Positions 1-64,000 of a DNA stretch of 64,000 nucleotides are shown piece by piece (position 1 is the stretch's first letter; each line of letters starts with the position of its first letter). The notes under the pieces are model-generated. The model was not told where the DNA came from. It saw nothing but the letters and a program-made list of their open reading frames with translations, and did no database searches. The position numbers and the translations under genes are program-made. Origin of the DNA: Methylomonas sp. (GTDB lineage: Bacteria; Pseudomonadota; Gammaproteobacteria; Methylococcales; Methylomonadaceae); the NCBI GenBank assembly GCA_002928965.1, contig PERU01000003.1, positions 62,001 through 126,000 of the forward strand, written 5' to 3'.

Positions 1-2
1 GT

Positions 3-3000
3 ATTCATCCGGATGAATTACAGGCTGTATTGGCGGAAGTGGATAAACATCTGCGCCAGGAAACGCTTTTTTACCAAACGGAGCATCGCCTAAAAAACAG
101 TGCCGGTGAATACCAGTGGATTCTGGATAGTGGCAAGGTGGTGGCACGTGACGAAGACGGCAAGCCATTACGCATGATTGGCACCCATCAGGATATTTCG
201 GTGCGCAAGGCAATTGAACAGGCACTGATCGAGAGCGAAAACAAATTAAGCTTATTTATCAAACATGCGCCCGTGGCTCTGGCCATGTTTGATACGCAGA
301 TGCGTTATCTTGCAGTCAGTTTGCGCTGGATTGAAGCCTATGAGCTGTACGATCAAGTTGTGATCGGTCAGTCGCATTACGAGATTTTTCCGGAGATCAA
401 TGACGCCTGGAAAGCCTATCATCGTAAAGGACTGGCCGGTGAAGTGATCCGCATCGAACACGATCGGTTTATCCGCGCGAATGGTGATGAAGTGTGGATA
501 CGCTGGGAAATCAGACCCTGGTTCACCAGTAATCAGTTCGTGGGCGGTATTGTTATTTTTACTGAAGATATTACCGAAAGAGTCAAGACTGAGCAGGCGT
601 TGGCCAACAGCGAACGGCGTTTCCAGGATATTGTCAGTGTGTCTGCAGACTGGATTTGGGAAGTGGATGCTCAGGCCCGTTATACCTATGTCTCTGAATC
701 GGTCAGGGATGCTTTGGGTTATCCGCCGGAACATCTCATTGGCAAGACACCTTTTGATTTAATGCCGCCTGATGAGGCGAAAAAGCAGATTGAAGTATTC
801 GGTCAGATTGTGGCGAACAGGCAGCCGTTCCGGGATCTGGAAAATGTCAATCTTCACCAGGATGGTTCGCTGCATGTCATGCAAACCAGCGCCATGCCTG
901 TCCTGGATGCCGAAGGAAATTTGTTCGGCTATCGCGGTCTCGATAGAGACATTACTCTGAGAAAAACGCAGGAACAGCAATTGATTCTGTATCGTGATCA
1001 GCTGGAAAAACGGGTGTTGGAACGGACGCATGCGCTGAATGCGGCTTTGGAGCAAGCCGAGCATTTAGCTAAAGTAAAATCGGATTTTCTGGCCAATATG
1101 AGTCATGAGATCCGGACACCGATGAATGCGGTATTGGGGTTTTGTTACATGCTGGAACAGCAGGCTTTGGATCAGGATTCACGGGCACTGGTCAGAAAAA
1201 TCCATACTGCCGGTCGCTCTTTGTTGGTCATCATAAATGACATTCTGGATTTTTCCAAAATCGAAGCTGGCCGTCTGGAAATTGAGAATGAACCGTTTTT
1301 ATTATCGGATTTGTTGGATGATTTAGCGGCTTTAATGTCCAGTTCAGCGGGCAAAAAACAGCTGGAATTAATTGTAACGCCCGCGCCGGAAATTGATGCC
1401 CTGATTGGCGACGGCATGCGCCTGCAGCAGGTTTTAGTCAATTTACTCAGCAATGCCATTAAATTTACAGATTCAGGCGAAATCGAGCTACGCATCAGCA
1501 TTGAGAATGACAACGGTAAACACGTGAACGTTAAATTCTTGGTACGCGATACAGGCATCGGTATTTCCCCCGACAAACAACAGGAAATATTTTTGGCATT
1601 TACCCAGGCCGATAACACCATCAGTCGTCGTTTCGGTGGCTCTGGCCTGGGATTGGCAATCAGCCGAGAATTAGTACAATTGATGGGTAGTGAATTACAT
1701 GTACACAGTGTTGAAGGGCAGGGCAGCGAGTTTTGGTTTGTTTTGCCGCTACAGCGGGATCTGCGGGCTGTAAGTCGCAACCAACTCACCCACCTGTCTG
1801 TATTGGTTGCCGCCGAAAACCCTGCTACCCGCAGCTCGCTTTCAGCCAGTGTCAATAGCTTGGGCTGGAGCGCCGTTGTGGTTGATTCAGGCGAAACAGC
1901 CTTTGCCGAATTCTTGGCCAGCTGGGAAACGCATAACCCGTATGATGTGATTATTTTAGACTGGCAAATGCAGGCGCAAGATGGGCTGTACACAGCGCAG
2001 TTGATTCGTGATATTTCATCAACCAGCCACAATAGCTTGCCCATACTATTGATGGTCAGCGCCAATGCCCGTGAACATGTGTTAACTCAACCCGGTATAG
2101 ATTGCGTGGATCAGGTGTTGACCAAACCCACCACGCCTTCAACTTTATTCAATAGTGTCACCGCTATATGCAGTAACCGCAAACAATTACAGGCTTTACA
2201 CCCAACCACCAGCCCCGAAGCCTCTAATAATCGTCTGGCAGGCCTGCGAATATTGTTGGTTGACGATAGCGAAATCAACCGGGAAGTTGCTCAAAGCATT
2301 TTAGAAGGAGAAGGGGCTTTGATCAATGTGGCTACTGATGGCCTGCATGCGCTGAAGTGGTTACAACAGCATCCGACCGATGTGGATATCGTGTTGATGG
2401 ATGTACAGATGCCGGTTATGGACGGTTACACCGCCACCCAAAATATCAGGCAGGATCAGCGTTGGGTACACCTGCCAATTATTGCTTTGACAGCCGGCGC
2501 ATTTCAATCATTGCGTGATGCCGCATTTAACGCCGGCATGAACGATTTTGTTGCCAAACCGTTTGATGTCGAACAGCTGATTACCGTGATACGGCGTCAC
2601 GCTGGCTCTACCCAGTTGGCTGAAGTGGATACAGCAAAACAACCAGTTGCCTCGCCGATGCCATTTGAAACAGACAATTTGCCGGGTATTGATCTAAAAG
2701 CCGGGCTGAAGCAATGGGGGAAAATCGCTGTTTATCTTACTTACCTGAAAAAGTTTGTAGCGCATTATGCGGATGCGGGTAACAGCATAGCGAATTACTT
2801 ACAATTAAATGATCGGGAAGCTGCCGCTGCTTTGGCGCATAAATTAAAAGGTGTATCCGGCAACCTGGCGTTGACTGACGTCATGCGCCAAGTGCAAGCC
2901 CTTGAAGCGGCAGTATTGAATAACTCCGCCACCCCAGTTGATACAGCAACTCTGCAGCAAGCCCTTGACCAAGTATGCGCATCGATTCAAATCATAGAAA

Positions 3001-3266
3001 ACCAGAGTATTCAATCTGATACAACAAAGGATTCAACTAAATTTTTTCAAAATTCGGCTGAAATTGTGAGACTATTGGACGCATTGGTTACAGCACTTGA
3101 TCAGGATAATCCAGACTTGGCTGAACCAGTGCTTGACCAGCTTAAGGCTAACTTGCCTGTAACTGAGATTGAACCGATTCAGTTACAACTGGCTGACTTT
3201 GATTTTCGCGGTGCCAAAACAACAACTCAACATTTAATAGCCAGAATCCAGCAACGGTCACTTTAA
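3..3266 (+). CDS. Hybrid sensor histidine kinase with PAS, two receiver and HPt domains (5' end outside window)
   Basis: Membrane-free portion of a multidomain phosphorelay kinase. The reading frame is open to the left edge and the first residues already lie in a PAS/PAC fold, so the true start is upstream; the TTG at 30 is only the first internal start-like codon. Numbering from that TTG, I see the end of one PAS/PAC, two more PAS domains (about 68-185 and 195-310), a coiled linker, a HisKA dimerisation domain with the phospho-acceptor H359 in NMSHEIRTP, an HATPase domain with N box, DTGIGIS and GGSGLGLAI motifs (about 460-570), a first receiver (putative D644 in ILDWQMQ), a second, better conserved receiver (D791 in LMDVQMPVMDGY) and a C-terminal HPt domain (H937 in AHKLKG). 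The next gene starts immediately after the stop, so the HPt probably relays to the response regulators encoded downstream. The input signal is unknown. Confidence 0.93.
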   Translation: MHPDELQAVLAEVDKHLRQETLFYQTEHRLKNSAGEYQWILDSGKVVARDEDGKPLRMIGTHQDISVRKAIEQALIESENKLSLFIKHAPVALAMFDTQMRYLAVSLRWIEAYELYDQVVIGQSHYEIFPEINDAWKAYHRKGLAGEVIRIEHDRFIRANGDEVWIRWEIRPWFTSNQFVGGIVIFTEDITERVKTEQALANSERRFQDIVSVSADWIWEVDAQARYTYVSESVRDALGYPPEHLIGKTPFDLMPPDEAKKQIEVFGQIVANRQPFRDLENVNLHQDGSLHVMQTSAMPVLDAEGNLFGYRGLDRDITLRKTQEQQLILYRDQLEKRVLERTHALNAALEQAEHLAKVKSDFLANMSHEIRTPMNAVLGFCYMLEQQALDQDSRALVRKIHTAGRSLLVIINDILDFSKIEAGRLEIENEPFLLSDLLDDLAALMSSSAGKKQLELIVTPAPEIDALIGDGMRLQQVLVNLLSNAIKFTDSGEIELRISIENDNGKHVNVKFLVRDTGIGISPDKQQEIFLAFTQADNTISRRFGGSGLGLAISRELVQLMGSELHVHSVEGQGSEFWFVLPLQRDLRAVSRNQLTHLSVLVAAENPATRSSLSASVNSLGWSAVVVDSGETAFAEFLASWETHNPYDVIILDWQMQAQDGLYTAQLIRDISSTSHNSLPILLMVSANAREHVLTQPGIDCVDQVLTKPTTPSTLFNSVTAICSNRKQLQALHPTTSPEASNNRLAGLRILLVDDSEINREVAQSILEGEGALINVATDGLHALKWLQQHPTDVDIVLMDVQMPVMDGYTATQNIRQDQRWVHLPIIALTAGAFQSLRDAAFNAGMNDFVAKPFDVEQLITVIRRHAGSTQLAEVDTAKQPVASPMPFETDNLPGIDLKAGLKQWGKIAVYLTYLKKFVAHYADAGNSIANYLQLNDREAAAALAHKLKGVSGNLALTDVMRQVQALEAAVLNNSATPVDTATLQQALDQVCASIQIIENQSIQSDTTKDSTKFFQNSAEIVRLLDALVTALDQDNPDLAEPVLDQLKANLPVTEIEPIQLQLADFDFRGAKTTTQHLIARIQQRSL

Positions 3267-4286
3267 ATGCCTATATCCTGTCGCCCAATACTGATAGTCG
3301 ATGATGAGCCCGTAAACTTGGCTGCTTTGCGGCAAATTCTTAAGGATCAGCATCAACTGGTATTTGCTCGTAATGGTGAGGAGGCCCTGGAGGCCGTCCA
3401 AAAGCATTCTCCCTGTCTGATTTTGTTGGATATTCAGATGCCGGGTATGGACGGTTATGAGGTTTGCCGTCGTCTGAAGTCTGATCCACAAACCGAATTG
3501 ATACCGGTAATTTTTGTCACTTCACTTTCTGAGCTCGGCAATGAGGAAGCGGGATTCGCAGCGGGTTGCGTGGATTATCTGACGAAACCTTTATCGGCGG
3601 GCATCGTCAGGGCCCGAGTTGACACCCATCTAAGCTTGGTACGCGCCAGCCTGTTGGAAAAAAGCCATCGCGACGCCATATTCATGCTGGGCGAAGCAGG
3701 GCACTACAACGATACTGATACCGGCGTACACATTTGGCGAATGGCAGCCTATTCCAAAGCCTTGGCTAAGGATCTGGGCTGGAATGACGCACAATGTGAA
3801 TTGCTGGAAATGGCTGCAGCCATGCATGACACTGGCAAAATAGGCTTACCTGACGCGGTATTGCGTAAACCGGGTAAATTGGATGCCGAGGAGTGGCGCA
3901 TCATGCAGACCCATACCCTCATTGGTTATGAGATCTTGTCCAAAAGTGAAGCGCCTTTATTCAAAATGGCTGCTGAAATCGCCTTACATCATCACGAAAA
4001 ATGGGATGGCAGTGGCTATCCGGATGGACTCAGTCAATTTGAGATTCCTGAATCGGCTCGTATTGTGGCCATCGCTGATGTGTTTGATGCGTTATCCATG
4101 CAGCGCAGCTATAAGGATGCTTGGCCTACGGATAAAATCATAGAATTTATGAAGCAGTCTGCCGATCAGCATTTCGATCCTGAATTATTGCATCGCTTTA
4201 TAGTTATCATGCCAAGCATTTTGAAAATCAAACAGGCATGGGATTCTAGTGATTCCTTGTTAACCAAACCACAGGAACCAGCATGA
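3267..4286 (+). CDS. Response regulator with HD-GYP domain (probable c-di-GMP phosphodiesterase)
   Basis: A 339-residue cytoplasmic protein. Residues 5-120 form a receiver with acidic pair D12-D13, phospho-acceptor D55 in LLDIQMPGMDGY and the KP of TKPLS. Residues about 145-320 form an HD-GYP domain with the signature HD at 187-188 (HDTGKIGLPD), the HHH at 241-243 and GYP at 250-252 (GSGYPDG). All usual metal-ligand and GYP residues are present, so it should be active and hydrolyse cyclic di-GMP; that activity is family knowledge. The ATG directly follows the TAA of the hybrid kinase gene and its stop overlaps the next ATG, so the three genes are almost certainly one operon and this is a likely target of the upstream HPt. 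Confidence 0.94.
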   Translation: MPISCRPILIVDDEPVNLAALRQILKDQHQLVFARNGEEALEAVQKHSPCLILLDIQMPGMDGYEVCRRLKSDPQTELIPVIFVTSLSELGNEEAGFAAGCVDYLTKPLSAGIVRARVDTHLSLVRASLLEKSHRDAIFMLGEAGHYNDTDTGVHIWRMAAYSKALAKDLGWNDAQCELLEMAAAMHDTGKIGLPDAVLRKPGKLDAEEWRIMQTHTLIGYEILSKSEAPLFKMAAEIALHHHEKWDGSGYPDGLSQFEIPESARIVAIADVFDALSMQRSYKDAWPTDKIIEFMKQSADQHFDPELLHRFIVIMPSILKIKQAWDSSDSLLTKPQEPA

Positions 4287-5179
4287 CAAGTGCAAAGGTG
4301 CTGGTTGTTGAGGATGAATTAATCTGTGCCGGATTAATTGAAACTGTTTTATCGTCCGAGGCCTATGAAGTCACTATTGCCGAGGATTGCGAAACGGGCT
4401 GGCAAATTCTTCAGGCTGACAATCAACAATTTGAAGCGATTCTGTTGGACCGTCATCTGCCGGACATGGATGGGTTGGAGTTTTTACAAAAGATCAAAGC
4501 AGTTGAAAGTTTAAAAAATATTCCCGTCATTATGGAAACGGCTGATGCCGATGCTGCCAGTATCCGTCAAGGCTTGCTGGCAGGTGCTTATTATTACCTG
4601 ATAAAGCCATTACAACGCGACTTACTCCTGAGCATTGTGAGTGCGGCTATCAGTCAATGTCGTAATGACAAACAGTTACAGGATTCTGTGCATCTGCATG
4701 GACAAACCTTTTGTAAGCATCTGCAACACGGTGTGTTTCATTATCGTACGCTGCAAGAAGCCAAACAATTGGCCCAAACCCTGTCACAAACCTGCATGGT
4801 TCCCGAACGGGTAATCGTGGGTTTGCAAGAGTTACTGATTAACGCCGTTGAACATGGCAATCTAGGCGTGACCTACGCAGATAAAACGCGTTTGATGCTG
4901 GATAATAGCTGGCTGCAAGAAGTGGAACGACGCTTGGCTTTACCCGAGTTGCAGCAAAAGTTTGTTGAAATTCAGTTTGAAAGACAGCACGATAAAATTG
5001 TTTTCACCATCAAAGACCACGGTCAGGGGTTTGATTGGCGGAAATATTTGGAGTTTGATCCGGAACGGGTATTCGATCCGCATGGTCGTGGTATTGCCTT
5101 GGCAAAAATGATGAGCTTTGACACCCTGACTTATCTCGGAAATGGGAACACTGTACAGGTGAGCATTTTTAACACTTGA
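4283..5179 (+). CDS. Response regulator with C-terminal HATPase (anti-sigma/serine kinase-like) domain
   Basis: A 298-residue protein with an N-terminal receiver (phospho-acceptor D56 in LLDRHLPDMDG, KP in YLIKPLQ) and a C-terminal GHKL ATPase fold. The ATPase part shows an N box (LQELLINAVEHGN), a G1-like box (DHGQGFDW) and a PHGRGIALAK segment, the pattern of RsbW/SpoIIAB-type switch kinases rather than of histidine kinases; no HisKA domain is present. It overlaps the HD-GYP gene by four bases (ATGA). Together with the HD-GYP regulator it gives the operon two outputs: c-di-GMP turnover and probably protein phosphorylation or anti-sigma binding. No STAS or sigma partner is encoded nearby, so its target is unknown. 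Confidence 0.88.
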   Translation: MTSAKVLVVEDELICAGLIETVLSSEAYEVTIAEDCETGWQILQADNQQFEAILLDRHLPDMDGLEFLQKIKAVESLKNIPVIMETADADAASIRQGLLAGAYYYLIKPLQRDLLLSIVSAAISQCRNDKQLQDSVHLHGQTFCKHLQHGVFHYRTLQEAKQLAQTLSQTCMVPERVIVGLQELLINAVEHGNLGVTYADKTRLMLDNSWLQEVERRLALPELQQKFVEIQFERQHDKIVFTIKDHGQGFDWRKYLEFDPERVFDPHGRGIALAKMMSFDTLTYLGNGNTVQVSIFNT

Positions 5180-5246
5180 CCACAATGCGCTCATCGTGAA
5201 AAAAATCAGCCTCTCCACTCTTGTCTACCGATTTAGGTGTGAATAA

Positions 5247-5255
5247 TGCTACACT
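5247..5255 (+). promoter_or_regulatory. Possible extended -10 promoter for gcvR-bcp
   Basis: TGCTACACT matches an extended -10 (TGn followed by TACACT) and would start transcription about 22 bases before the ATG at 5284. No good -35 lies 17 bases upstream, as is common for extended -10 promoters. Its position also argues against the TTG at 5221 as the gene start. Confidence 0.35.
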
Positions 5256-5283
5256 CGACTATCGATTTTACAGGCCGAGTATT

Positions 5284-5820
5284 ATGCAGTTAGCAATCAC
5301 CGTTTTGGGGAACAAAACCGATGGTTTAATCGCTGAAATCCTGTCAGCGGTCAGCGCATGTCAATGCACTGTTTTAGAACTTACCACCTCCCGTCTTACT
5401 GAAATCACAGCCATTTACAGTCTTATCGACGGCAATTGGAACCACATTGCCAAGCTGGAAGGCATGCTGGAAAGTTTGCGACAACGATTTCAGGTTCAAA
5501 TCAGTCTATTACGCCCTCAAGATGAACATATAAGCTCACCGGTCATGCCGGAAGGCGTGCCGTACACCATGGAAACCATCAGCATGGAAAAAAAGGATTT
5601 ATTACACGAATTAACAACATTTTTGATCGAGCGTGGTATTTTCATTGATGAAATCAGCGCTAGTCTGCATCCTTCCATGCTGTTCAGTAATTCGGTTTTT
5701 TCCAGTCGGTTCACTTTGCTGGTACCACCGGAAGTTAGAATCTTGTCGTTACGGGAAGAGTTTATGGATTTTTGCGATAGCCTGAATATTGACGCTATCC
5801 TTGAACCCATTAAACGATAA
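5284..5820 (+). CDS. gcvR: GcvR-like ACT-domain regulator
   Basis: A 178-residue protein made of two ACT domains (about 3-75 and 92-170), like the glycine cleavage system repressor GcvR, which in E. coli acts by binding GcvA rather than DNA. The N-terminal segment MQLAITVLGNKTDGLIAEI is the usual ACT beta-alpha opening. I chose the ATG at 5284 because the frame extending back to a TTG at 5221 adds residues unlike the family and would overlap a promoter-like sequence. The next gene is bcp, the same gcvR-bcp order as in E. coli, which supports the assignment. No GcvA is seen here, so the regulatory target is not confirmed. Confidence 0.8.
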   Translation: MQLAITVLGNKTDGLIAEILSAVSACQCTVLELTTSRLTEITAIYSLIDGNWNHIAKLEGMLESLRQRFQVQISLLRPQDEHISSPVMPEGVPYTMETISMEKKDLLHELTTFLIERGIFIDEISASLHPSMLFSNSVFSSRFTLLVPPEVRILSLREEFMDFCDSLNIDAILEPIKR

Positions 5821-5824
5821 TTCC

Positions 5825-6292
5825 ATGACAACATTAACAATCGGTCAACCTGTACCCCCTTTTGAACTGCCTGCCACCGGCGACAAAACTGTATCTCTTG
5901 CCGACTTCCACGGCAAAAAGTTGGTGATTTACTTTTACCCTAAAGACAACACCCCGGGCTGTACTCAGGAAGGGCAGGCGTTTCGGGATCACATACAACA
6001 GTTTGAAGCGCTAAATGCGGCTGTCGTTGGGGTTTCCAGGGATAGTGTCAAAATGCACGAAGGCTTTAAATGCAAACAAGCATTTCCGTTTGATTTATTA
6101 TCCGATGCGGATGAAACTGTTTGTCAGCTGTTTGACGTGATTAAAATGAAAAACATGTATGGCAAGCAGGTGCGAGGCATAGAACGCAGCACCTTTCTGA
6201 TCGACGAAAACGGCGTCTTAATCCACGAATGGCGTAAAGTCAGTGTTAAAAATCATATACAAGACGTGCTGCAACGTTTGCAGCAGGACTAA
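5825..6292 (+). CDS. bcp: Thioredoxin-dependent peroxiredoxin, BCP/PrxQ family
   Basis: A 155-residue cytoplasmic peroxiredoxin that reduces hydrogen peroxide and organic hydroperoxides. The peroxidatic Cys46 lies in the TPGCT motif after YFYPKDN, and the downstream Arg of the active site is in the IERSTFLID segment. The resolving cysteine that E. coli BCP has five residues later is missing (TPGCTQEGQAF here); C83-type positions in FKCKQ or VCQLF could substitute, or the enzyme works as a 1-Cys peroxiredoxin. The gene starts four bases after gcvR and is probably cotranscribed with it. I chose the ATG at 5825 over an earlier in-frame start inside gcvR. Confidence 0.94.
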   Translation: MTTLTIGQPVPPFELPATGDKTVSLADFHGKKLVIYFYPKDNTPGCTQEGQAFRDHIQQFEALNAAVVGVSRDSVKMHEGFKCKQAFPFDLLSDADETVCQLFDVIKMKNMYGKQVRGIERSTFLIDENGVLIHEWRKVSVKNHIQDVLQRLQQD

Positions 6293-6615
6293 TTCGTTAT
6301 TTATCGCAGCAGTACTGAAATTTTGCTGATTACCAAAGATTAATCAGCTAACGATTTCGCCAAAAAAAACGCCCCACTTCTCAAAGAGGTGGGAGTAAAT
6401 CATGCTCAGGTAGGACCAGACATTCTGGACGTTATTCGCAAGCAAATCCCAAGTCAAAAACGGTCATCTCGGCAGGGATAGACGAGAATCCGAAACGATG
6501 ATGGCGGGAGCCGAACCCGTCTATCTGCCTGGATTCTTTTCACAGTCTTTGCTCCGGCATCCACTTCTGACATAGAGGGTATGCCGGAGTCTTGTTATTT
6601 GTGAAGCAAGTTTGA
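6293..6615. repeat. Gene-free stretch with several extragenic hairpins (REP-like)
   Basis: No coding frame is convincing here. Three inverted repeats are visible: a stem around 6370-6393; GGCAGGGATAGACG at 6471-6484 opposite CGTCTATCTGCC at 6518-6529 (two-base bulge); and a perfect 9-bp repeat CTCCGGCAT at 6552-6560 with ATGCCGGAG at 6581-6589. Their spacing and GGCAG/GAATCC-type words resemble dispersed extragenic palindromes. A related word (AGAGGTATGCCG) recurs at about 7162-7173 on the other side of the next gene. Confidence 0.5.
6363..6393 (-). terminator. Probable rho-independent terminator downstream of the YchJ-family gene
   Basis: Read on the minus strand, a 9-bp stem (CCCACCTCT / AGAAGTGGG with one G-T pair and a 3-base loop) is followed by GCG and a run of eight T. 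It lies about 220 bases past the minus-strand stop at 6616. The same hairpin has no T run on the plus strand. Confidence 0.55.
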
Positions 6616-7071
6616 TCAGGTAAATTTTTTGCCGGGAATGCGTTGGCCTTCAACTTTGCCGGCCGCTTTGATGACCCCATCCAGATACCGCCAATGTCCT
6701 CCGATTTTAACGAAGCGACTGATTTCGTGCATAAAGCAATCCTCCCCGTCCTGACAGTAAAACGCTTTAAATTCCACCCTGCCTTTGCTGTCCTTTGCAC
6801 TGCCTTTTTTTGAACTGATAATCTGCAATCTTTGCCATTCAGCCGTCTCTTCTGAAAAATTAATAGCGTCGGGGCGTTTGCTTTCATCCCAGCTTAATAA
6901 CAGATAATCGGCATTACGCAGGGCATAGGCTGTAAAGCGTGAGCGCATCAGCAATTCAGCTGTGGCAGGGATTTGCAGGCCGTCATGGTAAAGCTCACAG
7001 CACTCGCTGTAAACTTTACCGGAACCGCATGGACAGGTTTTGGAACTTGGTGTTGAGGTCATCATACGCAT
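6616..7071 (-). CDS. YchJ-family protein with SEC-C zinc motif (UPF0225)
   Basis: A 151-residue cytoplasmic protein matching the YchJ/UPF0225 family in length. The N-terminus carries a SEC-C metal-binding motif (CPCGSGK followed by ECC), then the conserved segment LMRSRFTAYALRNADYLL and an NTF2-like fold ending with a GHWRYLDG motif. Family members bind zinc through the cysteines; a precise cellular role is not established. Three ATGs lie at the 5' end (7071, 7065, 7062). A perfect minus-strand TATAAT sits only about ten bases upstream of the first, so either the message is almost leaderless or the inner ATGs are used. The gene stands alone between repeat-like hairpins. Confidence 0.88.
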   Translation of the reverse strand: MRMMTSTPSSKTCPCGSGKVYSECCELYHDGLQIPATAELLMRSRFTAYALRNADYLLLSWDESKRPDAINFSEETAEWQRLQIISSKKGSAKDSKGRVEFKAFYCQDGEDCFMHEISRFVKIGGHWRYLDGVIKAAGKVEGQRIPGKKFT

Positions 7072-7080
7072 GGTTATCTG

Positions 7081-7107
7081 ATTATAACGATCATCTGGCT
7101 AAGTCAA
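7081..7107 (-). promoter_or_regulatory. Sigma-70-like promoter of the YchJ-family gene
   Basis: On the minus strand TATAAT (7086-7081) is preceded by TTGACT (7107-7102) with a 15-base spacer, or by TTTTGA with 17 bases. Transcription from it would begin within a few bases of the ATG at 7071. Confidence 0.45.
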
Positions 7108-7273
7108 AACACCGAGTCACACCAACTTGAACGGGTTGTTGCGGGCCTATAGCGGCCATACAGAGGTATGCCGAAATCAGGGTTTAAGGATCCAGCCTTT
7201 GGATTAACTGTAACAGCTTACTGGTCAGGAATGCTTCATGCAACGGCCTTTGATGTCATTCGGTGGGGTACCC

Positions 7274-8140
7274 TCAGCGCAATAACAGTAAAGGCTTGGG
7301 GCTATGTGTCAACATTTTTAACGTAAAACTTCCTAATAACCAGTCACGGACGCGGGTATGACCAAATGCACCCATCACGGTCACGTCAATGGCTTTTTGT
7401 TCTTGATGTTCAGATAGGGCTTGTTCGGGTTTGCCAAGCATTTTTTGTGCGATGACTTCGATACCGCCAGCCAGTTGCAGTTTGCGGGCAGCGACTTCGA
7501 GTAACTGTCCTTTGCCTTCGTCCTTGCTGACGCAGACCAGATGGCATACCAGCCCTTTATACAGTGGACTGGTGGCGACCATGTCCAGAGCTTTCTCGGC
7601 AGCAGGGCTGCCATCATAGGCCAGCATGATCCGTTCCGGTTGTTTAAATTCGGCATTCACCACCAAAATCGGCTTATGCAGCGAGCGGATGATCGATTCC
7701 AGCTTGGCGCCGATTTTGTCCGGCTGGTTGTCGTGGACTTTGCCGCGCACGCCTATCACCAGCACCCGCAAGTCGTTTTCCAGCTCAATCAGGGACTCGA
7801 CCAAACTGCCGTGGCGCTGATGGGTGATGGGGTCTAGAATGCCCGCTTGCATCACTCTTTCCTTAGTGTTTTGTAATAGCTGTTTGCCCTGTTGCAAGCG
7901 CAATTTGCTACGCTGCTATTCCAGTTGCGTCAACTCATCCATTAATTGATCACGGCTATCGATGCCGATATTACCGGTTAAATCGGTATGATCGGTTGCT
8001 TCCGGATGATGGTCGATGGTATGTAATAGTTTTAATGGGGCATCCATTTTTTGCGCGATCCAGGCAGCATAATCGCAGACGGCATTGGTTAGGGAGGAGC
8101 CATCAATGCCGGCTAATACCCAGTTTTGTGTTGTATTCAT
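7274..8140 (-). pseudogene. Tandem universal stress protein interrupted by an in-frame amber codon
   Basis: Two minus-strand open segments (8140-7916, 74 residues; 7903-7274) are in the same frame and together make a typical two-domain UspA protein of about 288 residues. They are separated by one TAG at 7918-7916, in the context LTQLE-stop-QRSKL, which would be CAG or GAG before a single-base change. The first domain starts WVLAGIDGSS; the second holds LAYDGSPAAEKALD and the nucleotide-binding pattern GAFGHTRVRDWLLGS, so the fold is otherwise intact and not decayed. The ATG overlaps the stop of the SulP gene (TGATG), implying coupled translation. It may be a recent null mutation, a sequencing error, or a product made by readthrough or by reinitiation at the TTG at 7903. 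Confidence 0.85.
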
Positions 8141-9633
8141 CAGTGACCTCCCATGACTTTTTCTATTTCTTCGGGGTTATCGTGGACCGCAAAGCGGTCG
8201 ACGATCGTGGTGGTGGCTTCATTCATGCCAAGCAATTCCACATCGGCCCCTTCGCGGCGTAACTTGATGACAACCTTATCCAGTGCACTGACCGAGGTAA
8301 TGTCCCAAAAATGTGCGCGTTGCAGATCAATAATCACGTTGTCCACGGCTTCTTTGAAATCGAAGCTATTCACAAACTTGTCCGCCGAATTGAAAAACAC
8401 TTGGCCAATCACTTTATAAGTCCGCGTGTTGCCGGTTTCATCCAGTTTCGAGTCTACGTACATGAAATGACTGATCTTGTTGGCAAAGAACAATGAAGCC
8501 AGCAAAACGCCGACAAATACACCCATTGCCAGATTGTGCGTCCACACCACCACGACTACGGTGGCTATCATGACGATATTGGTCGATATCGGATGCTGTT
8601 TTAAATTGATTATGGAACGCCAGCTAAAGGTGCCGATGGATACCATGATCATCACCGCCACTAAGGCTGCCATTGGGATCTTTGAAATCCATTCATCCAG
8701 AAATACCACCATGAGCAACAGAAAGGTGCCCGCCACCAAGGTTGATAGACGACCGCGGCCACCGGATTTGATGTTGATGATGGACTGGCCTATCATCGCG
8801 CAGCCGGCCATGCCGCCTAACAGGCCGGCACCGATGTTGGCCAAGCCTTGGCCCTTACATTCGCGGTTTTTATCGCTGCTGGTGTCGGTTAAATCATCAA
8901 CGATAGTGGCCGTCATCATCGATTCCAGCAAACCCACAACAGCCAGGGGCAGTGAATACGGCAGGATGATTGTCAGGGTTTCCAGCGTTAAGGGTACTTC
9001 GGGCCACAAAAAAACCGGCAAGGTGTCGGGCAGTTGGCCCATGTCGCCGACGGTGCGGATATCGATATGCCAGTAAACGGCAACCGCGGTCATACTGACG
9101 ATGCAAACCAAGGGCGATGGCAACGATTTGCCGATGACTGGCAAATAGGGAAATAAGTAAATAATCGCCAAGCCGCCAGCAGTCATGGCATACACGTGCC
9201 AGCTTACGTTAATCAATTCAGGCAATTGCGCCATGAAGATCAAAATAGCCAAGGCATTGACAAAGCCCGTCACTACCGAGCGCGACACGAAACGCATCAG
9301 ACTACCGAGTTTGAGGTCGCCGGCAATGATCTGGAACAACCCGGTCAACAGGGTGGCTGCCAGCAAAAACTGCAAACCGTGATCCTTGACCAGTGTCACC
9401 ATCAACAAAGCCATGGCACCGGTCGCCGCCGAGATCATGCCGGGCCTGCCGCCGACAAAAGCAGTAATCACCGCGATGCAAAACGAGGCATATAAACCCA
9501 CTTTGGGATCGACCCCGGCGATGATGGAGAAAGCAATGGCTTCTGGAATCAAGGCTAACGCGACGACGGTACCTGCCAGTACATCACCACGGATATTGCC
9601 GAACCAGTCTGGTTTTTTTGATAAAAAGAGCAT
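8140..9633 (-). CDS. SulP-family inorganic anion transporter with STAS domain
   Basis: A 497-residue inner-membrane carrier. The N-terminal two thirds contain about a dozen hydrophobic segments and the SulP signature region ([20 protein letters not shown], then GLYASF and ATGAMALL). Residues about 400-497 form a cytoplasmic STAS domain ([13 protein letters not shown]). SulP proteins carry sulfate, bicarbonate or other anions; the sequence does not settle which, but this short form paired with a universal stress protein resembles bicarbonate-type SulP loci in aquatic bacteria. I chose the ATG at 9633 because an AGGA motif lies nine bases upstream; a longer frame to 9678 adds non-family residues. 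The universal stress protein gene follows with a one-base overlap, so the latter may regulate or sense transport. Confidence 0.9.
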
Positions 9634-9783
9634 GTGTATCCTGTAAAAAGGCCATGCAAGATATGGCCCAGCAGTCATTGCAGTCGGTTTTCCGGAAAAT
9701 TCAGAGGGTATTCCGGCCCTTTCTGAATAAAAGGCGAGCGCGCAGGCAAGGGGATGACAAACGCACTCTGGTTATATGTTTCA

Positions 9784-9819
9784 AATTAATATTATAAGTA
9801 AAAGGTATTAATTTCGCAA
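9784..9819 (-). promoter_or_regulatory. Promoter of the SulP-usp operon with AT-rich shared element
   Basis: On the minus strand TTGCGA (9819-9814) and a perfect TATAAT (9796-9791) are 17 bases apart. The -10 is embedded in a 16-bp block (AATTAATATTATAAGT on the plus strand, 9784-9799) that recurs exactly in front of marR at 13055-13070. The match suggests common regulation of both operons. Confidence 0.55.
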
Positions 9820-9853
9820 ACCCAAGCCAACGGATATGGTATTGCGGCGTTTA

Positions 9854-12448
9854 CTATTTCAGCCTCGCGCTGATGGCCGGCAACACCAATAAGCAGCAGA
9901 TTAAGGTCAGGATTATGCCGATGGATAATAACAAGCCCATACTGGCTGTCCCTTGATGACTATTGAAGGCAAGACTCGTAAAACTACACAAGGTGGTCAA
10001 GGCACTGAAAAACACACCGCGCGCCGAACTCGATTGCAGCAACTCGTCGGCTTGATCCGGTTGGTGCCGCAAACGCTGGACAATGTGAATGCCGCTGTCG
10101 ACCCCCATACCCAGTAACAACGGCAGCACAATGATGTTGGCAAAATTGAATGGATTGTTCAGCCAAACATTGACGGCGGCCGTCAGTAGTGCTGCCAACA
10201 ACAAGGGTGTCATTACCAATACTGTCGCTTTCAGGCTGCGGGTCATCAGCAGCAGTAATAGTACAATCAAGATCAGCGCGCTGGAAAAGGCTTGAATAAA
10301 GGCATCGACCACCGCTTTCCCGGAGGTGACGTCGCCAATTGGCAAACCAAATACCGAGGCATGCGTATCCGTCACTTCATTGACGAATTGTTGCAGTGGT
10401 TCGCGTTGATTCAAGTTTTGTGCAGGTGTAACCAATACCCGGTATTGCCCTGCATCACTGACCCAGTGTCGGCGCAGACTGGCGGGTATGTCGTCTATAT
10501 TCATCGGAGTGGCCGCCAAACTTTCGCGAAGCACTGACAAGGTATGCGGTAACAAGCTCAGCAATCGATCTTCCAGATTTTTATAGATGGCATCGGGCTG
10601 CTGTGCGCCATCCGCGCTTTTCATAAATGTAACCACATGACTTAGCATTGCCTCAATCCGTTCATTCGGCATGCTGGTTAAAGGTTGAGCGGAGGCTTTT
10701 TGCAACGCGTCTTGCAGAGCAAATAATGCGTTACGCACGTCTGAAGCTTGATGAACATCGGCAAATTGTTGCAGTTGCATCGGCATCATCAGATTTAAAT
10801 TATCGATGATTTCCAATTTCTGCTCTTGATCTGTCGGTACCAAATCACTGAGAGTGATGGCTTGATGCACACTGGGTAGCGCCGCAAAGCGTTCAGACAG
10901 ACGCTTGGCTTCGTCCAAACTATTAACCAGTGCCGAAATCGCAAAAGGCGAATCGGATTGGCTTTCCAGCAAGCGTTTAAAGGCTATCACCGAGGGTGAA
11001 TGTGGGTCACGCAGGTTGATCGGTGAGGAATCAAAACTGACGCCCTCAAGACTGAACAGGGCTATAAAGGCTAAGCATAGGGAGGTGATACGGATGGCAC
11101 GGGCGTGCCGAAACGGGAAGTTGTAGAAACGTGCAGATAAGCCTGTCGAGCGCGGATGTGCTGGCGCTTGTGGCGACAGCATTTTTAACAAGGCTGGCAG
11201 CAAACTTAGCGAAACGGCTAAGCCGATAAACATGCCGCCCCCGGAAATAATGCCCAGTTCCGCCACACCTTTGAAATCGGTTGGAATGAAAGCAAAAAAG
11301 CCGATAGCGGTGGTTAATGCACACAAAAACAACGACGGCCCAACCGCTTTCATACTGTCGATGATGGCTTGATCGGTATCCTGGCTTTGACCCCAGCATT
11401 CCTGGTAATGCAGGCATAGGTGAGTGGCAAAGTCCACGCCCAAACCAATATACAACACCGCAAACGCCACCGAAATCAGATTGAGATGGCCGATGGCCAC
11501 TGTGGCAAAACCGGCAGTCAAAGCTAATCCAACAATCAATGCAATTAGCGTCGCCAACAACAAGCGAACAGAGCGCAATCCCAGCCATAAAGCGGCACAC
11601 ACCAATACAAACGAAATGATGCTGGAGAGCAGCATATCGTGATTCACGGTTTCCATTTCCTCGTGCTCCAATGCCACTTCACCGGTTATAGCCACTGTTA
11701 CGCCGGGATGGTGCGCCGATATATCTAATGTCAATGCCCGCAGATAAGCCATGGCATGATCCGCCGGCATTAATTGATCAAAATCCAGATAGGGCTTGGC
11801 GATTATCAAACGCCGCAGGCGATTGCGGGTTTGCTCGGTGTCCGTGAGTAGTTGTTGCCAGGATAAGAATTTAGCTTGTCCTTGGTTGGCTGCGATCACG
11901 GTTTGATCGATGGCGGACAACAGTACATCCAGTGATGCAACTGAATCAGCGTCCCGGTTTTCCAGTGCTTTAACGACGATATCGACCAAGCCGGCAAAAT
12001 GAAAATGTTGGGATAAATAGCCGATGAAGGGTTGGGCGTCGATCAGTTTGGTGGACAAGGTTTCAAGCTCTGTTGTGTCGAGGTACAAAAAACCTTGTCG
12101 ACGGAAAAACGGATCGTCGTCGGGAATATAAACCGATTCGAATAGTGCGGTTTCCGTCTGTAGGCGCCGCTTAATGGTGTCAGCTGCCAGTGCTGTTTGT
12201 TCCGGCGTTTCCGACTCCACCACCAGGATTAGAGTCGAGGCGTCTTGAGGGAAAGCCTGGTCCAAGGCCAATCGCACCTTTTGAAACGGCAAATCCTGAT
12301 CCAATAATTGAGCCGTATTGTTTTGTATGCCCAGATGGCGACTGGTATACGTCAAGCTCAAGGCACAGAGTCCCAAGAACAGCAGCAATACTTGCCAAGG
12401 GAACCGCAGGATTAAGCGGCTTAAACGGTTTAGTGCATGATCAATCAT
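9854..12448 (-). CDS. hpnN: Hopanoid biosynthesis-associated RND transporter HpnN
   Basis: A protein of 864 residues with two MMPL/RND halves. Each half has a transmembrane helix, a large periplasmic loop and a cluster of five or six helices (about 250-430 and 700-860). The first loop matches HpnN: TSRHLGIQNNTAQLLDQDLP and later DPFFRRQGFLYL and AQPFIGYL. HpnN moves hopanoids between inner and outer membranes in family members such as those of Rhodopseudomonas and Burkholderia. I chose the ATG at 12448; an in-frame GTG at 12499 adds residues lacking family similarity. A MarR-family gene lies 149 bases upstream on the same strand. No hopanoid synthesis genes (shc, hpnH and others) are in the window, so the synthesis locus is elsewhere. 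Confidence 0.88.
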   Translation of the reverse strand: MIDHALNRLSRLILRFPWQVLLLFLGLCALSLTYTSRHLGIQNNTAQLLDQDLPFQKVRLALDQAFPQDASTLILVVESETPEQTALAADTIKRRLQTETALFESVYIPDDDPFFRRQGFLYLDTTELETLSTKLIDAQPFIGYLSQHFHFAGLVDIVVKALENRDADSVASLDVLLSAIDQTVIAANQGQAKFLSWQQLLTDTEQTRNRLRRLIIAKPYLDFDQLMPADHAMAYLRALTLDISAHHPGVTVAITGEVALEHEEMETVNHDMLLSSIISFVLVCAALWLGLRSVRLLLATLIALIVGLALTAGFATVAIGHLNLISVAFAVLYIGLGVDFATHLCLHYQECWGQSQDTDQAIIDSMKAVGPSLFLCALTTAIGFFAFIPTDFKGVAELGIISGGGMFIGLAVSLSLLPALLKMLSPQAPAHPRSTGLSARFYNFPFRHARAIRITSLCLAFIALFSLEGVSFDSSPINLRDPHSPSVIAFKRLLESQSDSPFAISALVNSLDEAKRLSERFAALPSVHQAITLSDLVPTDQEQKLEIIDNLNLMMPMQLQQFADVHQASDVRNALFALQDALQKASAQPLTSMPNERIEAMLSHVVTFMKSADGAQQPDAIYKNLEDRLLSLLPHTLSVLRESLAATPMNIDDIPASLRRHWVSDAGQYRVLVTPAQNLNQREPLQQFVNEVTDTHASVFGLPIGDVTSGKAVVDAFIQAFSSALILIVLLLLLMTRSLKATVLVMTPLLLAALLTAAVNVWLNNPFNFANIIVLPLLLGMGVDSGIHIVQRLRHQPDQADELLQSSSARGVFFSALTTLCSFTSLAFNSHQGTASMGLLLSIGIILTLICCLLVLPAISARLK

Positions 12449-12597
12449 CAGTTTATTTAAAAATTGCGATCGCGAGAGTCGGCTTAGGTCGCCAGCCACG
12501 GAGGGTTGTATTTTGGCAGGCTATTTTCAGCCCAGTCAGGAAGTTGTTTGGCATGAGCAAGATGATATGGATGGCATGTCAAGCTTTAATCGTTAGC

Positions 12598-13008
12598 TTA
12601 AAGACTGACTTTTACCCGCTCCAGCAATGCCACCATTACACGGCGCTCTTCTGAACTTAAAGTCGCCAGTACTTCGGCTTCTACCGCATCGGCAATCGTC
12701 CAGAGTTTCTGCATGACAAGGCGGGCTTTATCGGTGATTTCCAATCGGTAGGCACGGCGGTCATCGACATCTTTATTACGCCTAACCAAACCCGATTCTT
12801 CCAGTAAATCGATTTGTCTGGCGAGGGTGATGGGCTTGATTTCCAAAATTTCAGCCAGATCGATCTGACGGCAATTTTCGTTTTCGGATAAATGGACCAG
12901 TGCCCGCCATTGCGAGTGAGTAAAGCCAACATGTTCAGCCTCTTTGTTAAACCGTTGGCGAATGATGTGGCTGATTTCGTAACTGAGAAAACCGAATTTG
13001 GAGTGCAT
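12598..13008 (-). CDS. MarR-family transcriptional regulator
   Basis: A 136-residue DNA-binding protein with the MarR winged helix: FTHSQWRALVHLSENENCRQ, recognition helix around KPITLARQIDLLEESGLV, and the wing RRNKDVDDRRAYRLEITDKA with the conserved DxRxxxxxLT-type pattern. Members bind palindromes near their own promoter and respond to small ligands. It lies upstream of hpnN on the same strand and may be cotranscribed with it. The AT-rich imperfect palindrome just upstream (about 13052-13072), partly repeated in the SulP promoter, is the obvious candidate operator; this is an inference. Confidence 0.92.
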   Translation of the reverse strand: MHSKFGFLSYEISHIIRQRFNKEAEHVGFTHSQWRALVHLSENENCRQIDLAEILEIKPITLARQIDLLEESGLVRRNKDVDDRRAYRLEITDKARLVMQKLWTIADAVEAEVLATLSSEERRVMVALLERVKVSL

Positions 13009-13051
13009 AAATGATGACAGCGAATCAAGAAAGGATATGACAAAATCTATA

Positions 13052-13073
13052 GGTAATTAATATTATAAGTTAC
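13052..13073 (-). promoter_or_regulatory. Candidate MarR operator overlapping the marR -10
   Basis: An imperfect 21-bp palindrome (GTAA at one end, TTAC at the other) contains a minus-strand TATAAT at 13067-13062. Its core AATTAATATTATAAGT at 13055-13070 is identical to 9784-9799 in the SulP promoter. The corresponding -35 (TTTTAA) is weak. Confidence 0.45.
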
Positions 13074-13777
13074 AGCCATTATATTTAAAACTTAGTGTGC
13101 TGCGTTGAACGCCCCAATCAAAAAGTCAGGCTGACTGACTGTGGCTGCTTAAACAAGCGATAAATGATTCATACTCTTCAAACGTTCCCCTGGATTGGTT
13201 GAGATTACCCAAGCAAAATCCACAGAGCGATTTGCTGATCTTTACGTACACGTATTGGTCTGGACTTAATCCGGCCCATGTTGATCATTGCAACCCTGGG
13301 GTTTGTCAGCTGTTATCGCTGATACTTCAGAGACATTTTTGCTGACTATTCAGCATTGATGAATTATCCCTACTCCCGACGGATGTTGTAAAAACATGGA
13401 TGTAGGCTTGGCATGGCGAAGCCCAATACCATCAGAAGTTGGGATTGATTGCATTCAGCCCTACTTTTTGCTCATGAGAACTGGGTAAGGCTATGCTTTT
13501 TGCCATTTTTGATAACTCTACCGCTGATGAGGGCAGGGTGCTTCGCGCTGAATAGATACACACTCATAAGGTTTAAAAATGGATACTATGTCGTCTTAAA
13601 TCTCGGACAGGTTCCATAGGTTATGGTTTTATGTGGGGATATAAGCCATTAACGGGATCATGACAAAGTTCGACTAAACAAATAATGCAGATCACAGGTG
13701 AGTATTTTATTAGTGTTTCGATACTAACCGCCTGTCGATCTAATCAAGCCATTTATTTAACTTCTACAGGTAATTCA
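13074..13777. other. Long gene-free region between marR and the symporter gene
   Basis: About 700 bases without a credible coding frame on either strand. It holds one repeat-like element (13402-13464) and otherwise no RNA gene, transposase fragment or clear promoter that I can recognise. The start of the plus-strand symporter frame extends back to 13685, but those residues are not part of the family. The region may be decayed sequence or a long regulatory leader. Confidence 0.6.
13402..13469 (+). repeat. REP-like nested inverted repeat ending in a T run
   Basis: GTAGG at 13402-13406 pairs with CCTAC at 13460-13464. Inside are GGCTT/AAGCC (13405-13409 with 13419-13423) and CCCAA/TTGGG (13422-13426 with 13439-13443). 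TTTTT follows at 13465-13469. The GTAGG...CCTAC ends with internal TTGGG/CCCAA words resemble dispersed extragenic repeats of gammaproteobacteria. Confidence 0.45.
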
Positions 13778-15016
13778 ATGTCATTAAATACCCAAATATT
13801 TCTGGGATGCATTCTCGGTATTGGCTTGGGCTTTTTATTTGCCCGATTGGGTCCGGAAGCCGTCATAGTCAAAAATGGCATGTTTGTATGTGGCATTCTG
13901 GGTACTTTGTTTATCGACTTATTAAAAATGGTGCTGGTGCCCTTGGTGTTTACATCCATTGCTGTTGGGGTTGCCAATTTAAGCAAGCATAGTCAGTTGC
14001 ATAGGGTATGGATTTCTACCTTAGGTTTTTTTATGGTATCGATGACGCTGGCGATAATCCTGGCGCTATTGGCTACCAATTGGTTGAAACCCGGTCAGGG
14101 ACTGACTCTGGATTTATTTCAAACCGCCAATCAAAACATTGCTGCCAAACAGATGAGTTTTGGTGAATTTTTCGCGACATTTCTACATGGCTTATTTATT
14201 AATCCGTTTGCCGCATTGGCCCAGGGCAATATATTGGCAATAGTTATTTTTGCGTTGTTTTTAGGGATTGCTCTGGTGGTGGGTGGCGAGCGGTATCGCA
14301 ATATTCTGTTGCTGATGCAGGAAGGCCAGGAGTTGATACTGCGGATGGTGGGTTGGATTATGCGGTTGGCGCCGATTGGTATTTTTGCTTTGCTGGCGCA
14401 ATTGCTGGTCAGTCAGGATAAAGCTGTATTGGTCAGCTTGCTTGAATTTGTCGGTTTAGTCATCGGCACAACCCTGCTTCATGGTTTTGTGGTGTTACCC
14501 CTACTATTATTTGTGTTCACTAAAATCCCCCCGCGGAAGTTTTTTTGGGGGGCACGGGAAGCGCTGTTGACCGCGTTTGCAACCAGTTCCAGTTCAGCGA
14601 CCTTGCCGGTTACCTTACGCTGTGTCGAACAACATCTGCATGTTAAACCCAATATCGCCGGTTTCGTAATTCCATTGGGAGCGACCATCAACATGGATGG
14701 TACAGCTTTATACGAAGCATCTGCTGCATTGTTCATTGCCAATCTGGTGGGCGTGGAACTTGATCTGGCGCAACAATTGATTGTGTTCTTTACCAGCATG
14801 CTGGCAGCAGTCGGCGCACCCGGCATGCCCAGTGCCGGCATGATTACGATGGTGATGGTGTTGCAATCGGTTGGATTACCCGCCGAAGCCATTGCCATTT
14901 TGCTGCCGATTGATCGTCTGCTAGATACTTTTCGGACTATGGTTAATGTTGAGGGCGATATGGTGGGCAGTTTGATAGTTCAACATTTAGTAAATCAGAA
15001 TGCGGATTTTGACTAG
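13778..15016 (+). CDS. Dicarboxylate/amino acid:cation symporter (DAACS/SDF family)
   Basis: A 412-residue inner-membrane carrier of the GltP/DctA/SstT family that imports dicarboxylates or acidic amino acids with Na+ or H+. It shows the hallmark elements in order: the serine-rich hairpin TSSSSATLPVT (about 270-280), the TM7 motif NMDGTALYE, and in TM8 the substrate-binding pattern DRLLDTFRTMVNVEGD. The ATG at 13778 has an AGG seven bases upstream; an earlier ATG at 13685 would add 31 residues not seen in the family. The exact substrate cannot be fixed from sequence. It is flanked by long gene-free stretches and appears monocistronic. Confidence 0.9.
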   Translation: MSLNTQIFLGCILGIGLGFLFARLGPEAVIVKNGMFVCGILGTLFIDLLKMVLVPLVFTSIAVGVANLSKHSQLHRVWISTLGFFMVSMTLAIILALLATNWLKPGQGLTLDLFQTANQNIAAKQMSFGEFFATFLHGLFINPFAALAQGNILAIVIFALFLGIALVVGGERYRNILLLMQEGQELILRMVGWIMRLAPIGIFALLAQLLVSQDKAVLVSLLEFVGLVIGTTLLHGFVVLPLLLFVFTKIPPRKFFWGAREALLTAFATSSSSATLPVTLRCVEQHLHVKPNIAGFVIPLGATINMDGTALYEASAALFIANLVGVELDLAQQLIVFFTSMLAAVGAPGMPSAGMITMVMVLQSVGLPAEAIAILLPIDRLLDTFRTMVNVEGDMVGSLIVQHLVNQNADFD

Positions 15017-15433
15017 TTCATACTGTCAATTGCACGCCTTAAAGTTTTCTAGTCTCACAGACGCCTGTTTAGCAAGTTATGCACAACTTCCCCTATCTCG
15101 TGATTCGGAAGGGATTGTCAACAGCCAGTCTGCATGAAGTGGTATCGCCTCCCACTCCACCGCTCAAGACGGAGTAGGCTTTATGAGAATGACGAACTTT
15201 TTGGGGTGGCTTAATTCACTTGCCAACCAATGGGTTTTACAGTTTGTGCAAAAACATCTGAACATAATCGTGTCTGTAAAGAACATATTTAATCTTTAAA
15301 CGCCCTGAATCGCTTACTCGACAATCAGAAAAATTCAGGTAAGTTGATGTTTGACGGTTGGAGTAATGCTGATGCTGTGTGATAATCCAACTGCGGTCCA
15401 TTCGATAATCACTTGGGATGTATAAATTGCGCT
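15017..15433. other. Gene-free region upstream of gltA
   Basis: About 415 bases with no supported gene. One hairpin is visible (ACTCC at 15154-15158 with GGAGT at 15171-15175, flanked by GCCT and AGGC), which could terminate or process the symporter transcript although the following T run is short. The 150 bases before gltA are AT-rich and probably contain its promoter, but I cannot define the boxes. Confidence 0.45.
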
Positions 15434-16741
15434 ATGGCTAATGATACATTGCTCATAAAGCATACCGGTAACGGTAAACAGGTGGAATATCCACTTCTGC
15501 AAAGTACGTTAGGTGCTGATGCAGTTGAAATTCGCAACCTTTATAAAGACATGGGTTGCTTTACCCACGACCCCGGTTTTGTATCTACAGCCAGTTGTAG
15601 CAGCAAAATCACCTATATTGACGGCGATAATGGCGTTTTGCTTTATCGCGGTTACCCCATCGAACAATTGGCCGATCAGTGCGAATTTACTGAAGTGGCT
15701 TACCTGTTGATGCATGGCGAATTGCCCAACCAACAGCAACTTCTGAATTTCAATCAGGAAATCAACGATCGAGCCGTGATTCATGAATCATTGCGCAAAT
15801 TCTTTGACGGTTTTCATTATGACGCGCACCCGATGGCGATGTTAGTCGGGGTAGTAGGGTCTTTATCTGCGTTTTACCATAGCGAGATGAATATCAAAGA
15901 CCCGGTTCAGCGCTTACGTGCTGCAACACGTTTGATAGGCAAAATGCCTACAATTGCTGCGGCGTCTTTCCGGCACTCGGTTGGTCGGCCCTTCGTATAT
16001 CCGCGGATTGATTTGAGTTATTGCGAAAACTTTTTGAACATGATGTTCTCGCGTTCATCTCAGAATTATATCGATCAAAACCATTATATCGATCCAGGCT
16101 ATGTCAAAGCATTGAATTTGTTATTTATTCTCCATGCAGACCATGAACAAAATGCCAGTACCTCAACCGTGCGACTGGCCGCAAGCACCGGGGCCAATCC
16201 TTATGCCTGCATAGCAGCCGGTATCGCTGCTTTGTGGGGGCCGGCTCATGGTGGGGCCAATGAAGCAGTATTAAACATGTTGGCTGAAATTGGCACATTG
16301 GAAAATGTACCCAAATATATCGCCAAAGCCAAAGATCATAATGATCCATTCCGGTTGATGGGGTTTGGTCATCGGGTTTATAAAAACTTTGATCCACGTG
16401 CTACCATTATTCGCAAGACCTGTTATCAGGTTTTGGAAAAAACCCAATCGAACGATCCTTTGTTTGAATTGGCGTTAGCGGTCGAAGAACAAGCCTTAAA
16501 AGATGACTATTTCATCGAGAAAAAACTCTACCCCAACGTCGATTTTTATTCAGGTATCATCTACAAAGCCTTGAACATCCCAGTTGAAATGTTCACAGTA
16601 ATGTTCGCTATTGCCCGTACCGCCGGTTGGGTGGCGCACTGGCTGGAAATGATGGAAGATTCATCCATGCCTATCAGCAGGCCAAGGCAGTTATATGTTG
16701 GCCCACCACGGCGTGATTTTTTGAACATTCATAATCGATAA
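15434..16741 (+). CDS. gltA: Citrate synthase (type II, hexameric)
   Basis: A 435-residue cytoplasmic enzyme that condenses acetyl-CoA and oxaloacetate to citrate. The length and N-terminal domain (GFVSTASCSSKITYIDGD) are those of the Gram-negative, NADH-regulated type II enzyme. Catalytic elements are visible: WGPAHGGANEAVL (first His), GFGHRVYKNFDPR (second His and Arg) and NVDFYSGI (Asp). I chose the ATG at 15434; a TTG 21 bases earlier is in frame but adds residues not found in the family. It heads the cluster gltA-sdhAF4-sdhCDAB-sdhE, placing two consecutive parts of the TCA cycle under likely shared control. Confidence 0.97.
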   Translation: MANDTLLIKHTGNGKQVEYPLLQSTLGADAVEIRNLYKDMGCFTHDPGFVSTASCSSKITYIDGDNGVLLYRGYPIEQLADQCEFTEVAYLLMHGELPNQQQLLNFNQEINDRAVIHESLRKFFDGFHYDAHPMAMLVGVVGSLSAFYHSEMNIKDPVQRLRAATRLIGKMPTIAAASFRHSVGRPFVYPRIDLSYCENFLNMMFSRSSQNYIDQNHYIDPGYVKALNLLFILHADHEQNASTSTVRLAASTGANPYACIAAGIAALWGPAHGGANEAVLNMLAEIGTLENVPKYIAKAKDHNDPFRLMGFGHRVYKNFDPRATIIRKTCYQVLEKTQSNDPLFELALAVEEQALKDDYFIEKKLYPNVDFYSGIIYKALNIPVEMFTVMFAIARTAGWVAHWLEMMEDSSMPISRPRQLYVGPPRRDFLNIHNR

Positions 16742-16746
16742 GTTTA

Positions 16747-16923
16747 ATGAAAAACAAAGACTTAACGTCAGAAGAAATCCCCGTTGCATCGCCTGTTGAA
16801 CCTAAAGAGGCGCAACCCAATTCAGTAACGCCATTCGATTTAACTGAAATCAATGGTCCCAAAGGACCTGAACCCACTCGATATGGAGATTGGGAACGCA
16901 AAGGCCGCTGCGTCGATTTTTAG
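16747..16923 (+). CDS. Succinate dehydrogenase assembly factor 4 family protein (DUF1674)
   Basis: A 58-residue protein starting five bases after gltA. The charged, low-complexity N-terminus ends in the conserved C-terminal block GPEPTRYGDWERKGRCVDF, which is diagnostic for DUF1674/SDHAF4. In mitochondria SDHAF4 binds flavinylated SdhA and promotes its joining with SdhB; the bacterial role is inferred from that and from the position directly in front of sdhC. It is notable that the same operon also ends with sdhE, another SdhA maturation factor. Confidence 0.9.
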   Translation: MKNKDLTSEEIPVASPVEPKEAQPNSVTPFDLTEINGPKGPEPTRYGDWERKGRCVDF

Positions 16924-16954
16924 CAAACTTTTCAAAATCACATTAGGGTAAACC

Positions 16955-17326
16955 ATGTCAGCCAACAGACCATTATCTCCCCACCTGCAAGTCTATCGTT
17001 TGCCCTTAACCGGAATCGTCTCCATCACCCACCGCATGACTGGAGTCATGTTATCAATGGGCTTGGTGTTATTTGTGTATGTAATGATCGCCATTGCCAG
17101 CGGCGAAGGCATGTTTCTGGCCATGCAAAGTTTCATGTCCTTCTGGCTGTTCAAGCTGGTGTATTGGGGATTTATCTACGCCATGTTTTTTCATTTGTGT
17201 CATGGTACTCGCCATTTAATTTGGGATTTAGGCAAAACCTTCGACCGAGATACTTTGGATAAATATGCCTTATACGAGTTGATCGCTTCTGCGTCATTGA
17301 CTCTGTTGACTTTTTTGTTGGCGTAG
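16955..17326 (+). CDS. sdhC: Succinate dehydrogenase cytochrome b556 subunit
   Basis: A 123-residue membrane anchor with three transmembrane helices. It begins with the family signature RPLSPHLQVYRLPLTGIVSITHRMTG, which contributes to the ubiquinone site, and has HLCHGTRHLIWD in the second helix with the heme b axial histidine. It is followed by sdhD after 12 bases. Together SdhC and SdhD hold the heme and pass electrons from SdhB to quinone. Confidence 0.96.
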   Translation: MSANRPLSPHLQVYRLPLTGIVSITHRMTGVMLSMGLVLFVYVMIAIASGEGMFLAMQSFMSFWLFKLVYWGFIYAMFFHLCHGTRHLIWDLGKTFDRDTLDKYALYELIASASLTLLTFLLA

Positions 17327-17338
17327 CCGGAGAGTGTT

Positions 17339-17719
17339 ATGGACTATAAAAAACAACTCGAGATTGCCGCAGATTTATTTTCTGTTAAAAACCCTACAGC
17401 CCATTTTTGGTATCAACGGGTTACAGCGGTGGCATTGATACCGCTATCCGTGTGGCTGATCGTATTGCTCAACAAAGCCTTGAGCGAGTCCTATGCTGAA
17501 ACTTTGGCTTGGTTAGTGTCGCCCATTAACGCATTTGCGATTATCGGTTGGACCATCGCGGTGTTTTATCACGCCGCCTTGGGCGTTCAAGTGGTCATTG
17601 AAGACTATGTTTCCACAATTTCTGTCAGACATTTGGCCATTCGGGCCACTAACCTGACTTTTTTGTTTTTAGGTGTTGCGGCTTTAGCGGCAATGATATT
17701 CATTCTATTCGCAAGGTAA
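17339..17719 (+). CDS. sdhD: Succinate dehydrogenase hydrophobic anchor subunit
   Basis: A 126-residue three-helix membrane protein. The sequence FYHAALGVQVVIEDYV in the second helix carries the heme-ligand histidine and the conserved quinone-site Asp-Tyr. The N-terminal region AHFWYQRVTAVALIPLSVWL is typical. The gene lies between sdhC and sdhA with short gaps (12 and 3 bases). Confidence 0.95.
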   Translation: MDYKKQLEIAADLFSVKNPTAHFWYQRVTAVALIPLSVWLIVLLNKALSESYAETLAWLVSPINAFAIIGWTIAVFYHAALGVQVVIEDYVSTISVRHLAIRATNLTFLFLGVAALAAMIFILFAR

Positions 17720-17722
17720 CTC

Positions 17723-19507
17723 ATGGCCTCAGCTTATAACATCATCGAACATCAGCATGACGTGGTCGTAGTTGGCGCCGGCGGCGCTGGTCTGCGTGCC
17801 ACATTCGGCATGGTCGAAAAAGGCCTCACAACTGCTTGTATCAGCAAAGTGTTCCCCACGCGCAGTCACACCGTTGCAGCGCAAGGCGGTATTAGTGCTG
17901 CACTGGGTAACATGGGTGAAGACGACTGGCGTTTTCACATGTACGACACCGTCAAAGGCTCAGATTGGTTGGGTGACCAAGACGCAATCGAGTACATGTG
18001 TAAAGAAGCAATTCCCGCCATTTTGGAATTGGAACACTACGGCGTACCTTTTTCCAGAACCTCTGAAGGCAAGATATATCAACGTGCTTTTGGCGGTATG
18101 TCGACCCATTACGGTAAAGGTCAAGCTCAACGAACCTGTGCGGCAGCGGACGTAACCGGTCACGCTATTCTGCACACCTTGTATCAACAGGCTTTGAAAC
18201 ACAAGGCCGAGTTCTTTGTAGAATACATTGCACTGGATTTGATCATGGAAGGCGATGTTTGCCGTGGCGTATTGGCTTGGTGTCTCGATGATGGTTCGAT
18301 TCATCTTTTTCGCGGTCATCAAACCGTACTTGCTACCGGTGGCTATGGACGCACCTATTTATCCTGCACGTCAGCCCATACGGTCACTGGTGATGGTAAC
18401 GGGATGGTATTGAGAGCAGGATTGCCTCTACAGGATATGGAATTTGTGCAGTTTCACCCCACCGGTATTTATGGTTCCGGCTGTCTGATGTCCGAAGGCG
18501 CGCGAGGTGAGGGTGGTTATCTGACCAATTCTGAAGGCGAACGCTTCATGGAACGCTATGCGCCACAAGCCAAAGACTTGGCATCTCGCGATGTCGTCAG
18601 TCGTGCAATTACAGTCGAAGTCAATGAAGGCCGTGGCGTCGGGCCTAAAAAGGATCACGTACATTTGCATCTGGAACATCTTGATCCGGCCATTATTCAC
18701 GAACGCCTGCCCGGCATTACCGAAACCGCCAGAATTTTCGCTGGTGTCGACGCCACAAAGCAACCGATACCGGTCTTACCGACAGTGCATTACAACATGG
18801 GCGGCATACCCACCAATTACAAAGCCGAAGTGGTGACTTTGAAAGATGGCAACCCTGATTACGTGGTGCCTGGTTTAATGGCCATTGGTGAAACAGCCTG
18901 TGTTTCGGTGCATGGTGCCAATCGTTTGGGTTCCAACTCCTTGCTGGATTTGGTGGTGTTTGGTCGTGCCGCAGCAATACGCTGCACGGAATTGATCAAG
19001 CCCGGCAAAGCGCATAAAAAACTCGGCAAAACCGCATGTGATCAAGCTTTGCAGCGGTTTGACAGAATTCGTCACGCCAAAGGTAGCCGGACTACTGCTG
19101 AAATTCGTCTGGACATGCAAACTACCATGCAAACCAAGGCTGCGGTGTTCAGAACCGAATCGACCTTACAGGAAGGCATACAGCGCATGGGTGAAATTGC
19201 TGATTCGTTCAACGATGTCAAAGTTGGCGATCAATCGCTGATCTGGAATACCGATCTGGTCGAGACCCTGGAGCTTGATAATCTGCTCGGTCAGGCTCAA
19301 GTCACAATTGCTGCTGCTGGTAATCGTCAGGAAAGCCGTGGTGGTCACGCACGCGAGGATTTCCCCAAACGCGACGACGATAACTGGATGAAACACACGC
19401 TGACTTGGCGGGAAGATAACAAAGTCAAGATCGATTATCGCCCGGTGCATCTGTATACGTTGACCGATGAAGTCGAAGTCGTTGCGCCCAAAGAGAGGGT
19501 TTACTAA
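17723..19507 (+). CDS. sdhA: Succinate dehydrogenase flavoprotein subunit
   Basis: A 594-residue subunit that oxidises succinate to fumarate. The dinucleotide fold begins at [12 protein letters not shown], and H49 in [11 protein letters not shown] is the covalent FAD attachment site. The substrate-site motifs are present: [29 protein letters not shown] and the C-terminal [14 protein letters not shown]. Length is standard. Its stop overlaps the ATG of sdhB by one base. Both an SDHAF4-type protein and SdhE are encoded in the operon to help flavinylation and assembly. Confidence 0.97.
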
Positions 19508-20292
19508 TGGTTGAATTTACACTGCCCAAAAATTCGGTTGTTAAAAAAGGTAAGTTATTCAAAGCTGCCGAAGCCGCCAGCAATGTGCGTAATTTTGAAG
19601 TCTATCGCTGGGATCCTGATTCCGGCGAGAATCCGCGCATAGACACCTATGAAATCGACATGGATCAATGCGGCCCCATGGTGCTGGACGCCATATTAAA
19701 GATCAAGAACGAGATCGACAGCAGCCTGACTTTTAGGCGTTCTTGCCGTGAAGGGGTATGCGGCTCTTGCGCCATGAATATCAATGGCAAAAATACCTTG
19801 GCTTGCACAAAAGCCATCAGCGACTACACCGGTACCGTCAAAATATTTCCGCTGCCGCATATGTCGGTGGTGAAAGATTTGGTGGCTGATATGAGTCATT
19901 TTTTTGATCAATATGCGTCGATTAAACCTTGGTTGACTAACGAAACGGATGCACCAGCCGATAGCGAACGTTTACAAAGCAAAGATGAACGCGCCAAGCT
20001 GGATGGTTTATATGAGTGCGTGTTATGTGCTTGTTGTTCGACCAGTTGTCCAAGTTACTGGTGGAACAGCGATAAATATTTGGGTCCCGCAATTTTACTG
20101 CAGGCCTATCGCTGGCTAGCGGACAGCCGCGACAGCAACGATGAGGAACGGCTGAATGAGTTAAACGAGTCGTTCAAGTTATATCGTTGCCACACCATCA
20201 TGAACTGCACCGATACCTGTCCAAAAGGATTGAACCCAGCCAAAGCGATTGCTGAAATCAAAAAAATGCTGGTTGAACGCGACATTTTGTGA
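19507..20292 (+). CDS. sdhB: Succinate dehydrogenase iron-sulfur subunit
   Basis: A 261-residue iron-sulfur protein that carries electrons from SdhA to the quinone site. C80, C85, C88 and C100 ([10 protein letters not shown] and LAC) bind the [2Fe-2S] cluster. [17 protein letters not shown] and [17 protein letters not shown] bind the [4Fe-4S] and [3Fe-4S] clusters. It is about 20 residues longer than the E. coli protein, mostly by an N-terminal extension before the ferredoxin fold. It overlaps sdhE by four bases (GTGA). Confidence 0.97.
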
Positions 20293-20537
20293 GTGATTCG
20301 GCAAGTTTGAATAAACTGCGCTGGCGTTGCCGGCGCGGTGCCTTAGAGTTGGATGTAATGCTATTGAGGTATCTTGAGGGTTGTTATATGTCTGCTGATG
20401 AGTTTGATCAACAGTCCTTTATAAAGTTATTAGAAAGGGAAGATACCGAATTGCTCCGGTATTTAATTGGGGAAAATGCCGAATACCCGTCTGAGCTGAC
20501 CAAAATCATCTTAAAAATCAGAGCATTGTCAGCGTAA
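20289..20537 (+). CDS. sdhE: FAD assembly factor SdhE
   Basis: An 82-residue helical protein with the RGxxE motif (RRGALELD) that defines SdhE/CptB and contacts SdhA during FAD attachment. The length fits the family. The GTG start overlaps the TGA of sdhB, so translation is coupled to the complex it serves. It is the last gene of the cluster and converges on the ATPase operon. Confidence 0.94.
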
Positions 20538-20596
20538 GACATTATTTGCTATGTTTTTAGCTTCAAGACTCCCAGTCCACCGCTAAGTTCACTTGA

Positions 20597-22429
20597 TTAA
20601 CTTGTTTGCTTAAGGGTTAAAATTTTATCCAGTAGCTGTTTGTACTCGGTAGACTGCCAAATCGAATAATTCAGGTTTCTAAATAAGCCCGTCAGCCGTG
20701 TATAGAAATTTCGTGCTTGATTTTGGTCGCTAAAATCATTTTCGGCCATCAAAATATCTTTGATCAGCATAAACATCTGTTTTTGCCTTTCCATCGGCAC
20801 AGACACATCGACCTCATCAAAAGCGTCTTGTTGCAGATACACCATATCCACAAAGATGGCTTGCTGATAAATAACAAAATCTTGCAGTGTTACGCCTTCT
20901 TCACCAGCCACCTGAATCATTTCGTGAACGCTATTACCACGTTCCAATAAACTGAGAACCTGTTGAACATGCCGGGTCCAATCGACATCCAACTCTTTGG
21001 CATACCAAGGATTTAATTGTTCCAAATAGCGTGACCAAGACAACAGAGGATCAACAGCCGGATAAAAGCGTTTGTAAGCCCGATCAGCACTTAAACCCAA
21101 AAAGGTTTTGACTGTACTCAAGGTGGACTGGGTAACGGGTTCTTCGAAGTTGCCGCCCGCAGGCGACACAGTGCCTATCATGGTCAAACTACCGGTGGCA
21201 CCGTCGGCATTGGCAATGACGCCAGCGCGCTCGTAGATGTTTTTGATTGAGGAATCCAGGTAAGCCGGGAAGGCTTCTTCTCCGGGAATTTCTTCCAGTC
21301 GACCGGACGTCTCACGCATCGCCTGTGCCCAGCGCGAGGTTGAATCAGCCAGTAACAATACATGCAAGCCCATTTGCCGATAGTATTCGCCCAAGGTTAT
21401 CCCAGTATAAATGGAGGCTTCCCGAGCGGCCACCGGCATGGATGAGGTATTGCAGATGATGATGGTTCTGTCCATCAAGGAACCGCCGGTCTTGGGGTCG
21501 ATCATTTGCGGGAATTCGCTGATGGTTTCCACCACTTCACCGGCACGTTCTCCACACGCCACCACGATGACAATGTCCACTTCTGAATTGCGGGCAATCA
21601 GGCTTTGTAATACGGTTTTGCCTGCGCCAAACGGGCCGGGAATACAACCGGTGCCGCCACGGGCAATCGGGAAAAAGGTATCAATCAGTCTGAGATGGGT
21701 CTGCAACGGTTCCTGTGGGTAGTGCCGCTGCACCAGATTATGGCGCAATAATGACTGCGTCATGGGTTTGCGAACAGGCCAGCGTTGTTTCAGGGTCAGT
21801 ACCTGTTCTTTGCCGTTGCTCAAGCGGATTTTGGCAATCGGTTCGGTTACGGTGACATTGCCTTCCTGAATCCAGGTGACTTCAACCAAGCCTTTAATGT
21901 CAAAAGGAATCATGATTTTGTGATCGAAACGATGCTCTTTAACCGAGCCGATGCTTTGTCCGGCACTCAGCCGTGAACCCGTCTGCACGCAAGGCGCAAA
22001 TGCCCACTTGGTATTGGGATTGAGTGCGGGCAGATCAACACCTCGCGGCAGAAAGTAGCCAAACTCAACCGCCAGCAAATCCAGTGGATTTTGCAAGCCA
22101 TCGTAGACTTGCCCTAATAAACCCGGGCCTAAATCCACGGATAACAGGTCGCCGGTTTGTATGACCGGATCGCCTATGCCAACGCCAACGGTGCTTTCAT
22201 ACACCTGGGCGTCGGCGCGATTGCCGTGAATTCGCAGAATTTCCGCTTTCAAGCGTTCTTGATGCTTGGCTTCGCTGCGAGTAGGTAAAATGTAAACCAA
22301 CTCGTTTTTGGTCAAGGGTTTGTCATCAATGGATTCAATAGATACTATATCGTCTTGAACGGCCACGACTCGCGCGCTGATACAGGAATTTTCGTCTGAC
22401 ATGGAATTGAAAGGAGATACTGTATTCAT
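20597..22429 (-). CDS. atpA: V/A-type ATPase subunit A (catalytic)
   Basis: A 610-residue catalytic subunit. The Walker A motif GPFGAGKT is at 265-272, a VACGERAGE motif follows at about 290, and the bulge (non-homologous) insert typical of V/A-type A subunits precedes the P-loop. The catalytic arginine-finger partner regions DSTSRWAQAMRE and EEAFPAYL are present. It is the last gene of the operon on the minus strand, overlapping the preceding gene by four bases. In spirochaetes and chlamydiae this gene instead precedes the B-subunit gene. It is clearly a V/A-type A subunit and not F-type beta. Confidence 0.95.
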   Translation of the reverse strand: MNTVSPFNSMSDENSCISARVVAVQDDIVSIESIDDKPLTKNELVYILPTRSEAKHQERLKAEILRIHGNRADAQVYESTVGVGIGDPVIQTGDLLSVDLGPGLLGQVYDGLQNPLDLLAVEFGYFLPRGVDLPALNPNTKWAFAPCVQTGSRLSAGQSIGSVKEHRFDHKIMIPFDIKGLVEVTWIQEGNVTVTEPIAKIRLSNGKEQVLTLKQRWPVRKPMTQSLLRHNLVQRHYPQEPLQTHLRLIDTFFPIARGGTGCIPGPFGAGKTVLQSLIARNSEVDIVIVVACGERAGEVVETISEFPQMIDPKTGGSLMDRTIIICNTSSMPVAAREASIYTGITLGEYYRQMGLHVLLLADSTSRWAQAMRETSGRLEEIPGEEAFPAYLDSSIKNIYERAGVIANADGATGSLTMIGTVSPAGGNFEEPVTQSTLSTVKTFLGLSADRAYKRFYPAVDPLLSWSRYLEQLNPWYAKELDVDWTRHVQQVLSLLERGNSVHEMIQVAGEEGVTLQDFVIYQQAIFVDMVYLQQDAFDEVDVSVPMERQKQMFMLIKDILMAENDFSDQNQARNFYTRLTGLFRNLNYSIWQSTEYKQLLDKILTLKQTS

Positions 22430-23106
22430 AAAGACTCAAAATCAATGCCGCTTAAACCGGCGCTAACAAGTTCGTCGAAATGCGTAACCGCTTGTTCAGC
22501 TTGGTAAACGCTCCAACGACTGATAATGTCCCAACGCATGACATAAATGACCACGGCAGGAAAATCAAAGTAATGACCATTAGCCAGACGCAGATGGTGT
22601 TGCCAGGTGACGCTTAAAATTAATTTTTCCAGTGCAAAGCTTTCACCTGCTTCCATTAGTTGTTGGGCCTGAACAATCCAGGGGATGCGGCTGGCCAAAC
22701 CGAAATGCTTATCTCGCCAATGACGGCGTATCTGCAACACTCTATCCCCGAAACCCTGAAATTGATTGCCATCAAAATCAGGTGAGGTCATGCGTAATCT
22801 AAATGCTGCCAGCAGGGTGCGCAATTCCAGGCGCCAAGTTAGAACGTCGCGCAGAAAAGGATGGCAAAACTGCTGAGCCTCGGCTTTAAAATGAGAGAAC
22901 ACAGCCGACTCTTCGAGTCCGGGAATTTTTTGCCAAAGCAGCAAGCGCTCTATGCGCTGTAAATCCTTTGCATCCTGCTCTTCCAGTAAGGCCAATCGGT
23001 TATCCAGCTGTATGCGCGATACAGGCGGCCTGTCCACGCTAAACAGGTTTTCGGGATGCTGCGGCAAACTGCTAATCAGTAATGTGTATTTGAACGCATC
23101 GCTCAC
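22426..23106 (-). CDS. V/A-type ATPase-associated DUF2764 protein
   Basis: A 226-residue soluble protein of the DUF2764 family, found between the E and A subunit genes in bacterial V/A-ATPase operons of the chlamydia/spirochaete type. It begins YTLLISSLPQHPENLFSVDRPPVSR and is rich in charged helices. It is thought to replace the C/d socket subunit, which is otherwise absent here; that role is inferred from position and from the lack of any other C/d candidate. It overlaps both neighbours by four bases. Confidence 0.8.
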   Translation of the reverse strand: MSDAFKYTLLISSLPQHPENLFSVDRPPVSRIQLDNRLALLEEQDAKDLQRIERLLLWQKIPGLEESAVFSHFKAEAQQFCHPFLRDVLTWRLELRTLLAAFRLRMTSPDFDGNQFQGFGDRVLQIRRHWRDKHFGLASRIPWIVQAQQLMEAGESFALEKLILSVTWQHHLRLANGHYFDFPAVVIYVMRWDIISRWSVYQAEQAVTHFDELVSAGLSGIDFESL

Positions 23107-23792
23107 TTGATGATGCCTTGCAATAGTGCTCTGAAGCGAGGCTGCAGATGACTCAACAGCAACTCGGACAAGGCTTCGTCTGTAAATTCAATTTGCATGG
23201 CATTGTCAACCAGGCGTATTACCAGACCTGATTTCAATTGATCGCTGACAGTCACTGTGACACCCTCCCGCAATAGATCAGCAGCGATGGCCGCTGTGAG
23301 GCCGGATAATGCACCTTGCGTTAATTCTTGCGGGTTCGCGCGGAGTTCATCGATACCAATCACATCTTCAGGCAAATGAAACTCCAATCGGGATGATTGA
23401 TCAAGTCCGGCTTTATCACGCATACGCCCCGCCAAGCTTAGTATCAATGCTTCGATAAATTGCTGTTTATCCATGGATTGACCCACAACTCGCATGACCT
23501 CCTGGCTAAAGCTACCCAGCAAGGTATCTCTAAGTTTTAATAAGGCATCACGGCCTGCCAGTCGCAATCCATCCATCCCGGCTGCATGTAGGGCATCAGC
23601 TTCCTCGCGGGCCTTGTTGACAAGGTGCTGGGCTTCCTGTTCCGCTTCGCTGATCAGCCAAGCGGCGCGTTTTTGTGCATCGACAACAATATCTTTCGCT
23701 TTACTTTGACCGGCCTGAATAGCCTCTTCGCGTAAACGTTCGATGAGTTGTTCGACACCAAACGATATCACCTCAGTGTTTTTTGCAGTCAT
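23103..23792 (-). CDS. atpE: V/A-type ATPase subunit E (peripheral stalk)
   Basis: A 229-residue protein. The first hundred residues form an alanine- and glutamate-rich coiled coil (IQAGQSKAKDIVVDAQKRAA and following), which is the outer stalk. The C-terminal half is a globular domain that caps subunit A/B. Length and layout are standard for E. It follows the K-subunit gene after 12 bases. Confidence 0.86.
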   Translation of the reverse strand: MTAKNTEVISFGVEQLIERLREEAIQAGQSKAKDIVVDAQKRAAWLISEAEQEAQHLVNKAREEADALHAAGMDGLRLAGRDALLKLRDTLLGSFSQEVMRVVGQSMDKQQFIEALILSLAGRMRDKAGLDQSSRLEFHLPEDVIGIDELRANPQELTQGALSGLTAAIAADLLREGVTVTVSDQLKSGLVIRLVDNAMQIEFTDEALSELLLSHLQPRFRALLQGIIK

Positions 23793-23804
23793 GGCTGAAT
23801 TCTC

Positions 23805-24269
23805 TCAGGTACTCGGAATGCTGCCGGCAATCACCAGCGCAAAGATGAAGGCAAATACAGCAAAGCCTTCCACAATGGCAGCTGGCGCCACGGAGAGTCC
23901 GAAAATTTCGGGTTTAGCCTTGGATGCATGAATGGCCGAAGCACAACATTGACCCTGATAGATAGCGCTAAACATCAGGGCTAAGCCACATAACAAGCCG
24001 ACCGCAAAAATACCTGAACCATTATCGGGTTGAATTGGCCTGTTTAAAGTAAACATCACCACAACCCCATAAATAACCTGAGATGACGGCATGGCGGAAA
24101 CGCCTATATAACGTCCATGACCGGATTCAGTATCCAGCATGGCGCCGATAGCAGCCTGTCCCGCAACAGCACAGCCCACAATACTGCCAATGGCTCCCAG
24201 CGCCATGGGGGCGTAGATACCCACCCAGCCCAGAAAGTCAAAATAATGGGTAATGGTCAGTTCGCTCAT
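23805..24269 (-). CDS. atpK: V/A-type ATPase subunit K (rotor proteolipid), Na+-type ligand set
   Basis: A 154-residue membrane protein of four helices, two fused proteolipid hairpins, which forms the rotor ring. The ion-binding residues of the Na+-dependent Enterococcus NtpK have equivalents here: S63-Q64 in AMPSSQVIYG (for T64-Q65), Q105 in IYQGQCC (for Q110) and the essential carboxylate E134 in AIVEGFAVF (for E139). This suggests Na+ rather than H+ coupling; it is an inference from alignment by eye. The gene overlaps the I-subunit gene by four bases. Confidence 0.9.
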   Translation of the reverse strand: MSELTITHYFDFLGWVGIYAPMALGAIGSIVGCAVAGQAAIGAMLDTESGHGRYIGVSAMPSSQVIYGVVVMFTLNRPIQPDNGSGIFAVGLLCGLALMFSAIYQGQCCASAIHASKAKPEIFGLSVAPAAIVEGFAVFAFIFALVIAGSIPST

Positions 24270-26071
24270 GAATGCACTCCTCGTTTATAAAATGCTTTAA
24301 ATGGATAACCTTCATCGGACACACTCCAATTGTAAAATTCGATGAAATTGAGTCGTAAACCGTGCACCACACCACTCATTAGACACAAGACCAGATTGAG
24401 TGCGTGGCCGATTAACAAGATCAGAATGCAAAACAACAGACCGGGGCCGGGCAGCGCATGTAATACTTGCAGGGCCAGTTGATTGAATGTCAAGGCCATG
24501 GACGCGCTGGCCAGTCCTAAGGCAAACAGTCGCATATAGCTCAACACATCGCCAAACAATTGCGTTATGCCGATCAATTGTTTCAGACCATCAAATAAGC
24601 GGAAAAAGGCGGTGGCTGGACTTTGTACTGGACGATCGCTACCGAAAAACAGCAGCAAAACGATTCCAAATCCCAGTAAGCTGAGTCCAATGCTTTCCAA
24701 AATGGTCTGAAAGGTCGTTACAATCGATAACCAATAACAAAAACCACCAATCACCATGGCAATCCAGGCAATCGGAACTAACCGCGTAGTCCAGGACACT
24801 TGATAATAGGCCTTGATCAGGTTGGCAAGCATGATGTGGAACACACCTACGGCGACCGATATGCGCATCATGCTGTCAAAATCGTTCAGGTCCAAAAGTT
24901 TTAACCGGTACAACCCGCTTTCGGCCGAAGGGGTGTAGCCAAAATAACTGCCCAGCAGCACCCCCCAGATAATAGACAATGCCAGTGTATCCAGCGCCAA
25001 AATGCGTAAGCGCTGACCGCGTAAACTGTCTCCCAAACTGCGCCATTTTAAGGCTAGCAATATCGCCAATACTGCAGCATAGCCGGCATCGGATAAGATC
25101 ATCGCGAAAAAACTGGCGAAGGAAAAAAACACGGCAGCGGAGGGGTCCCAGCCACGATAGCCGGGTGTTTGGTAAAAGTTGACTAAATCCTGCCCTCCCG
25201 CCACTTGAAGCGGGTTATTCAGCAAGGTGGGCGGTTGGTCGTTCGGGCCTGGATTGTCTACCAACATCGCCAACCCCAGGGATTCCGCAAACTGCTGATA
25301 AGCTGTAATTTGATCGACGGGTACCCAGCCTTGTACTGCAAAAATATGATCCTTGTCATAAGTAAGCAACTGAGCTTGCTGCAATTCTTCCCGGTTTTGT
25401 ACGTCACAAAGATGCAACGACAACAAGCCAATCCAGCGGGTCAATGATTCACGCTCAGCCTGCTGGTCTTCCAAATGCAATAGCGTATCAGCATATTCCC
25501 TGCGTAATTGTGACAATGGAATTGATCCGACATGGGTGCGCGGGACCGGCATGAGTTGTTCTTCCGGTTCGGTAGCTGAAATAACTACGACATAAGCATT
25601 TAGGTTGTTCTCATGCACGACTTGCCAAATCAAGCCACTTTGTTTGACGTGATGCAGCATGCCCAAAGGCACGATGTAAAACCATAAATGCAGACCGCCT
25701 AAATCGGCTTGGTTCGGCAGACGGAAATCACCCCAAGGTTCGATTTCCTTGATGCGTTTATCCAAAGCGTCCGCAAGATCGGTTAGTTCGCGGATACGTC
25801 GCTTGATTGTCAGAGCCTGATTGATGATGCTATCAAGATCAAACGGCTGTCCCCGGGTGATTTGCTGGCGTTTGCGCGGGCAATCCGCAAGGAACTTCAA
25901 AGCTTCGGCAGCGGCTTCTGAATATCCGGGGTTATGCGAAGACAGGTTTTGATCCGCATTTTGCAGTGCAATCAGGTGCATGCTGCCAAGAGCCTGCAAT
26001 TCTGCCAATACGCCGGACTTATCCGACAAAAAACCACACAGCGTCAGTTTGTTGAGTTTGACGATCGCCAT
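24266..26071 (-). CDS. atpI: V/A-type ATPase subunit I (membrane stator)
   Basis: A 601-residue protein with a soluble N-terminal half and a C-terminal membrane half with about seven or eight helices. It corresponds to the a/I subunit that holds the ion half-channels and contacts the K ring. I see the conserved stretches AIVKLNKLTLCGFLSDK at the start, YRGWDPSAAVFFSFASFFAM before the membrane domain and QLFGDVLSYMRLFALGLAS with the conserved Arg needed for ion transfer. I chose the ATG at 26071, one base after the D-subunit stop; a longer frame to 26140 would lie inside that gene. Confidence 0.92.
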   Translation of the reverse strand: MAIVKLNKLTLCGFLSDKSGVLAELQALGSMHLIALQNADQNLSSHNPGYSEAAAEALKFLADCPRKRQQITRGQPFDLDSIINQALTIKRRIRELTDLADALDKRIKEIEPWGDFRLPNQADLGGLHLWFYIVPLGMLHHVKQSGLIWQVVHENNLNAYVVVISATEPEEQLMPVPRTHVGSIPLSQLRREYADTLLHLEDQQAERESLTRWIGLLSLHLCDVQNREELQQAQLLTYDKDHIFAVQGWVPVDQITAYQQFAESLGLAMLVDNPGPNDQPPTLLNNPLQVAGGQDLVNFYQTPGYRGWDPSAAVFFSFASFFAMILSDAGYAAVLAILLALKWRSLGDSLRGQRLRILALDTLALSIIWGVLLGSYFGYTPSAESGLYRLKLLDLNDFDSMMRISVAVGVFHIMLANLIKAYYQVSWTTRLVPIAWIAMVIGGFCYWLSIVTTFQTILESIGLSLLGFGIVLLLFFGSDRPVQSPATAFFRLFDGLKQLIGITQLFGDVLSYMRLFALGLASASMALTFNQLALQVLHALPGPGLLFCILILLIGHALNLVLCLMSGVVHGLRLNFIEFYNWSVSDEGYPFKAFYKRGVHS

Positions 26072-26072
26072 C

Positions 26073-26675
26073 TTAAATAGCCTGCTGCGAGCGGAGTTGT
26101 TTGGTGGTTTTGGCGCGAACCACGTCTGCACGTTCTGCATCTGATAAAGACAGCCGAATCTTGCGTATGTTATGCAATGATTTTGGTATCAACACCTTGT
26201 CAAATAAATTGACTTTCTGGGTGACTTTTTTGACGGCCATATTCAAAATGGTTAGCCTCTGTTGTTGAACTCGCAGTTGTATCTGCAGTAACAGCATTCG
26301 CTCCAACTCGACCACCAGTCGATCAACCCAATGCGGTTTGACGAAAAAAGAATACTGTTCGCGGGATATTTTCAGTGTGCTCAATTTAGGCAAATTAACA
26401 CCCACTACATTTTCTCTTTTGACTTCTATTTGCTCCACTTTTACCAGATTCTGCACGGCAATGTGGCGATTGGCCAGCATGGGCAGGCTTGCAGCGACCC
26501 AGTCCTGGCAGGCTTGCACGTCTTGTTGCAACTGCACTAATGCAGATTGGGCCTTGGCTCGCTCGGTCATCAATTGTTGGCGTTTTAAATCCAACGAGGG
26601 TAGGTATTGCTTATAACGCTTGAGTTTGGCAGATTCTTTATGCAGAGTCGCCTTATTCAGGGATAACTTTGCCAT
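26073..26675 (-). CDS. atpD: V/A-type ATPase subunit D (central shaft)
   Basis: A 200-residue, almost wholly helical protein. The two long terminal coiled-coil arms (LSLNKATLHKESAKLKRYKQ and a C-terminal helix with RRIRLSLSDAERADVVRAK-type pattern) are those of the rotor shaft subunit D. It overlaps the B-subunit gene by 23 bases and ends one base before subunit I. No separate F subunit gene, which caps the shaft in many V/A-ATPases, is found in the operon. Confidence 0.88.
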   Translation of the reverse strand: MAKLSLNKATLHKESAKLKRYKQYLPSLDLKRQQLMTERAKAQSALVQLQQDVQACQDWVAASLPMLANRHIAVQNLVKVEQIEVKRENVVGVNLPKLSTLKISREQYSFFVKPHWVDRLVVELERMLLLQIQLRVQQQRLTILNMAVKKVTQKVNLFDKVLIPKSLHNIRKIRLSLSDAERADVVRAKTTKQLRSQQAI

Positions 26676-28017
26676 GACCCACCGTCTTGAAATATTTGTC
26701 TATCAGTGCCTGTTTCATCAGTAATTCACTTTCGTCAAAACATTCGGCCAGCGTTTGCCAGCTTAAATCAAGTGCCTGTTCCAGGGGCATTGAGACATTG
26801 ATATCCATGAATCTTTGCCTGAATAACGAGCCGAATTTCAGCAGTTTTTGGTCATAGTCAGATAAATCAAACGCCATCGCCTGTTTTTGCTCGGCGTCGT
26901 TGGCTGCGGCATAAAAGCGGATCATGGTATTCATGATCTGGGAATGATCCTCACGGGTAACCTTGCCTATCACGTGTTGCTTTAGCCGCGATAGCGATCC
27001 GAATGGGTCGAGCACACCGTTATGCAGATAAAACTGACCTTCGGTAATATAACCCGTGTTATCGGGAACCGGGTGGGTAACATCGTTTCCCGGCATGGTG
27101 GTCACGGTCAGAATCGTGACAGATCCTGCACCTTTGTAATCGCAGGCTTTTTCATAACGGCGGGCTAATTGCGAATATAAATCACCCATATAGCCGCGAT
27201 TGGATGGCACGTGTTCCATCGAGATACTGATTTCCTTCATGGCGTCGGCATAGGCTGTCATATCGGTCATTAATACCAACACCCGTTTGCCTTCTTCTAC
27301 GGCGAAACGTTCCGCTACCGCCAAGGCCATATCAGGCACCAACAGACGCTCTACGATTGGATCGGAAGCCAGGTTGCAGTACATCACGGTGCGGGCAAAT
27401 ACACCGGCCAGTTCGAACTGCGACCGAAAATAATAGAAATCGTCGAAAATAAGCCCCAAACCAGCGAATACCACAATATCTGCATCGGCCTGGATGCCGA
27501 CACGGGCTAAAAAGGCATTAAAAGGTTCGCCGGAAATCGAGAAAATCGGAATTTTCTGACTCTCCACCAGACAATTGAACAAGTCGATCATGGGCACATC
27601 AGTGCGTATCATTTTTGAAGCCAGTACCCGTTTCATCGGATTGACTGATGCGCCGGAAATAGTCACTTTAGGATCGGGTTGTAAATCCGACCCACCGTCC
27701 ATGGGTTGACCGATACCGTTGAATATTCGCCCCAGGATATTTTCTGAATATGTTACTTGCAGGGCGTGGCCCAGAAACCGAACAGAGGCTGCAGTGGAGA
27801 TACCCCGTGTACCCGAAAAGACCTGTAAGGAGACTTTGCTGCCATCAATTTTGATTACTTGCGCCAAAGACTGGCTGCCATTGATATCTTCGATCTGGGC
27901 TAAGTCGCCAAAACGGGTAGTAATATCAGAGCTAGTTATGCTGCTGCCGATATTGACCGTAATGATGTTACCAACAATGGATACAATATTCTGATGCCTA
28001 ACCATCTGTTCAATCAT
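26653..28017 (-). CDS. atpB: V/A-type ATPase subunit B (non-catalytic)
   Basis: A 454-residue regulatory nucleotide-binding subunit. In place of a canonical P-loop it has FSISGEPFNAFLARV, and the later TDMTAYADAMKEIS and NRGYMGDLYSQLARRYE blocks are typical of V/A-type B subunits, the latter supplying the arginine finger to subunit A. It is the first gene of the operon. The 82 bases separating it from purK on the same strand are enough for a promoter, but I cannot define one. Confidence 0.95.
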   Translation of the reverse strand: MIEQMVRHQNIVSIVGNIITVNIGSSITSSDITTRFGDLAQIEDINGSQSLAQVIKIDGSKVSLQVFSGTRGISTAASVRFLGHALQVTYSENILGRIFNGIGQPMDGGSDLQPDPKVTISGASVNPMKRVLASKMIRTDVPMIDLFNCLVESQKIPIFSISGEPFNAFLARVGIQADADIVVFAGLGLIFDDFYYFRSQFELAGVFARTVMYCNLASDPIVERLLVPDMALAVAERFAVEEGKRVLVLMTDMTAYADAMKEISISMEHVPSNRGYMGDLYSQLARRYEKACDYKGAGSVTILTVTTMPGNDVTHPVPDNTGYITEGQFYLHNGVLDPFGSLSRLKQHVIGKVTREDHSQIMNTMIRFYAAANDAEQKQAMAFDLSDYDQKLLKFGSLFRQRFMDINVSMPLEQALDLSWQTLAECFDESELLMKQALIDKYFKTVGHGKVIPE

Positions 28018-28099
28018 TTTGAACTCCGTTCAAAGCCGGGCGAATCTGCCAAGCGTGTTTCAAAGCCGCATTACCTGCTATTTTGGGAGCTATCCAAGT

Positions 28100-29194
28100 T
28101 TAGGAGTTATCCACTCGATTTGCCAGGGAAGCCAGTTTTTCGAGACATTCATTAAACTGTTTCAAATTATCGCTTCTGACGCTCGCATGCGCAACCTTAC
28201 GTCCTTTACGAGGTAGTTTGTCATATAGATGCAGATGCGCATGATCCAAACTCAGAAGCTCTTGCGACTCGGGTAAACCACCAATGAAATTGACCATGGC
28301 AGCGTAACCAAGAGTTTGAGTTGATCCGAGGGGTAAATCCAGGATGGCCCGCAAGTGGTTTTCAAACTGGCTGGTTTCCGAACCTTCTATGCTCCAATGG
28401 CCAGAGTTGTGAACGCGGGGGGCAAATTCGTTAGCCAGTAACTGGCCGTTTAAGTCGAATAATTCCAATGCAATCACGCCGACATAATTCAGCTTTTCCA
28501 ATAAACGCCTGACATAATCTTCTGCCATGTCCTGTTCTGCATCGTTGCTACAAGCTGCCGCTACCCGCAAAATACCACCTTTATGTTGGTTTTCCGATAG
28601 CGGATAAAATACGATGTCACCCGACGGGCGCCGGGCGGCAATAATCGAAACTTCTCGTTGAAAGGGCACAAACCCTTCGACGATAGACGGATTTCCCTGC
28701 ATGGCTTGCCAGGCATCCGCCAGTTCATTTTCAGCTCGCAAGACGATCTGGCCTTTGCCGTCGTAGCCCATACGCCGACTTTTCAAAATAGCTGGATAAC
28801 CAATCAAAGCCATGGCCTGCTGTAGGTCATTTAGGCTATCTATAGCCGCATAGGGTGCGGTGCCGATACCCAACTCGTTGAAAAAGTTTTTTTCCAGCAG
28901 CCTGTCTTGAGCTACCGCCAATGCATTGGCAGGTGGATAAACTGTCGTGTGGCTGGACAAAAATTCTGCGACATGGGCCGGTACGTTTTCAAACTCATAG
29001 GTTACCACATCGGCTTTTTCGGCCAGCTCCGCCAGTAAGTCCGGGTCATCGTAGGGGCCTTGCAAATGTTCACTTAAGCCTGCAGCACCTGCATTGGCAT
29101 CGGGATCAAGCACGATAAATTGCAATCCTAAAGGATAACCCGCTAAAGCTATCATCCTGGCGAGTTGGCCGCCACCCAGGATGCCAACTTTCAT
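28100..29194 (-). CDS. purK: 5-(carboxyamino)imidazole ribonucleotide synthase
   Basis: A 364-residue ATP-grasp enzyme that makes N5-CAIR from AIR, ATP and bicarbonate in purine synthesis. N-terminal [20 protein letters not shown] is the family signature; [14 protein letters not shown] is the ATP-grasp loop and [17 protein letters not shown] the metal and substrate site. Its start overlaps the end of purE by four bases, so the two consecutive enzymes are translated together. Confidence 0.96.
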
Positions 29195-29688
29195 GCTTGA
29201 ACCTGCCTGGGATCTGGATTGGCAGTGACGTTGTCAGTTTGCTGTTGACGATACGCATCCAGAGCAGGCCGGTATTTTGGATGTTTGTTGCTGATTATGG
29301 CTGCAGCCAACAAAGCAGCATTGATGGCACCGGCTTTGCCGATGGCCAGTGTGCCCACCGGAATACCTGCTGGCATTTGTACAATTGACAATAAAGAGTC
29401 CATGCCGTTGAGAGCTTTAGACTGTACCGGTACGCCCAAAACCGGCAACGCGGTTTTTGCTGCGGTCATTCCGGGTAAATGCGCTGCGCCACCGGCACCC
29501 GCGATGATGACTTCCAGGCCCTTGGCTTCAGCAGTTTCGGCATATTGAAACAATTTATCAGGCGTGCGATGCGCCGATACAACTTCCACATCATGGGGGA
29601 TATCCAAATGCTCTAGGGTTTGCGCAGCATATTGCATGGTATCCCAGTCGGACGTGGAACCCATGATGATGCCTATCAATGCGGTCAT
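29191..29688 (-). CDS. purE: N5-carboxyaminoimidazole ribonucleotide mutase
   Basis: A 165-residue enzyme that converts N5-CAIR to CAIR. The signature GSTSDWDTM, the active-site [12 protein letters not shown] with its catalytic His, and [11 protein letters not shown] are intact. A GGAG ribosome-binding site lies nine bases before the ATG. The gene is divergent from ccmA, with about 140 AT-rich bases between them that must hold both promoters. Confidence 0.97.
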
Positions 29689-29827
29689 GCAAATTCTCCG
29701 TGTTAAGCCTTATTCTAAATATAAAGATTATCGCATAAAGGGGATTTTTTCTGTGTCTGCAAATTTTTAAGAATGCTGCTTTTGTTGATAAGATAGATGG
29801 CTTTGAAAATGGGTTAGATGTGTATTG

Positions 29828-30460
29828 ATGGAAGAAGCTATCCAATCTGGACTGGAAATTACTGATTTAAGCTGTAGTCGCGACGATCGCACGTTGTTTT
29901 CGGGCTTAAGTTTTACCGTGCATCCTGGACAAGTATTATTGCTGGAAGGCAGTAATGGCAGTGGCAAAACCACTGTGTTGCGGACTTTGTGTGGATTCAG
30001 GGAAGCTGATGCCGGTGAGATTCGGTGGGCTGGCCAGTCTATAAAAGAAAGTTCCTTTTTTGCCGATATGGCCTATGTCGGTCATGCTGACGGCATCAAG
30101 AAAGAATTGACAGTACTGGAAAATTTACGCTTTGGCTTGGCTTTAAGTCGCCCAGGTCATTACAGTATTGAACAAGCCCTAAAAAAAGTGCAATTGGCAG
30201 GGTATGACGATAATTTGGTGCAAACCCTGTCCGCCGGTCAGAAACGTCGCCTGTCACTGGCCCGCTTGTTAATCATCCATAGCATTCTATGGATATTAGA
30301 CGAACCCTTTACCTCACTGGACAAGCAGGGTATTGAATTGATTGAAACATTGATCGATGCCCATGTTAATCAGGGCGGCATGGTAATTTTAACTTCGCAT
30401 CACGATCTGAGCCTGCCTTATACCCGCTTGCAACGCATTCATCTGAATTCATGTCATTAA
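29828..30460 (+). CDS. ccmA: Cytochrome c maturation ABC transporter ATP-binding protein
   Basis: A 210-residue ABC ATPase. Walker A GSNGSGKT is at 41-48, the signature is LSAGQKRRLSLARLL and Walker B is LWILDEPFTSLD. CcmA drives release of holo-CcmE from CcmCD. The short length and position at the head of ccmABCDEFGHI identify it. I chose the ATG at 29828, one codon after an in-frame TTG. It overlaps ccmB by ten bases. Confidence 0.95.
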   Translation: MEEAIQSGLEITDLSCSRDDRTLFSGLSFTVHPGQVLLLEGSNGSGKTTVLRTLCGFREADAGEIRWAGQSIKESSFFADMAYVGHADGIKKELTVLENLRFGLALSRPGHYSIEQALKKVQLAGYDDNLVQTLSAGQKRRLSLARLLIIHSILWILDEPFTSLDKQGIELIETLIDAHVNQGGMVILTSHHDLSLPYTRLQRIHLNSCH

Positions 30461-31125
30461 CACAGGCTGTTTGGGCGATTATTCGCCGCGATTTATTATT
30501 GGCATTTCGGCGGCGGGCGGAAATGGCCAATCCTTTGTTGTTTTTCGTCATGGTGGTAACGTTATTTCCACTGGCGGTGGGTGCGCAAGCTAATTTACTG
30601 CAAGCGATGGCGCCGGGAGTGATTTGGGTGTCTGCATTGTTGGCGGCATTGTTGTCACTGGATGGTTTGTTCCGTTCCGATTTTGAAGACGGCTCATTGG
30701 AACAGCTGTTGCTCAGTCCACATCCATTATCAGTGCTAATTTTGGGCAAAATCTTTAGCCATTGGTTAGTTACCGGGTTGCCCTTATTACTGGTTGCGCC
30801 GTTATTGGCGTTATTTTTGGGTTTACCTGAAAAAGCCATGCCAACTTTATGGCTGACACTGATTCTGGCTACACCCATGCTTAGTTTGATTGGCGCTATC
30901 GGTGTAGCGTTAACGGTCGGCTTGCGGCGTGGAGGTATGATTTTGTCATTATTGGTATTACCGTTGTATATCCCGGTTTTGATTTTCGCCAGCAGTGCCG
31001 TTGACAGAGCCACCAGCGGCTTGCCGGTGACCGCACAAATCAATATTTTAATGGCCATGCTGTTGTTGGCCCTGGTTCTGACTCCGCTGCCTACTGCCGC
31101 GGCTCTGAAAATGAGTGTTAATTAA
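30451..31125 (+). CDS. ccmB: Heme exporter/cytochrome c maturation membrane protein CcmB
   Basis: A 224-residue protein with six hydrophobic segments and the family pattern RRDLLLAFRRRAEMANPLLFF near the start and LLSLDGLFRSDFEDGSLEQLL after the second helix. It is the membrane partner of CcmA. It starts inside ccmA and ends five bases before ccmC. Confidence 0.95.
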   Translation: MSLTQAVWAIIRRDLLLAFRRRAEMANPLLFFVMVVTLFPLAVGAQANLLQAMAPGVIWVSALLAALLSLDGLFRSDFEDGSLEQLLLSPHPLSVLILGKIFSHWLVTGLPLLLVAPLLALFLGLPEKAMPTLWLTLILATPMLSLIGAIGVALTVGLRRGGMILSLLVLPLYIPVLIFASSAVDRATSGLPVTAQINILMAMLLLALVLTPLPTAAALKMSVN

Positions 31126-31130
31126 GGTCC

Positions 31131-31892
31131 ATGTCGATTATTCCCGCTCCCATAAGTCGCTTCTTCCATAAAACAGCATCACCGCCACATTTTTATGCTT
31201 TGGCCGATAAGTTGATCCCTTGGCTGACCGTGCTGTTTTTGCTGCTATTGATCCCTGGCCTATACGGTGGTTTGGTAATGGCGCCTGCCGATTATCAACA
31301 GGGCGACAGTTACCGGATTATTTACATCCATGTACCGGCAGCCTGGATGTCGCTGTTTATTTACGTGCTAATGGCCATCATGGGCGGTATCGCTCTGGTC
31401 TGGCGCATCAAACTTGCAGAAGTGATGTTGATCAGCAGCGCACCCATTGGTGCAGGTTTTACGTTTATTGCACTAGTGACCGGTTCATTGTGGGGTAAAC
31501 CCATGTGGGGCACTTGGTGGGTGTGGGATGCCCGATTGACCTCGGAACTTATCTTGCTGTTTTTGTATCTGGGTGTGACGAGTCTTTATGGCGCTATTGA
31601 AGACAAACGTGACGCGGCTAGAGCTGTGTCGATTCTGGCTTTAGTAGGCGTCGTTAATATTCCTATTATTCATTATTCCGTGGAATGGTGGAACACGCTG
31701 CATCAAGGACCGACCGTCAGCAAAATGGATAAACCCTCCATTCATATCAGTATGCTGATTCCATTATTGCTGATGGCCGTGGCATTCAAGGTGTATTACG
31801 CCATTGCAGTGTTACAAGCCGCCAAACTGCAATTATTGAAGCGGGAAGCGTCTGCGCAATGGGTAAAAAGTTTATTGGAGAAACCGCAATGA
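31131..31892 (+). CDS. ccmC: Heme-handling protein CcmC
   Basis: A 253-residue six-helix inner-membrane protein that loads heme onto CcmE. The tryptophan-rich heme-binding loop WGTWWVWDARLTSELIL is present, with histidines in YIHVPAAW and IHYSVEWWNTLHQ that act as axial ligands in the family. It overlaps ccmD by four bases. Confidence 0.95.
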   Translation: MSIIPAPISRFFHKTASPPHFYALADKLIPWLTVLFLLLLIPGLYGGLVMAPADYQQGDSYRIIYIHVPAAWMSLFIYVLMAIMGGIALVWRIKLAEVMLISSAPIGAGFTFIALVTGSLWGKPMWGTWWVWDARLTSELILLFLYLGVTSLYGAIEDKRDAARAVSILALVGVVNIPIIHYSVEWWNTLHQGPTVSKMDKPSIHISMLIPLLLMAVAFKVYYAIAVLQAAKLQLLKREASAQWVKSLLEKPQ

Positions 31893-32053
31893 GTTTAGAA
31901 AATTTCTTTGCCATGGGTGGCTACGCGTTTTACGTCTGGACTTCTTACGGGCTGACGCTGGTCGTTTTGGTTTTCAATTTACTGTCGCCTGTAGTGCAGC
32001 GCAAGCAGTTACTCAGACAGTTAGCCCTCAAACAGAAGCGCGAACAACCATGA
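31889..32053 (+). CDS. ccmD: Small membrane protein CcmD
   Basis: A 54-residue protein with a single transmembrane helix (YAFYVWTSYGLTLVVLVF) and a positively charged C-terminus, the CcmD pattern. It stabilises the CcmC-CcmE-heme complex. The ATG overlaps the stop of ccmC (ATGA), and its own end overlaps ccmE in the same way. Confidence 0.9.
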   Translation: MSLENFFAMGGYAFYVWTSYGLTLVVLVFNLLSPVVQRKQLLRQLALKQKREQP

Positions 32054-32484
32054 AACCACATCGAAAACAACGCCTCATGCTGATCGGTTTAATGCTGATC
32101 GGTATTGGATTGGCGGCAACCTTTGCCTTAAAAGCCTTCAATGAAAACCTGATGTACTTTTTTTCCACTACCGACGTAGTTGAAGGCAAAGCACCCAAAG
32201 AGACTTTATTTCGCTTGGGTGGCATGGTTGTAAAAGGCAGTGTCCAGAGGCCCGGCGCAGATTTATTGGTACGTTTCACACTCAGTGATTTTAGTAAAGA
32301 AGTTAGCGTGGAATACAGCGGGATTTTGCCGGATTTATTCAGAGAAGGGCAGGGTATCGTTGCTAAAGGTCGACTGGATAATCGTGGCGTGTTTGTGGCT
32401 GAGGAAGTATTGGCCAAGCACGATGAGAACTATATGCCGCCGGAAGTGGCGGATAGCCTGAAAAAAAACCAGGAGCCGAAATGA
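32050..32484 (+). CDS. ccmE: Heme chaperone CcmE
   Basis: A 144-residue periplasmic heme chaperone anchored by one N-terminal helix. The OB-fold domain carries the covalent heme site H124 in AKHDENYMPPEV. Length and motif are standard. It overlaps both neighbours by four bases. Confidence 0.96.
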   Translation: MKPHRKQRLMLIGLMLIGIGLAATFALKAFNENLMYFFSTTDVVEGKAPKETLFRLGGMVVKGSVQRPGADLLVRFTLSDFSKEVSVEYSGILPDLFREGQGIVAKGRLDNRGVFVAEEVLAKHDENYMPPEVADSLKKNQEPK

Positions 32485-34430
32485 TTCCGGAAATTGGTCA
32501 TTTCGCGCTGATTTTGGCTTTGTGTATGGCCTTAGTACAGGGCACATTGCCGCTTGCGGGTGCCAGTAAAAGCATCGTTGGCTGGATAAGAGTGGCGCAA
32601 GCCTCAGCCTATGGACAATTGCTGTTTATGGGATTGGCTTATGGATGTTTGACGTATAGCTTTATAGTCCACGACTTCTCGGTAGCGTATGTCGCACAAA
32701 ACTCGAATACCGCACTGCCGTTTTTGTATCTAATTTCAGGTGTGTGGGGTGCGCATGAGGGCTCATTGTTGTTATGGGCGTTGACGCTGTCGATCTGGAC
32801 CGGTTTGGTGGCAACGTTTAGCAAACATATCCCCGATGCCACTCGCGCCAGGGTATTGGGTGTGATGGGCTTGGTCAGCGTGGGTTTTATCCTGTTTTTA
32901 CTGTTTACGTCCAATCCTTTTGCGCGCTTATTTCCGTCTCCTGCAGAAGGTCGCGATTTGAATCCTTTATTGCAAGATCCTGGTTTGGCGATTCATCCCC
33001 CCATGTTGTACATGGGCTACGTGGGTTTTTCGGTAGCCTTTGCTTTTTCGATTGCAGCTTTGATCGAGGGTAAACTGGATGCAGCTTGGGCGCGCTGGTC
33101 GCGGCCTTGGACGAGCGTGGCCTGGATGTTTTTGACCATCGGCATCACTTTGGGCAGTTGGTGGGCGTATTACGAATTGGGTTGGGGAGGCTGGTGGTTC
33201 TGGGATCCGGTCGAGAACGCTTCTTTCATGCCCTGGTTGGTCGGTACGGCATTGATTCATTCGTTGGCTGCCACAGAAAAGCGTGGTGTGTTTAAAACCT
33301 GGACAGTGTTATTGGCGATTTTTGCGTTTTCGTTAAGCTTGCTGGGGACATTTTTGGTGCGTTCCGGGGTATTGACCTCAGTACATGCCTTTGCCAGCGA
33401 TCCTACCCGCGGGGTATTCATCTTAGTATTTTTGGCTGTCGTAGTGGGCGGCTCGCTGTTGCTGTATGCCATTCGGGCACCGCAAGTCAAAAGCATTGCC
33501 AGCTTTGAACTGGTGTCACGCGAATCAATTTTACTGATCAATAACGTGCTATTGGTAGTCACAGCCGCCAGTATTTTGTTGGGTACATTATATCCCTTGG
33601 TCATTGATGCCTTGGGATTGGGCAAATTGTCGGTCGGCCCACCTTACTTCAATGCAGTGTTTATCCCTTTAATGGCTCCGTTGGCGATTGTAGTGGGCTT
33701 TGGTGTTTTAGTGCATTGGAAGCGAGATAACCTAAAAGCTGTCGGTAAGCGGGTATGGCTATTGGCATTGAGTTGCTTCGGCATTGCCGCGCTATTGCCG
33801 CTTTTAATGCCGTTTTATTCCTGGGCAGCAGTACTGGGCTTAAGTTTGGCACTATGGACGCTGGCTATTTCAGGATTGGCTTTTAAACAACGTCTGCAAG
33901 TTTTTTCTTTACAGCGCATCAAACAAATACCAGCTGGATTTTATGGTATGACCATCGCTCATATCGGGATCGCTGTGTTTGTAGTGGGTATTACTTTAAC
34001 GTCTGTGTATAGCATAGAGCGCGATGTACGGATGGCACCCGGGGACACCTTGGATATGTTTGGTTACATTTTTAGTTTTCAGGGGGTTACTGAGGCTGAA
34101 GGGCCCAATTACATGGCGCAACAAGGCCATTTAACGGTCAGTCATCACGGTGAAATTGTTGCCATTTTAGCGCCACAAAAGCGCGTCTATCGTGTACAGA
34201 CCATGCCCATGACAGAAGCGGCTATTGATGCCGGCGTATTCCGAGATTTGTTTGTGGCCATTGGTGAACCATTGGGAGAGCAGGGCGCTTGGAGTTTGCG
34301 CGTATATTACAAAGCCTTTATCCGTTGGATTTGGATGGGGGGCGTGTTCATGGGCTTGGGTGGATTGTTAGGCGCATTGGATCGTCGTTATCTGATGATG
34401 CATAAAAAAGTCGGGATCAGTCATGCTTAA
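32481..34430 (+). CDS. ccmF: Cytochrome c heme lyase subunit CcmF
   Basis: A 649-residue integral membrane protein with about 15 helices that ligates heme to apocytochrome c together with CcmH and CcmI. The heme loop WGGWWFWDPVENASFMPWL and the preceding WGAHEGSLLLW are intact. It overlaps ccmG by eight bases. Confidence 0.96.
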   Translation: MIPEIGHFALILALCMALVQGTLPLAGASKSIVGWIRVAQASAYGQLLFMGLAYGCLTYSFIVHDFSVAYVAQNSNTALPFLYLISGVWGAHEGSLLLWALTLSIWTGLVATFSKHIPDATRARVLGVMGLVSVGFILFLLFTSNPFARLFPSPAEGRDLNPLLQDPGLAIHPPMLYMGYVGFSVAFAFSIAALIEGKLDAAWARWSRPWTSVAWMFLTIGITLGSWWAYYELGWGGWWFWDPVENASFMPWLVGTALIHSLAATEKRGVFKTWTVLLAIFAFSLSLLGTFLVRSGVLTSVHAFASDPTRGVFILVFLAVVVGGSLLLYAIRAPQVKSIASFELVSRESILLINNVLLVVTAASILLGTLYPLVIDALGLGKLSVGPPYFNAVFIPLMAPLAIVVGFGVLVHWKRDNLKAVGKRVWLLALSCFGIAALLPLLMPFYSWAAVLGLSLALWTLAISGLAFKQRLQVFSLQRIKQIPAGFYGMTIAHIGIAVFVVGITLTSVYSIERDVRMAPGDTLDMFGYIFSFQGVTEAEGPNYMAQQGHLTVSHHGEIVAILAPQKRVYRVQTMPMTEAAIDAGVFRDLFVAIGEPLGEQGAWSLRVYYKAFIRWIWMGGVFMGLGGLLGALDRRYLMMHKKVGISHA

Positions 34431-34962
34431 ACTGAAATATCTGTTGCCGTTAGTGTTCTTCATGGTGATGGCAATATTTTTGGCTATTGGTTTGCGTTTG
34501 AATCCTAAGGATATTCCTTCGCCTTTAATCGATAAACCCGCACCTGCTTTTTCATTGCCGATATTGGCAACACCTGAAAAAAATTTAACTGCTGAGGATT
34601 TAAAAGGCAGGGTATGGTTACTGAATGTCTGGGCTTCGTGGTGTGTATCCTGTCGACAGGAGCATCCTCTGTTGTTGGAGTTAGCTAAGCTCAACGTTGT
34701 GACTATTGTTGGTTTGAATTACAAAGACGAAGCCTCCGCAGCCAATCAATGGCTAGCGCAATTAGGCAACCCCTATAACGTCAGTATTATGGATAAAGAT
34801 GGCCGAGTAGGCATCGACTATGGGGTATATGGTGTGCCGGAAACGTTTGTGGTCGATAAACGAGGCATTATCCGCTACAAACATACCGGTCCGGTTGAGC
34901 CGGGCGATATAGAACAGCTATTTTTGCCATTACTAAAAAAACTTGTTGAGGAGCCGGCATGA
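34423..34962 (+). CDS. ccmG: Periplasmic thiol:disulfide oxidoreductase CcmG/DsbE
   Basis: A 179-residue thioredoxin-fold protein held by an N-terminal helix. The active site is C74-V-S-C77 in WASWCVSCRQEHP, and the cis-proline loop is GVYGVPETFVVD. It keeps the heme-binding CXXCH motif of apocytochrome c reduced. Its stop overlaps ccmH by four bases. Confidence 0.96.
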   Translation: MLKLKYLLPLVFFMVMAIFLAIGLRLNPKDIPSPLIDKPAPAFSLPILATPEKNLTAEDLKGRVWLLNVWASWCVSCRQEHPLLLELAKLNVVTIVGLNYKDEASAANQWLAQLGNPYNVSIMDKDGRVGIDYGVYGVPETFVVDKRGIIRYKHTGPVEPGDIEQLFLPLLKKLVEEPA

Positions 34963-35417
34963 TTAAAATAATGGCGCTGGTTTTAAGTTTGCTGGCTTTA
35001 CCTTTACCAGCAGTCGTGGAATATCATCCCTTTGAAGACCCTGAAAAGGAACAAACCTATCAAACGCTGATCTCCGAATTGCGTTGTCTCGTTTGTCAGA
35101 ATCAAACCATTGCAGACTCGAATGCGGATCTGGCCAAGGATTTACGGCAGCAGGTTTATGAAATGTTGCAGCACGGTAAATCGCAACAGGAGGTGGTTGA
35201 TTTTATGACTCAGCGTTATGGCGATTTTGTCATGTACCGACCGGCTTTTAGTATTAAAACCGGTTTGTTATGGTTGGGTCCGATAGTTTTTTTGTTGATT
35301 GGGATATTTATCGTGGTCATGTTGGCACGTCAGAAGAAAGCAACCCGCCAAATCGAGCTTGCTCCTAAACAACAAATCCGACTCAATGAAATTTTGCAAC
35401 AAGGTGATGAAGAGTGA
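34959..35417 (+). CDS. ccmH: Cytochrome c maturation protein CcmH (CcmL)
   Basis: A 152-residue protein with a signal sequence, the redox motif L-R-C43-L-V-C46-Q-N-Q and a C-terminal transmembrane helix at about 105-125. It takes part in apocytochrome reduction. This is the short form; the TPR part is a separate gene (ccmI) that starts at an overlapping GTG. Confidence 0.95.
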   Translation: MIKIMALVLSLLALPLPAVVEYHPFEDPEKEQTYQTLISELRCLVCQNQTIADSNADLAKDLRQQVYEMLQHGKSQQEVVDFMTQRYGDFVMYRPAFSIKTGLLWLGPIVFLLIGIFIVVMLARQKKATRQIELAPKQQIRLNEILQQGDEE

Positions 35418-36613
35418 GTACGCTGTTCTGGATTATCGTCCTCGGTCTGGTTTTGCTGGCCTTGGTCATGCTGATGCCGGCATTACTGAATAAGCAACCA
35501 ATAGTTGATGATGCCCATCAACAACGCAATATCAAGATCGCCCGCCAAAGACTCGCTGAACTTAAACAACAACTGCAAGAAAGCGTGTTAACTCAACAAC
35601 AGTTTGACGAGCAGTACACTGAATTACAGCTAATGCTCGATGACGATTTACAAGCAGCTGTAGAAGTTCAAGCCACTATGAAGCAGGGGAGATGGGTTAT
35701 CCCTATGCTGGCAATTTTGCTACCAACAGCCAGCCTATTGCTTTATGGGATGCTTGGAGAAACGCACGCATTACAGAAGGCCGAACTGCAGACCAATGAA
35801 GTAAAGGCGGCTGAAAATGTCAGTCAGATGATCAGTAAACTGGAACAGCGACTGGCAGAAAACCCTGGAGATGCGGACGGTTTGAAAATGCTGGGGCGAT
35901 CTTATAGTTTTTTACAGCAATTTCAAAAGGCAGCCGACGTCTATGCGCAACTGTATAAACTACAACCGGAAGATACGGAAATCATCTTGCAATATGCCAA
36001 TAATCTGGCGATGGCTCGCAATGGCAGAATGGTTGGCGAGCCTGCAACATTGATAACCAAGGTGCTGCAACGCCAACCCGAAAACCCCAATGCCTTGTGG
36101 TTGATGGGTATGGCCAAAGTAGAGGAGGGGAATTATGGTGAAGCCAAGCAAAACTGGCAAAAACTACTGAGCATACTGCCTGATGATTCAGAGTCGTTAC
36201 TTCAAGTGCAACAAATGCTGGCAGCACTTGATGTTGAACAAGCTAAACAGCAGTCTGCCGGGCCTTCCGTTGAGATTAATGTGCAGGTAGACATCGATCC
36301 TGTCCTTAAAGCCAACCTGTCGCCAACCTCTACAGTTTTTATTTATGCTCAGGCCGTAAATGGCCCCAAAATGCCGTTGGCAATTGTTCGTAAACAAGCC
36401 GCTGACTTGCCGGTAAAAACTGTTCTTAATGACGGGGTGGCGATGCAAGGCTCATCAAAACTAGGTGAACATCAACAGCTTAGAATCGTTGCCAGAGTCT
36501 CCCCATCGGGCCAAGCGATGTCTCAACCGGGTGATTTGATCGGAAGTGTGGAAATAATGCAGCCGTTCGCAGATCAATTGGTCACTGTATTAATTAACCA
36601 AGAAATCAAATAA
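35414..36613 (+). CDS. ccmI: Cytochrome c maturation TPR protein CcmI
   Basis: A 399-residue protein with two N-terminal transmembrane helices (about 2-25 and 92-112), a cytoplasmic helical loop between them, and periplasmic TPR repeats (about 140-290) followed by a beta-rich C-terminal domain. CcmI hands apocytochrome c to the lyase. It starts at a GTG overlapping the ccmH stop and its TAA overlaps the ATG of the next gene by one base. Confidence 0.9.
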   Translation: MSTLFWIIVLGLVLLALVMLMPALLNKQPIVDDAHQQRNIKIARQRLAELKQQLQESVLTQQQFDEQYTELQLMLDDDLQAAVEVQATMKQGRWVIPMLAILLPTASLLLYGMLGETHALQKAELQTNEVKAAENVSQMISKLEQRLAENPGDADGLKMLGRSYSFLQQFQKAADVYAQLYKLQPEDTEIILQYANNLAMARNGRMVGEPATLITKVLQRQPENPNALWLMGMAKVEEGNYGEAKQNWQKLLSILPDDSESLLQVQQMLAALDVEQAKQQSAGPSVEINVQVDIDPVLKANLSPTSTVFIYAQAVNGPKMPLAIVRKQAADLPVKTVLNDGVAMQGSSKLGEHQQLRIVARVSPSGQAMSQPGDLIGSVEIMQPFADQLVTVLINQEIK

Positions 36614-37992
36614 TGGATCAATCTATAAAATTCGATCTGGAACTGATCAATCGTTACGACAAATCTGGTCCACGCTATACATCATACCCAACTGCTTTAG
36701 AATTGCATGAAGGCTTTGGAGATTCGGATTACCGACAACATATTCAAAAATCGAATGCAGCGGGCGGACCGTTATCTTTGTATTTTCATCTGCCATTTTG
36801 CGATACAGTGTGTTTTTATTGCGCCTGTAACAAAGTTGTTACTAATAATCGAGCACATGCCGCACCATACCTAGATACTCTTTGCAAAGAAGTTGCCATG
36901 TTGGGGGCATTATTCGATAAAAATCGGAAGGTAACTCAACTACATTGGGGGGGCGGTACCCCGACTTTTTTAAGCTATGAGCAAATGAAGCGGTTGATGG
37001 AGACCACGCGTCAACACTTCAATTTTTATGAAGATGATAGTGGTGAATATTCTATTGAAGTTGATCCGCGCGAAACCAATGACCGTACCATAGCCGAATT
37101 ACGTGAACTGGGTTTTAACCGCATTAGTTTGGGCTTGCAGGATTTTGATCCTGATGTGCAAAAGGCTGTCAATCGTCTGCAAAGTAAAGAACAAACATTT
37201 GCGGTATTGGAATCAGCGCGCAAAGAAGGTTTTCGCTCAACCAATATTGATTTGATTTACGGTTTGCCCCTGCAAACTGAACATACTTTTGCGACTACCT
37301 TGGATCAAGTGCTGGACTATGCGCCTGATCGTTTTTCGATATTTAACTATGCACACATGCCCAGCCGCTTTAAAACGCAACGGCAAATTAATGAAGCCGA
37401 CCTCCCAACAGCTTCAGTTAAGTTGGAAATTTTGCAAATGGTCGGCAAAAAACTCACAGACGCCGGTTACGTTTACATTGGCATGGATCACTTTGCCAAA
37501 CCGGATGACGAATTAGCAATTGCGCAACGGGAAGGCAAGTTGTACCGCAACTTTCAAGGCTACTCGACACATTCTGATTGTGATTTGATAGGTTTTGGTG
37601 TTACGTCAATCGGCCGGGTCGGCGATGCGTATATGCAAAACCACAAGGAATTGGATCAATATGAAGAAGCTGTTTCAGCGGGTCGATTACCAATTTTTAA
37701 AGGGATGGATCTGGATGATGACGATAAATTACGTCGCGCAGTGATAACGCAGTTAATTTGTCATTTTGATTTAGACTTCAGCAAAATAGAACAGCAATTC
37801 AAAATCGTATTTGCTGAGTACTTCGCTGCTGAACTATTCAAACTGCAGGCTATGGAAAATGATAGTTTGTTAAGCCTGACCCCACGAGGTATCAAAGTCC
37901 AATCTGCAGGACGTTTGTTGATCCGTAACATCTGCATGGTGTTTGATAAATACCTCGTACAAAAACAAAATCAGTTTTCAAAAGTTATTTGA
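36613..37992 (+). CDS. hemN: Oxygen-independent coproporphyrinogen III oxidase
   Basis: A 459-residue radical SAM enzyme that converts coproporphyrinogen III to protoporphyrinogen IX. The cluster motif is C63xxxC67xxC70 in FCDTVCFYCAC, a pattern of true HemN, and the start RYDKSGPRYTSYPTALEL is also typical of HemN rather than HemW. It overlaps ccmI by one base, so heme synthesis is translationally coupled to the cytochrome c maturation operon. No FNR-type site is visible within the overlap, so control probably follows the ccm promoter. Confidence 0.95.
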   Translation: MDQSIKFDLELINRYDKSGPRYTSYPTALELHEGFGDSDYRQHIQKSNAAGGPLSLYFHLPFCDTVCFYCACNKVVTNNRAHAAPYLDTLCKEVAMLGALFDKNRKVTQLHWGGGTPTFLSYEQMKRLMETTRQHFNFYEDDSGEYSIEVDPRETNDRTIAELRELGFNRISLGLQDFDPDVQKAVNRLQSKEQTFAVLESARKEGFRSTNIDLIYGLPLQTEHTFATTLDQVLDYAPDRFSIFNYAHMPSRFKTQRQINEADLPTASVKLEILQMVGKKLTDAGYVYIGMDHFAKPDDELAIAQREGKLYRNFQGYSTHSDCDLIGFGVTSIGRVGDAYMQNHKELDQYEEAVSAGRLPIFKGMDLDDDDKLRRAVITQLICHFDLDFSKIEQQFKIVFAEYFAAELFKLQAMENDSLLSLTPRGIKVQSAGRLLIRNICMVFDKYLVQKQNQFSKVI

Positions 37993-38094
37993 TGAGACTT
38001 TAGTGATTTAAGATTAAACCACTTGCTTCGCATAATGTATATTATGTTAAATAATAAAACTCATTACAGCGCGCTTGTTATATGCTATATTGGA

Positions 38095-38118
38095 AATGAA
38101 TGAGAACTATTCTTAATA
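38095..38118 (+). promoter_or_regulatory. Fur-box-like operator upstream of feoABC
   Basis: AATGAGAACTATTCTTAAT at 38099-38117 is an imperfect 19-bp palindrome close to the Fur consensus in its GAGAA...TTCTT core. It lies 22 bases before the first feoA ATG. Iron-dependent repression is inferred. Confidence 0.6.
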
Positions 38119-38139
38119 GCCTTTAGCGGTAACACCCTC

Positions 38140-38373
38140 ATGATGACATCTATAAAGATGCTTGCAACTGGTGACTCAGGTCGTATCGTAGGTTTTGATC
38201 AAGCTGGCGGGTCTTACCGCAAAAAATTGCTCGCTATGGGCCTAACACCTGGCACCGAATTCACAGTTACCCGATTTGCACCTATGGGAGACCCTGTAGA
38301 AATCAAGTTACGGGGGTTTTCGTTATCTTTACGTAAAAACGAAGCATCGATCCTTTTAATCGAGAAATTATGA
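38140..38373 (+). CDS. feoA: Ferrous iron transport protein A
   Basis: A 77-residue SH3-like protein of the Feo system. GDSGRIVGFDQAGGSYRKKLLAMGLTPGTEF is the FeoA pattern (given here in overlapping parts: GDSGRIVGF, then YRKKLLAMGLTPG). Two ATGs are adjacent at 38140 and 38143, and no strong ribosome-binding site distinguishes them. It overlaps feoB by four bases. Confidence 0.93.
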   Translation: MMTSIKMLATGDSGRIVGFDQAGGSYRKKLLAMGLTPGTEFTVTRFAPMGDPVEIKLRGFSLSLRKNEASILLIEKL

Positions 38374-40682
38374 CCATCGATTTTACAGTGGGCGTAGTTG
38401 GTAATCCCAATTGTGGCAAAACCACTTTGTTTAATGCGCTTACGGGCTCCAGACAGCATGTTGGTAATTGGCCCGGTGTCACTGTTGAAAAAAAAACCGG
38501 TGAATATCTGTTTAAAGGTAACCGCTTTGCTCTAGTGGACTTGCCCGGCACCTATTCGCTTGAATCTGATGATGATAGTGTTTCATTGGATGAGAAAGTT
38601 GCCCGTGATTACGTTGCTTCTCGTCAGGCCGATTTAATCATCAACATTGTAGATGCATCTAATATAGAGCGGAATTTATACTTGACATCCCAATTGCTTG
38701 AAATGCGAGTGCCGATGATCCTGGTATTGAACATGATGGATGCGGTTAAAAAACGCGGCATCAAAATCGATGTTGTAGAGCTGTCCAAACAATTAACCTG
38801 TCCGGTAGTTTCGGTAGTTGCAGCCACTGGTCAGGGTTTAAATGAGCTGTGTGATTCAATCAACGATGCTTGTAACAAGCCATCAATCCCAACGCTTGAA
38901 GTTGACTATCATGCTGCAATTGAAACCGCTGTCTCTGAGTTAACACCCTTACTTAACAATCGCAATAAGCATCAATGCGATTTGCGTTGGCTTGCGTTAC
39001 GCTTACTGGAAAACGACACTCTTGCCAAGCAATTAGCAGATCCGAACTTACTCCACATCGTAGAAAATTTACGCGAAAACATAGAATCTGATGCTCAGGA
39101 TGAAATTGATATTTTAGCTGCAGATGCCCGTTACGGCTTAGTGAATCAATTGGTTCAAGCCACAGTATGTAAGTTAAATGAAGTGTCACGGCATACAACT
39201 GACAAAATTGATGCGGTGGTATTGAATCGGTTTCTGGGTATTCCAGTTTTCTTGTTAGTGATGTACATGATGTTTATGTTCACCATCAACATCGGTAGCG
39301 CATTTGTAGACTTTTTTGATCAAGTTGTGGGGGCGTTATTGGTAGACGGCATGAATGCATTACTCACAACCTTAGATTGGCCGCAGTGGTTAGTTGTTTT
39401 AATCAGTAACGGTGTCGGTGGCGGCATACAGGTAGTGGCTACTTTTATTCCTATTGTAGGATTTTTGTTCATTTTTTTATCCATGCTCGAGGACTCCGGC
39501 TATATGTCCAGAGCTGCATTTGTTATGGACAGATTTATGTGCATGATCGGTTTGCCGGGTAAATCGTTCGTACCCATGATTGTTGGATTCGGATGCAATG
39601 TGCCAGCTATCATTGCAACACGCACTTTAGATAACCAGCGTGATCGGATCTTGACGAATCTGATGAACCCTTTCATGTCTTGCGGCGCACGTTTGCCTGT
39701 TTACGCACTGTTTGCTGCTGCTTTTTTTCCAGTAGGTGGGCAAAATCTGGTGTTCGGTTTGTATTTGTTTGGCATTCTGGTTGCCGTGTTTACCGGTTTG
39801 ATCATGCGCCACACCTTATTACGGGGTGAGCCGACGCCTTTTTTGATGGAGTTACCCACTTATCATCTCCCTACCCTGCGCGGCATTTACATAAAAACCT
39901 GGGATCGATTGAAAACATTTATTTTTAATGCCGGCAAGCTGATTGTGCCGATGGTATTGATATTGAATATCTTAAATTCCCTAGGGACAGATGGTAGTTT
40001 CGGCAAAGAAAACAGCGAACAATCTGTATTGAGCCAGATTGGTCGAGAACTCACCCCACTATTTCAACCCATGGGAATTCGTGAAGACAACTGGCCCGCA
40101 ACAGTCGGCATCTTTACTGGTGTATTGGCCAAAGAAGCTGTGGTCGGCACACTGGATGCCCTTTACAGTCAGATGGCTGTCGATGCTGAGGAAACATCAG
40201 AGAATGAGTTTGATGTTTCCGGCGCCCTGTTGCTAGCCTGCCAAACTATTCCTGATAATTTAAAGTCCATTGCAGACAAGCTGTTAGACCCTCTTGGAAT
40301 CAGCTTGGTTAATGCCGACGATGTGGCGGCTGCGGCTGAACAGCAGGAAGTCAAGATTGCCACATTCGGTGTTATGCAGAATCAATTTGACGGACAAATC
40401 GGGGCCTTCGCCTATTTGCTGTTTATTTTGCTGTATGCGCCATGCGTCGCCGCAACAGCAGCCATCTATAAGGAAACTAGTGCAGTTTGGGCATTATTTG
40501 TCGGATGTTGGACCACTTTTATAGCTTATATGACAGCTACACTTTTTTATCAAGGAATGACGTTTAACCAGCACCCTACTTCAGCCAGCTTTTGGTTTGT
40601 GTTTTTCATCGCTGTATTTATAGCAATTTTATTCACATTACGATTTTACGGCTCTCGCCAGCATGAAGAGGTACTGTTGTGA
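38370..40682 (+). CDS. feoB: Ferrous iron transporter FeoB
   Basis: A 770-residue Fe2+ transporter. The N-terminal G-protein domain has the P-loop GNPNCGKTT starting at residue 11, switch regions and DLPGTYSL, followed by a helical GDI-like domain. The membrane part has two Gate motifs with the conserved cysteines in FGCNVPAIIATRTL and PFMSCGARLPVY. Length is close to E. coli FeoB. Its GTGA overlap with the next gene indicates coupled translation. Confidence 0.97.
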   Translation: MTIDFTVGVVGNPNCGKTTLFNALTGSRQHVGNWPGVTVEKKTGEYLFKGNRFALVDLPGTYSLESDDDSVSLDEKVARDYVASRQADLIINIVDASNIERNLYLTSQLLEMRVPMILVLNMMDAVKKRGIKIDVVELSKQLTCPVVSVVAATGQGLNELCDSINDACNKPSIPTLEVDYHAAIETAVSELTPLLNNRNKHQCDLRWLALRLLENDTLAKQLADPNLLHIVENLRENIESDAQDEIDILAADARYGLVNQLVQATVCKLNEVSRHTTDKIDAVVLNRFLGIPVFLLVMYMMFMFTINIGSAFVDFFDQVVGALLVDGMNALLTTLDWPQWLVVLISNGVGGGIQVVATFIPIVGFLFIFLSMLEDSGYMSRAAFVMDRFMCMIGLPGKSFVPMIVGFGCNVPAIIATRTLDNQRDRILTNLMNPFMSCGARLPVYALFAAAFFPVGGQNLVFGLYLFGILVAVFTGLIMRHTLLRGEPTPFLMELPTYHLPTLRGIYIKTWDRLKTFIFNAGKLIVPMVLILNILNSLGTDGSFGKENSEQSVLSQIGRELTPLFQPMGIREDNWPATVGIFTGVLAKEAVVGTLDALYSQMAVDAEETSENEFDVSGALLLACQTIPDNLKSIADKLLDPLGISLVNADDVAAAAEQQEVKIATFGVMQNQFDGQIGAFAYLLFILLYAPCVAATAAIYKETSAVWALFVGCWTTFIAYMTATLFYQGMTFNQHPTSASFWFVFFIAVFIAILFTLRFYGSRQHEEVLL

Positions 40683-40900
40683 TACTGTCAGATTTGCGTA
40701 ATTACTTGCAACAAAACCGCAGAGTGACATTGAATGATCTTGTTCTGCATTTTCAGATTGATGCAAATGCTCTGCGTGGGATGTTGGCAAAATGGATCAA
40801 CAAAGGTAAGGTGCGTTTGTCACCGACAGGAAGCAACTGTGGGACTACTTGTTGCAAATGTGACCCGCTTTTGACTGAAATCTATGAATGGGTTGATTGA
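40679..40900 (+). CDS. feoC: FeoC-like winged-helix protein
   Basis: A 73-residue protein starting at a GTG overlapping the feoB stop. The first 50 residues fit a winged helix (LSDLRNYLQQNRRVTLNDLV), and a cysteine group CGTTCCKC follows, as in FeoC. FeoC is thought to sense oxygen or redox state and to control FeoB stability. The assignment rests on position, size and the cysteines. Confidence 0.82.
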   Translation: MILSDLRNYLQQNRRVTLNDLVLHFQIDANALRGMLAKWINKGKVRLSPTGSNCGTTCCKCDPLLTEIYEWVD

Positions 40901-40901
40901 A

Positions 40902-40930
40902 ACGGAACAAGCTAACGGCACTTGTTCCGT
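40902..40930. terminator. Hairpin between the converging feoC and small-protein genes
   Basis: A perfect 10-bp stem ACGGAACAAG (40902-40911) / CTTGTTCCGT (40921-40930) with a nine-base loop. It lies two bases after the feoC stop and faces the minus-strand gene ending at 40942. It lacks a T run, so it may act as a bidirectional stop or message stabiliser rather than a classic intrinsic terminator. Confidence 0.5.
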
Positions 40931-40941
40931 CGTGAACAATA

Positions 40942-41229
40942 TTAATCTTTAGCCAGCCAGCCTTGCAAGGCTTCGATCAGTTCCAACGCCTGTTTTTCAC
41001 TGGAAATATTAAACTTGGATTTTTGTTGATATTCGCCATTACGCTTTTGATAGCGGCGAATACTGAATCTGTCTTGGCTATATTGTTCCTTGCTAGGTTC
41101 CCAATCCTGGTAACGATAAATTACCGTTGCCCATGCTCCTTTACTTAATACCTTTTTATCCAATTCCTTGACGGTTTCAATGCCGCCATCTTCGTAGCGA
41201 ATAGACAATTCTTCAACAGTTTCAGCCAT
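40942..41229 (-). CDS. Conserved-looking small protein of unknown function
   Basis: A 95-residue soluble protein without signal peptide or membrane segment. It has a beta-rich first part (EELSIRYEDGGIETVKEL and AWATVIYRYQDWEP), a basic central strand pair (RFSIRRYQKRNGEYQQKSKF) and a C-terminal amphipathic helix (SSEKQALELIEALQGWL). The strand-strand-helix ending recalls small PC4/YdbC-like nucleic-acid-binding proteins, but I cannot make a family call. It starts 46 bases after the YVTN gene on the same strand without an obvious terminator, so it could be the third gene of that operon. Confidence 0.7.
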   Translation of the reverse strand: MAETVEELSIRYEDGGIETVKELDKKVLSKGAWATVIYRYQDWEPSKEQYSQDRFSIRRYQKRNGEYQQKSKFNISSEKQALELIEALQGWLAKD

Positions 41230-41275
41230 GATAATCTCAAAGTGGTTAAATCGTTAGGCAGTTTATCACATGCTT

Positions 41276-42226
41276 TTAGGGACTTATAAAGTCACCAAAT
41301 GCACGGCTGCCCTCACCTGTTTCAATAGTATTGACAACCTGCAATGTTCCAGTGTCAATAACGGAAACATTGTTATCAAACCAGTTTGCCACATACACAA
41401 AACGTCCATTGGGATGTGAACTAATGCCTTCCGGTTTATCACCAACGTCAATGATAGCCAAACTTTTTAAGGTATTTGTATCGATCACTGATACTGTGCC
41501 GTCATCCTGATTAGTAACCAACAATAGGCTATCGTTCTTTGCTAGCGTCACAGCATATGGTCTTGCGCCAACCTTAATGGTAGCCAAACGTTTCATGCTA
41601 CGGCCATCCAGCACGCTAACATCATTACTTTCTACATTTGCTGTGTATAAACGCTTGCCACGACTGTCGATCGCTATTCCAAATGGATGCGCACCTACTT
41701 TAGTGGTGTTTCTAATATTCAGTTTTTTCAAATCGATTTGAGAAATTGAATCATCAACTCTATTTGCCACATAAAGCCACTTATTATCTGGACTTGTAAT
41801 CATACCGGACGGCGATTTGCCAACTTTAATAACAGATGTTTGCAAAAAATTATCGGCGTCGAAAACGGTTACCGAATGTTCATACCAATCGGCTACAAAA
41901 ATTTGTTTACCCTCTTTGTCTACTGCTATTCCCAGTGACGCCCCGCCTACTTTAACGATTCTGTTGACGGTAAGTTTTTCGCTGTCTATAACGGCATAAC
42001 CGCCGCCCTCCGGAGTACTTATATAAATTTGTTTTTTGACTTGGTTAACCGCAACACCAGCTGGCTTGCCCGTTACACGGACGGTTTCTATAACCTTCTG
42101 AATCTCGGTGTCAATAACTGAAACAGTATTGTCCAACTGGTTGGTGATAAAGGCATATGGCCTTGCATTAGCACTGTTCATAAGCGCAAGAACAAGTCCG
42201 ATAACAATCAATACAGGTTTAAACAT
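41276..42226 (-). CDS. Periplasmic YVTN-type seven-bladed beta-propeller protein
   Basis: A 316-residue exported protein. The first 21 residues (MFKPVLIVIGLVLALMNSANA) are a clear signal peptide. Seven repeats follow, each with a xxY/FVxN and SVID core (AFITNQLDNTVSVIDT through VYVANWFDNNVSVIDT), the pattern of YVTN-family and PQQ-pathway-associated propellers. I chose the ATG at 42226 because the longer frame to 42289 would run through a perfect hairpin and spoil the signal peptide. It follows the MxaD-like gene and probably acts with it in the periplasm; the ligand or partner is unknown. Confidence 0.85.
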   Translation of the reverse strand: MFKPVLIVIGLVLALMNSANARPYAFITNQLDNTVSVIDTEIQKVIETVRVTGKPAGVAVNQVKKQIYISTPEGGGYAVIDSEKLTVNRIVKVGGASLGIAVDKEGKQIFVADWYEHSVTVFDADNFLQTSVIKVGKSPSGMITSPDNKWLYVANRVDDSISQIDLKKLNIRNTTKVGAHPFGIAIDSRGKRLYTANVESNDVSVLDGRSMKRLATIKVGARPYAVTLAKNDSLLLVTNQDDGTVSVIDTNTLKSLAIIDVGDKPEGISSHPNGRFVYVANWFDNNVSVIDTGTLQVVNTIETGEGSRAFGDFISP

Positions 42227-42251
42227 AGTCACTACAAAGTGTATTGGGGGG

Positions 42252-42277
42252 CGGTTTCCATCAAATGATGGAAACCG
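42252..42277 (-). other. Perfect intercistronic hairpin between the MxaD-like and YVTN genes
   Basis: CGGTTTCCATCA (42252-42263) and TGATGGAAACCG (42266-42277) form a perfect 12-bp stem with a two-base centre. It is 13 bases past the upstream stop codon and 26 bases before the downstream ATG. No T run follows on the minus strand, so partial termination, 3'-end protection or processing to give unequal expression is more likely than full termination. Confidence 0.65.
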
Positions 42278-42289
42278 TTTGTAGAACAT

Positions 42290-42889
42290 TTAACGTTTCA
42301 TTTCGGTATTTGCTGTTGCTTTGCTACCTGGAGCAACTTTTTGAGCCAAAGCTTCAAGGCCTTTTGTCAAAACCTCTGTAACAGCTTTATCAGCCGCTTC
42401 TTCATTCAATTCTGCAGGAGGATTATTGTTTACATAGGCACGGTAATAAGTAGCGACCCATTCAACTTCAGCCTTACCTGCTTTATCTTCAACAGCAATT
42501 TCCGCTGCATAATTGCCTACTGGTAAAACCGGAATTTCTTCATCTTGGCCTGCATGTTTGATGGTGCCAGTATTACTCATCTCGGTAATCTTATATTTGT
42601 ACGCCATTTTGCTATCATCATGTGATTTCAGCTCTTCGGTAATGGTACCGCCATTGGCTAATGTCAAAGTGCGAACTGAGCCTTTTTCGTTACCACCTGT
42701 ACCTTTGACGCTTTTTATTGCCGGATGCCAGGACATGTCATCATAATTTTTAATGACTTCCCAAACCTTAGCTGCTGGGGCATCGATAGTAATGGTGGCT
42801 GTCATTTTTCCTCTAACCGGACCATGCGCATTTACCATGCCGGTAAACATCAACAAAGCAGCCGAAACAAGTAACGAAGTTTTTTTCAT
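42290..42889 (-). CDS. MxaD-like periplasmic SRPBCC protein
   Basis: A 199-residue exported protein. Residues 1-21 are a signal peptide ending MVNA before HGPV. The rest is a START/SRPBCC fold: TATITIDAPAAKVWEVIKNY, SWHPAIKSVKG, GSVRTLTLANGGTITEEL and ATYYRAYVNNNPP. This order and the SWHPA and RTLTL words resemble MxaD, which aids electron transfer from methanol dehydrogenase to cytochrome cL in methylotrophs. No dehydrogenase gene lies here, so a role with an alcohol dehydrogenase is only inferred. It begins the operon with the YVTN propeller; a minus-strand TATAAT at 42934-42929 is a possible -10. Confidence 0.82.
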   Translation of the reverse strand: MKKTSLLVSAALLMFTGMVNAHGPVRGKMTATITIDAPAAKVWEVIKNYDDMSWHPAIKSVKGTGGNEKGSVRTLTLANGGTITEELKSHDDSKMAYKYKITEMSNTGTIKHAGQDEEIPVLPVGNYAAEIAVEDKAGKAEVEWVATYYRAYVNNNPPAELNEEAADKAVTEVLTKGLEALAQKVAPGSKATANTEMKR

Positions 42890-43015
42890 AACACTTTCCT
42901 ATGGTGGTCACATAATATAGAGCCGACAATTATAAAATAAATTTCCCTATCAAGTAGACGCAATAACCTGATTGCGGAAAATTTCCCTTGACCTGAAAAT
43001 CTAACGACATAAACC

Positions 43016-44455
43016 ATGACGATCGCAACTTACTATTGGCACGATTACGAAACCTTCGGTACCGATCCACAACGTGATCGCGCCTGCCAATTTGCAGGAA
43101 TTCGAACAGATATGGATTTTAATGTGATTGGTGAACCATTGATGGTGTATTGCAAAACGCCAGATGATTATTTACCTAACCCGGATGCATGCCTTATTAC
43201 CGGCATTACACCACAACGGGCTATTGAAAACGGTGTTTGTGAAGCTGAGTTTATAAAAATTATTCATCACGAACTATCGCAACCCAATACTTGTAGTTTG
43301 GGCTATAACTCAATTCGATTTGATGATGAGTTCACCCGCAATCTGCTGTATCGAAACTTTTATGATCCCTATGGGCGCGAATGGCAAAATGGTAATTCTC
43401 GATGGGACTTAATTGATATAGCCCGTGCCGCACGCGCTTTACGTCCTGAAGGGATCAATTGGCCAGTCAATGATGACGGCATAGCCAGCTTTCGTTTGGA
43501 AGAACTTACTCAGGCAAATAATATTTCTCATGAGGCAGCCCATGATGCTTTATCGGATGTCTATGCAACGATCGCCCTCGCCCGTCTTATTAAACAGCAA
43601 CAACCTAAACTTTATAATTATCTCTATCAAAACCGACTAAAAACAGCTGTGTTAGAGTTATTACAAATAGGCAGCTTTAAACCGCTAGTACATGTTTCAG
43701 GACGATTTTCTGCCAAACAAAATTGTCTGGCTATTATTGTTCCACTTTATATTCATCCTCAAAACACTAATGAGGTAATTGTTTACGATTTATCCGCCGA
43801 TCCCTCGGAGTTGTTGGCGCTAGAAGCCTCTGAAATTCAACAACGCGTGTTTGTAGCAACGAGTGAATTGCCCGAAGGTATAAATAGAATTCCGCTTAAA
43901 ACAGTTCATATCAATAAATGCCCGGTTTTGGCACCATTATCGGTAATAACATCACAGGATGCCGAACGGCTTGAATTGAATTTGGACCAATGTATTGCGC
44001 ATTTAAATATACTGCGATCTGCTGAAGATTGTGAATTGAAACAGAAATTAGCCAAAGTGTTTACAAGAGAGTTTGCAGAATCTGTCGGCGATCCGGATTT
44101 GATGATCTACAGTGGGGGATTCTTTAACCACAAAGACAAAGCCATAATGCAAAGGATATCAGCGCTGTCAGTTACTCAGTTAACCAAATTTAATGCGGAT
44201 TTTAGCGATTCACGATTGCAAGATATGTTGTTTCGGTACAAGGCGAGAAATTATCCAGAGACCTTGTCACCGACAGCTTTGAATGACTGGAAACGCTTTT
44301 GTCGTAGCCGTTTACTCGGCGAACAAGGCACTGGTAATCTCTCGAGCTTTAATAAGCGAATTGCTGAATTACAACTTGAATTGGGGGCAGATTATGCGTT
44401 ATTAAAACAACTTGTGAATTTTGCAGCTGATAAGAGCCGTTTTTTAGTAGATTAA
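43016..44455 (+). CDS. sbcB: Exodeoxyribonuclease I
   Basis: A 479-residue 3'-5' single-strand DNA exonuclease. The DEDDh residues are visible: HDYETFGTDP (D and E), SIRFDDEFTR (D) and HDALSDVYAT (H and D). The SH3-like and C-terminal helical domains follow as in E. coli ExoI, and the length is the same. It diverges from the MxaD-like gene with 126 bases between them. Confidence 0.96.
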   Translation: MTIATYYWHDYETFGTDPQRDRACQFAGIRTDMDFNVIGEPLMVYCKTPDDYLPNPDACLITGITPQRAIENGVCEAEFIKIIHHELSQPNTCSLGYNSIRFDDEFTRNLLYRNFYDPYGREWQNGNSRWDLIDIARAARALRPEGINWPVNDDGIASFRLEELTQANNISHEAAHDALSDVYATIALARLIKQQQPKLYNYLYQNRLKTAVLELLQIGSFKPLVHVSGRFSAKQNCLAIIVPLYIHPQNTNEVIVYDLSADPSELLALEASEIQQRVFVATSELPEGINRIPLKTVHINKCPVLAPLSVITSQDAERLELNLDQCIAHLNILRSAEDCELKQKLAKVFTREFAESVGDPDLMIYSGGFFNHKDKAIMQRISALSVTQLTKFNADFSDSRLQDMLFRYKARNYPETLSPTALNDWKRFCRSRLLGEQGTGNLSSFNKRIAELQLELGADYALLKQLVNFAADKSRFLVD

Positions 44456-44476
44456 CAACCAGAACCAAATGAGGTT

Positions 44477-44674
44477 TTAAGCATTTAGCTCTTTGATAGC
44501 GGCGTTAGCTTGATCGGCTTCCAATTTTTTTCGTTTGTCACATTTTTCTGTACAAACACAATTGCCTGTGCCGCCACAAGAACCTTTGATGGCATTGCGT
44601 CCAAAAAGCACGCCTACGGCCATGATTGCAATCACAATCAACATAAATATGAAAGTAGCTAAAAAATATCCCAT
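44477..44674 (-). CDS. nqrM: Na+-NQR maturation protein NqrM
   Basis: A 65-residue protein with one N-terminal transmembrane helix (about 4-24) and a cysteine motif CGGTGNCVCTEKC, the DUF539/NqrM pattern. NqrM is needed to insert the iron between NqrD and NqrE. It lies 106 bases after nqrF on the same strand, separated by a strong terminator, so it needs readthrough or its own promoter. Confidence 0.93.
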   Translation of the reverse strand: MGYFLATFIFMLIVIAIMAVGVLFGRNAIKGSCGGTGNCVCTEKCDKRKKLEADQANAAIKELNA

Positions 44675-44722
44675 TATCGTAATCCTATCTCTGTTATCTA
44701 ATCAATTACAGCCAGATATAAC

Positions 44723-44759
44723 AAAAAACGAGGAGCAATTCTAAGATTGACTCCTCGTT
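44723..44759 (-). terminator. Rho-independent terminator after nqrF
   Basis: On the minus strand AACGAGGAG (44759-44751) pairs with CTCCTCGTT (44735-44727), with further CAAT/ATTG pairing in the loop, and is followed by TTTTTT (to 44723). It lies 21 bases after the nqrF stop. Confidence 0.85.
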
Positions 44760-44780
44760 CCTTGTCAGCGTACCAGTTAA

Positions 44781-45998
44781 TTAACCGCCAAAATCATCCA
44801 GCATAATGTTTTCTGGATCGACACCATTAGCCAACAACATGTTAATCACCGACGAATTCATGATTGGAGGTCCGCACATGTAGTATTCACAGTCTTCAGG
44901 ATTTGGATGGTTTTTGAGAAACTCTTCAAACAAAACGTTATGAATGAATCCCGTGTAACCTTTCCAGTTGTCTTCAGGTAATGCATCAGACAACGCAACA
45001 TGCCATTCGAAATTGTCATTTTCTTTGGCGAGCATATCAAAATCTTCTACATAGAACATTTCACGTTTGCTACGTGCACCATACCAGAAGGTCATTTTGC
45101 GTTTTGACTTCAGTCTACGCAATTGGTCAAAGATATGAGAACGCATAGGCGCCATACCAGCACCACCACCGACAAATACCATTTCTGCGTCAGTCTCTTT
45201 GGCGAAGAACTCACCGTAAGGACCAGAAACAAACACTTTATCACCGGGCTTCAGGTTAAAAATGAATGATGACATGATGCCAGGAGCGACACCATCAGTC
45301 CCAGGCGGCGGGGTTGCAATCCTGACATTCAGCATGATTTCTTTTTCTTCAGGATAAGAAGCCATTGAGTAAGCACGTAATGTAGGCTCTTTTACATCTG
45401 ACACATAACGCCAAAGGTTGAACTTATCCCAATCCGGACGATATTCATCTGCAACATCCATATCCGAATATTTTGATACATGTGGAGGACATTCGATCTG
45501 GATATAACCCCCAGCACGGTAATTGATTGCTTCGCCTTCAGGCAGTTCAAGTACCAGTTCTTTGATGAATGTAGCCACATTGTCGTTTGACTTAACAGTA
45601 CATTCCCATTTTTTTACCCCAAATACACTGTCTTCAACTTCAATATCCATATTCTGCTTGACAGACACTTGGCAAGCCAATCGTTCGCCGTGAGCAGCTT
45701 CACGCTTGGTAATGTGTGACAGTTCAGTTGGCAAAATATCGCCGCCGCCGCTATGGACTTTGACCTTACATTGACCGCATGTACCACCGCCGCCACATGC
45801 TGACGAAACAAACAGTTGGTTATCCGCTAAAACCGAAAGTAACTTTGAGCCAACAGGCACATGGAGCTTCTTTTCATGATTGATCAGAATTTCCACATCC
45901 CCAGAAGCCACAAGTTTGTTCTTGGCGCCTATGATTAGAAACACCAACGCAATCACGATGACCGTGAAGAAAATAACACCTAATGCAATTTCCAGCAT
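44781..45998 (-). CDS. nqrF: Na+-NQR subunit F (NADH dehydrogenase)
   Basis: A 405-residue subunit that oxidises NADH. An N-terminal helix (3-24) anchors it; C68, C74, C77 and C109 ([12 protein letters not shown] and LAC) bind the [2Fe-2S] cluster; RAYSMASYP is the FAD-binding motif and [13 protein letters not shown] the NADH-binding motif. The C-terminal CGPPIM and terminal DDFGG are typical. It is the last of the six nqr structural genes. Confidence 0.97.
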
Positions 45999-46008
45999 TA
46001 CGATACCC

Positions 46009-46617
46009 TTATAATTGAATTCCAGAGAAAGCCATGAAGCCCAGAGACATCAAGCCAGCGGTGATAAAAGTGATGCCCAAACCTTGTAGAGCAGCAGGAA
46101 TATCACTGTATTTTAGTTTCTCGCGCACACCGGCCATGACAGTAATAGCCAAAGCCCACCCGAAACCACTACCAATACCGTAAACAACGCTCTCGCTGAA
46201 GTTATAGTCACGTTCAATCATGAATAAACTGCCAGCAAGAATTGCACAGTTAACGGTAATCAATGGTAAAAAGATACCCAAAGCCTGATAGAGAGCAGGG
46301 AAAAATTTATCCAAAATCATCTCAAGGATTTGTACGATAGCAGCAATCATGCCGATACAACTCAATAAGCTTAAAAAGCTTAAATCGACACCGGTGATGC
46401 CTAACCATGACAATGCATCTTCCTTCAACAAGGTCTGATAGATAAAATTATTGGCAGGAACCGTCAAGGTTTGGACCACCATGACCGCAATACCTAAGCC
46501 CATAGCAGTAGAAATCTTTTTGGAAACAGCCAGGAATGTACACATCCCCAAGAAGAAGGACAATGCCAGGTTTTCAATAAAAACCGCTTTAACAAATAAA
46601 CTGATATAGGCTTCCAT
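46009..46617 (-). CDS. nqrE: Na+-NQR subunit E
   Basis: A 202-residue protein with six transmembrane helices. [22 protein letters not shown] contains one of the conserved cysteines that, with NqrD, bind an iron centre inside the membrane; [19 protein letters not shown] contains another conserved region. It overlaps nqrD by one base. Confidence 0.96.
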
Positions 46618-47285
46618 TAGTGGTGCCCTCCTTCACCGTGAGCAATCGCCATGATTTTGAACTCGTTATGTTCAACCTGCTTGGGTTTCCAGGTACGGAA
46701 AGCCCAAATGATCAAGCCGATAATAAAAAACGCACTTGGAGGTAATAACATCATGCCGTTGGGTACGTACCATCCACCGTCTTTTACCAATGGCAAAACA
46801 TCAAAACCCAATAGCTTACCTGAGCCTAAAGTTTCTCTGAACAATGCAACAATAATCAGTATCAGGCTGTAACCCATACCATTACCAATGCCATCAATGA
46901 AGCTTTGCAAAGGTGGGTTTTTCATTGCGTAGGCTTCGGCACGACCCATAACGATACAGTTGGTTATGATCAATCCAACAAATACCGATAATTTTTTACT
47001 GACCTCAAATGCAAAAGCTTTCAGCAATTGATCAACCACGATAACCAGGGAAGCAATAATGATCATCTGCACGATGATCCTTATGCTGCTAGGCGCGTGA
47101 TTACGAACTGCACTGATAGCTGCACTGGAACAGGCGGTAACTGAGGTTAGCGCCATTGCCATGATCAGCGATGTAGACATTTGTGAGGTTACCGCCAGCG
47201 CAGAACAGACCCCGAGTACCTGTAAGGTAATCGGGTTGTTATCGACCAACGGTTCGAATAATACTTTTTTAGTTTCTTTATCCAT
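46617..47285 (-). CDS. nqrD: Na+-NQR subunit D
   Basis: A 222-residue six-helix membrane subunit. [20 protein letters not shown] and [20 protein letters not shown] are the two conserved segments, each with a cysteine for the NqrD/E iron. NPITLQ near the N-terminus is diagnostic. It starts nine bases after nqrC. Confidence 0.96.
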
Positions 47286-47294
47286 TATTTTGCC

Positions 47295-48158
47295 CTAGCC
47301 GTTTTTTCTAATTTTGTTCAGATAGGAAGCGAAGCCTTCAGAACCCATCCAATATTGAATCAGATTGCTGACGCCGCGACTGGTTAAAGTAGCTCCAGCC
47401 AAACCGTCAACCTTACTAACTGAATCCGGGCGACTGGTGTCGACAGTGCCTTTAACCAAGGTTAACGCAACGTCACCGTTTTCGGCATAGACTTTTTTGC
47501 CTTTCCACAGTGCGCGCCAGTTTGGATTAACAACTTCGCCCCCCAAGCCCGGTGTTTCACCTTGGTCGTAGAGATTGATACTTTGCACAGTTTGACCATC
47601 AGCTTCTAACGCCAGAAAACCATACATTGTTGACCACAAACCATAACCGTTGATAGGTAAAATAATGGATTGCAGTTTATCGCCATCTTTGACCAAAAAC
47701 ACTTTAGTGTATTTGGCTTTGGTACGAATACTGGCAATGTCTTTTTCAACAGGAATGATTTCATTTTGAGCCGGGTCCTTGGCTGCTTTACGTTGATCAA
47801 ATTCATCAGCATTCATGCCTTCAACATAGTCACCGGTTTTTAAATCAACCAATTTGGCTTCAATACTTTCTTTGAACGCTTGATCAATATCGGTTCCATC
47901 CTGCAGTAACCCTGCCACATCAAGAATATTCTTCTTCATGTCCAGGGCTTTGTTATAGCTTTGCAGAGGTCTTAGAGCAACAGTCGCCAAGGATACCAAT
48001 ACAGCACAAACCAGACATAATGCTAGTGCGACATTAATGGTTTTTTCCAGGCTATCGTTACTTAAAGCCAGGATTCTGTCGGCATAAACTCTGAACTGTT
48101 CGTAATATTTAGAGAGTTGCTCGTTAAAATTAAAAGTTTTTTTCTCGGCATTAAGCAT
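47295..48158 (-). CDS. nqrC: Na+-NQR subunit C
   Basis: A 287-residue subunit with one transmembrane helix and a periplasmic FMN-binding domain. The flavin attachment motif is [12 protein letters not shown] with the acceptor Thr near residue 265. I chose the ATG at 48158, with GGA nine bases upstream; it lies eight bases inside nqrB. Even so the N-terminus is about 30 residues longer than in Vibrio NqrC, whose start aligns with [14 protein letters not shown] here. The extension ([20 protein letters not shown]) is polar and predicted helical. Confidence 0.94.
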
Positions 48159-49350
48159 GGCGTTTAATCCTTCTTCTGATATTTGCTTGGACAACAAAGT
48201 AATCAATCAATGGTGCAAACATGTTTGAGAAAAGAATTGCAAGCATCACACCTTCGGGAAACGCAGGATTGATAACCCGGATGATGATGATCATGACGCC
48301 AATCAAGGCACCATAAACCCAGCGTCCTGTGTCAGTTACCGTAGCGGAAACTGGATCGGTTGCCATAAACACTGTACCAAAAGCAAAGCCTCCCAAAACC
48401 ATATGCCAATACCAAGGTATCGCAAACATTGGATTAGTTGAGCTACCAATTAAATTGAGCAATGATGACATCGCAATCATGCCGAGCAATACACCGGCCA
48501 TGATTCGGTAAGAAGCAACACGGGTATAAAGCAAAAATGCAGCCCCTAGCAAACATGCGAGAGTGGAAGTCTCGCCAATCGAACCGGGAATAAAACCTAA
48601 GAAAGCCTGTATCCAGCTAAAACTTGCGGTGATAGATTCCAAGCCTCCGGCAGATGCCAAAGACAGTGCAGTTGCACCGCTGTAACCATCCACTGCAACC
48701 CATACGGCGTCACCTGAAATCGACGCAGGGTAAGCAAAGAATAAGAATGCACGACCAGTCAATGCAGGATTCAGGAAATTTTTGCCAGTACCACCAAATA
48801 CTTCTTTGCCCATGACAATGCCAAATGAAATACCCAGAGCAACTTGCCATAATGGCATGTCTGGCGGCATGATCAGCGTATAGAGCATGGAAGACACCAG
48901 GAAGCCTTCGTTAACCTCGTGTTTACGTACGGTAGCAAATAATACTTCCCAAACACCACCTACAGCCAACGTTGTGATGTAAATTGGAAAAAAATACAAC
49001 ATACCGTGAATCAAGCATGACAACGGATTGTAAGGGTTATAGCCGAACAAACCCATAATCAGACTACGCCAACCATTGGTTTCTTCCAGTCCCATGCCTT
49101 TCATAGCCAAGTTGGCTTGATAACCTGTGTTAAACCAAGCCATCAGAATACAAAACGCCGTAGCTATCACCACGAAAGTCATAGTACGTTTCAGGTCATT
49201 GCCATCTCGAACATGGGTTTTTCCGCGTGTTACATCGGACGGCGTGTAAATGAAAGTATCCACCATCTCATAAAGACCGTAATACTTCTCAAACTTGCCG
49301 CCCTTTGTAAAATGCGGCTCTATGCTATCTAATAAGTCTCTAGCCGACAT
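48151..49350 (-). CDS. nqrB: Na+-NQR subunit B
   Basis: A 399-residue subunit with about ten transmembrane helices. It contains the covalent FMN motif GYSGATAL and the N-terminal [22 protein letters not shown] typical of NqrB. It forms the Na+ path and binds riboflavin in characterised enzymes. It starts at the base directly after the nqrA stop. Confidence 0.97.
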
Positions 49351-50760
<1,410 letters not shown>

Positions 50761-50870
50761 TCAGGACAGTTCAAGACATCAAACTTGGACATTACACCAT
50801 AACTTACAGGCTTACTCAACGACAAATCGCCTAACAAAAGCAGGAGCAATACTTGAAAATTTTGAATTTA

Positions 50871-51599
50871 TCAGATGTCGATTATCTTATTTATATCGAA
50901 TTCGGGCACAACCCGTCGCCCAACATAACCACGGGTATTACTCAAAATACGTGCATCGGCAATCCGGTAATCCCCCATATTATGGACATGCCCATGAAAC
51001 CAGGCCGCTATTTCATATTCATGAAACAATCCTTTCAAATCGTTGCAATATGCCATCTTTTTCAAGGCATTTGGTGTTTCAATCCAGCTCCATTGAGTAG
51101 GTGCATGATGAGTTACAACCACAGTCTTTCCTTGAAACGGCTTAGACAGCTGAATTTCCAACCATGCTTTTGCCTCTTGGTGTAACGCTGAAAAATGGGC
51201 TTGGTTGAAAGTGTCGTCTCTAAATCGAATTTTGCGAAAATCGTTCAGTGTCTTGCCAATAGCTTCGGCTTTTTCGATACCATCAATAAAAAGATCGGTC
51301 CATAATGTGCACCCCAAAAAACGTGTGCCTTGAAATAGAAATTCATCCTTTTCAAGAAAATGTATGTTTGATCCTGCGCACTCTTGGCGTAAAACACTTA
51401 AAACAGTATTGTACTCGCCATTATAGAATTCATGGTTTCCGGCGATGTAAACAACTGGTTTGCCAATGGTTTTCAGCCAGGCAACCCCTTGGATAAAAAC
51501 CCCAATATCCCCTGCCGCAACTATTACATCGGCATCGGTCTCCGGCAAAGATTGCTCGCCAAACTCTAAATGCACATCTGAAAAGTAATTAATCCTCAC
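50871..51599 (-). CDS. Calcineurin-like metallophosphoesterase
   Basis: A 242-residue cytoplasmic protein. All metal-binding motifs are present in order: SDVHLEF, AGDIG, GNHEFY, VVTHHAP and HGHVH. It starts at GTG (51599). The substrate cannot be inferred; relatives act on phosphodiesters, nucleotides or proteins. It stands between nqrA and the divergent ispG and has no clear functional link with either. Confidence 0.9.
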   Translation of the reverse strand: MRINYFSDVHLEFGEQSLPETDADVIVAAGDIGVFIQGVAWLKTIGKPVVYIAGNHEFYNGEYNTVLSVLRQECAGSNIHFLEKDEFLFQGTRFLGCTLWTDLFIDGIEKAEAIGKTLNDFRKIRFRDDTFNQAHFSALHQEAKAWLEIQLSKPFQGKTVVVTHHAPTQWSWIETPNALKKMAYCNDLKGLFHEYEIAAWFHGHVHNMGDYRIADARILSNTRGYVGRRVVPEFDINKIIDI

Positions 51600-51700
51600 A
51601 ATTTGCTCTTTCGTCTTCCATCGTAGAGAGTATAATTCTATAAACTAAGTAATTTAGTTGGTATTTTTAGATAACTTTGACTTTTCGCAAATAAAATTCT

Positions 51701-52921
51701 ATGTCGATTAGCCCCAGAAAAAACACACAACAAGTTTTAATCGGTAACATCAAGGTAGGTGGTGGTGCCCCTATTGTAGTCCAATCCATGACTAACACCG
51801 ATACCGCTGATGTGGCAGCCAGTGTTCAACAAATCATGGAATTATCAATTGCCGGTTCAGAAATGGTCAGGATCACGGTTGACCGTGAAGAGTCAGCTCA
51901 AGCCGTTCCGGAAATTGTAAATCGTCTGGTACAAAAAGGTTTTTCAGTTCCGATTATCGGCGACTTTCATTTTAACGGCCACAAGTTATTAGAGAAATAC
52001 CCGGATTGCGCTCAGGCACTCTCCAAATATCGCATCAATCCGGGCAACGTCGGCAAAGGAAAAGCGCGTGACCCCCAGTTTCAACAAATGATTGAGTTTG
52101 CCTGCAAATATAACAAGCCAGTTAGAATTGGTGTCAATGGCGGCAGTCTGGATCAAGCAGTGTTAACTCGTTTACTTGACGAAAATAGACTCCTCGCTCA
52201 GCCTAAGGGATTGCCGGCCATCACACGTGAAGCTATCGTACTGTCAGCGCTGGAAAGCGCTGCTAAAGCCGAGGAAATAGGCTTGGGCAAGGACAAAATC
52301 ATCCTTTCTTGCAAAATCAGTAATGTGCAGGAATTAATCAGCATCTACGAAGATTTATCAAACCGCTGTGATTACGCCTTGCATCTTGGTCTAACTGAGG
52401 CTGGCATGGGCTCAAAAGGTATCGTTGCATCGTCTGCTGCGCTAGGAGTACTGATGCAGCAAGGTATTGGGGACACCATTCGCATTTCATTAACGCCTGA
52501 ACCCGGTGCAGCCAGAACCAAAGAAGTTGTAGTTGGACAGGAAATTCTGCAAACCATGGGCTTCCGTTCATTTACACCCATGGTAATCGCCTGCCCTGGG
52601 TGCGGTCGAACAACCAGCGATTATTTTCAAAAACTGGCACAGGAAATTCAGGCGTTTTTGCGTGATCAAATGCCTACCTGGAAAGATAAGTACAAAGGCG
52701 TTGAAAATATGGAAGTCGCGGTGATGGGTTGCGTCGTGAATGGTCCTGGCGAAAGTAAAAACGCCAATATTGGCATCAGTCTGCCAGGGACTGGCGAAAC
52801 ACCTGTCGCTCCTGTATTTGAAGATGGGGTAAAAACGGTTACGTTGAAAGGTGACAATATTGCCGGTGAATTCCAGGCACTAGTTGAACGTTACATCGAA
52901 TCGCATTACAGCGCGCATTAA
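51701..52921 (+). CDS. ispG: 4-hydroxy-3-methylbut-2-enyl diphosphate synthase
   Basis: A 406-residue iron-sulfur enzyme of the MEP pathway that makes HMBPP from MEcPP. The TIM-barrel start [17 protein letters not shown] is typical, and the [4Fe-4S] ligands are in ACPGCGRT and [10 protein letters not shown]. Product feeds isoprenoids, including hopanoids transported by HpnN. It ends in a strong terminator and stands alone. Confidence 0.97.
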
Positions 52922-52942
52922 CTAATGCGGAAACACATTAAG

Positions 52943-52965
52943 AGCGGTCAAAAGACCGCTTTTTT
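52943..52965 (+). terminator. Rho-independent terminator of ispG
   Basis: AGCGGTC (52943-52949), loop AAAA, GACCGCT (52954-52960), then TTTTT. It lies 21 bases after the ispG stop and also separates it from the converging nnrS gene. Confidence 0.93.
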
Positions 52966-52982
52966 GTAACCATTGAATTGCG

Positions 52983-54158
52983 CTATCCAGGCTGCCCATC
53001 AACACGTGGCCCAGTCAAAATAGGCGAGTAGTAATAAGCAAACAACGAAAACGCTGCCAGCCAGCAATAACTTGATACCAACACGAAACTCCCATACCAC
53101 GCCGGCACCAAACTTGGCAAGAGGACTCGTAGCAAAGCAGCCAGATTGATGAAAATAAAGGCAATTGCCATAACATTGGACGCTTTGAGTGCACGACCGG
53201 TATGCCCTAAAGCTACCCTTGCCATCATACCCAGGGTCAAAACACCAATACCACCAATCGTAAAAGCATGTAAAGCCAGCGACGGCAAGACCACGTTATA
53301 AGCAGTTAACGCCACCATGGCAAACCCCGCAATCAACCAGCCATAACCGATATATAACACCCACAGCAAAGGCACAAACCATACCCGACCATCATACCAA
53401 CCTGAAACACGCATAGTGTTTAGCGCAACAGCCAACACTGCAAAAATCATCAAAAATAAACCAGATACATTCAACATCAATAAACAAAACACCACCAAAC
53501 TGACAATGATGGTGGCAATATCGAGACCTTGATTACGAATACAGACAACGCCGGATAAACCACGCTCAGTGAAAAATGGAAATACCCTGCCGGAAATTAC
53601 TAAAATCATTATGACGATAATCGACACAATTAGATTCAACCCCAACTTGGCAGTAGCATCAGTGACATCTAAAATTTCGGCATGAATCAATGCATTTCCA
53701 AGCATCATCAGGATCAACAATGCGGTAAAAATAAGATTTTTATTAACATCCGTTTTGAATAGTGGCTTAGACACGAAATATGCCAAAACTGGCAAGAATG
53801 CAAAATCAACAGCGGCAATCAATACGTCCGATAAAAGTTCCGAGTAAAAAGGTAACACTCTTCCATAAATCCACAGAAAAAATAAACACGCCAATTGGTC
53901 AGGTGTAACGGTTTCCGTGTTTGTCCAATTTTTCACTGCGGTTAATAAAAAACCAGCAATAACCGCAGTAGAATAGCCCAACAGCATCTCATGTGCATGC
54001 CAATAAGTAGACGGATAATAATTATCGATATGCAACGAACCATTTGAGAGTGAATTCCAAACTGCAATCAATGCTAACGCCGATAGCCCTGCCAAGGCAA
54101 AAAAAGCCCTGAAACCCATAGCAAATAGTGGGTAATCAAAAACCGGTTTGTTCTTCAT
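52983..54158 (-). CDS. nnrS: NnrS family protein (heme- and copper-containing membrane protein)
   Basis: A 391-residue protein with about twelve transmembrane helices. It starts PLFAMGFRAFFALAGLSAL and includes WHAHEMLLGYSTAVIAGFLLT, a histidine-containing segment typical of NnrS. In other proteobacteria NnrS protects against nitric oxide by preventing iron-nitrosyl formation. It begins inside the preceding DUF455 gene (23-base overlap), so the two are translated together. No nitric oxide reductase or NsrR/NnrR gene is seen here. Confidence 0.92.
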   Translation of the reverse strand: MKNKPVFDYPLFAMGFRAFFALAGLSALALIAVWNSLSNGSLHIDNYYPSTYWHAHEMLLGYSTAVIAGFLLTAVKNWTNTETVTPDQLACLFFLWIYGRVLPFYSELLSDVLIAAVDFAFLPVLAYFVSKPLFKTDVNKNLIFTALLILMMLGNALIHAEILDVTDATAKLGLNLIVSIIVIMILVISGRVFPFFTERGLSGVVCIRNQGLDIATIIVSLVVFCLLMLNVSGLFLMIFAVLAVALNTMRVSGWYDGRVWFVPLLWVLYIGYGWLIAGFAMVALTAYNVVLPSLALHAFTIGGIGVLTLGMMARVALGHTGRALKASNVMAIAFIFINLAALLRVLLPSLVPAWYGSFVLVSSYCWLAAFSLFAYYYSPILTGPRVDGQPG

Positions 54159-54960
54159 CTAACCTTCCCTCCAGCCAGTCTATTTCATTATGCGAGAACC
54201 CGGCGATTATACGCACTTCTCTATTGAACGGCCCTTTGGGTTTGCCCTGGTAACAAGCCATGATTTTTTCTTTAAAGGTTTGCTCAGAATCAAGGCCAAG
54301 TTGGTTGGAAAAATACTGAAACCAGTATGAACCTCGCTCGACGTGACCTATCTCATCCTGATAAATTCGGGTCAGAATGGCTACTCCAGCAGCATCGCCC
54401 ATGGCGGTCAATTTATCAATCATGGCTGGTGTCACATCCAGGCCGCGTGCTTCCATACAACGTGGCACAACGGCCAGCCTTGCCAGAACATCATCAGCTG
54501 TTTCCACCGCATGCAACCATAAGCCCTGGTGTGCAGGCAGTTCGCCATAATCAGTATTTAATATCTGCAAATGCTTGCGAAGTAACTCGAAATGCTGCGC
54601 CTCTTCATCAGCAATTCTTAGCCAGTCACGATAGAACGCTTCTGGTAAGCCGGGAAATCGGTAGAGAATATCCCAAGCCAGATAAATCGCCATAAATTCA
54701 ATATGGGCGAGAGCGTGAAAAAATGCGACCTTGCCGTCTGGAGTATCCAGTCTACGCCGCGGCATGTCGCGAGGCATCAGTAAAAGCGGTTTACTCGGAA
54801 ACTGAGTATCGATGATAGGCTTGGGCTGGTCATTTGAATAAAATGATAGTTGACCAGCTTGTGCAAGGTATTGGGCTTGATGGGTTAAATGGGTTTTTTG
54901 AGCTAGGTCCGCATCAAATAAACAGGCCTCAGCGAATTCGAATAAGGTATTCAAAAACAC
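54136..54960 (-). CDS. DUF455 ferritin-like domain protein
   Basis: A 274-residue soluble protein of the DUF455 family. The ferritin-like four-helix core carries E and H residues in HALAHIEFMAIYLAWDILY, IADEEAQHFELL and YQDEIGHVERGSYWF, which form a plausible di-metal site. RDMPRRRL precedes the core, as in other members. Its biochemical function is unknown. The overlap with nnrS suggests a linked role, perhaps in iron handling or nitrosative stress. Confidence 0.88.
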   Translation of the reverse strand: MFLNTLFEFAEACLFDADLAQKTHLTHQAQYLAQAGQLSFYSNDQPKPIIDTQFPSKPLLLMPRDMPRRRLDTPDGKVAFFHALAHIEFMAIYLAWDILYRFPGLPEAFYRDWLRIADEEAQHFELLRKHLQILNTDYGELPAHQGLWLHAVETADDVLARLAVVPRCMEARGLDVTPAMIDKLTAMGDAAGVAILTRIYQDEIGHVERGSYWFQYFSNQLGLDSEQTFKEKIMACYQGKPKGPFNREVRIIAGFSHNEIDWLEGRLDEEQTGF

Positions 54961-54992
54961 GCCTCAATCAAAAACCCAATCAACATAGCCGA

Positions 54993-55382
54993 TTATTTTT
55001 TAGTCATGAAGAAATAAACCGTTTGGCATTTCAAAACCATTTGATTACCGTTTTTCTCGACGGCTTCGCAGGTTTCCATTTTTGAGCGGCCTGGGGCTGC
55101 CTGTTTGACTAATTTGCCGTCTTCAATCGAATAGTTTAGGACTGCACGGGTACTTTCAACCCGAGCATGTGAGTCGGAGTCTTGAGTGACACCCTCGATG
55201 GTGCCATTGTTTTTAATATTCCAAGTGGTGTTAGTACTTCTGGCTTTACTACCGTCGCTATTCGATGATTCTTTATCAATTTGCCAATTCCCCAGCAAAT
55301 CAGCTTGAGTTAACGGCACGCCTGCTACCGCAGAAAAAGATGCAAAAATCAAGATGGAAAACCAAAGCTGTTGGATACGCAT
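54993..55382 (-). CDS. Small exported lipocalin-like protein
   Basis: A 129-residue protein. The N-terminal 20 residues (MRIQQLWFSILIFASFSAVA) are a signal peptide. The rest is beta-rich: LTQADLLGNWQIDKE, NTTWNIKNNGTIEGV, NYSIEDGKLVKQ and MVLKCQTVYFFMTKK, a pattern like the short periplasmic lipocalin-type proteins. Two cysteines (TCEAV and LKCQT) may form a disulfide. I do not recognise a specific family, and the function is unknown. Confidence 0.75.
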   Translation of the reverse strand: MRIQQLWFSILIFASFSAVAGVPLTQADLLGNWQIDKESSNSDGSKARSTNTTWNIKNNGTIEGVTQDSDSHARVESTRAVLNYSIEDGKLVKQAAPGRSKMETCEAVEKNGNQMVLKCQTVYFFMTKK

Positions 55383-55415
55383 ATTAAAACCTTATGAATT
55401 ATATTGAAAAGATCG

Positions 55416-55424
55416 ATTGTAGCA
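55416..55424 (-). promoter_or_regulatory. Extended -10 promoter of the small exported protein gene
   Basis: TGCTACAAT on the minus strand (55424-55416) matches an extended -10, placing the start about 27 bases before the ATG at 55382. No -35 at the standard distance is evident. Confidence 0.4.
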
Positions 55425-55471
55425 CAGGGCTTGACGGTTACGGGATTGTCAAAGACACGGCAGCCAAGTAA

Positions 55472-58400
55472 CTAATTTGTGTATTTAACTGCGACAGCAT
55501 CGGCAGATAAAAATCGCCGTAATCGAATCAATAGTTCATCGCAGGGTCTTACGCGCCAATTCTCGCCTAATTGGGTTAGAACTTTTGCAACATCGGATTG
55601 ATATTCAATACTTACCGGGCATTGGCCTCCGCAAAACGGCCTGAGTATTTGCATCAGTTCTTCGACGAAGTTTTTGTGTGTCGAAGACCGAGTAACATTC
55701 CAGTTCAGATGAATACCTCGTGCAAACATTTCCCGAGCTTCGTCCATGCTATAGAGCTTTTCTGCGGTCATGCGCAGGCTGTTAGAAAAGTCATCTATGT
55801 TCAATGAGCCTTCCGCCACCAACAAGGTATCCTTGGATAATAAATCCCGATATTTATCAAATATGCCGCTGAACGCAGCCACTTCCAAGCGACCGGTACG
55901 ATCATCTAATGTCGCAAACCCCATCATCTTGCCTTGCTTGGTTTGACGCGTTCGTATTTCAACGATTAATCCCGCTACCCGAGCTTCCATTTTACCTTTG
56001 ATGCGCCCTGCATCCGCTTCCAGACTACCCAACGTGCCATGAGTAAAATGCTTTAATTCTGGTAAGTATTCTGCTATTGGGTGGCCGGTCAGAAACAAAC
56101 CTAAGGTTTGTTTTTCCGCTTCCAGCTTTTCCTTTTCTGTCCATGGCTCAACAACATTGGCATACGCTGGGGAGTCGCCATTATCAGAATGGGCTTCGCT
56201 CAATCCAAATAAATCATTTTGCCCTGCCAAGGCCATTTTGCCGTGCTGCTCTGCCACCTTTAAAGCTGTGGTGAGCTCAGCTAAATGCGCGGCACGATTG
56301 GGGTCAATCGAATCCAAAGCCCCGGCCCTGATCAGGGCTTCCAATACACGTCGATTAACTTTGCGTAAATCCACACGCTGACATAAATCATATAAACCTG
56401 CATAAGCACCATTGCTGTTGCGCTCTGTCAGCAAATCTTCAATGGCATTTTCACCAACGCCCTTGATTGCGCCTATCCCATATACGATATGACCGTTATC
56501 ATTAACCGTAAAACGACAGTCGGATATATTGATATCCGGCGGACACAGCTGAAGCTTCATTTCTCGACATTCATCGATAAGCACCACTACCTTGTCGGTG
56601 TTATCCATATCCGAAGACATGACCGCTGCCATGAAAGCAGCGGGATAGTGTGCTTTCAACCATGCTGTTTGATAAGCGACCAGCGCATAGGCCGCCGAGT
56701 GCGATTTGTTGAAACCGTAACCGGCAAATTTTTCCATCAAATCGAACACATACGTGGCGATTTTTTCATCTACTTGATTAGCAATTGCACCGGTGACGAA
56801 TTTATCCCGTTCTTTGGCCATTTCCTCCGGCTTTTTCTTACCCATCGCCCGCCGCAACATATCAGCGCCGCCCAAGGTGTACATTGCCAGTTCCCGGGCG
56901 ATTTGCATAACCTGTTCCTGATACAAAATTACGCCGTTGGTTGGCTTAAGTATCGGTTCCAATAAAGGATGAGCATATTCGGCTTTGGCGCCATGCTTGA
57001 CGTTGATGTAATCATCCACCATCCCCGATTCCAAGGGACCTGGGCGGAACAATGCGACCAACGCAATGATGTCGTCGAAACAGTCAGGCTTCAACTTTTT
57101 GATCAAAGCTTTCATACCACTGGACTCTAGCTGGAAGACTGCTGTAGTCTGCGCATTTTTCAGCAACTCGTAGCTGGGTAGGTCATCGCGAGGGATTTGC
57201 GCAATATCGACCGGTGCCTCACCGCGTTGTGCTCGCTGACGATTGATGGTTTGCAAAGCCCAATCGATAATGGTTAGTGTTCTTAACCCCAAAAAGTCGA
57301 ACTTAACCAAACCGACGGCTTCGACATCATCCTTGTCAAACTGCGTAACCAGATTGCCACCGCCCTGCTCACAATACAGCGGCGAAAAATCGGTAAGTTT
57401 GGTGGGAGAGATGACTACACCACCTGCATGCTTGCCGGCGTTTCTGGAGATACCTTCCAATGAACGCGCCATGTCGATTAAGGACTTGACTTCCTCTTCT
57501 GCATCGTACAAATCTTTGAGCTCAGGACTTTCCTTCAAGGCCTTTTCCAACGTCATGCCGATTTCAAACGGAATCAACTTGGCCAATCGATCGACAAATC
57601 CATAAGCATGTCCCATGACTCGGCCAACGTCGCGTATCACCGCTTTGGCCGCCATGGAGCCATACGTAATGATTTGCGATACGTGATCGCGACCATAATG
57701 GCGCGCCACATAGTCAATGACCTCGTCGCGGCGCTCCATGCAAAAGTCGATATCAAAGTCAGGCATGGACACGCGTTCCGGGTTCAAGAACCGCTCAAAC
57801 AGCAAATCAAATTCGATCGGGTCCAGATCGGTGATTTTTAAAGCATAGGCAACCAATGAGCCTGCGCCGGAACCCCGCCCCGGGCCGACAGGTATGGCAT
57901 TATTTTTGGCCCATTGAATGAAGTCGGCCACGATCATGAAATAACCCGGAAAGCCCATTTGGGTAATCACGTTTAATTCGATTTCCAGCCGCTCATCATA
58001 GATTTTACGGTTTTCTGCAAAATTGCCTTTACCGATAGGTGAGTGTTGTTGCAACCGTTCTTCCAAACCTTGCCTTGAAGCCTGTTTGAAATAATCATCA
58101 AGCGTCATACCTTCAGGTACTGGAAAATCAGGCAGATAGTTTTCGCCCAAGGTCAATTCGACGTTACATCGACGGGCGATTTCGACAGAGTTTTCCAATG
58201 CTTCCGGAATATCGGCGAATAACGCCAACATTTCTTCTGCCGTGCGGAGGTATTGTTGATTGGTATAATTCTTTGGTCTGCGGCTGTCGTCCAGCACCCG
58301 ACCTTGATTAATACAAACCCTGACTTCATGCGCGTCAAAATCCACTTTGCTGATAAAACGCACATCATTGGTAGCTACTACGGGTATGTCCAGTTCAGCG

Positions 58401-58963
58401 GCCAACTCAACTGCTAATTTGATGTATCGTTCTTCGTCAAACTTGCCAACCCGTTGTAATTCAATATAAAAACAATTCGGCAATAAATCTCGCCAATATT
58501 CTGCGCAGCGCTTGGCATGTTCGAGGTTTTCGGCTAACAATGCTTGGGCAATGTCACCTTCCATAGCACCTGACAAAGCAATCAGACCCGTATGGTTCTG
58601 TTGTATCCAGTCTTTTTGCAGCATAGGCACACCTTGATGCTGACCATGCTGATAGCCTTGAGAAATCAGTTCTGTCAGTGTGACATAACCTTGCTTGGAT
58701 CGAGCCAACAAGGTTAGCCGATAAGGCGTGGCCGGTTCTTCCGGATTGAATAACCATACATCGGCACCAACTATCGGCTTTATGCCTGCACCTTGAGCGG
58801 CTTTATAAAACTTGACCAACGAAAACAGGTTGCTTTGTTCGGTAATCGCTGCTGCCGGCATGTTGTATTCGGTTAGCTTTTTTACCAGTGGCTTGATTCT
58901 GACTATGCCGTCTACCAGAGAAAACTCGGTGTGTATTCTTAGGTGTACAAACGCTGGATTCAT
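55472..58963 (-). CDS. dnaE: DNA polymerase III subunit alpha
   Basis: A 1163-residue replicative polymerase, the same size as E. coli DnaE. It has an N-terminal PHP domain ([15 protein letters not shown]), the catalytic acidic residues in [13 protein letters not shown] and [28 protein letters not shown] in the palm, a beta-clamp-binding region and a C-terminal OB domain ([19 protein letters not shown]). It is coupled to rnhB by a four-base overlap, as in many gammaproteobacteria. Confidence 0.97.
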
Positions 58964-59559
58964 GACAAACCCATTAGGATTTTTTTGATCGGAGCAAATG
59001 ATTGGCGGTGCTGAGGAGTTGCGCCTAATTGCTGTAAAGCCTGCAAATGCAGGCGGGTGGGATAGCCTTTATGAACAGCAAACTGATAGCCTGGATAAAG
59101 CCTGTCCAACACCTGCATTTCCAGATCTCGGGAAACTTTAGCCAAGATAGATGCTGCGGAAATCTCCGCTACTAATAAATCGCCTTGCACAATGGCTTCT
59201 GCAGGGCAATCCAGTATGGGCAAACGATTGCCATCCACTCTAACAAAGTCTGGGCGGGTGGTTAACTGCGAGTATGCTCGTTGCATGGCAACCAGTGTCG
59301 CTTGCAAGATGTTGATGCGATCGATTTCACTGGCTTCTGCACGACCTACTGCCCAGCAAATGGCCGTGGCTTTAATCTGTTCAGCTAATAAAAGACGTTT
59401 TTTTTCGGATAATTTTTTGGAATCCGTCAAACCCTCAATTGGCTTGGCCGGGTCCAGAATAACTGCAGCAGCCATGACCGGGCCAACAATGCAGCCACGC
59501 CCTACCTCGTCAATGCCTGCAATCAAGTGAGATTTATCGAAGGATGCCGCGGGTAACAT
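58960..59559 (-). CDS. rnhB: Ribonuclease HII
   Basis: A 199-residue enzyme that removes ribonucleotides from RNA-DNA hybrids. The motif [19 protein letters not shown] holds the catalytic D and E, and [14 protein letters not shown] the further acidic and Lys residues. It starts within lpxA (26-base overlap) and its end overlaps dnaE. lpxB, which usually sits between lpxA and rnhB, is missing. Confidence 0.96.
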
Positions 59560-60304
59560 TGCGCAGAAAACTGACCATATTGGAAAGTTCGTTGCTCTCG
59601 CCGGCCATGCCTTCCATTTCTTCTATTGCATCTTCGAGACGCAAATTGTTTTTGTAGAGGATTTTGTATGCCTGACGAATCTGTCTGATCACCTCAGGTG
59701 ATTTGCCGTTACGTTCCATACCTACCGAGTTAATACCGTGCGGACGGGTCGGTCTACCACCCACCATCACAAATGGCGGAATATCCTGAGTAATGGCACT
59801 GCCCATAGCCGAAAAGCTGAATTCGCCGATTTGAGTAAACTGATGCACCAAGGTAAAACCACCCAGAATGGCATGATCACCCACATGCACATGGCCAGCT
59901 ATCGATGCACCATTCGCCATAATCACATGGTCGCCAATTTCACAATCGTGAGCCACATGGGTGTAGGCCATAAATAAGTTATCGTCGCCAATTTTGGTGA
60001 CTCCTTGATCTTGCAAGGTGCCACGATGCATCGTGCAAAATTCACGGATTACATTGCGAGAGCCAATCTCCAAGCGAGTGATTTCGTCCGCGTATTTTTT
60101 ATCCTGAGGATCTTCACCAATGGATGTAAATTGGTAGATGACATTATCCTTACCAATCGAAGTAGGTCCTTTGATCACCACATGCGGACCAATTTCCGTT
60201 CCAGCTTCAATGTGAACATCGGGCCCTATAATGGAAAACGGACCTACTTTGACGTCTTCGGCCAATTCAGCTTTGGTGTTGATTACCGCCCGAGGATCAA
60301 TCAT
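59534..60304 (-). CDS. lpxA: UDP-N-acetylglucosamine acyltransferase
   Basis: A 256-residue hexapeptide-repeat (left-handed beta-helix) enzyme, the first step of lipid A synthesis. [11 protein letters not shown] contains the catalytic His, and [15 protein letters not shown] and [17 protein letters not shown] are typical LpxA segments. The C-terminal helical domain is present. fabZ ends directly before it. Confidence 0.96.
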
Positions 60305-60751
60305 TTACTTCACCGCTACAGCGCACATGATTTGCGCACCAGCCGCCAAGTCGCCATTCACTTCAGCCCGGCACTCGAAAGACCACAAATTACGTTTATG
60401 TTTTAAGTAACGAACATCAAGATGCAACTGATCACCGGGACCGACCTGACGTTTAAAGCGTGCGTTATCTATGCCAGCCAGAAAATAAGTATTGCTGCCA
60501 TTTCCCAGCGATTCATCGGATTGTGAGGTTAGCAAAGCCGTTGCTTGCGCCAATGCCTCCATGATTAACACGCCTGGCATAATCGGCATATGCGGAAAAT
60601 GTCCTTGAAAGAAAGGCTCGTTAAATGTGACGTTTTTTACACCCAATAATCGTATTCCAGGTTCACACTCGATAACCTTGTCAACCAACAAAAAAGGATA
60701 GCGATGCGGAAGTAGCTGTTGAATTTGTAGTATATCGAGTTGATAGGTCAT
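60305..60751 (-). CDS. fabZ: 3-hydroxyacyl-ACP dehydratase FabZ
   Basis: A 148-residue hot-dog-fold dehydratase of fatty acid synthesis. The start IQQLLPHRYPFLLVDKV and the active-site segment FQGHFPHMPIMPGVLIMEALAQ (catalytic His and Glu; described in two overlapping parts) are conserved. It balances fatty acid and lipid A synthesis by using the same hydroxyacyl-ACP pool as LpxA, its neighbour. lpxD, normally just upstream, is absent. Confidence 0.97.
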   Translation of the reverse strand: MTYQLDILQIQQLLPHRYPFLLVDKVIECEPGIRLLGVKNVTFNEPFFQGHFPHMPIMPGVLIMEALAQATALLTSQSDESLGNGSNTYFLAGIDNARFKRQVGPGDQLHLDVRYLKHKRNLWSFECRAEVNGDLAAGAQIMCAVAVK

Positions 60752-60837
60752 GTTGCAGTACAGAAAATTGAGTCAGGATGCCAACAATAATATTGGCATC
60801 CATTTGGTATGGAGCCGAATCAATTTCGGACTAAAGA

Positions 60838-61338
60838 TTACTGCGACAATGTTTCCAGTTTTTGCTGTACACGGCTGGTAACGTCGATAGCGTCGTTGGC
60901 GTAGATTACGCCGTCAGTCAGCAATAAATCGAAGGATTCTTCTTTTGCGAGCGCTCTAACAGCCTCAACAATTCGCTTTTGCAGGTTGCCAAGTTCCTCA
61001 TTTCTGCGCATATTGAAGTCTTCACTAAACTCTTGTTGAGCACGCACGGCATCGCGTTTTTTGTCGAGCAGGTCTTTTTCCATTCTGCTACGTTCCTCTT
61101 CGCCCATCACTGCAGAATCTTTAGTCAAGCGATCCTCCATGCTTTTGATTTCTTTTTGCTGAGAAACCAGCGCTTTGTCACGAGGAGAAAATTCTGTTTC
61201 CAAGCGGGTTTTGGCTTTTGCTGCCTGAGGCGCTTTTTCCAATACCTTGGCTACATTTACAAAACCGATTTTCAGTTCTGCATGGCTTGCGCCGGCAACC
61301 AACATCAGCATTAAAAACAATGAAATTTTATTTTTCAT
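60838..61338 (-). CDS. skp: Periplasmic chaperone Skp/OmpH
   Basis: A 166-residue exported chaperone. MKNKISLFLMLMLVAGASHA is the signal peptide, cleaved before ELKIGFVNVAKVLEKAP. The mature part is a long coiled coil rich in K, R and E, as in Skp trimers that hold unfolded outer-membrane proteins. I chose the ATG at 61338 over one four codons earlier because it gives the normal signal peptide. It follows bamA after 85 bases. Confidence 0.92.
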   Translation of the reverse strand: MKNKISLFLMLMLVAGASHAELKIGFVNVAKVLEKAPQAAKAKTRLETEFSPRDKALVSQQKEIKSMEDRLTKDSAVMGEEERSRMEKDLLDKKRDAVRAQQEFSEDFNMRRNEELGNLQKRIVEAVRALAKEESFDLLLTDGVIYANDAIDVTSRVQQKLETLSQ

Positions 61339-61423
61339 GAGTAGAACCATCTCCGGGTTAGATTTTGAAGGATTTAAAACGATCTGTAAGCTGAATTATA
61401 AGGCATAAACAACATAGCCCAAA

Positions 61424-63715
61424 CTAAAATCCTGAGCCAAAGGTAAATTGAAAATTCTGGATGTTATCTACATCACTCGCATTGAAGGGTTGAGCGACAC
61501 TCACCGCGATAGCCCCGAAAGGGGAAAGCCATTGCCCCGATAATCCAGCCGAATAACGCATGTAGTCGAGGTTGAGCCCATTACTAATGCTGCCTGCGTC
61601 AACAAATGAACCAATCCGAACCGACTTTACTTCACTTAAAAAAGGCACAGGGAAAAATAATTCCGCTTTCCCCAAGACTTTGCTGGAACCACCAAACGGT
61701 CGGGCAATCTGAGAAACATCTCGCGGCGTATCTCTGGGACCTACGGTATTATCTCTAAAGCCACGGATAGATGCCGAACCACCGCCGTAGTAATTTTCAA
61801 AGAACGGCAAACCATCGGTGCCGGCGTAGCCATCGCCATAAGCCAGTTCACCCAATAACCTGAAGGTAAAATCAGAGGATAAGTGGAAATAATGCTCTTG
61901 TTTATAACCAATTTTGTAATATTCAAGATCGCTGCCCGGTACAGTTGCTAAAGCGGAAATCCGTTGTTGACCACCGCGGGTCGCGAATACCGCTCTGTCC
62001 AGAGTATCATGAGACCACCCAAGCCCACCTGATAATGTCAGGAAGCTATCCCCATTGCCTCTTATAAAATCAACAACCTCTTGCGGGGAAAAGCTTGTGT
62101 CTCTGATTGTGGTGTTCTTCAGATCAAAGTCAAAACCCAGATTATCAAATTCATTCAGAGGAATACCAAAATTGACGCCGGCATTGGCCACATCCGTGTT
62201 GTATCGGGAAATATTGGCTTGGAAACCATCGCGCGAGGTAAAGCCCAAATCATAGCCGAGACTGACACCGTCCAAAGTGAAATAAGGGTCGCGGTAACCT
62301 AAGTTATACCTGGTCAGTACACGGCTGTTATTAAAAGCGAAGTTAACGCGCTTGCCTGTTCCGAAGATGTTGTCTTGCGATACGTTGGTATTAAAAATAA
62401 CCCCTTGAACCTGCGAATAACCTACGCCAGCCTGTAAATTCCCTGAGGCTCTTTCCTTGATCGAATAATTCACATCAATTTGGTCGGCAGCGCCTACCAC
62501 GGGAGGCGTTTCGACACCCACCTCTTCGAAATACCCCAAACGATCCAAGCGGGTTTTTGAACGTTCGATTTTGCTGCTAGCGGCCCAACTGGATTCCATT
62601 TGGCGCATTTCTCGACGAATCACTTCATCACGGGTTTTGGTGTTGCCTTTGAAATTCACCCGGTGAACATAGACACGTTTGCCAGGGTCGACGAAAAAGG
62701 TCATGGCCACGCTTTTACTCTGTTCGTTAATTTCCGGCACCATATTAACGTTCGCAAAAGTATAACCTTCGTCACCCAGTCGATCGGAAATGGCTTTAGA
62801 GGTTTCTGTGGCATTTTTTCGGGAAAAAATCTCGCCCGGACCCACTTTGACCAACTTAATTAATTCTTCAGGATCAACGACTAACTCACCGGAAAGCTTA
62901 ACTTTTTCCAAAGTATAAACATCACCTTCCTTCACGTTGATAGTAATGTAAATCTCTTTTTTATCGGCAGTAATGTCTACCTGAGTCGATTCGATGGAAA
63001 AATTAATGTAGCCGCGATCTAAATAATAGGATCTGAGTTTTTCAAGGTCGGCAGACAGTTTTTGTTTTGAATATTGGTCGTCTTTGGAATAAAACGATAG
63101 AAAGTTGGTGGTGCTGAGCTCAAAGTCTTTTTTTAAATCTTCGTTGCCGAAAGCTCTACTGCCAACAATATTGATTTGCTTGATTTTGGCGACACGACCT
63201 TCCGTAATGTCGATGTGAATGCCAACCCGATTTCGGGTCAATTCAGACACTTCAGTTTTGATTTTTAGCCCATATTTACCGTGACTGAAATATTGGCGGC
63301 GTAATTCCTGCTCAACCTTATCCAGAATTTGTTTGTTGTAAACCTTGCCTTCGGATAAACCTATTTTTTTCAGCGCATCAGCTAAATCTTCTTTTTTGAT
63401 GTCTTTGTTACCTTCAATGACAATCTTGGCAACAGATGGCCTCTCGACTACATTTACGACCAAAACGCCACCTTGACGCTCCAGGGTTATATCCTTGAAG
63501 AATCCGGTATTAAACAGCGCCCTGATTGCCGCGCCCTGCTTGTCGTCAGAAAAGGTTTCACCAACGCTGACCGGCAAATAGTTAAAAACCGTTCCTGCCG
63601 AAATCCGTTGCAAACCCCTAACCTGAATATCTTCAACTACAAAACTGCTTGCATAAGCAGTGTTGCTTGCCATCATACTCAGTATCAGTATTTGAAGTAG
63701 CGGATTTTTCTTCAC
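61424..63715 (-). CDS. bamA: Outer membrane protein assembly factor BamA
   Basis: A 763-residue outer-membrane protein. A signal peptide (about 1-22) is followed by five POTRA domains (about 23-420) and a 16-strand barrel. The barrel has the conserved loop-6 motif in SASIRGFRDNTVGPRD and a terminal Phe (FQFTFGSGF) that serves as the sorting signal. Length is slightly below E. coli BamA. It starts the bamA-skp-fabZ-lpxA-rnhB-dnaE cluster. Confidence 0.97.
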   Translation of the reverse strand: MKKNPLLQILILSMMASNTAYASSFVVEDIQVRGLQRISAGTVFNYLPVSVGETFSDDKQGAAIRALFNTGFFKDITLERQGGVLVVNVVERPSVAKIVIEGNKDIKKEDLADALKKIGLSEGKVYNKQILDKVEQELRRQYFSHGKYGLKIKTEVSELTRNRVGIHIDITEGRVAKIKQINIVGSRAFGNEDLKKDFELSTTNFLSFYSKDDQYSKQKLSADLEKLRSYYLDRGYINFSIESTQVDITADKKEIYITINVKEGDVYTLEKVKLSGELVVDPEELIKLVKVGPGEIFSRKNATETSKAISDRLGDEGYTFANVNMVPEINEQSKSVAMTFFVDPGKRVYVHRVNFKGNTKTRDEVIRREMRQMESSWAASSKIERSKTRLDRLGYFEEVGVETPPVVGAADQIDVNYSIKERASGNLQAGVGYSQVQGVIFNTNVSQDNIFGTGKRVNFAFNNSRVLTRYNLGYRDPYFTLDGVSLGYDLGFTSRDGFQANISRYNTDVANAGVNFGIPLNEFDNLGFDFDLKNTTIRDTSFSPQEVVDFIRGNGDSFLTLSGGLGWSHDTLDRAVFATRGGQQRISALATVPGSDLEYYKIGYKQEHYFHLSSDFTFRLLGELAYGDGYAGTDGLPFFENYYGGGSASIRGFRDNTVGPRDTPRDVSQIARPFGGSSKVLGKAELFFPVPFLSEVKSVRIGSFVDAGSISNGLNLDYMRYSAGLSGQWLSPFGAIAVSVAQPFNASDVDNIQNFQFTFGSGF

Positions 63716-63919
63716 TCAATCAACCGTAATATTTAAACAGTTACGATTGTATCATGGGGTTTAATCATTCCAGCTCCTTGAAATAGCAATTGAACGGAAA
63801 ATTTGCATGAAAATTGCATTTCCTTTTTAGTTTCAAATGCAAATAACCACAATCCAAATTAAATAAAAGGAAAGTTTAATAAGTAATTGATATTTAAATA
63901 ATTCATTTGAATTAATAAA
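63716..63919. other. AT-rich intergenic region upstream of bamA
   Basis: No gene is seen. ATTTGCAT near 63803 and ATTGCAT near 63816 are repeated in inverse form as ATGCAAAT near 63837, so short inverted and direct repeats surround the likely bamA promoter. I cannot define -35 and -10 boxes or name a regulator. Confidence 0.4.
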
Positions 63920-64000
63920 TCAGCCAAAGCTGTTTTTGATTAAATTCTGGTAGACCGATCGAGCATAACCGGCTTCAGACCTTGAGATTTGCTCTTCAAA
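63920..64000 (-). CDS. 3' end of an unidentified minus-strand gene
   Basis: The frame entering from the right edge encodes 26 residues (EEQISRSEAGYARSVYQNL, then IKNSFG) and ends at TGA (63922-63920). The composition looks coding and hydrophilic, but the fragment is too short to place in a family. In most gammaproteobacteria rseP sits in front of bamA; this C-terminus does not look like a membrane protease end, so a different neighbour is likely. Confidence 0.4.
   Translation of the reverse strand, partial: FEEQISRSEAGYARSVYQNLIKNSFG

Follow-up and report, generated by a model that had tools for sequence, protein, structure and literature searches.

The window, by which we mean the whole 64,000-nucleotide stretch of Methylomonas sp. 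DNA that was analysed, contains on its minus strand seven ORFs encoding, in the order of transcription, subunits B, D, I, K and E, a DUF2764 protein and subunit A of a V/A-type ATPase. These genes and their order, first described in a sequence-only reading, were confirmed by checking the ORF positions and by profile matches, as follows.

28100..29688, minus strand: purE-purK, 82 nt upstream of B and on the same strand
26653..28017, minus strand: subunit B, whose gene opens the operon (NF002555/PRK02118, 701.9 bits against a cut-off of 431; also PF00006 and PF22919)
26073..26675, minus strand: subunit D, rotor axle (PF01813, 121.7 bits against a cut-off of 25.7), with a 23 nt overlap with B
24266..26071, minus strand: subunit I, stator and ion channel (PF01496, 49.9 bits against a cut-off of 30.7)
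23805..24269, minus strand: subunit K, two-hairpin proteolipid (NF007200, 190.7 bits against a cut-off of 108; aligned to E. hirae NtpK, 2bl2)
23793..23804, minus strand: K/E spacer of 12 nt, from the gene coordinates
23103..23792, minus strand: subunit E, peripheral stalk (PRK01558, 7.4e-23, 81.2 bits, below the curated cut-off of 241)
22426..23106, minus strand: DUF2764 protein, proposed equivalent of subunit C/d, the rotor cap (PF10962, 33.0 bits against a cut-off of 24.1)
20597..22429, minus strand: catalytic subunit A, whose gene closes the operon (NF003220, 754.5 bits against a cut-off of 470)

The PRK02118-type B and the PRK04192-type A both scored above their curated cut-offs, and subunit E matched only under curated cut-offs. 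Subunit I matched the PRK05771 models at 2.8e-72, under their cut-offs; its ORF begins at 26140, and Met24 at 26071, which appears the likelier start, was adopted. Besides the B/D overlap, 4 nt overlaps were found at I/K, E/DUF2764 and DUF2764/A, and D and I are 1 nt apart given the Met24 start chosen by us, which leaves the 12 nt between K and E as the widest gap of the operon. This spacer may mark the seam that joined an old operon end to an old operon start. The absence of an F subunit gene, also claimed in the earlier reading, was borne out, as none lies in the operon and a whole-genome search with PF01990 returned one match only, below the cut-off (E 0.35, 13.2 vs 23.5 bits). Promoter and terminator scans performed no better than shuffles (7 vs 10.9 and 11 vs 10.1, respectively). 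The DUF2764 gene adjoins A, and the operon belongs to the DUF2764-type V/A-ATPases; because its order is a rotation, it represents a variant, not the typical form, of that type.

A survey of loci of the DUF2764 ATPase type, which were typed by B score, covered 139 loci, 108 complete and 31 incomplete. Of the complete operons, 64 had the order B-D-I-K-E-DUF2764-A (B-first), 43 had E-DUF2764-A-B-D-I-K (E-first) and a single one, L185, had a third rotation, D-I-K-E-DUF2764-A-B (D-first). Among the surveyed loci, B was split in two pieces in L132, and A appeared in L115 as a pair of ORFs that overlap in different frames. The E-first order, which had been attributed to chlamydiae and spirochaetes, is thus real, being found in 43 complete loci and in an annotated Parabacteroides record, and the results support the proposal that the window order is its exact circular permutation, opened between A and B. 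All 18 complete operons from the window's own taxonomic order were B-first, and Methylotuvimicrobium buryatense (L099) has the operon seen in the window. The B-first order further occurred in Gamma- and Alphaproteobacteria, Desulfobacterales and Planctomycetes, with carriers including Roseibium, Ruegeria, Rhodopirellula, Desulfobacterales and Legionella massiliensis. Ten of the 370 gammaproteobacterial genomes drawn carried this ATPase type, eight with B-first operons, one with an E-first operon (L079) and one with an operon that was cut off but reads A-B-D (L080). The suggestion that the order may be limited to a few gammaproteobacteria is not supported, given its presence in 64 of 108 complete operons from several phyla; B-first order prevails in operons of this type, but not in every gammaproteobacterial one, L079 being E-first. 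These results indicate that the B-first order is the usual arrangement of one ATPase lineage common to distant bacteria, not an oddity of one genome. Two complete operons were located on plasmids, those of Tateyamaria omphalii and Qingshengfaniella alkalisoli. An open-access literature search found no description of the B-first order or of DUF2764 named as subunit C.

In the A+B tree of 57 rows, the D-first row joined the 30 B-first rows in one clade (100/100), and in that of 133 rows all 62+1 B-first and D-first rows were united at 100*. Each of the seven single-gene FastTrees showed one change between B/D-first and E-first order, indicating that the operon moved as a unit. With other V-type ATPases serving as the outgroup, the A+B trees placed the B-first clade inside the E-first rows, and the outgroup V-type loci in which A was found had A followed by B and D in 10/10; we infer that the rotation led from an ancestral E-first to the B-first order. 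A B-first clade without L185 was rejected by the AU test on the 57-row tree at p 0.0325, a value that favours nesting of L185 within the B-first rows but does not make it certain, and the same test disfavours the D-first L185 as a surviving ancestral step. A second Methylococcales sub-clade (L040 and L047) grouped with Rhodopirellula in the A+B tree, and the window operon fell into another sub-clade. Given the single clade, the one change per gene tree and the wide distribution, the rotation most likely arose once and then spread, probably by horizontal transfer. Of the two origins previously envisaged for the window operon, the acquisition of an already rearranged cassette fits best.

The other envisaged origin, in which the entire operon was duplicated in tandem and the outer copies were then lost in complementary fashion, bears on how the B-first order itself arose, and we regard it as possible, somewhat short of an even chance. 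It would account for an exact rotation, which only 7 of the 5040 orders of seven genes are and only 6 of 56 single adjacent-block swaps yield; the occurrence in L185 of the same cycle in yet another rotation and the position of the widest window spacer at the K/E seam also speak for it. However, no tandem copy or remnant was found at the three loci inspected (L185, L120 and L134), and the window retains only 12 nt at the place where one would look for the old promoter region. Furthermore, G009 and G027 each have a second copy that is remote from the first and falls into another sub-clade, and hence is not a tandem relic. Two candidate remnants were rejected: in L120, an additional 'D' preceding B is spurious, a 63-residue ORF of 12.5 bits opposite a larger ORF, and in L134 the A and B that precede E were found on inspection to belong to a neighbouring F-type operon.

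An ordinary rearrangement, by which E-DUF2764-A shifted behind B-D-I-K and B alone later moved or was inverted, is quite conceivable too, although we would hold it slightly less than evenly probable. In L251, which is from the same taxonomic order as L185, B is encoded on the other strand, pointing away from D and I, and is 78% identical to the L185 B, suggesting that B moved alone in the L185/L251 lineage; a one-gene rotation equals the move of one gene, and L210, whose B places it beyond the B-first clade, has B-D-I-K without an adjoining E-DUF2764-A. Yet L251 and L210 are on contigs of 3,810 and 17,003 bases, where assembly faults are possible, and the small share of arbitrary block swaps that give a rotation counts against such a move. 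It seems improbable that the operon, in the manner of a mobile cassette, was cut out or passed on as a closed circle that opened at a new point upon re-insertion. The wide taxonomic spread and the two plasmid-borne operons would suit it, as would the laterally transferred N-ATPase, for which the available text of PMC11738941 gives the order beta-epsilon-X-X-a-c-b-alpha-gamma; but no direct repeat flanking the window operon turned up in a repeat search of positions 20300-28400, and phmmer with the window PurE and PurK placed purE-purK beside the operon in seven other loci of the genus as well, which, with eight such loci, argues for an old, inherited position.

More broadly, rotary ATPase operons may have been re-opened repeatedly at new points with the cyclic order kept, a view that we consider doubtful. 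If DUF2764 is taken as C, the archaeal I-K-E-C-(F)-A-B-D, the chlamydial E-C-A-B-D-I-K, the window B-D-I-K-E-C-A and the L185 D-I-K-E-C-A-B would be one cycle, and the order of the N-ATPase would represent a comparable rotation of the usual F-type one. One cycle for all V-type orders is contradicted by L097, with C-I-K-F-A-B-D, where E was not identified in the one frame tried. If repeated re-opening is true, tandem or circular intermediates in horizontal transfer would be a common route that rotates operons without breaking neighbourhoods. In itself, the gene order is not known to have a functional consequence; the exact rotations form a natural series for asking whether the order of genes in an operon influences the assembly of a complex whose stoichiometry is fixed.

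According to the available text of a 2010 paper (PMC2936114), such operons have no homologue of subunit C, F or G. The DUF2764 protein looks like the 'missing' C/d part that would cap the rotor. It has the predicted fold of subunit C/d, with support from predicted shape in the top five rows, followed by a gap to 5.6, and a separate model of an E-first DUF2764 protein again had d and C in its top two rows, but weakly. By sequence, there was no PF01992 match, PF10962 being the only one at E<=0.001, and hhalign against C subunits gave E 0.01 and 0.015 with probabilities of 4% and 3% over overlapping C-terminal stretches, too weak to use. The DUF2764 profile compared with PDB chains by sequence only gave nothing useful, the best hit being a transcription factor at E 0.13.

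Alignment of the window K to E. hirae NtpK showed S, Q, Q and E at columns 64, 65, 110 and 139 and Y at 68, where the reference has the ligands T64, Q65, Q110 and E139 and the tyrosine Y68. This full Na+-ligand set was present in the window and in 53 of the 59 K rows labelled B-first (L185 included), and the residue matching Q65 was lost in six K rows, five of which are roseobacter-type loci. The complete set is treated as Na+-specific in the part of PMC2359735 available, and the enzyme probably exports Na+ by ATP hydrolysis as an accessory to the F-type synthase, the direction of work being a putative one. A proton pump for pH homeostasis, as proposed for the V-type enzyme of the methanotroph KS41 (PMC6119699, available text), would be compatible with the six rows that lack the Q65 equivalent, but is unlikely for the window enzyme, whose K keeps all five residues of the set read as Na+-specific.

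Energy enzymes lay beside the operon in 17 of 79 loci labelled B/D-first vs 0 of 64 labelled E-first, a count based on 11 query enzymes taken from B-first loci, in which many loci are close kin, the label wrongly included L050 and L210, and one of the 17 loci has a short yfcC-like fragment. By all-against-all clustering, PPK2 was near the operon in eight B-first loci and one D-first locus and in no E-first locus. The association of energy enzymes and PPK2 with B-first operons is a lead only.

Collectively, we consider it likely that a complete DUF2764-type operon, rotated once, has spread and encodes a Na+-exporting enzyme with a C/d-like cap. In this explanation, an ancestral E-DUF2764-A-B-D-I-K would have been rotated once to B-D-I-K-E-DUF2764-A, kept mostly intact and then spread among Proteobacteria, Desulfobacterales and Planctomycetes, probably by horizontal transfer. 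A and B form the catalytic head and D the axle, which the DUF2764 protein, by its predicted fold, may couple to the K ring; I provides the ion channel, E makes up the outer stalk, and ATP hydrolysis would probably drive Na+ export beside the F-type synthase. What seemed an oddity of one genome now marks a single ATPase lineage, old and probably mobile, that is found across several phyla, and DUF2764, a protein of unknown function, gains a proposed identity as subunit C/d.

Compared with the DUF2764-type operon of Chlamydiae, spirochaetes, Bacteroidetes and Kuenenia, the window operon shares the seven genes, the PRK02118 subtype of B and the two-hairpin K, but its order is rotated relative to E-DUF2764-A-B-D-I-K and it stands apart in 7/7 gene trees; Na+ residues and an uncharacterised DUF2764 gene have been reported for Bacteroides fragilis (PMC10197588, available text). 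The archaeal operon ahaHIKECFABD and the Enterococcus operon NtpFIKECGABDHJ (PMC2838876 and PMC3608713, available text) have the same cyclic I-K-E-C-A-B-D once DUF2764 is equated with C and the F-type subunit disregarded, but open elsewhere and carry extra genes, H and F in the first and F, G, H and J in the second, in a comparison of published gene names with sequences compared for NtpK alone. The V-type operon of KS41 was described as laterally acquired and closest to Planctomycetes, in agreement with the grouping of L040 and L047 with Rhodopirellula, whereas the window operon is in another sub-clade; the available sections of that account (PMC6119699) mention neither gene order nor DUF2764. 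The N-ATPase is likewise accessory, laterally transferred, often of the Na+ type and rotated with a head subunit first (PMC11738941 and PMC4154653, available text). However, it consists of F-type subunits with the catalytic beta first, whereas the window A and B are not F-type alpha/beta, their best models being V/A-type, and the window operon begins with the non-catalytic B.

The ATPase genes of the window and the genes preceding them are arranged as follows.

20597-28017, minus strand: seven ATPase ORFs in the transcription order B, D, I, K, E, DUF2764, A
82 nt upstream of the operon, minus strand like the operon: purE-purK

The operon is tightly packed, with overlaps of 23 nt at B/D and of 4 nt each at I/K, E/DUF2764 and DUF2764/A, and a D/I gap of 1 nt, given a subunit I start at Met24. 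The sole wider gap, 12 nt between K and E, is the seam at which the last gene of the usual operon meets its first. No F subunit gene scored over the cut-off anywhere in the window's genome, and the seven ORFs bear out the gene order and the absence of F described in the sequence-only reading. purE-purK also precedes B in seven further loci of the genus (L032, L034, L035, L036, L038, L039 and L042). Two F-type alpha/beta-like genes, possibly of an N-ATPase, lie 2.9 kb apart on another contig of the same genome (L189:4885-10908, G000:C32), and in a deltaproteobacterial MAG (L134:1335-6143) the V/A operon, of order E-DUF2764-A-B-D-I-K (E-first), is immediately preceded by an apparent F-type operon.

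With profile HMMs made from the proteins of the window and their relatives, 151 loci were annotated; typing by the score of B assigned 139 to the same ATPase type as the window's and 12 to other V-type ATPases. All seven genes were found in 108 of the 139, a count that includes two loci of one genome (L083 and L099) and one with a broken B (L132), and that leans to the window's relatives because the scan of named genomes retained the best 80 of 589. The sequence-only reading had raised the idea of a local oddity, which is contradicted by these complete operons: 64, from several taxa and in one clade, have the window's order (B-first), 43 are E-first, and one is D-I-K-E-DUF2764-A-B (D-first). 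Of the 31 incomplete loci, most are truncated at contig ends or have no detected DUF2764 gene (undetected in 26 of the 139), and their gene runs match one or the other of the main orders; L050 and L210 do not simply fit. Even genome draws, a fairer sample than the scan, found this ATPase type in 10 of 370 Gammaproteobacteria (8 B-first, 1 E-first and 1 partial with A-B-D), 7 of 397 genomes of the window's phylum (6 B-first, 1 D-first), 14 of 195 of the planctomycete phylum of G798 (5 B-first, 7 complete E-first, and the partial L209 and L210), 11 of 148 of the phylum of a Desulfobacterales MAG (2 B-first, 9 E-first) and 5 of 289 of the class of Roseibium aggregatum, all B-first, where G1026, one of the five, has the coordinates of G439 and was taken to be that genome. 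Of 61 genomes related to the window's, 18 carry the type, with 18 complete operons, all B-first, besides a contig-cut locus (L033) and a lone B-like gene in G054 (L050:9000-10457), around which no other subunit was found within the 19.5 kb fetched. Since purK was found in 53 of these 61 and the ATPase type in 18, gain or loss is common within the group.

The A+B tree built by IQ-TREE under a mixture model (57 rows) grouped all 30 B-first rows with the single D-first row in one clade (100/100), and FastTree with 133 rows agreed. Seven single-gene trees, built on 99 to 133 rows, each required one change between B/D-first and E-first, indicating that the operon was rotated and inherited whole, and none showed a sign of single-gene replacement from the other order group. 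Rooting with other V-type ATPases placed the clade among E-first rows, although the tree program warned that long branches meet near the root, and A-B-D is contiguous in all 10 outgroup loci with a found A; E-first is therefore the likelier older state. B-D-I-K-E-DUF2764-A is probably an old variant order, of single origin, of a known kind of ATPase.

Three loci bear on how such rotations arise.

L185:8470-15874: D-I-K-E-DUF2764-A-B, a third circular permutation, in one genome of the window's phylum
L251:847-3809: B divergent, on the strand opposite to D and I; contig of 3,810 bases, same taxonomic order as the L185 genome
L210:6027-10353: B-D-I-K with an E-first-type B, from the planctomycete-phylum draw

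In the L185/L251 lineage B seems to move independently, and in L210 the B-D-I-K half is detached from the remainder; both weaken the view that each rotation requires duplication of the whole operon. L185, where 6 bases separate A from B, is nested in the B-first clade with an Azospirillaceae MAG as its neighbour (97/94); trees in which the B-first operons form a clade without it were rejected (p 0.0325). The B of L210 shares 81% identity with the B of an E-first relative, and the locus slightly lowers the confidence in a single clade rotated once and then spread; across the 3.1 kb that separate it from the contig end on the upstream side, only short ORFs occur and no A, E or DUF2764 was found. 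The L251 and L210 arrangements may be assembly faults. The stronger results of the analysis are the rotation shared across the clade and the identity that is probable for DUF2764.

The clade comprises Methylococcales, Oceanospirillaceae, Legionella massiliensis, roseobacters, Stappiaceae, Desulfobacterales and Planctomycetes; among the best 80 of 589, the nearest named relative of the window's B is that of Methylotuvimicrobium buryatense (87% identical). Two complete operons are plasmid-borne (Tateyamaria omphalii and Qingshengfaniella alkalisoli), and a third plasmid, of Halomonas sp. KO116 (L249), carries B-D-I-K-E with K in pieces; the 11.7 kb fetched yielded neither DUF2764 nor A, and the operon is apparently decaying. 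Two genomes of the window's genus (G009 and G027) each hold two B-first copies from different sub-clades, one of which groups with Rhodopirellula in the A+B tree; this fits PMC6119699, where a methanotroph is proposed to have acquired a Planctomycete-like operon laterally.

In V-type ATPases, ATP hydrolysis by A3B3 rotates D, and the K ring turns against subunit I while E serves as the stalk. DUF2764 is probably subunit C/d, judging from its predicted fold, and such a cap would transmit the rotation of D to the K ring. When aligned with E. hirae NtpK, the window's K shows the same Na+ ligands (S, Q, Q and E, plus the tyrosine). Scored on the four ligand columns S, Q, Q and E, the set occurs in 53 of the 59 K rows that carry the B-first label. 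Six K subunits (L107, L111, L112, L114, L184 and L046) are missing the equivalent of Q65, so that they may carry H+ instead of Na+. PPK2 occurs near eight B-first loci, one D-first locus and no E-first locus, as Pfam-checked in five B-first loci and L185, near whose operon an Mrr-type restriction gene also lies.

L040, L043, L044, L045, L047, L131: PPK2 downstream of A
L105, L106, L126, L185: PPK2 beside the operon
L247:1047-10011 and L248:2424-8546: operons on two roseobacter-type plasmids

The neighbours in L247 and L248 are carbamate kinase, acetate kinase and phosphate acetyltransferase, or arginine deiminase genes, and in L247 carbamate kinase overlaps the start of B. Like PPK2, the arginine deiminase, carbamate kinase and acetate kinase near some B-first operons are enzymes of non-respiratory ATP production; their presence suggests a pump that may be supplied with ATP when respiration is limiting. 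Around the window's own operon, the genes identified to date (sdh, pur and ccm-like genes) are not of that kind.

With DUF2764 read as C and F omitted, the archaeal/Enterococcus (by gene names), chlamydial, window and L185 operons are four rotations of one cyclic order, I-K-E-C-A-B-D. Rotations of one order make up 7 of 5040 arbitrary orders and 6 of 56 single block swaps. As a universal V-type rule the cycle was rejected, since another V-type operon, L097, reads C-I-K-F-A-B-D, with E not identified. The N-ATPase order, likewise, would correspond to the usual F-type operon rotated.
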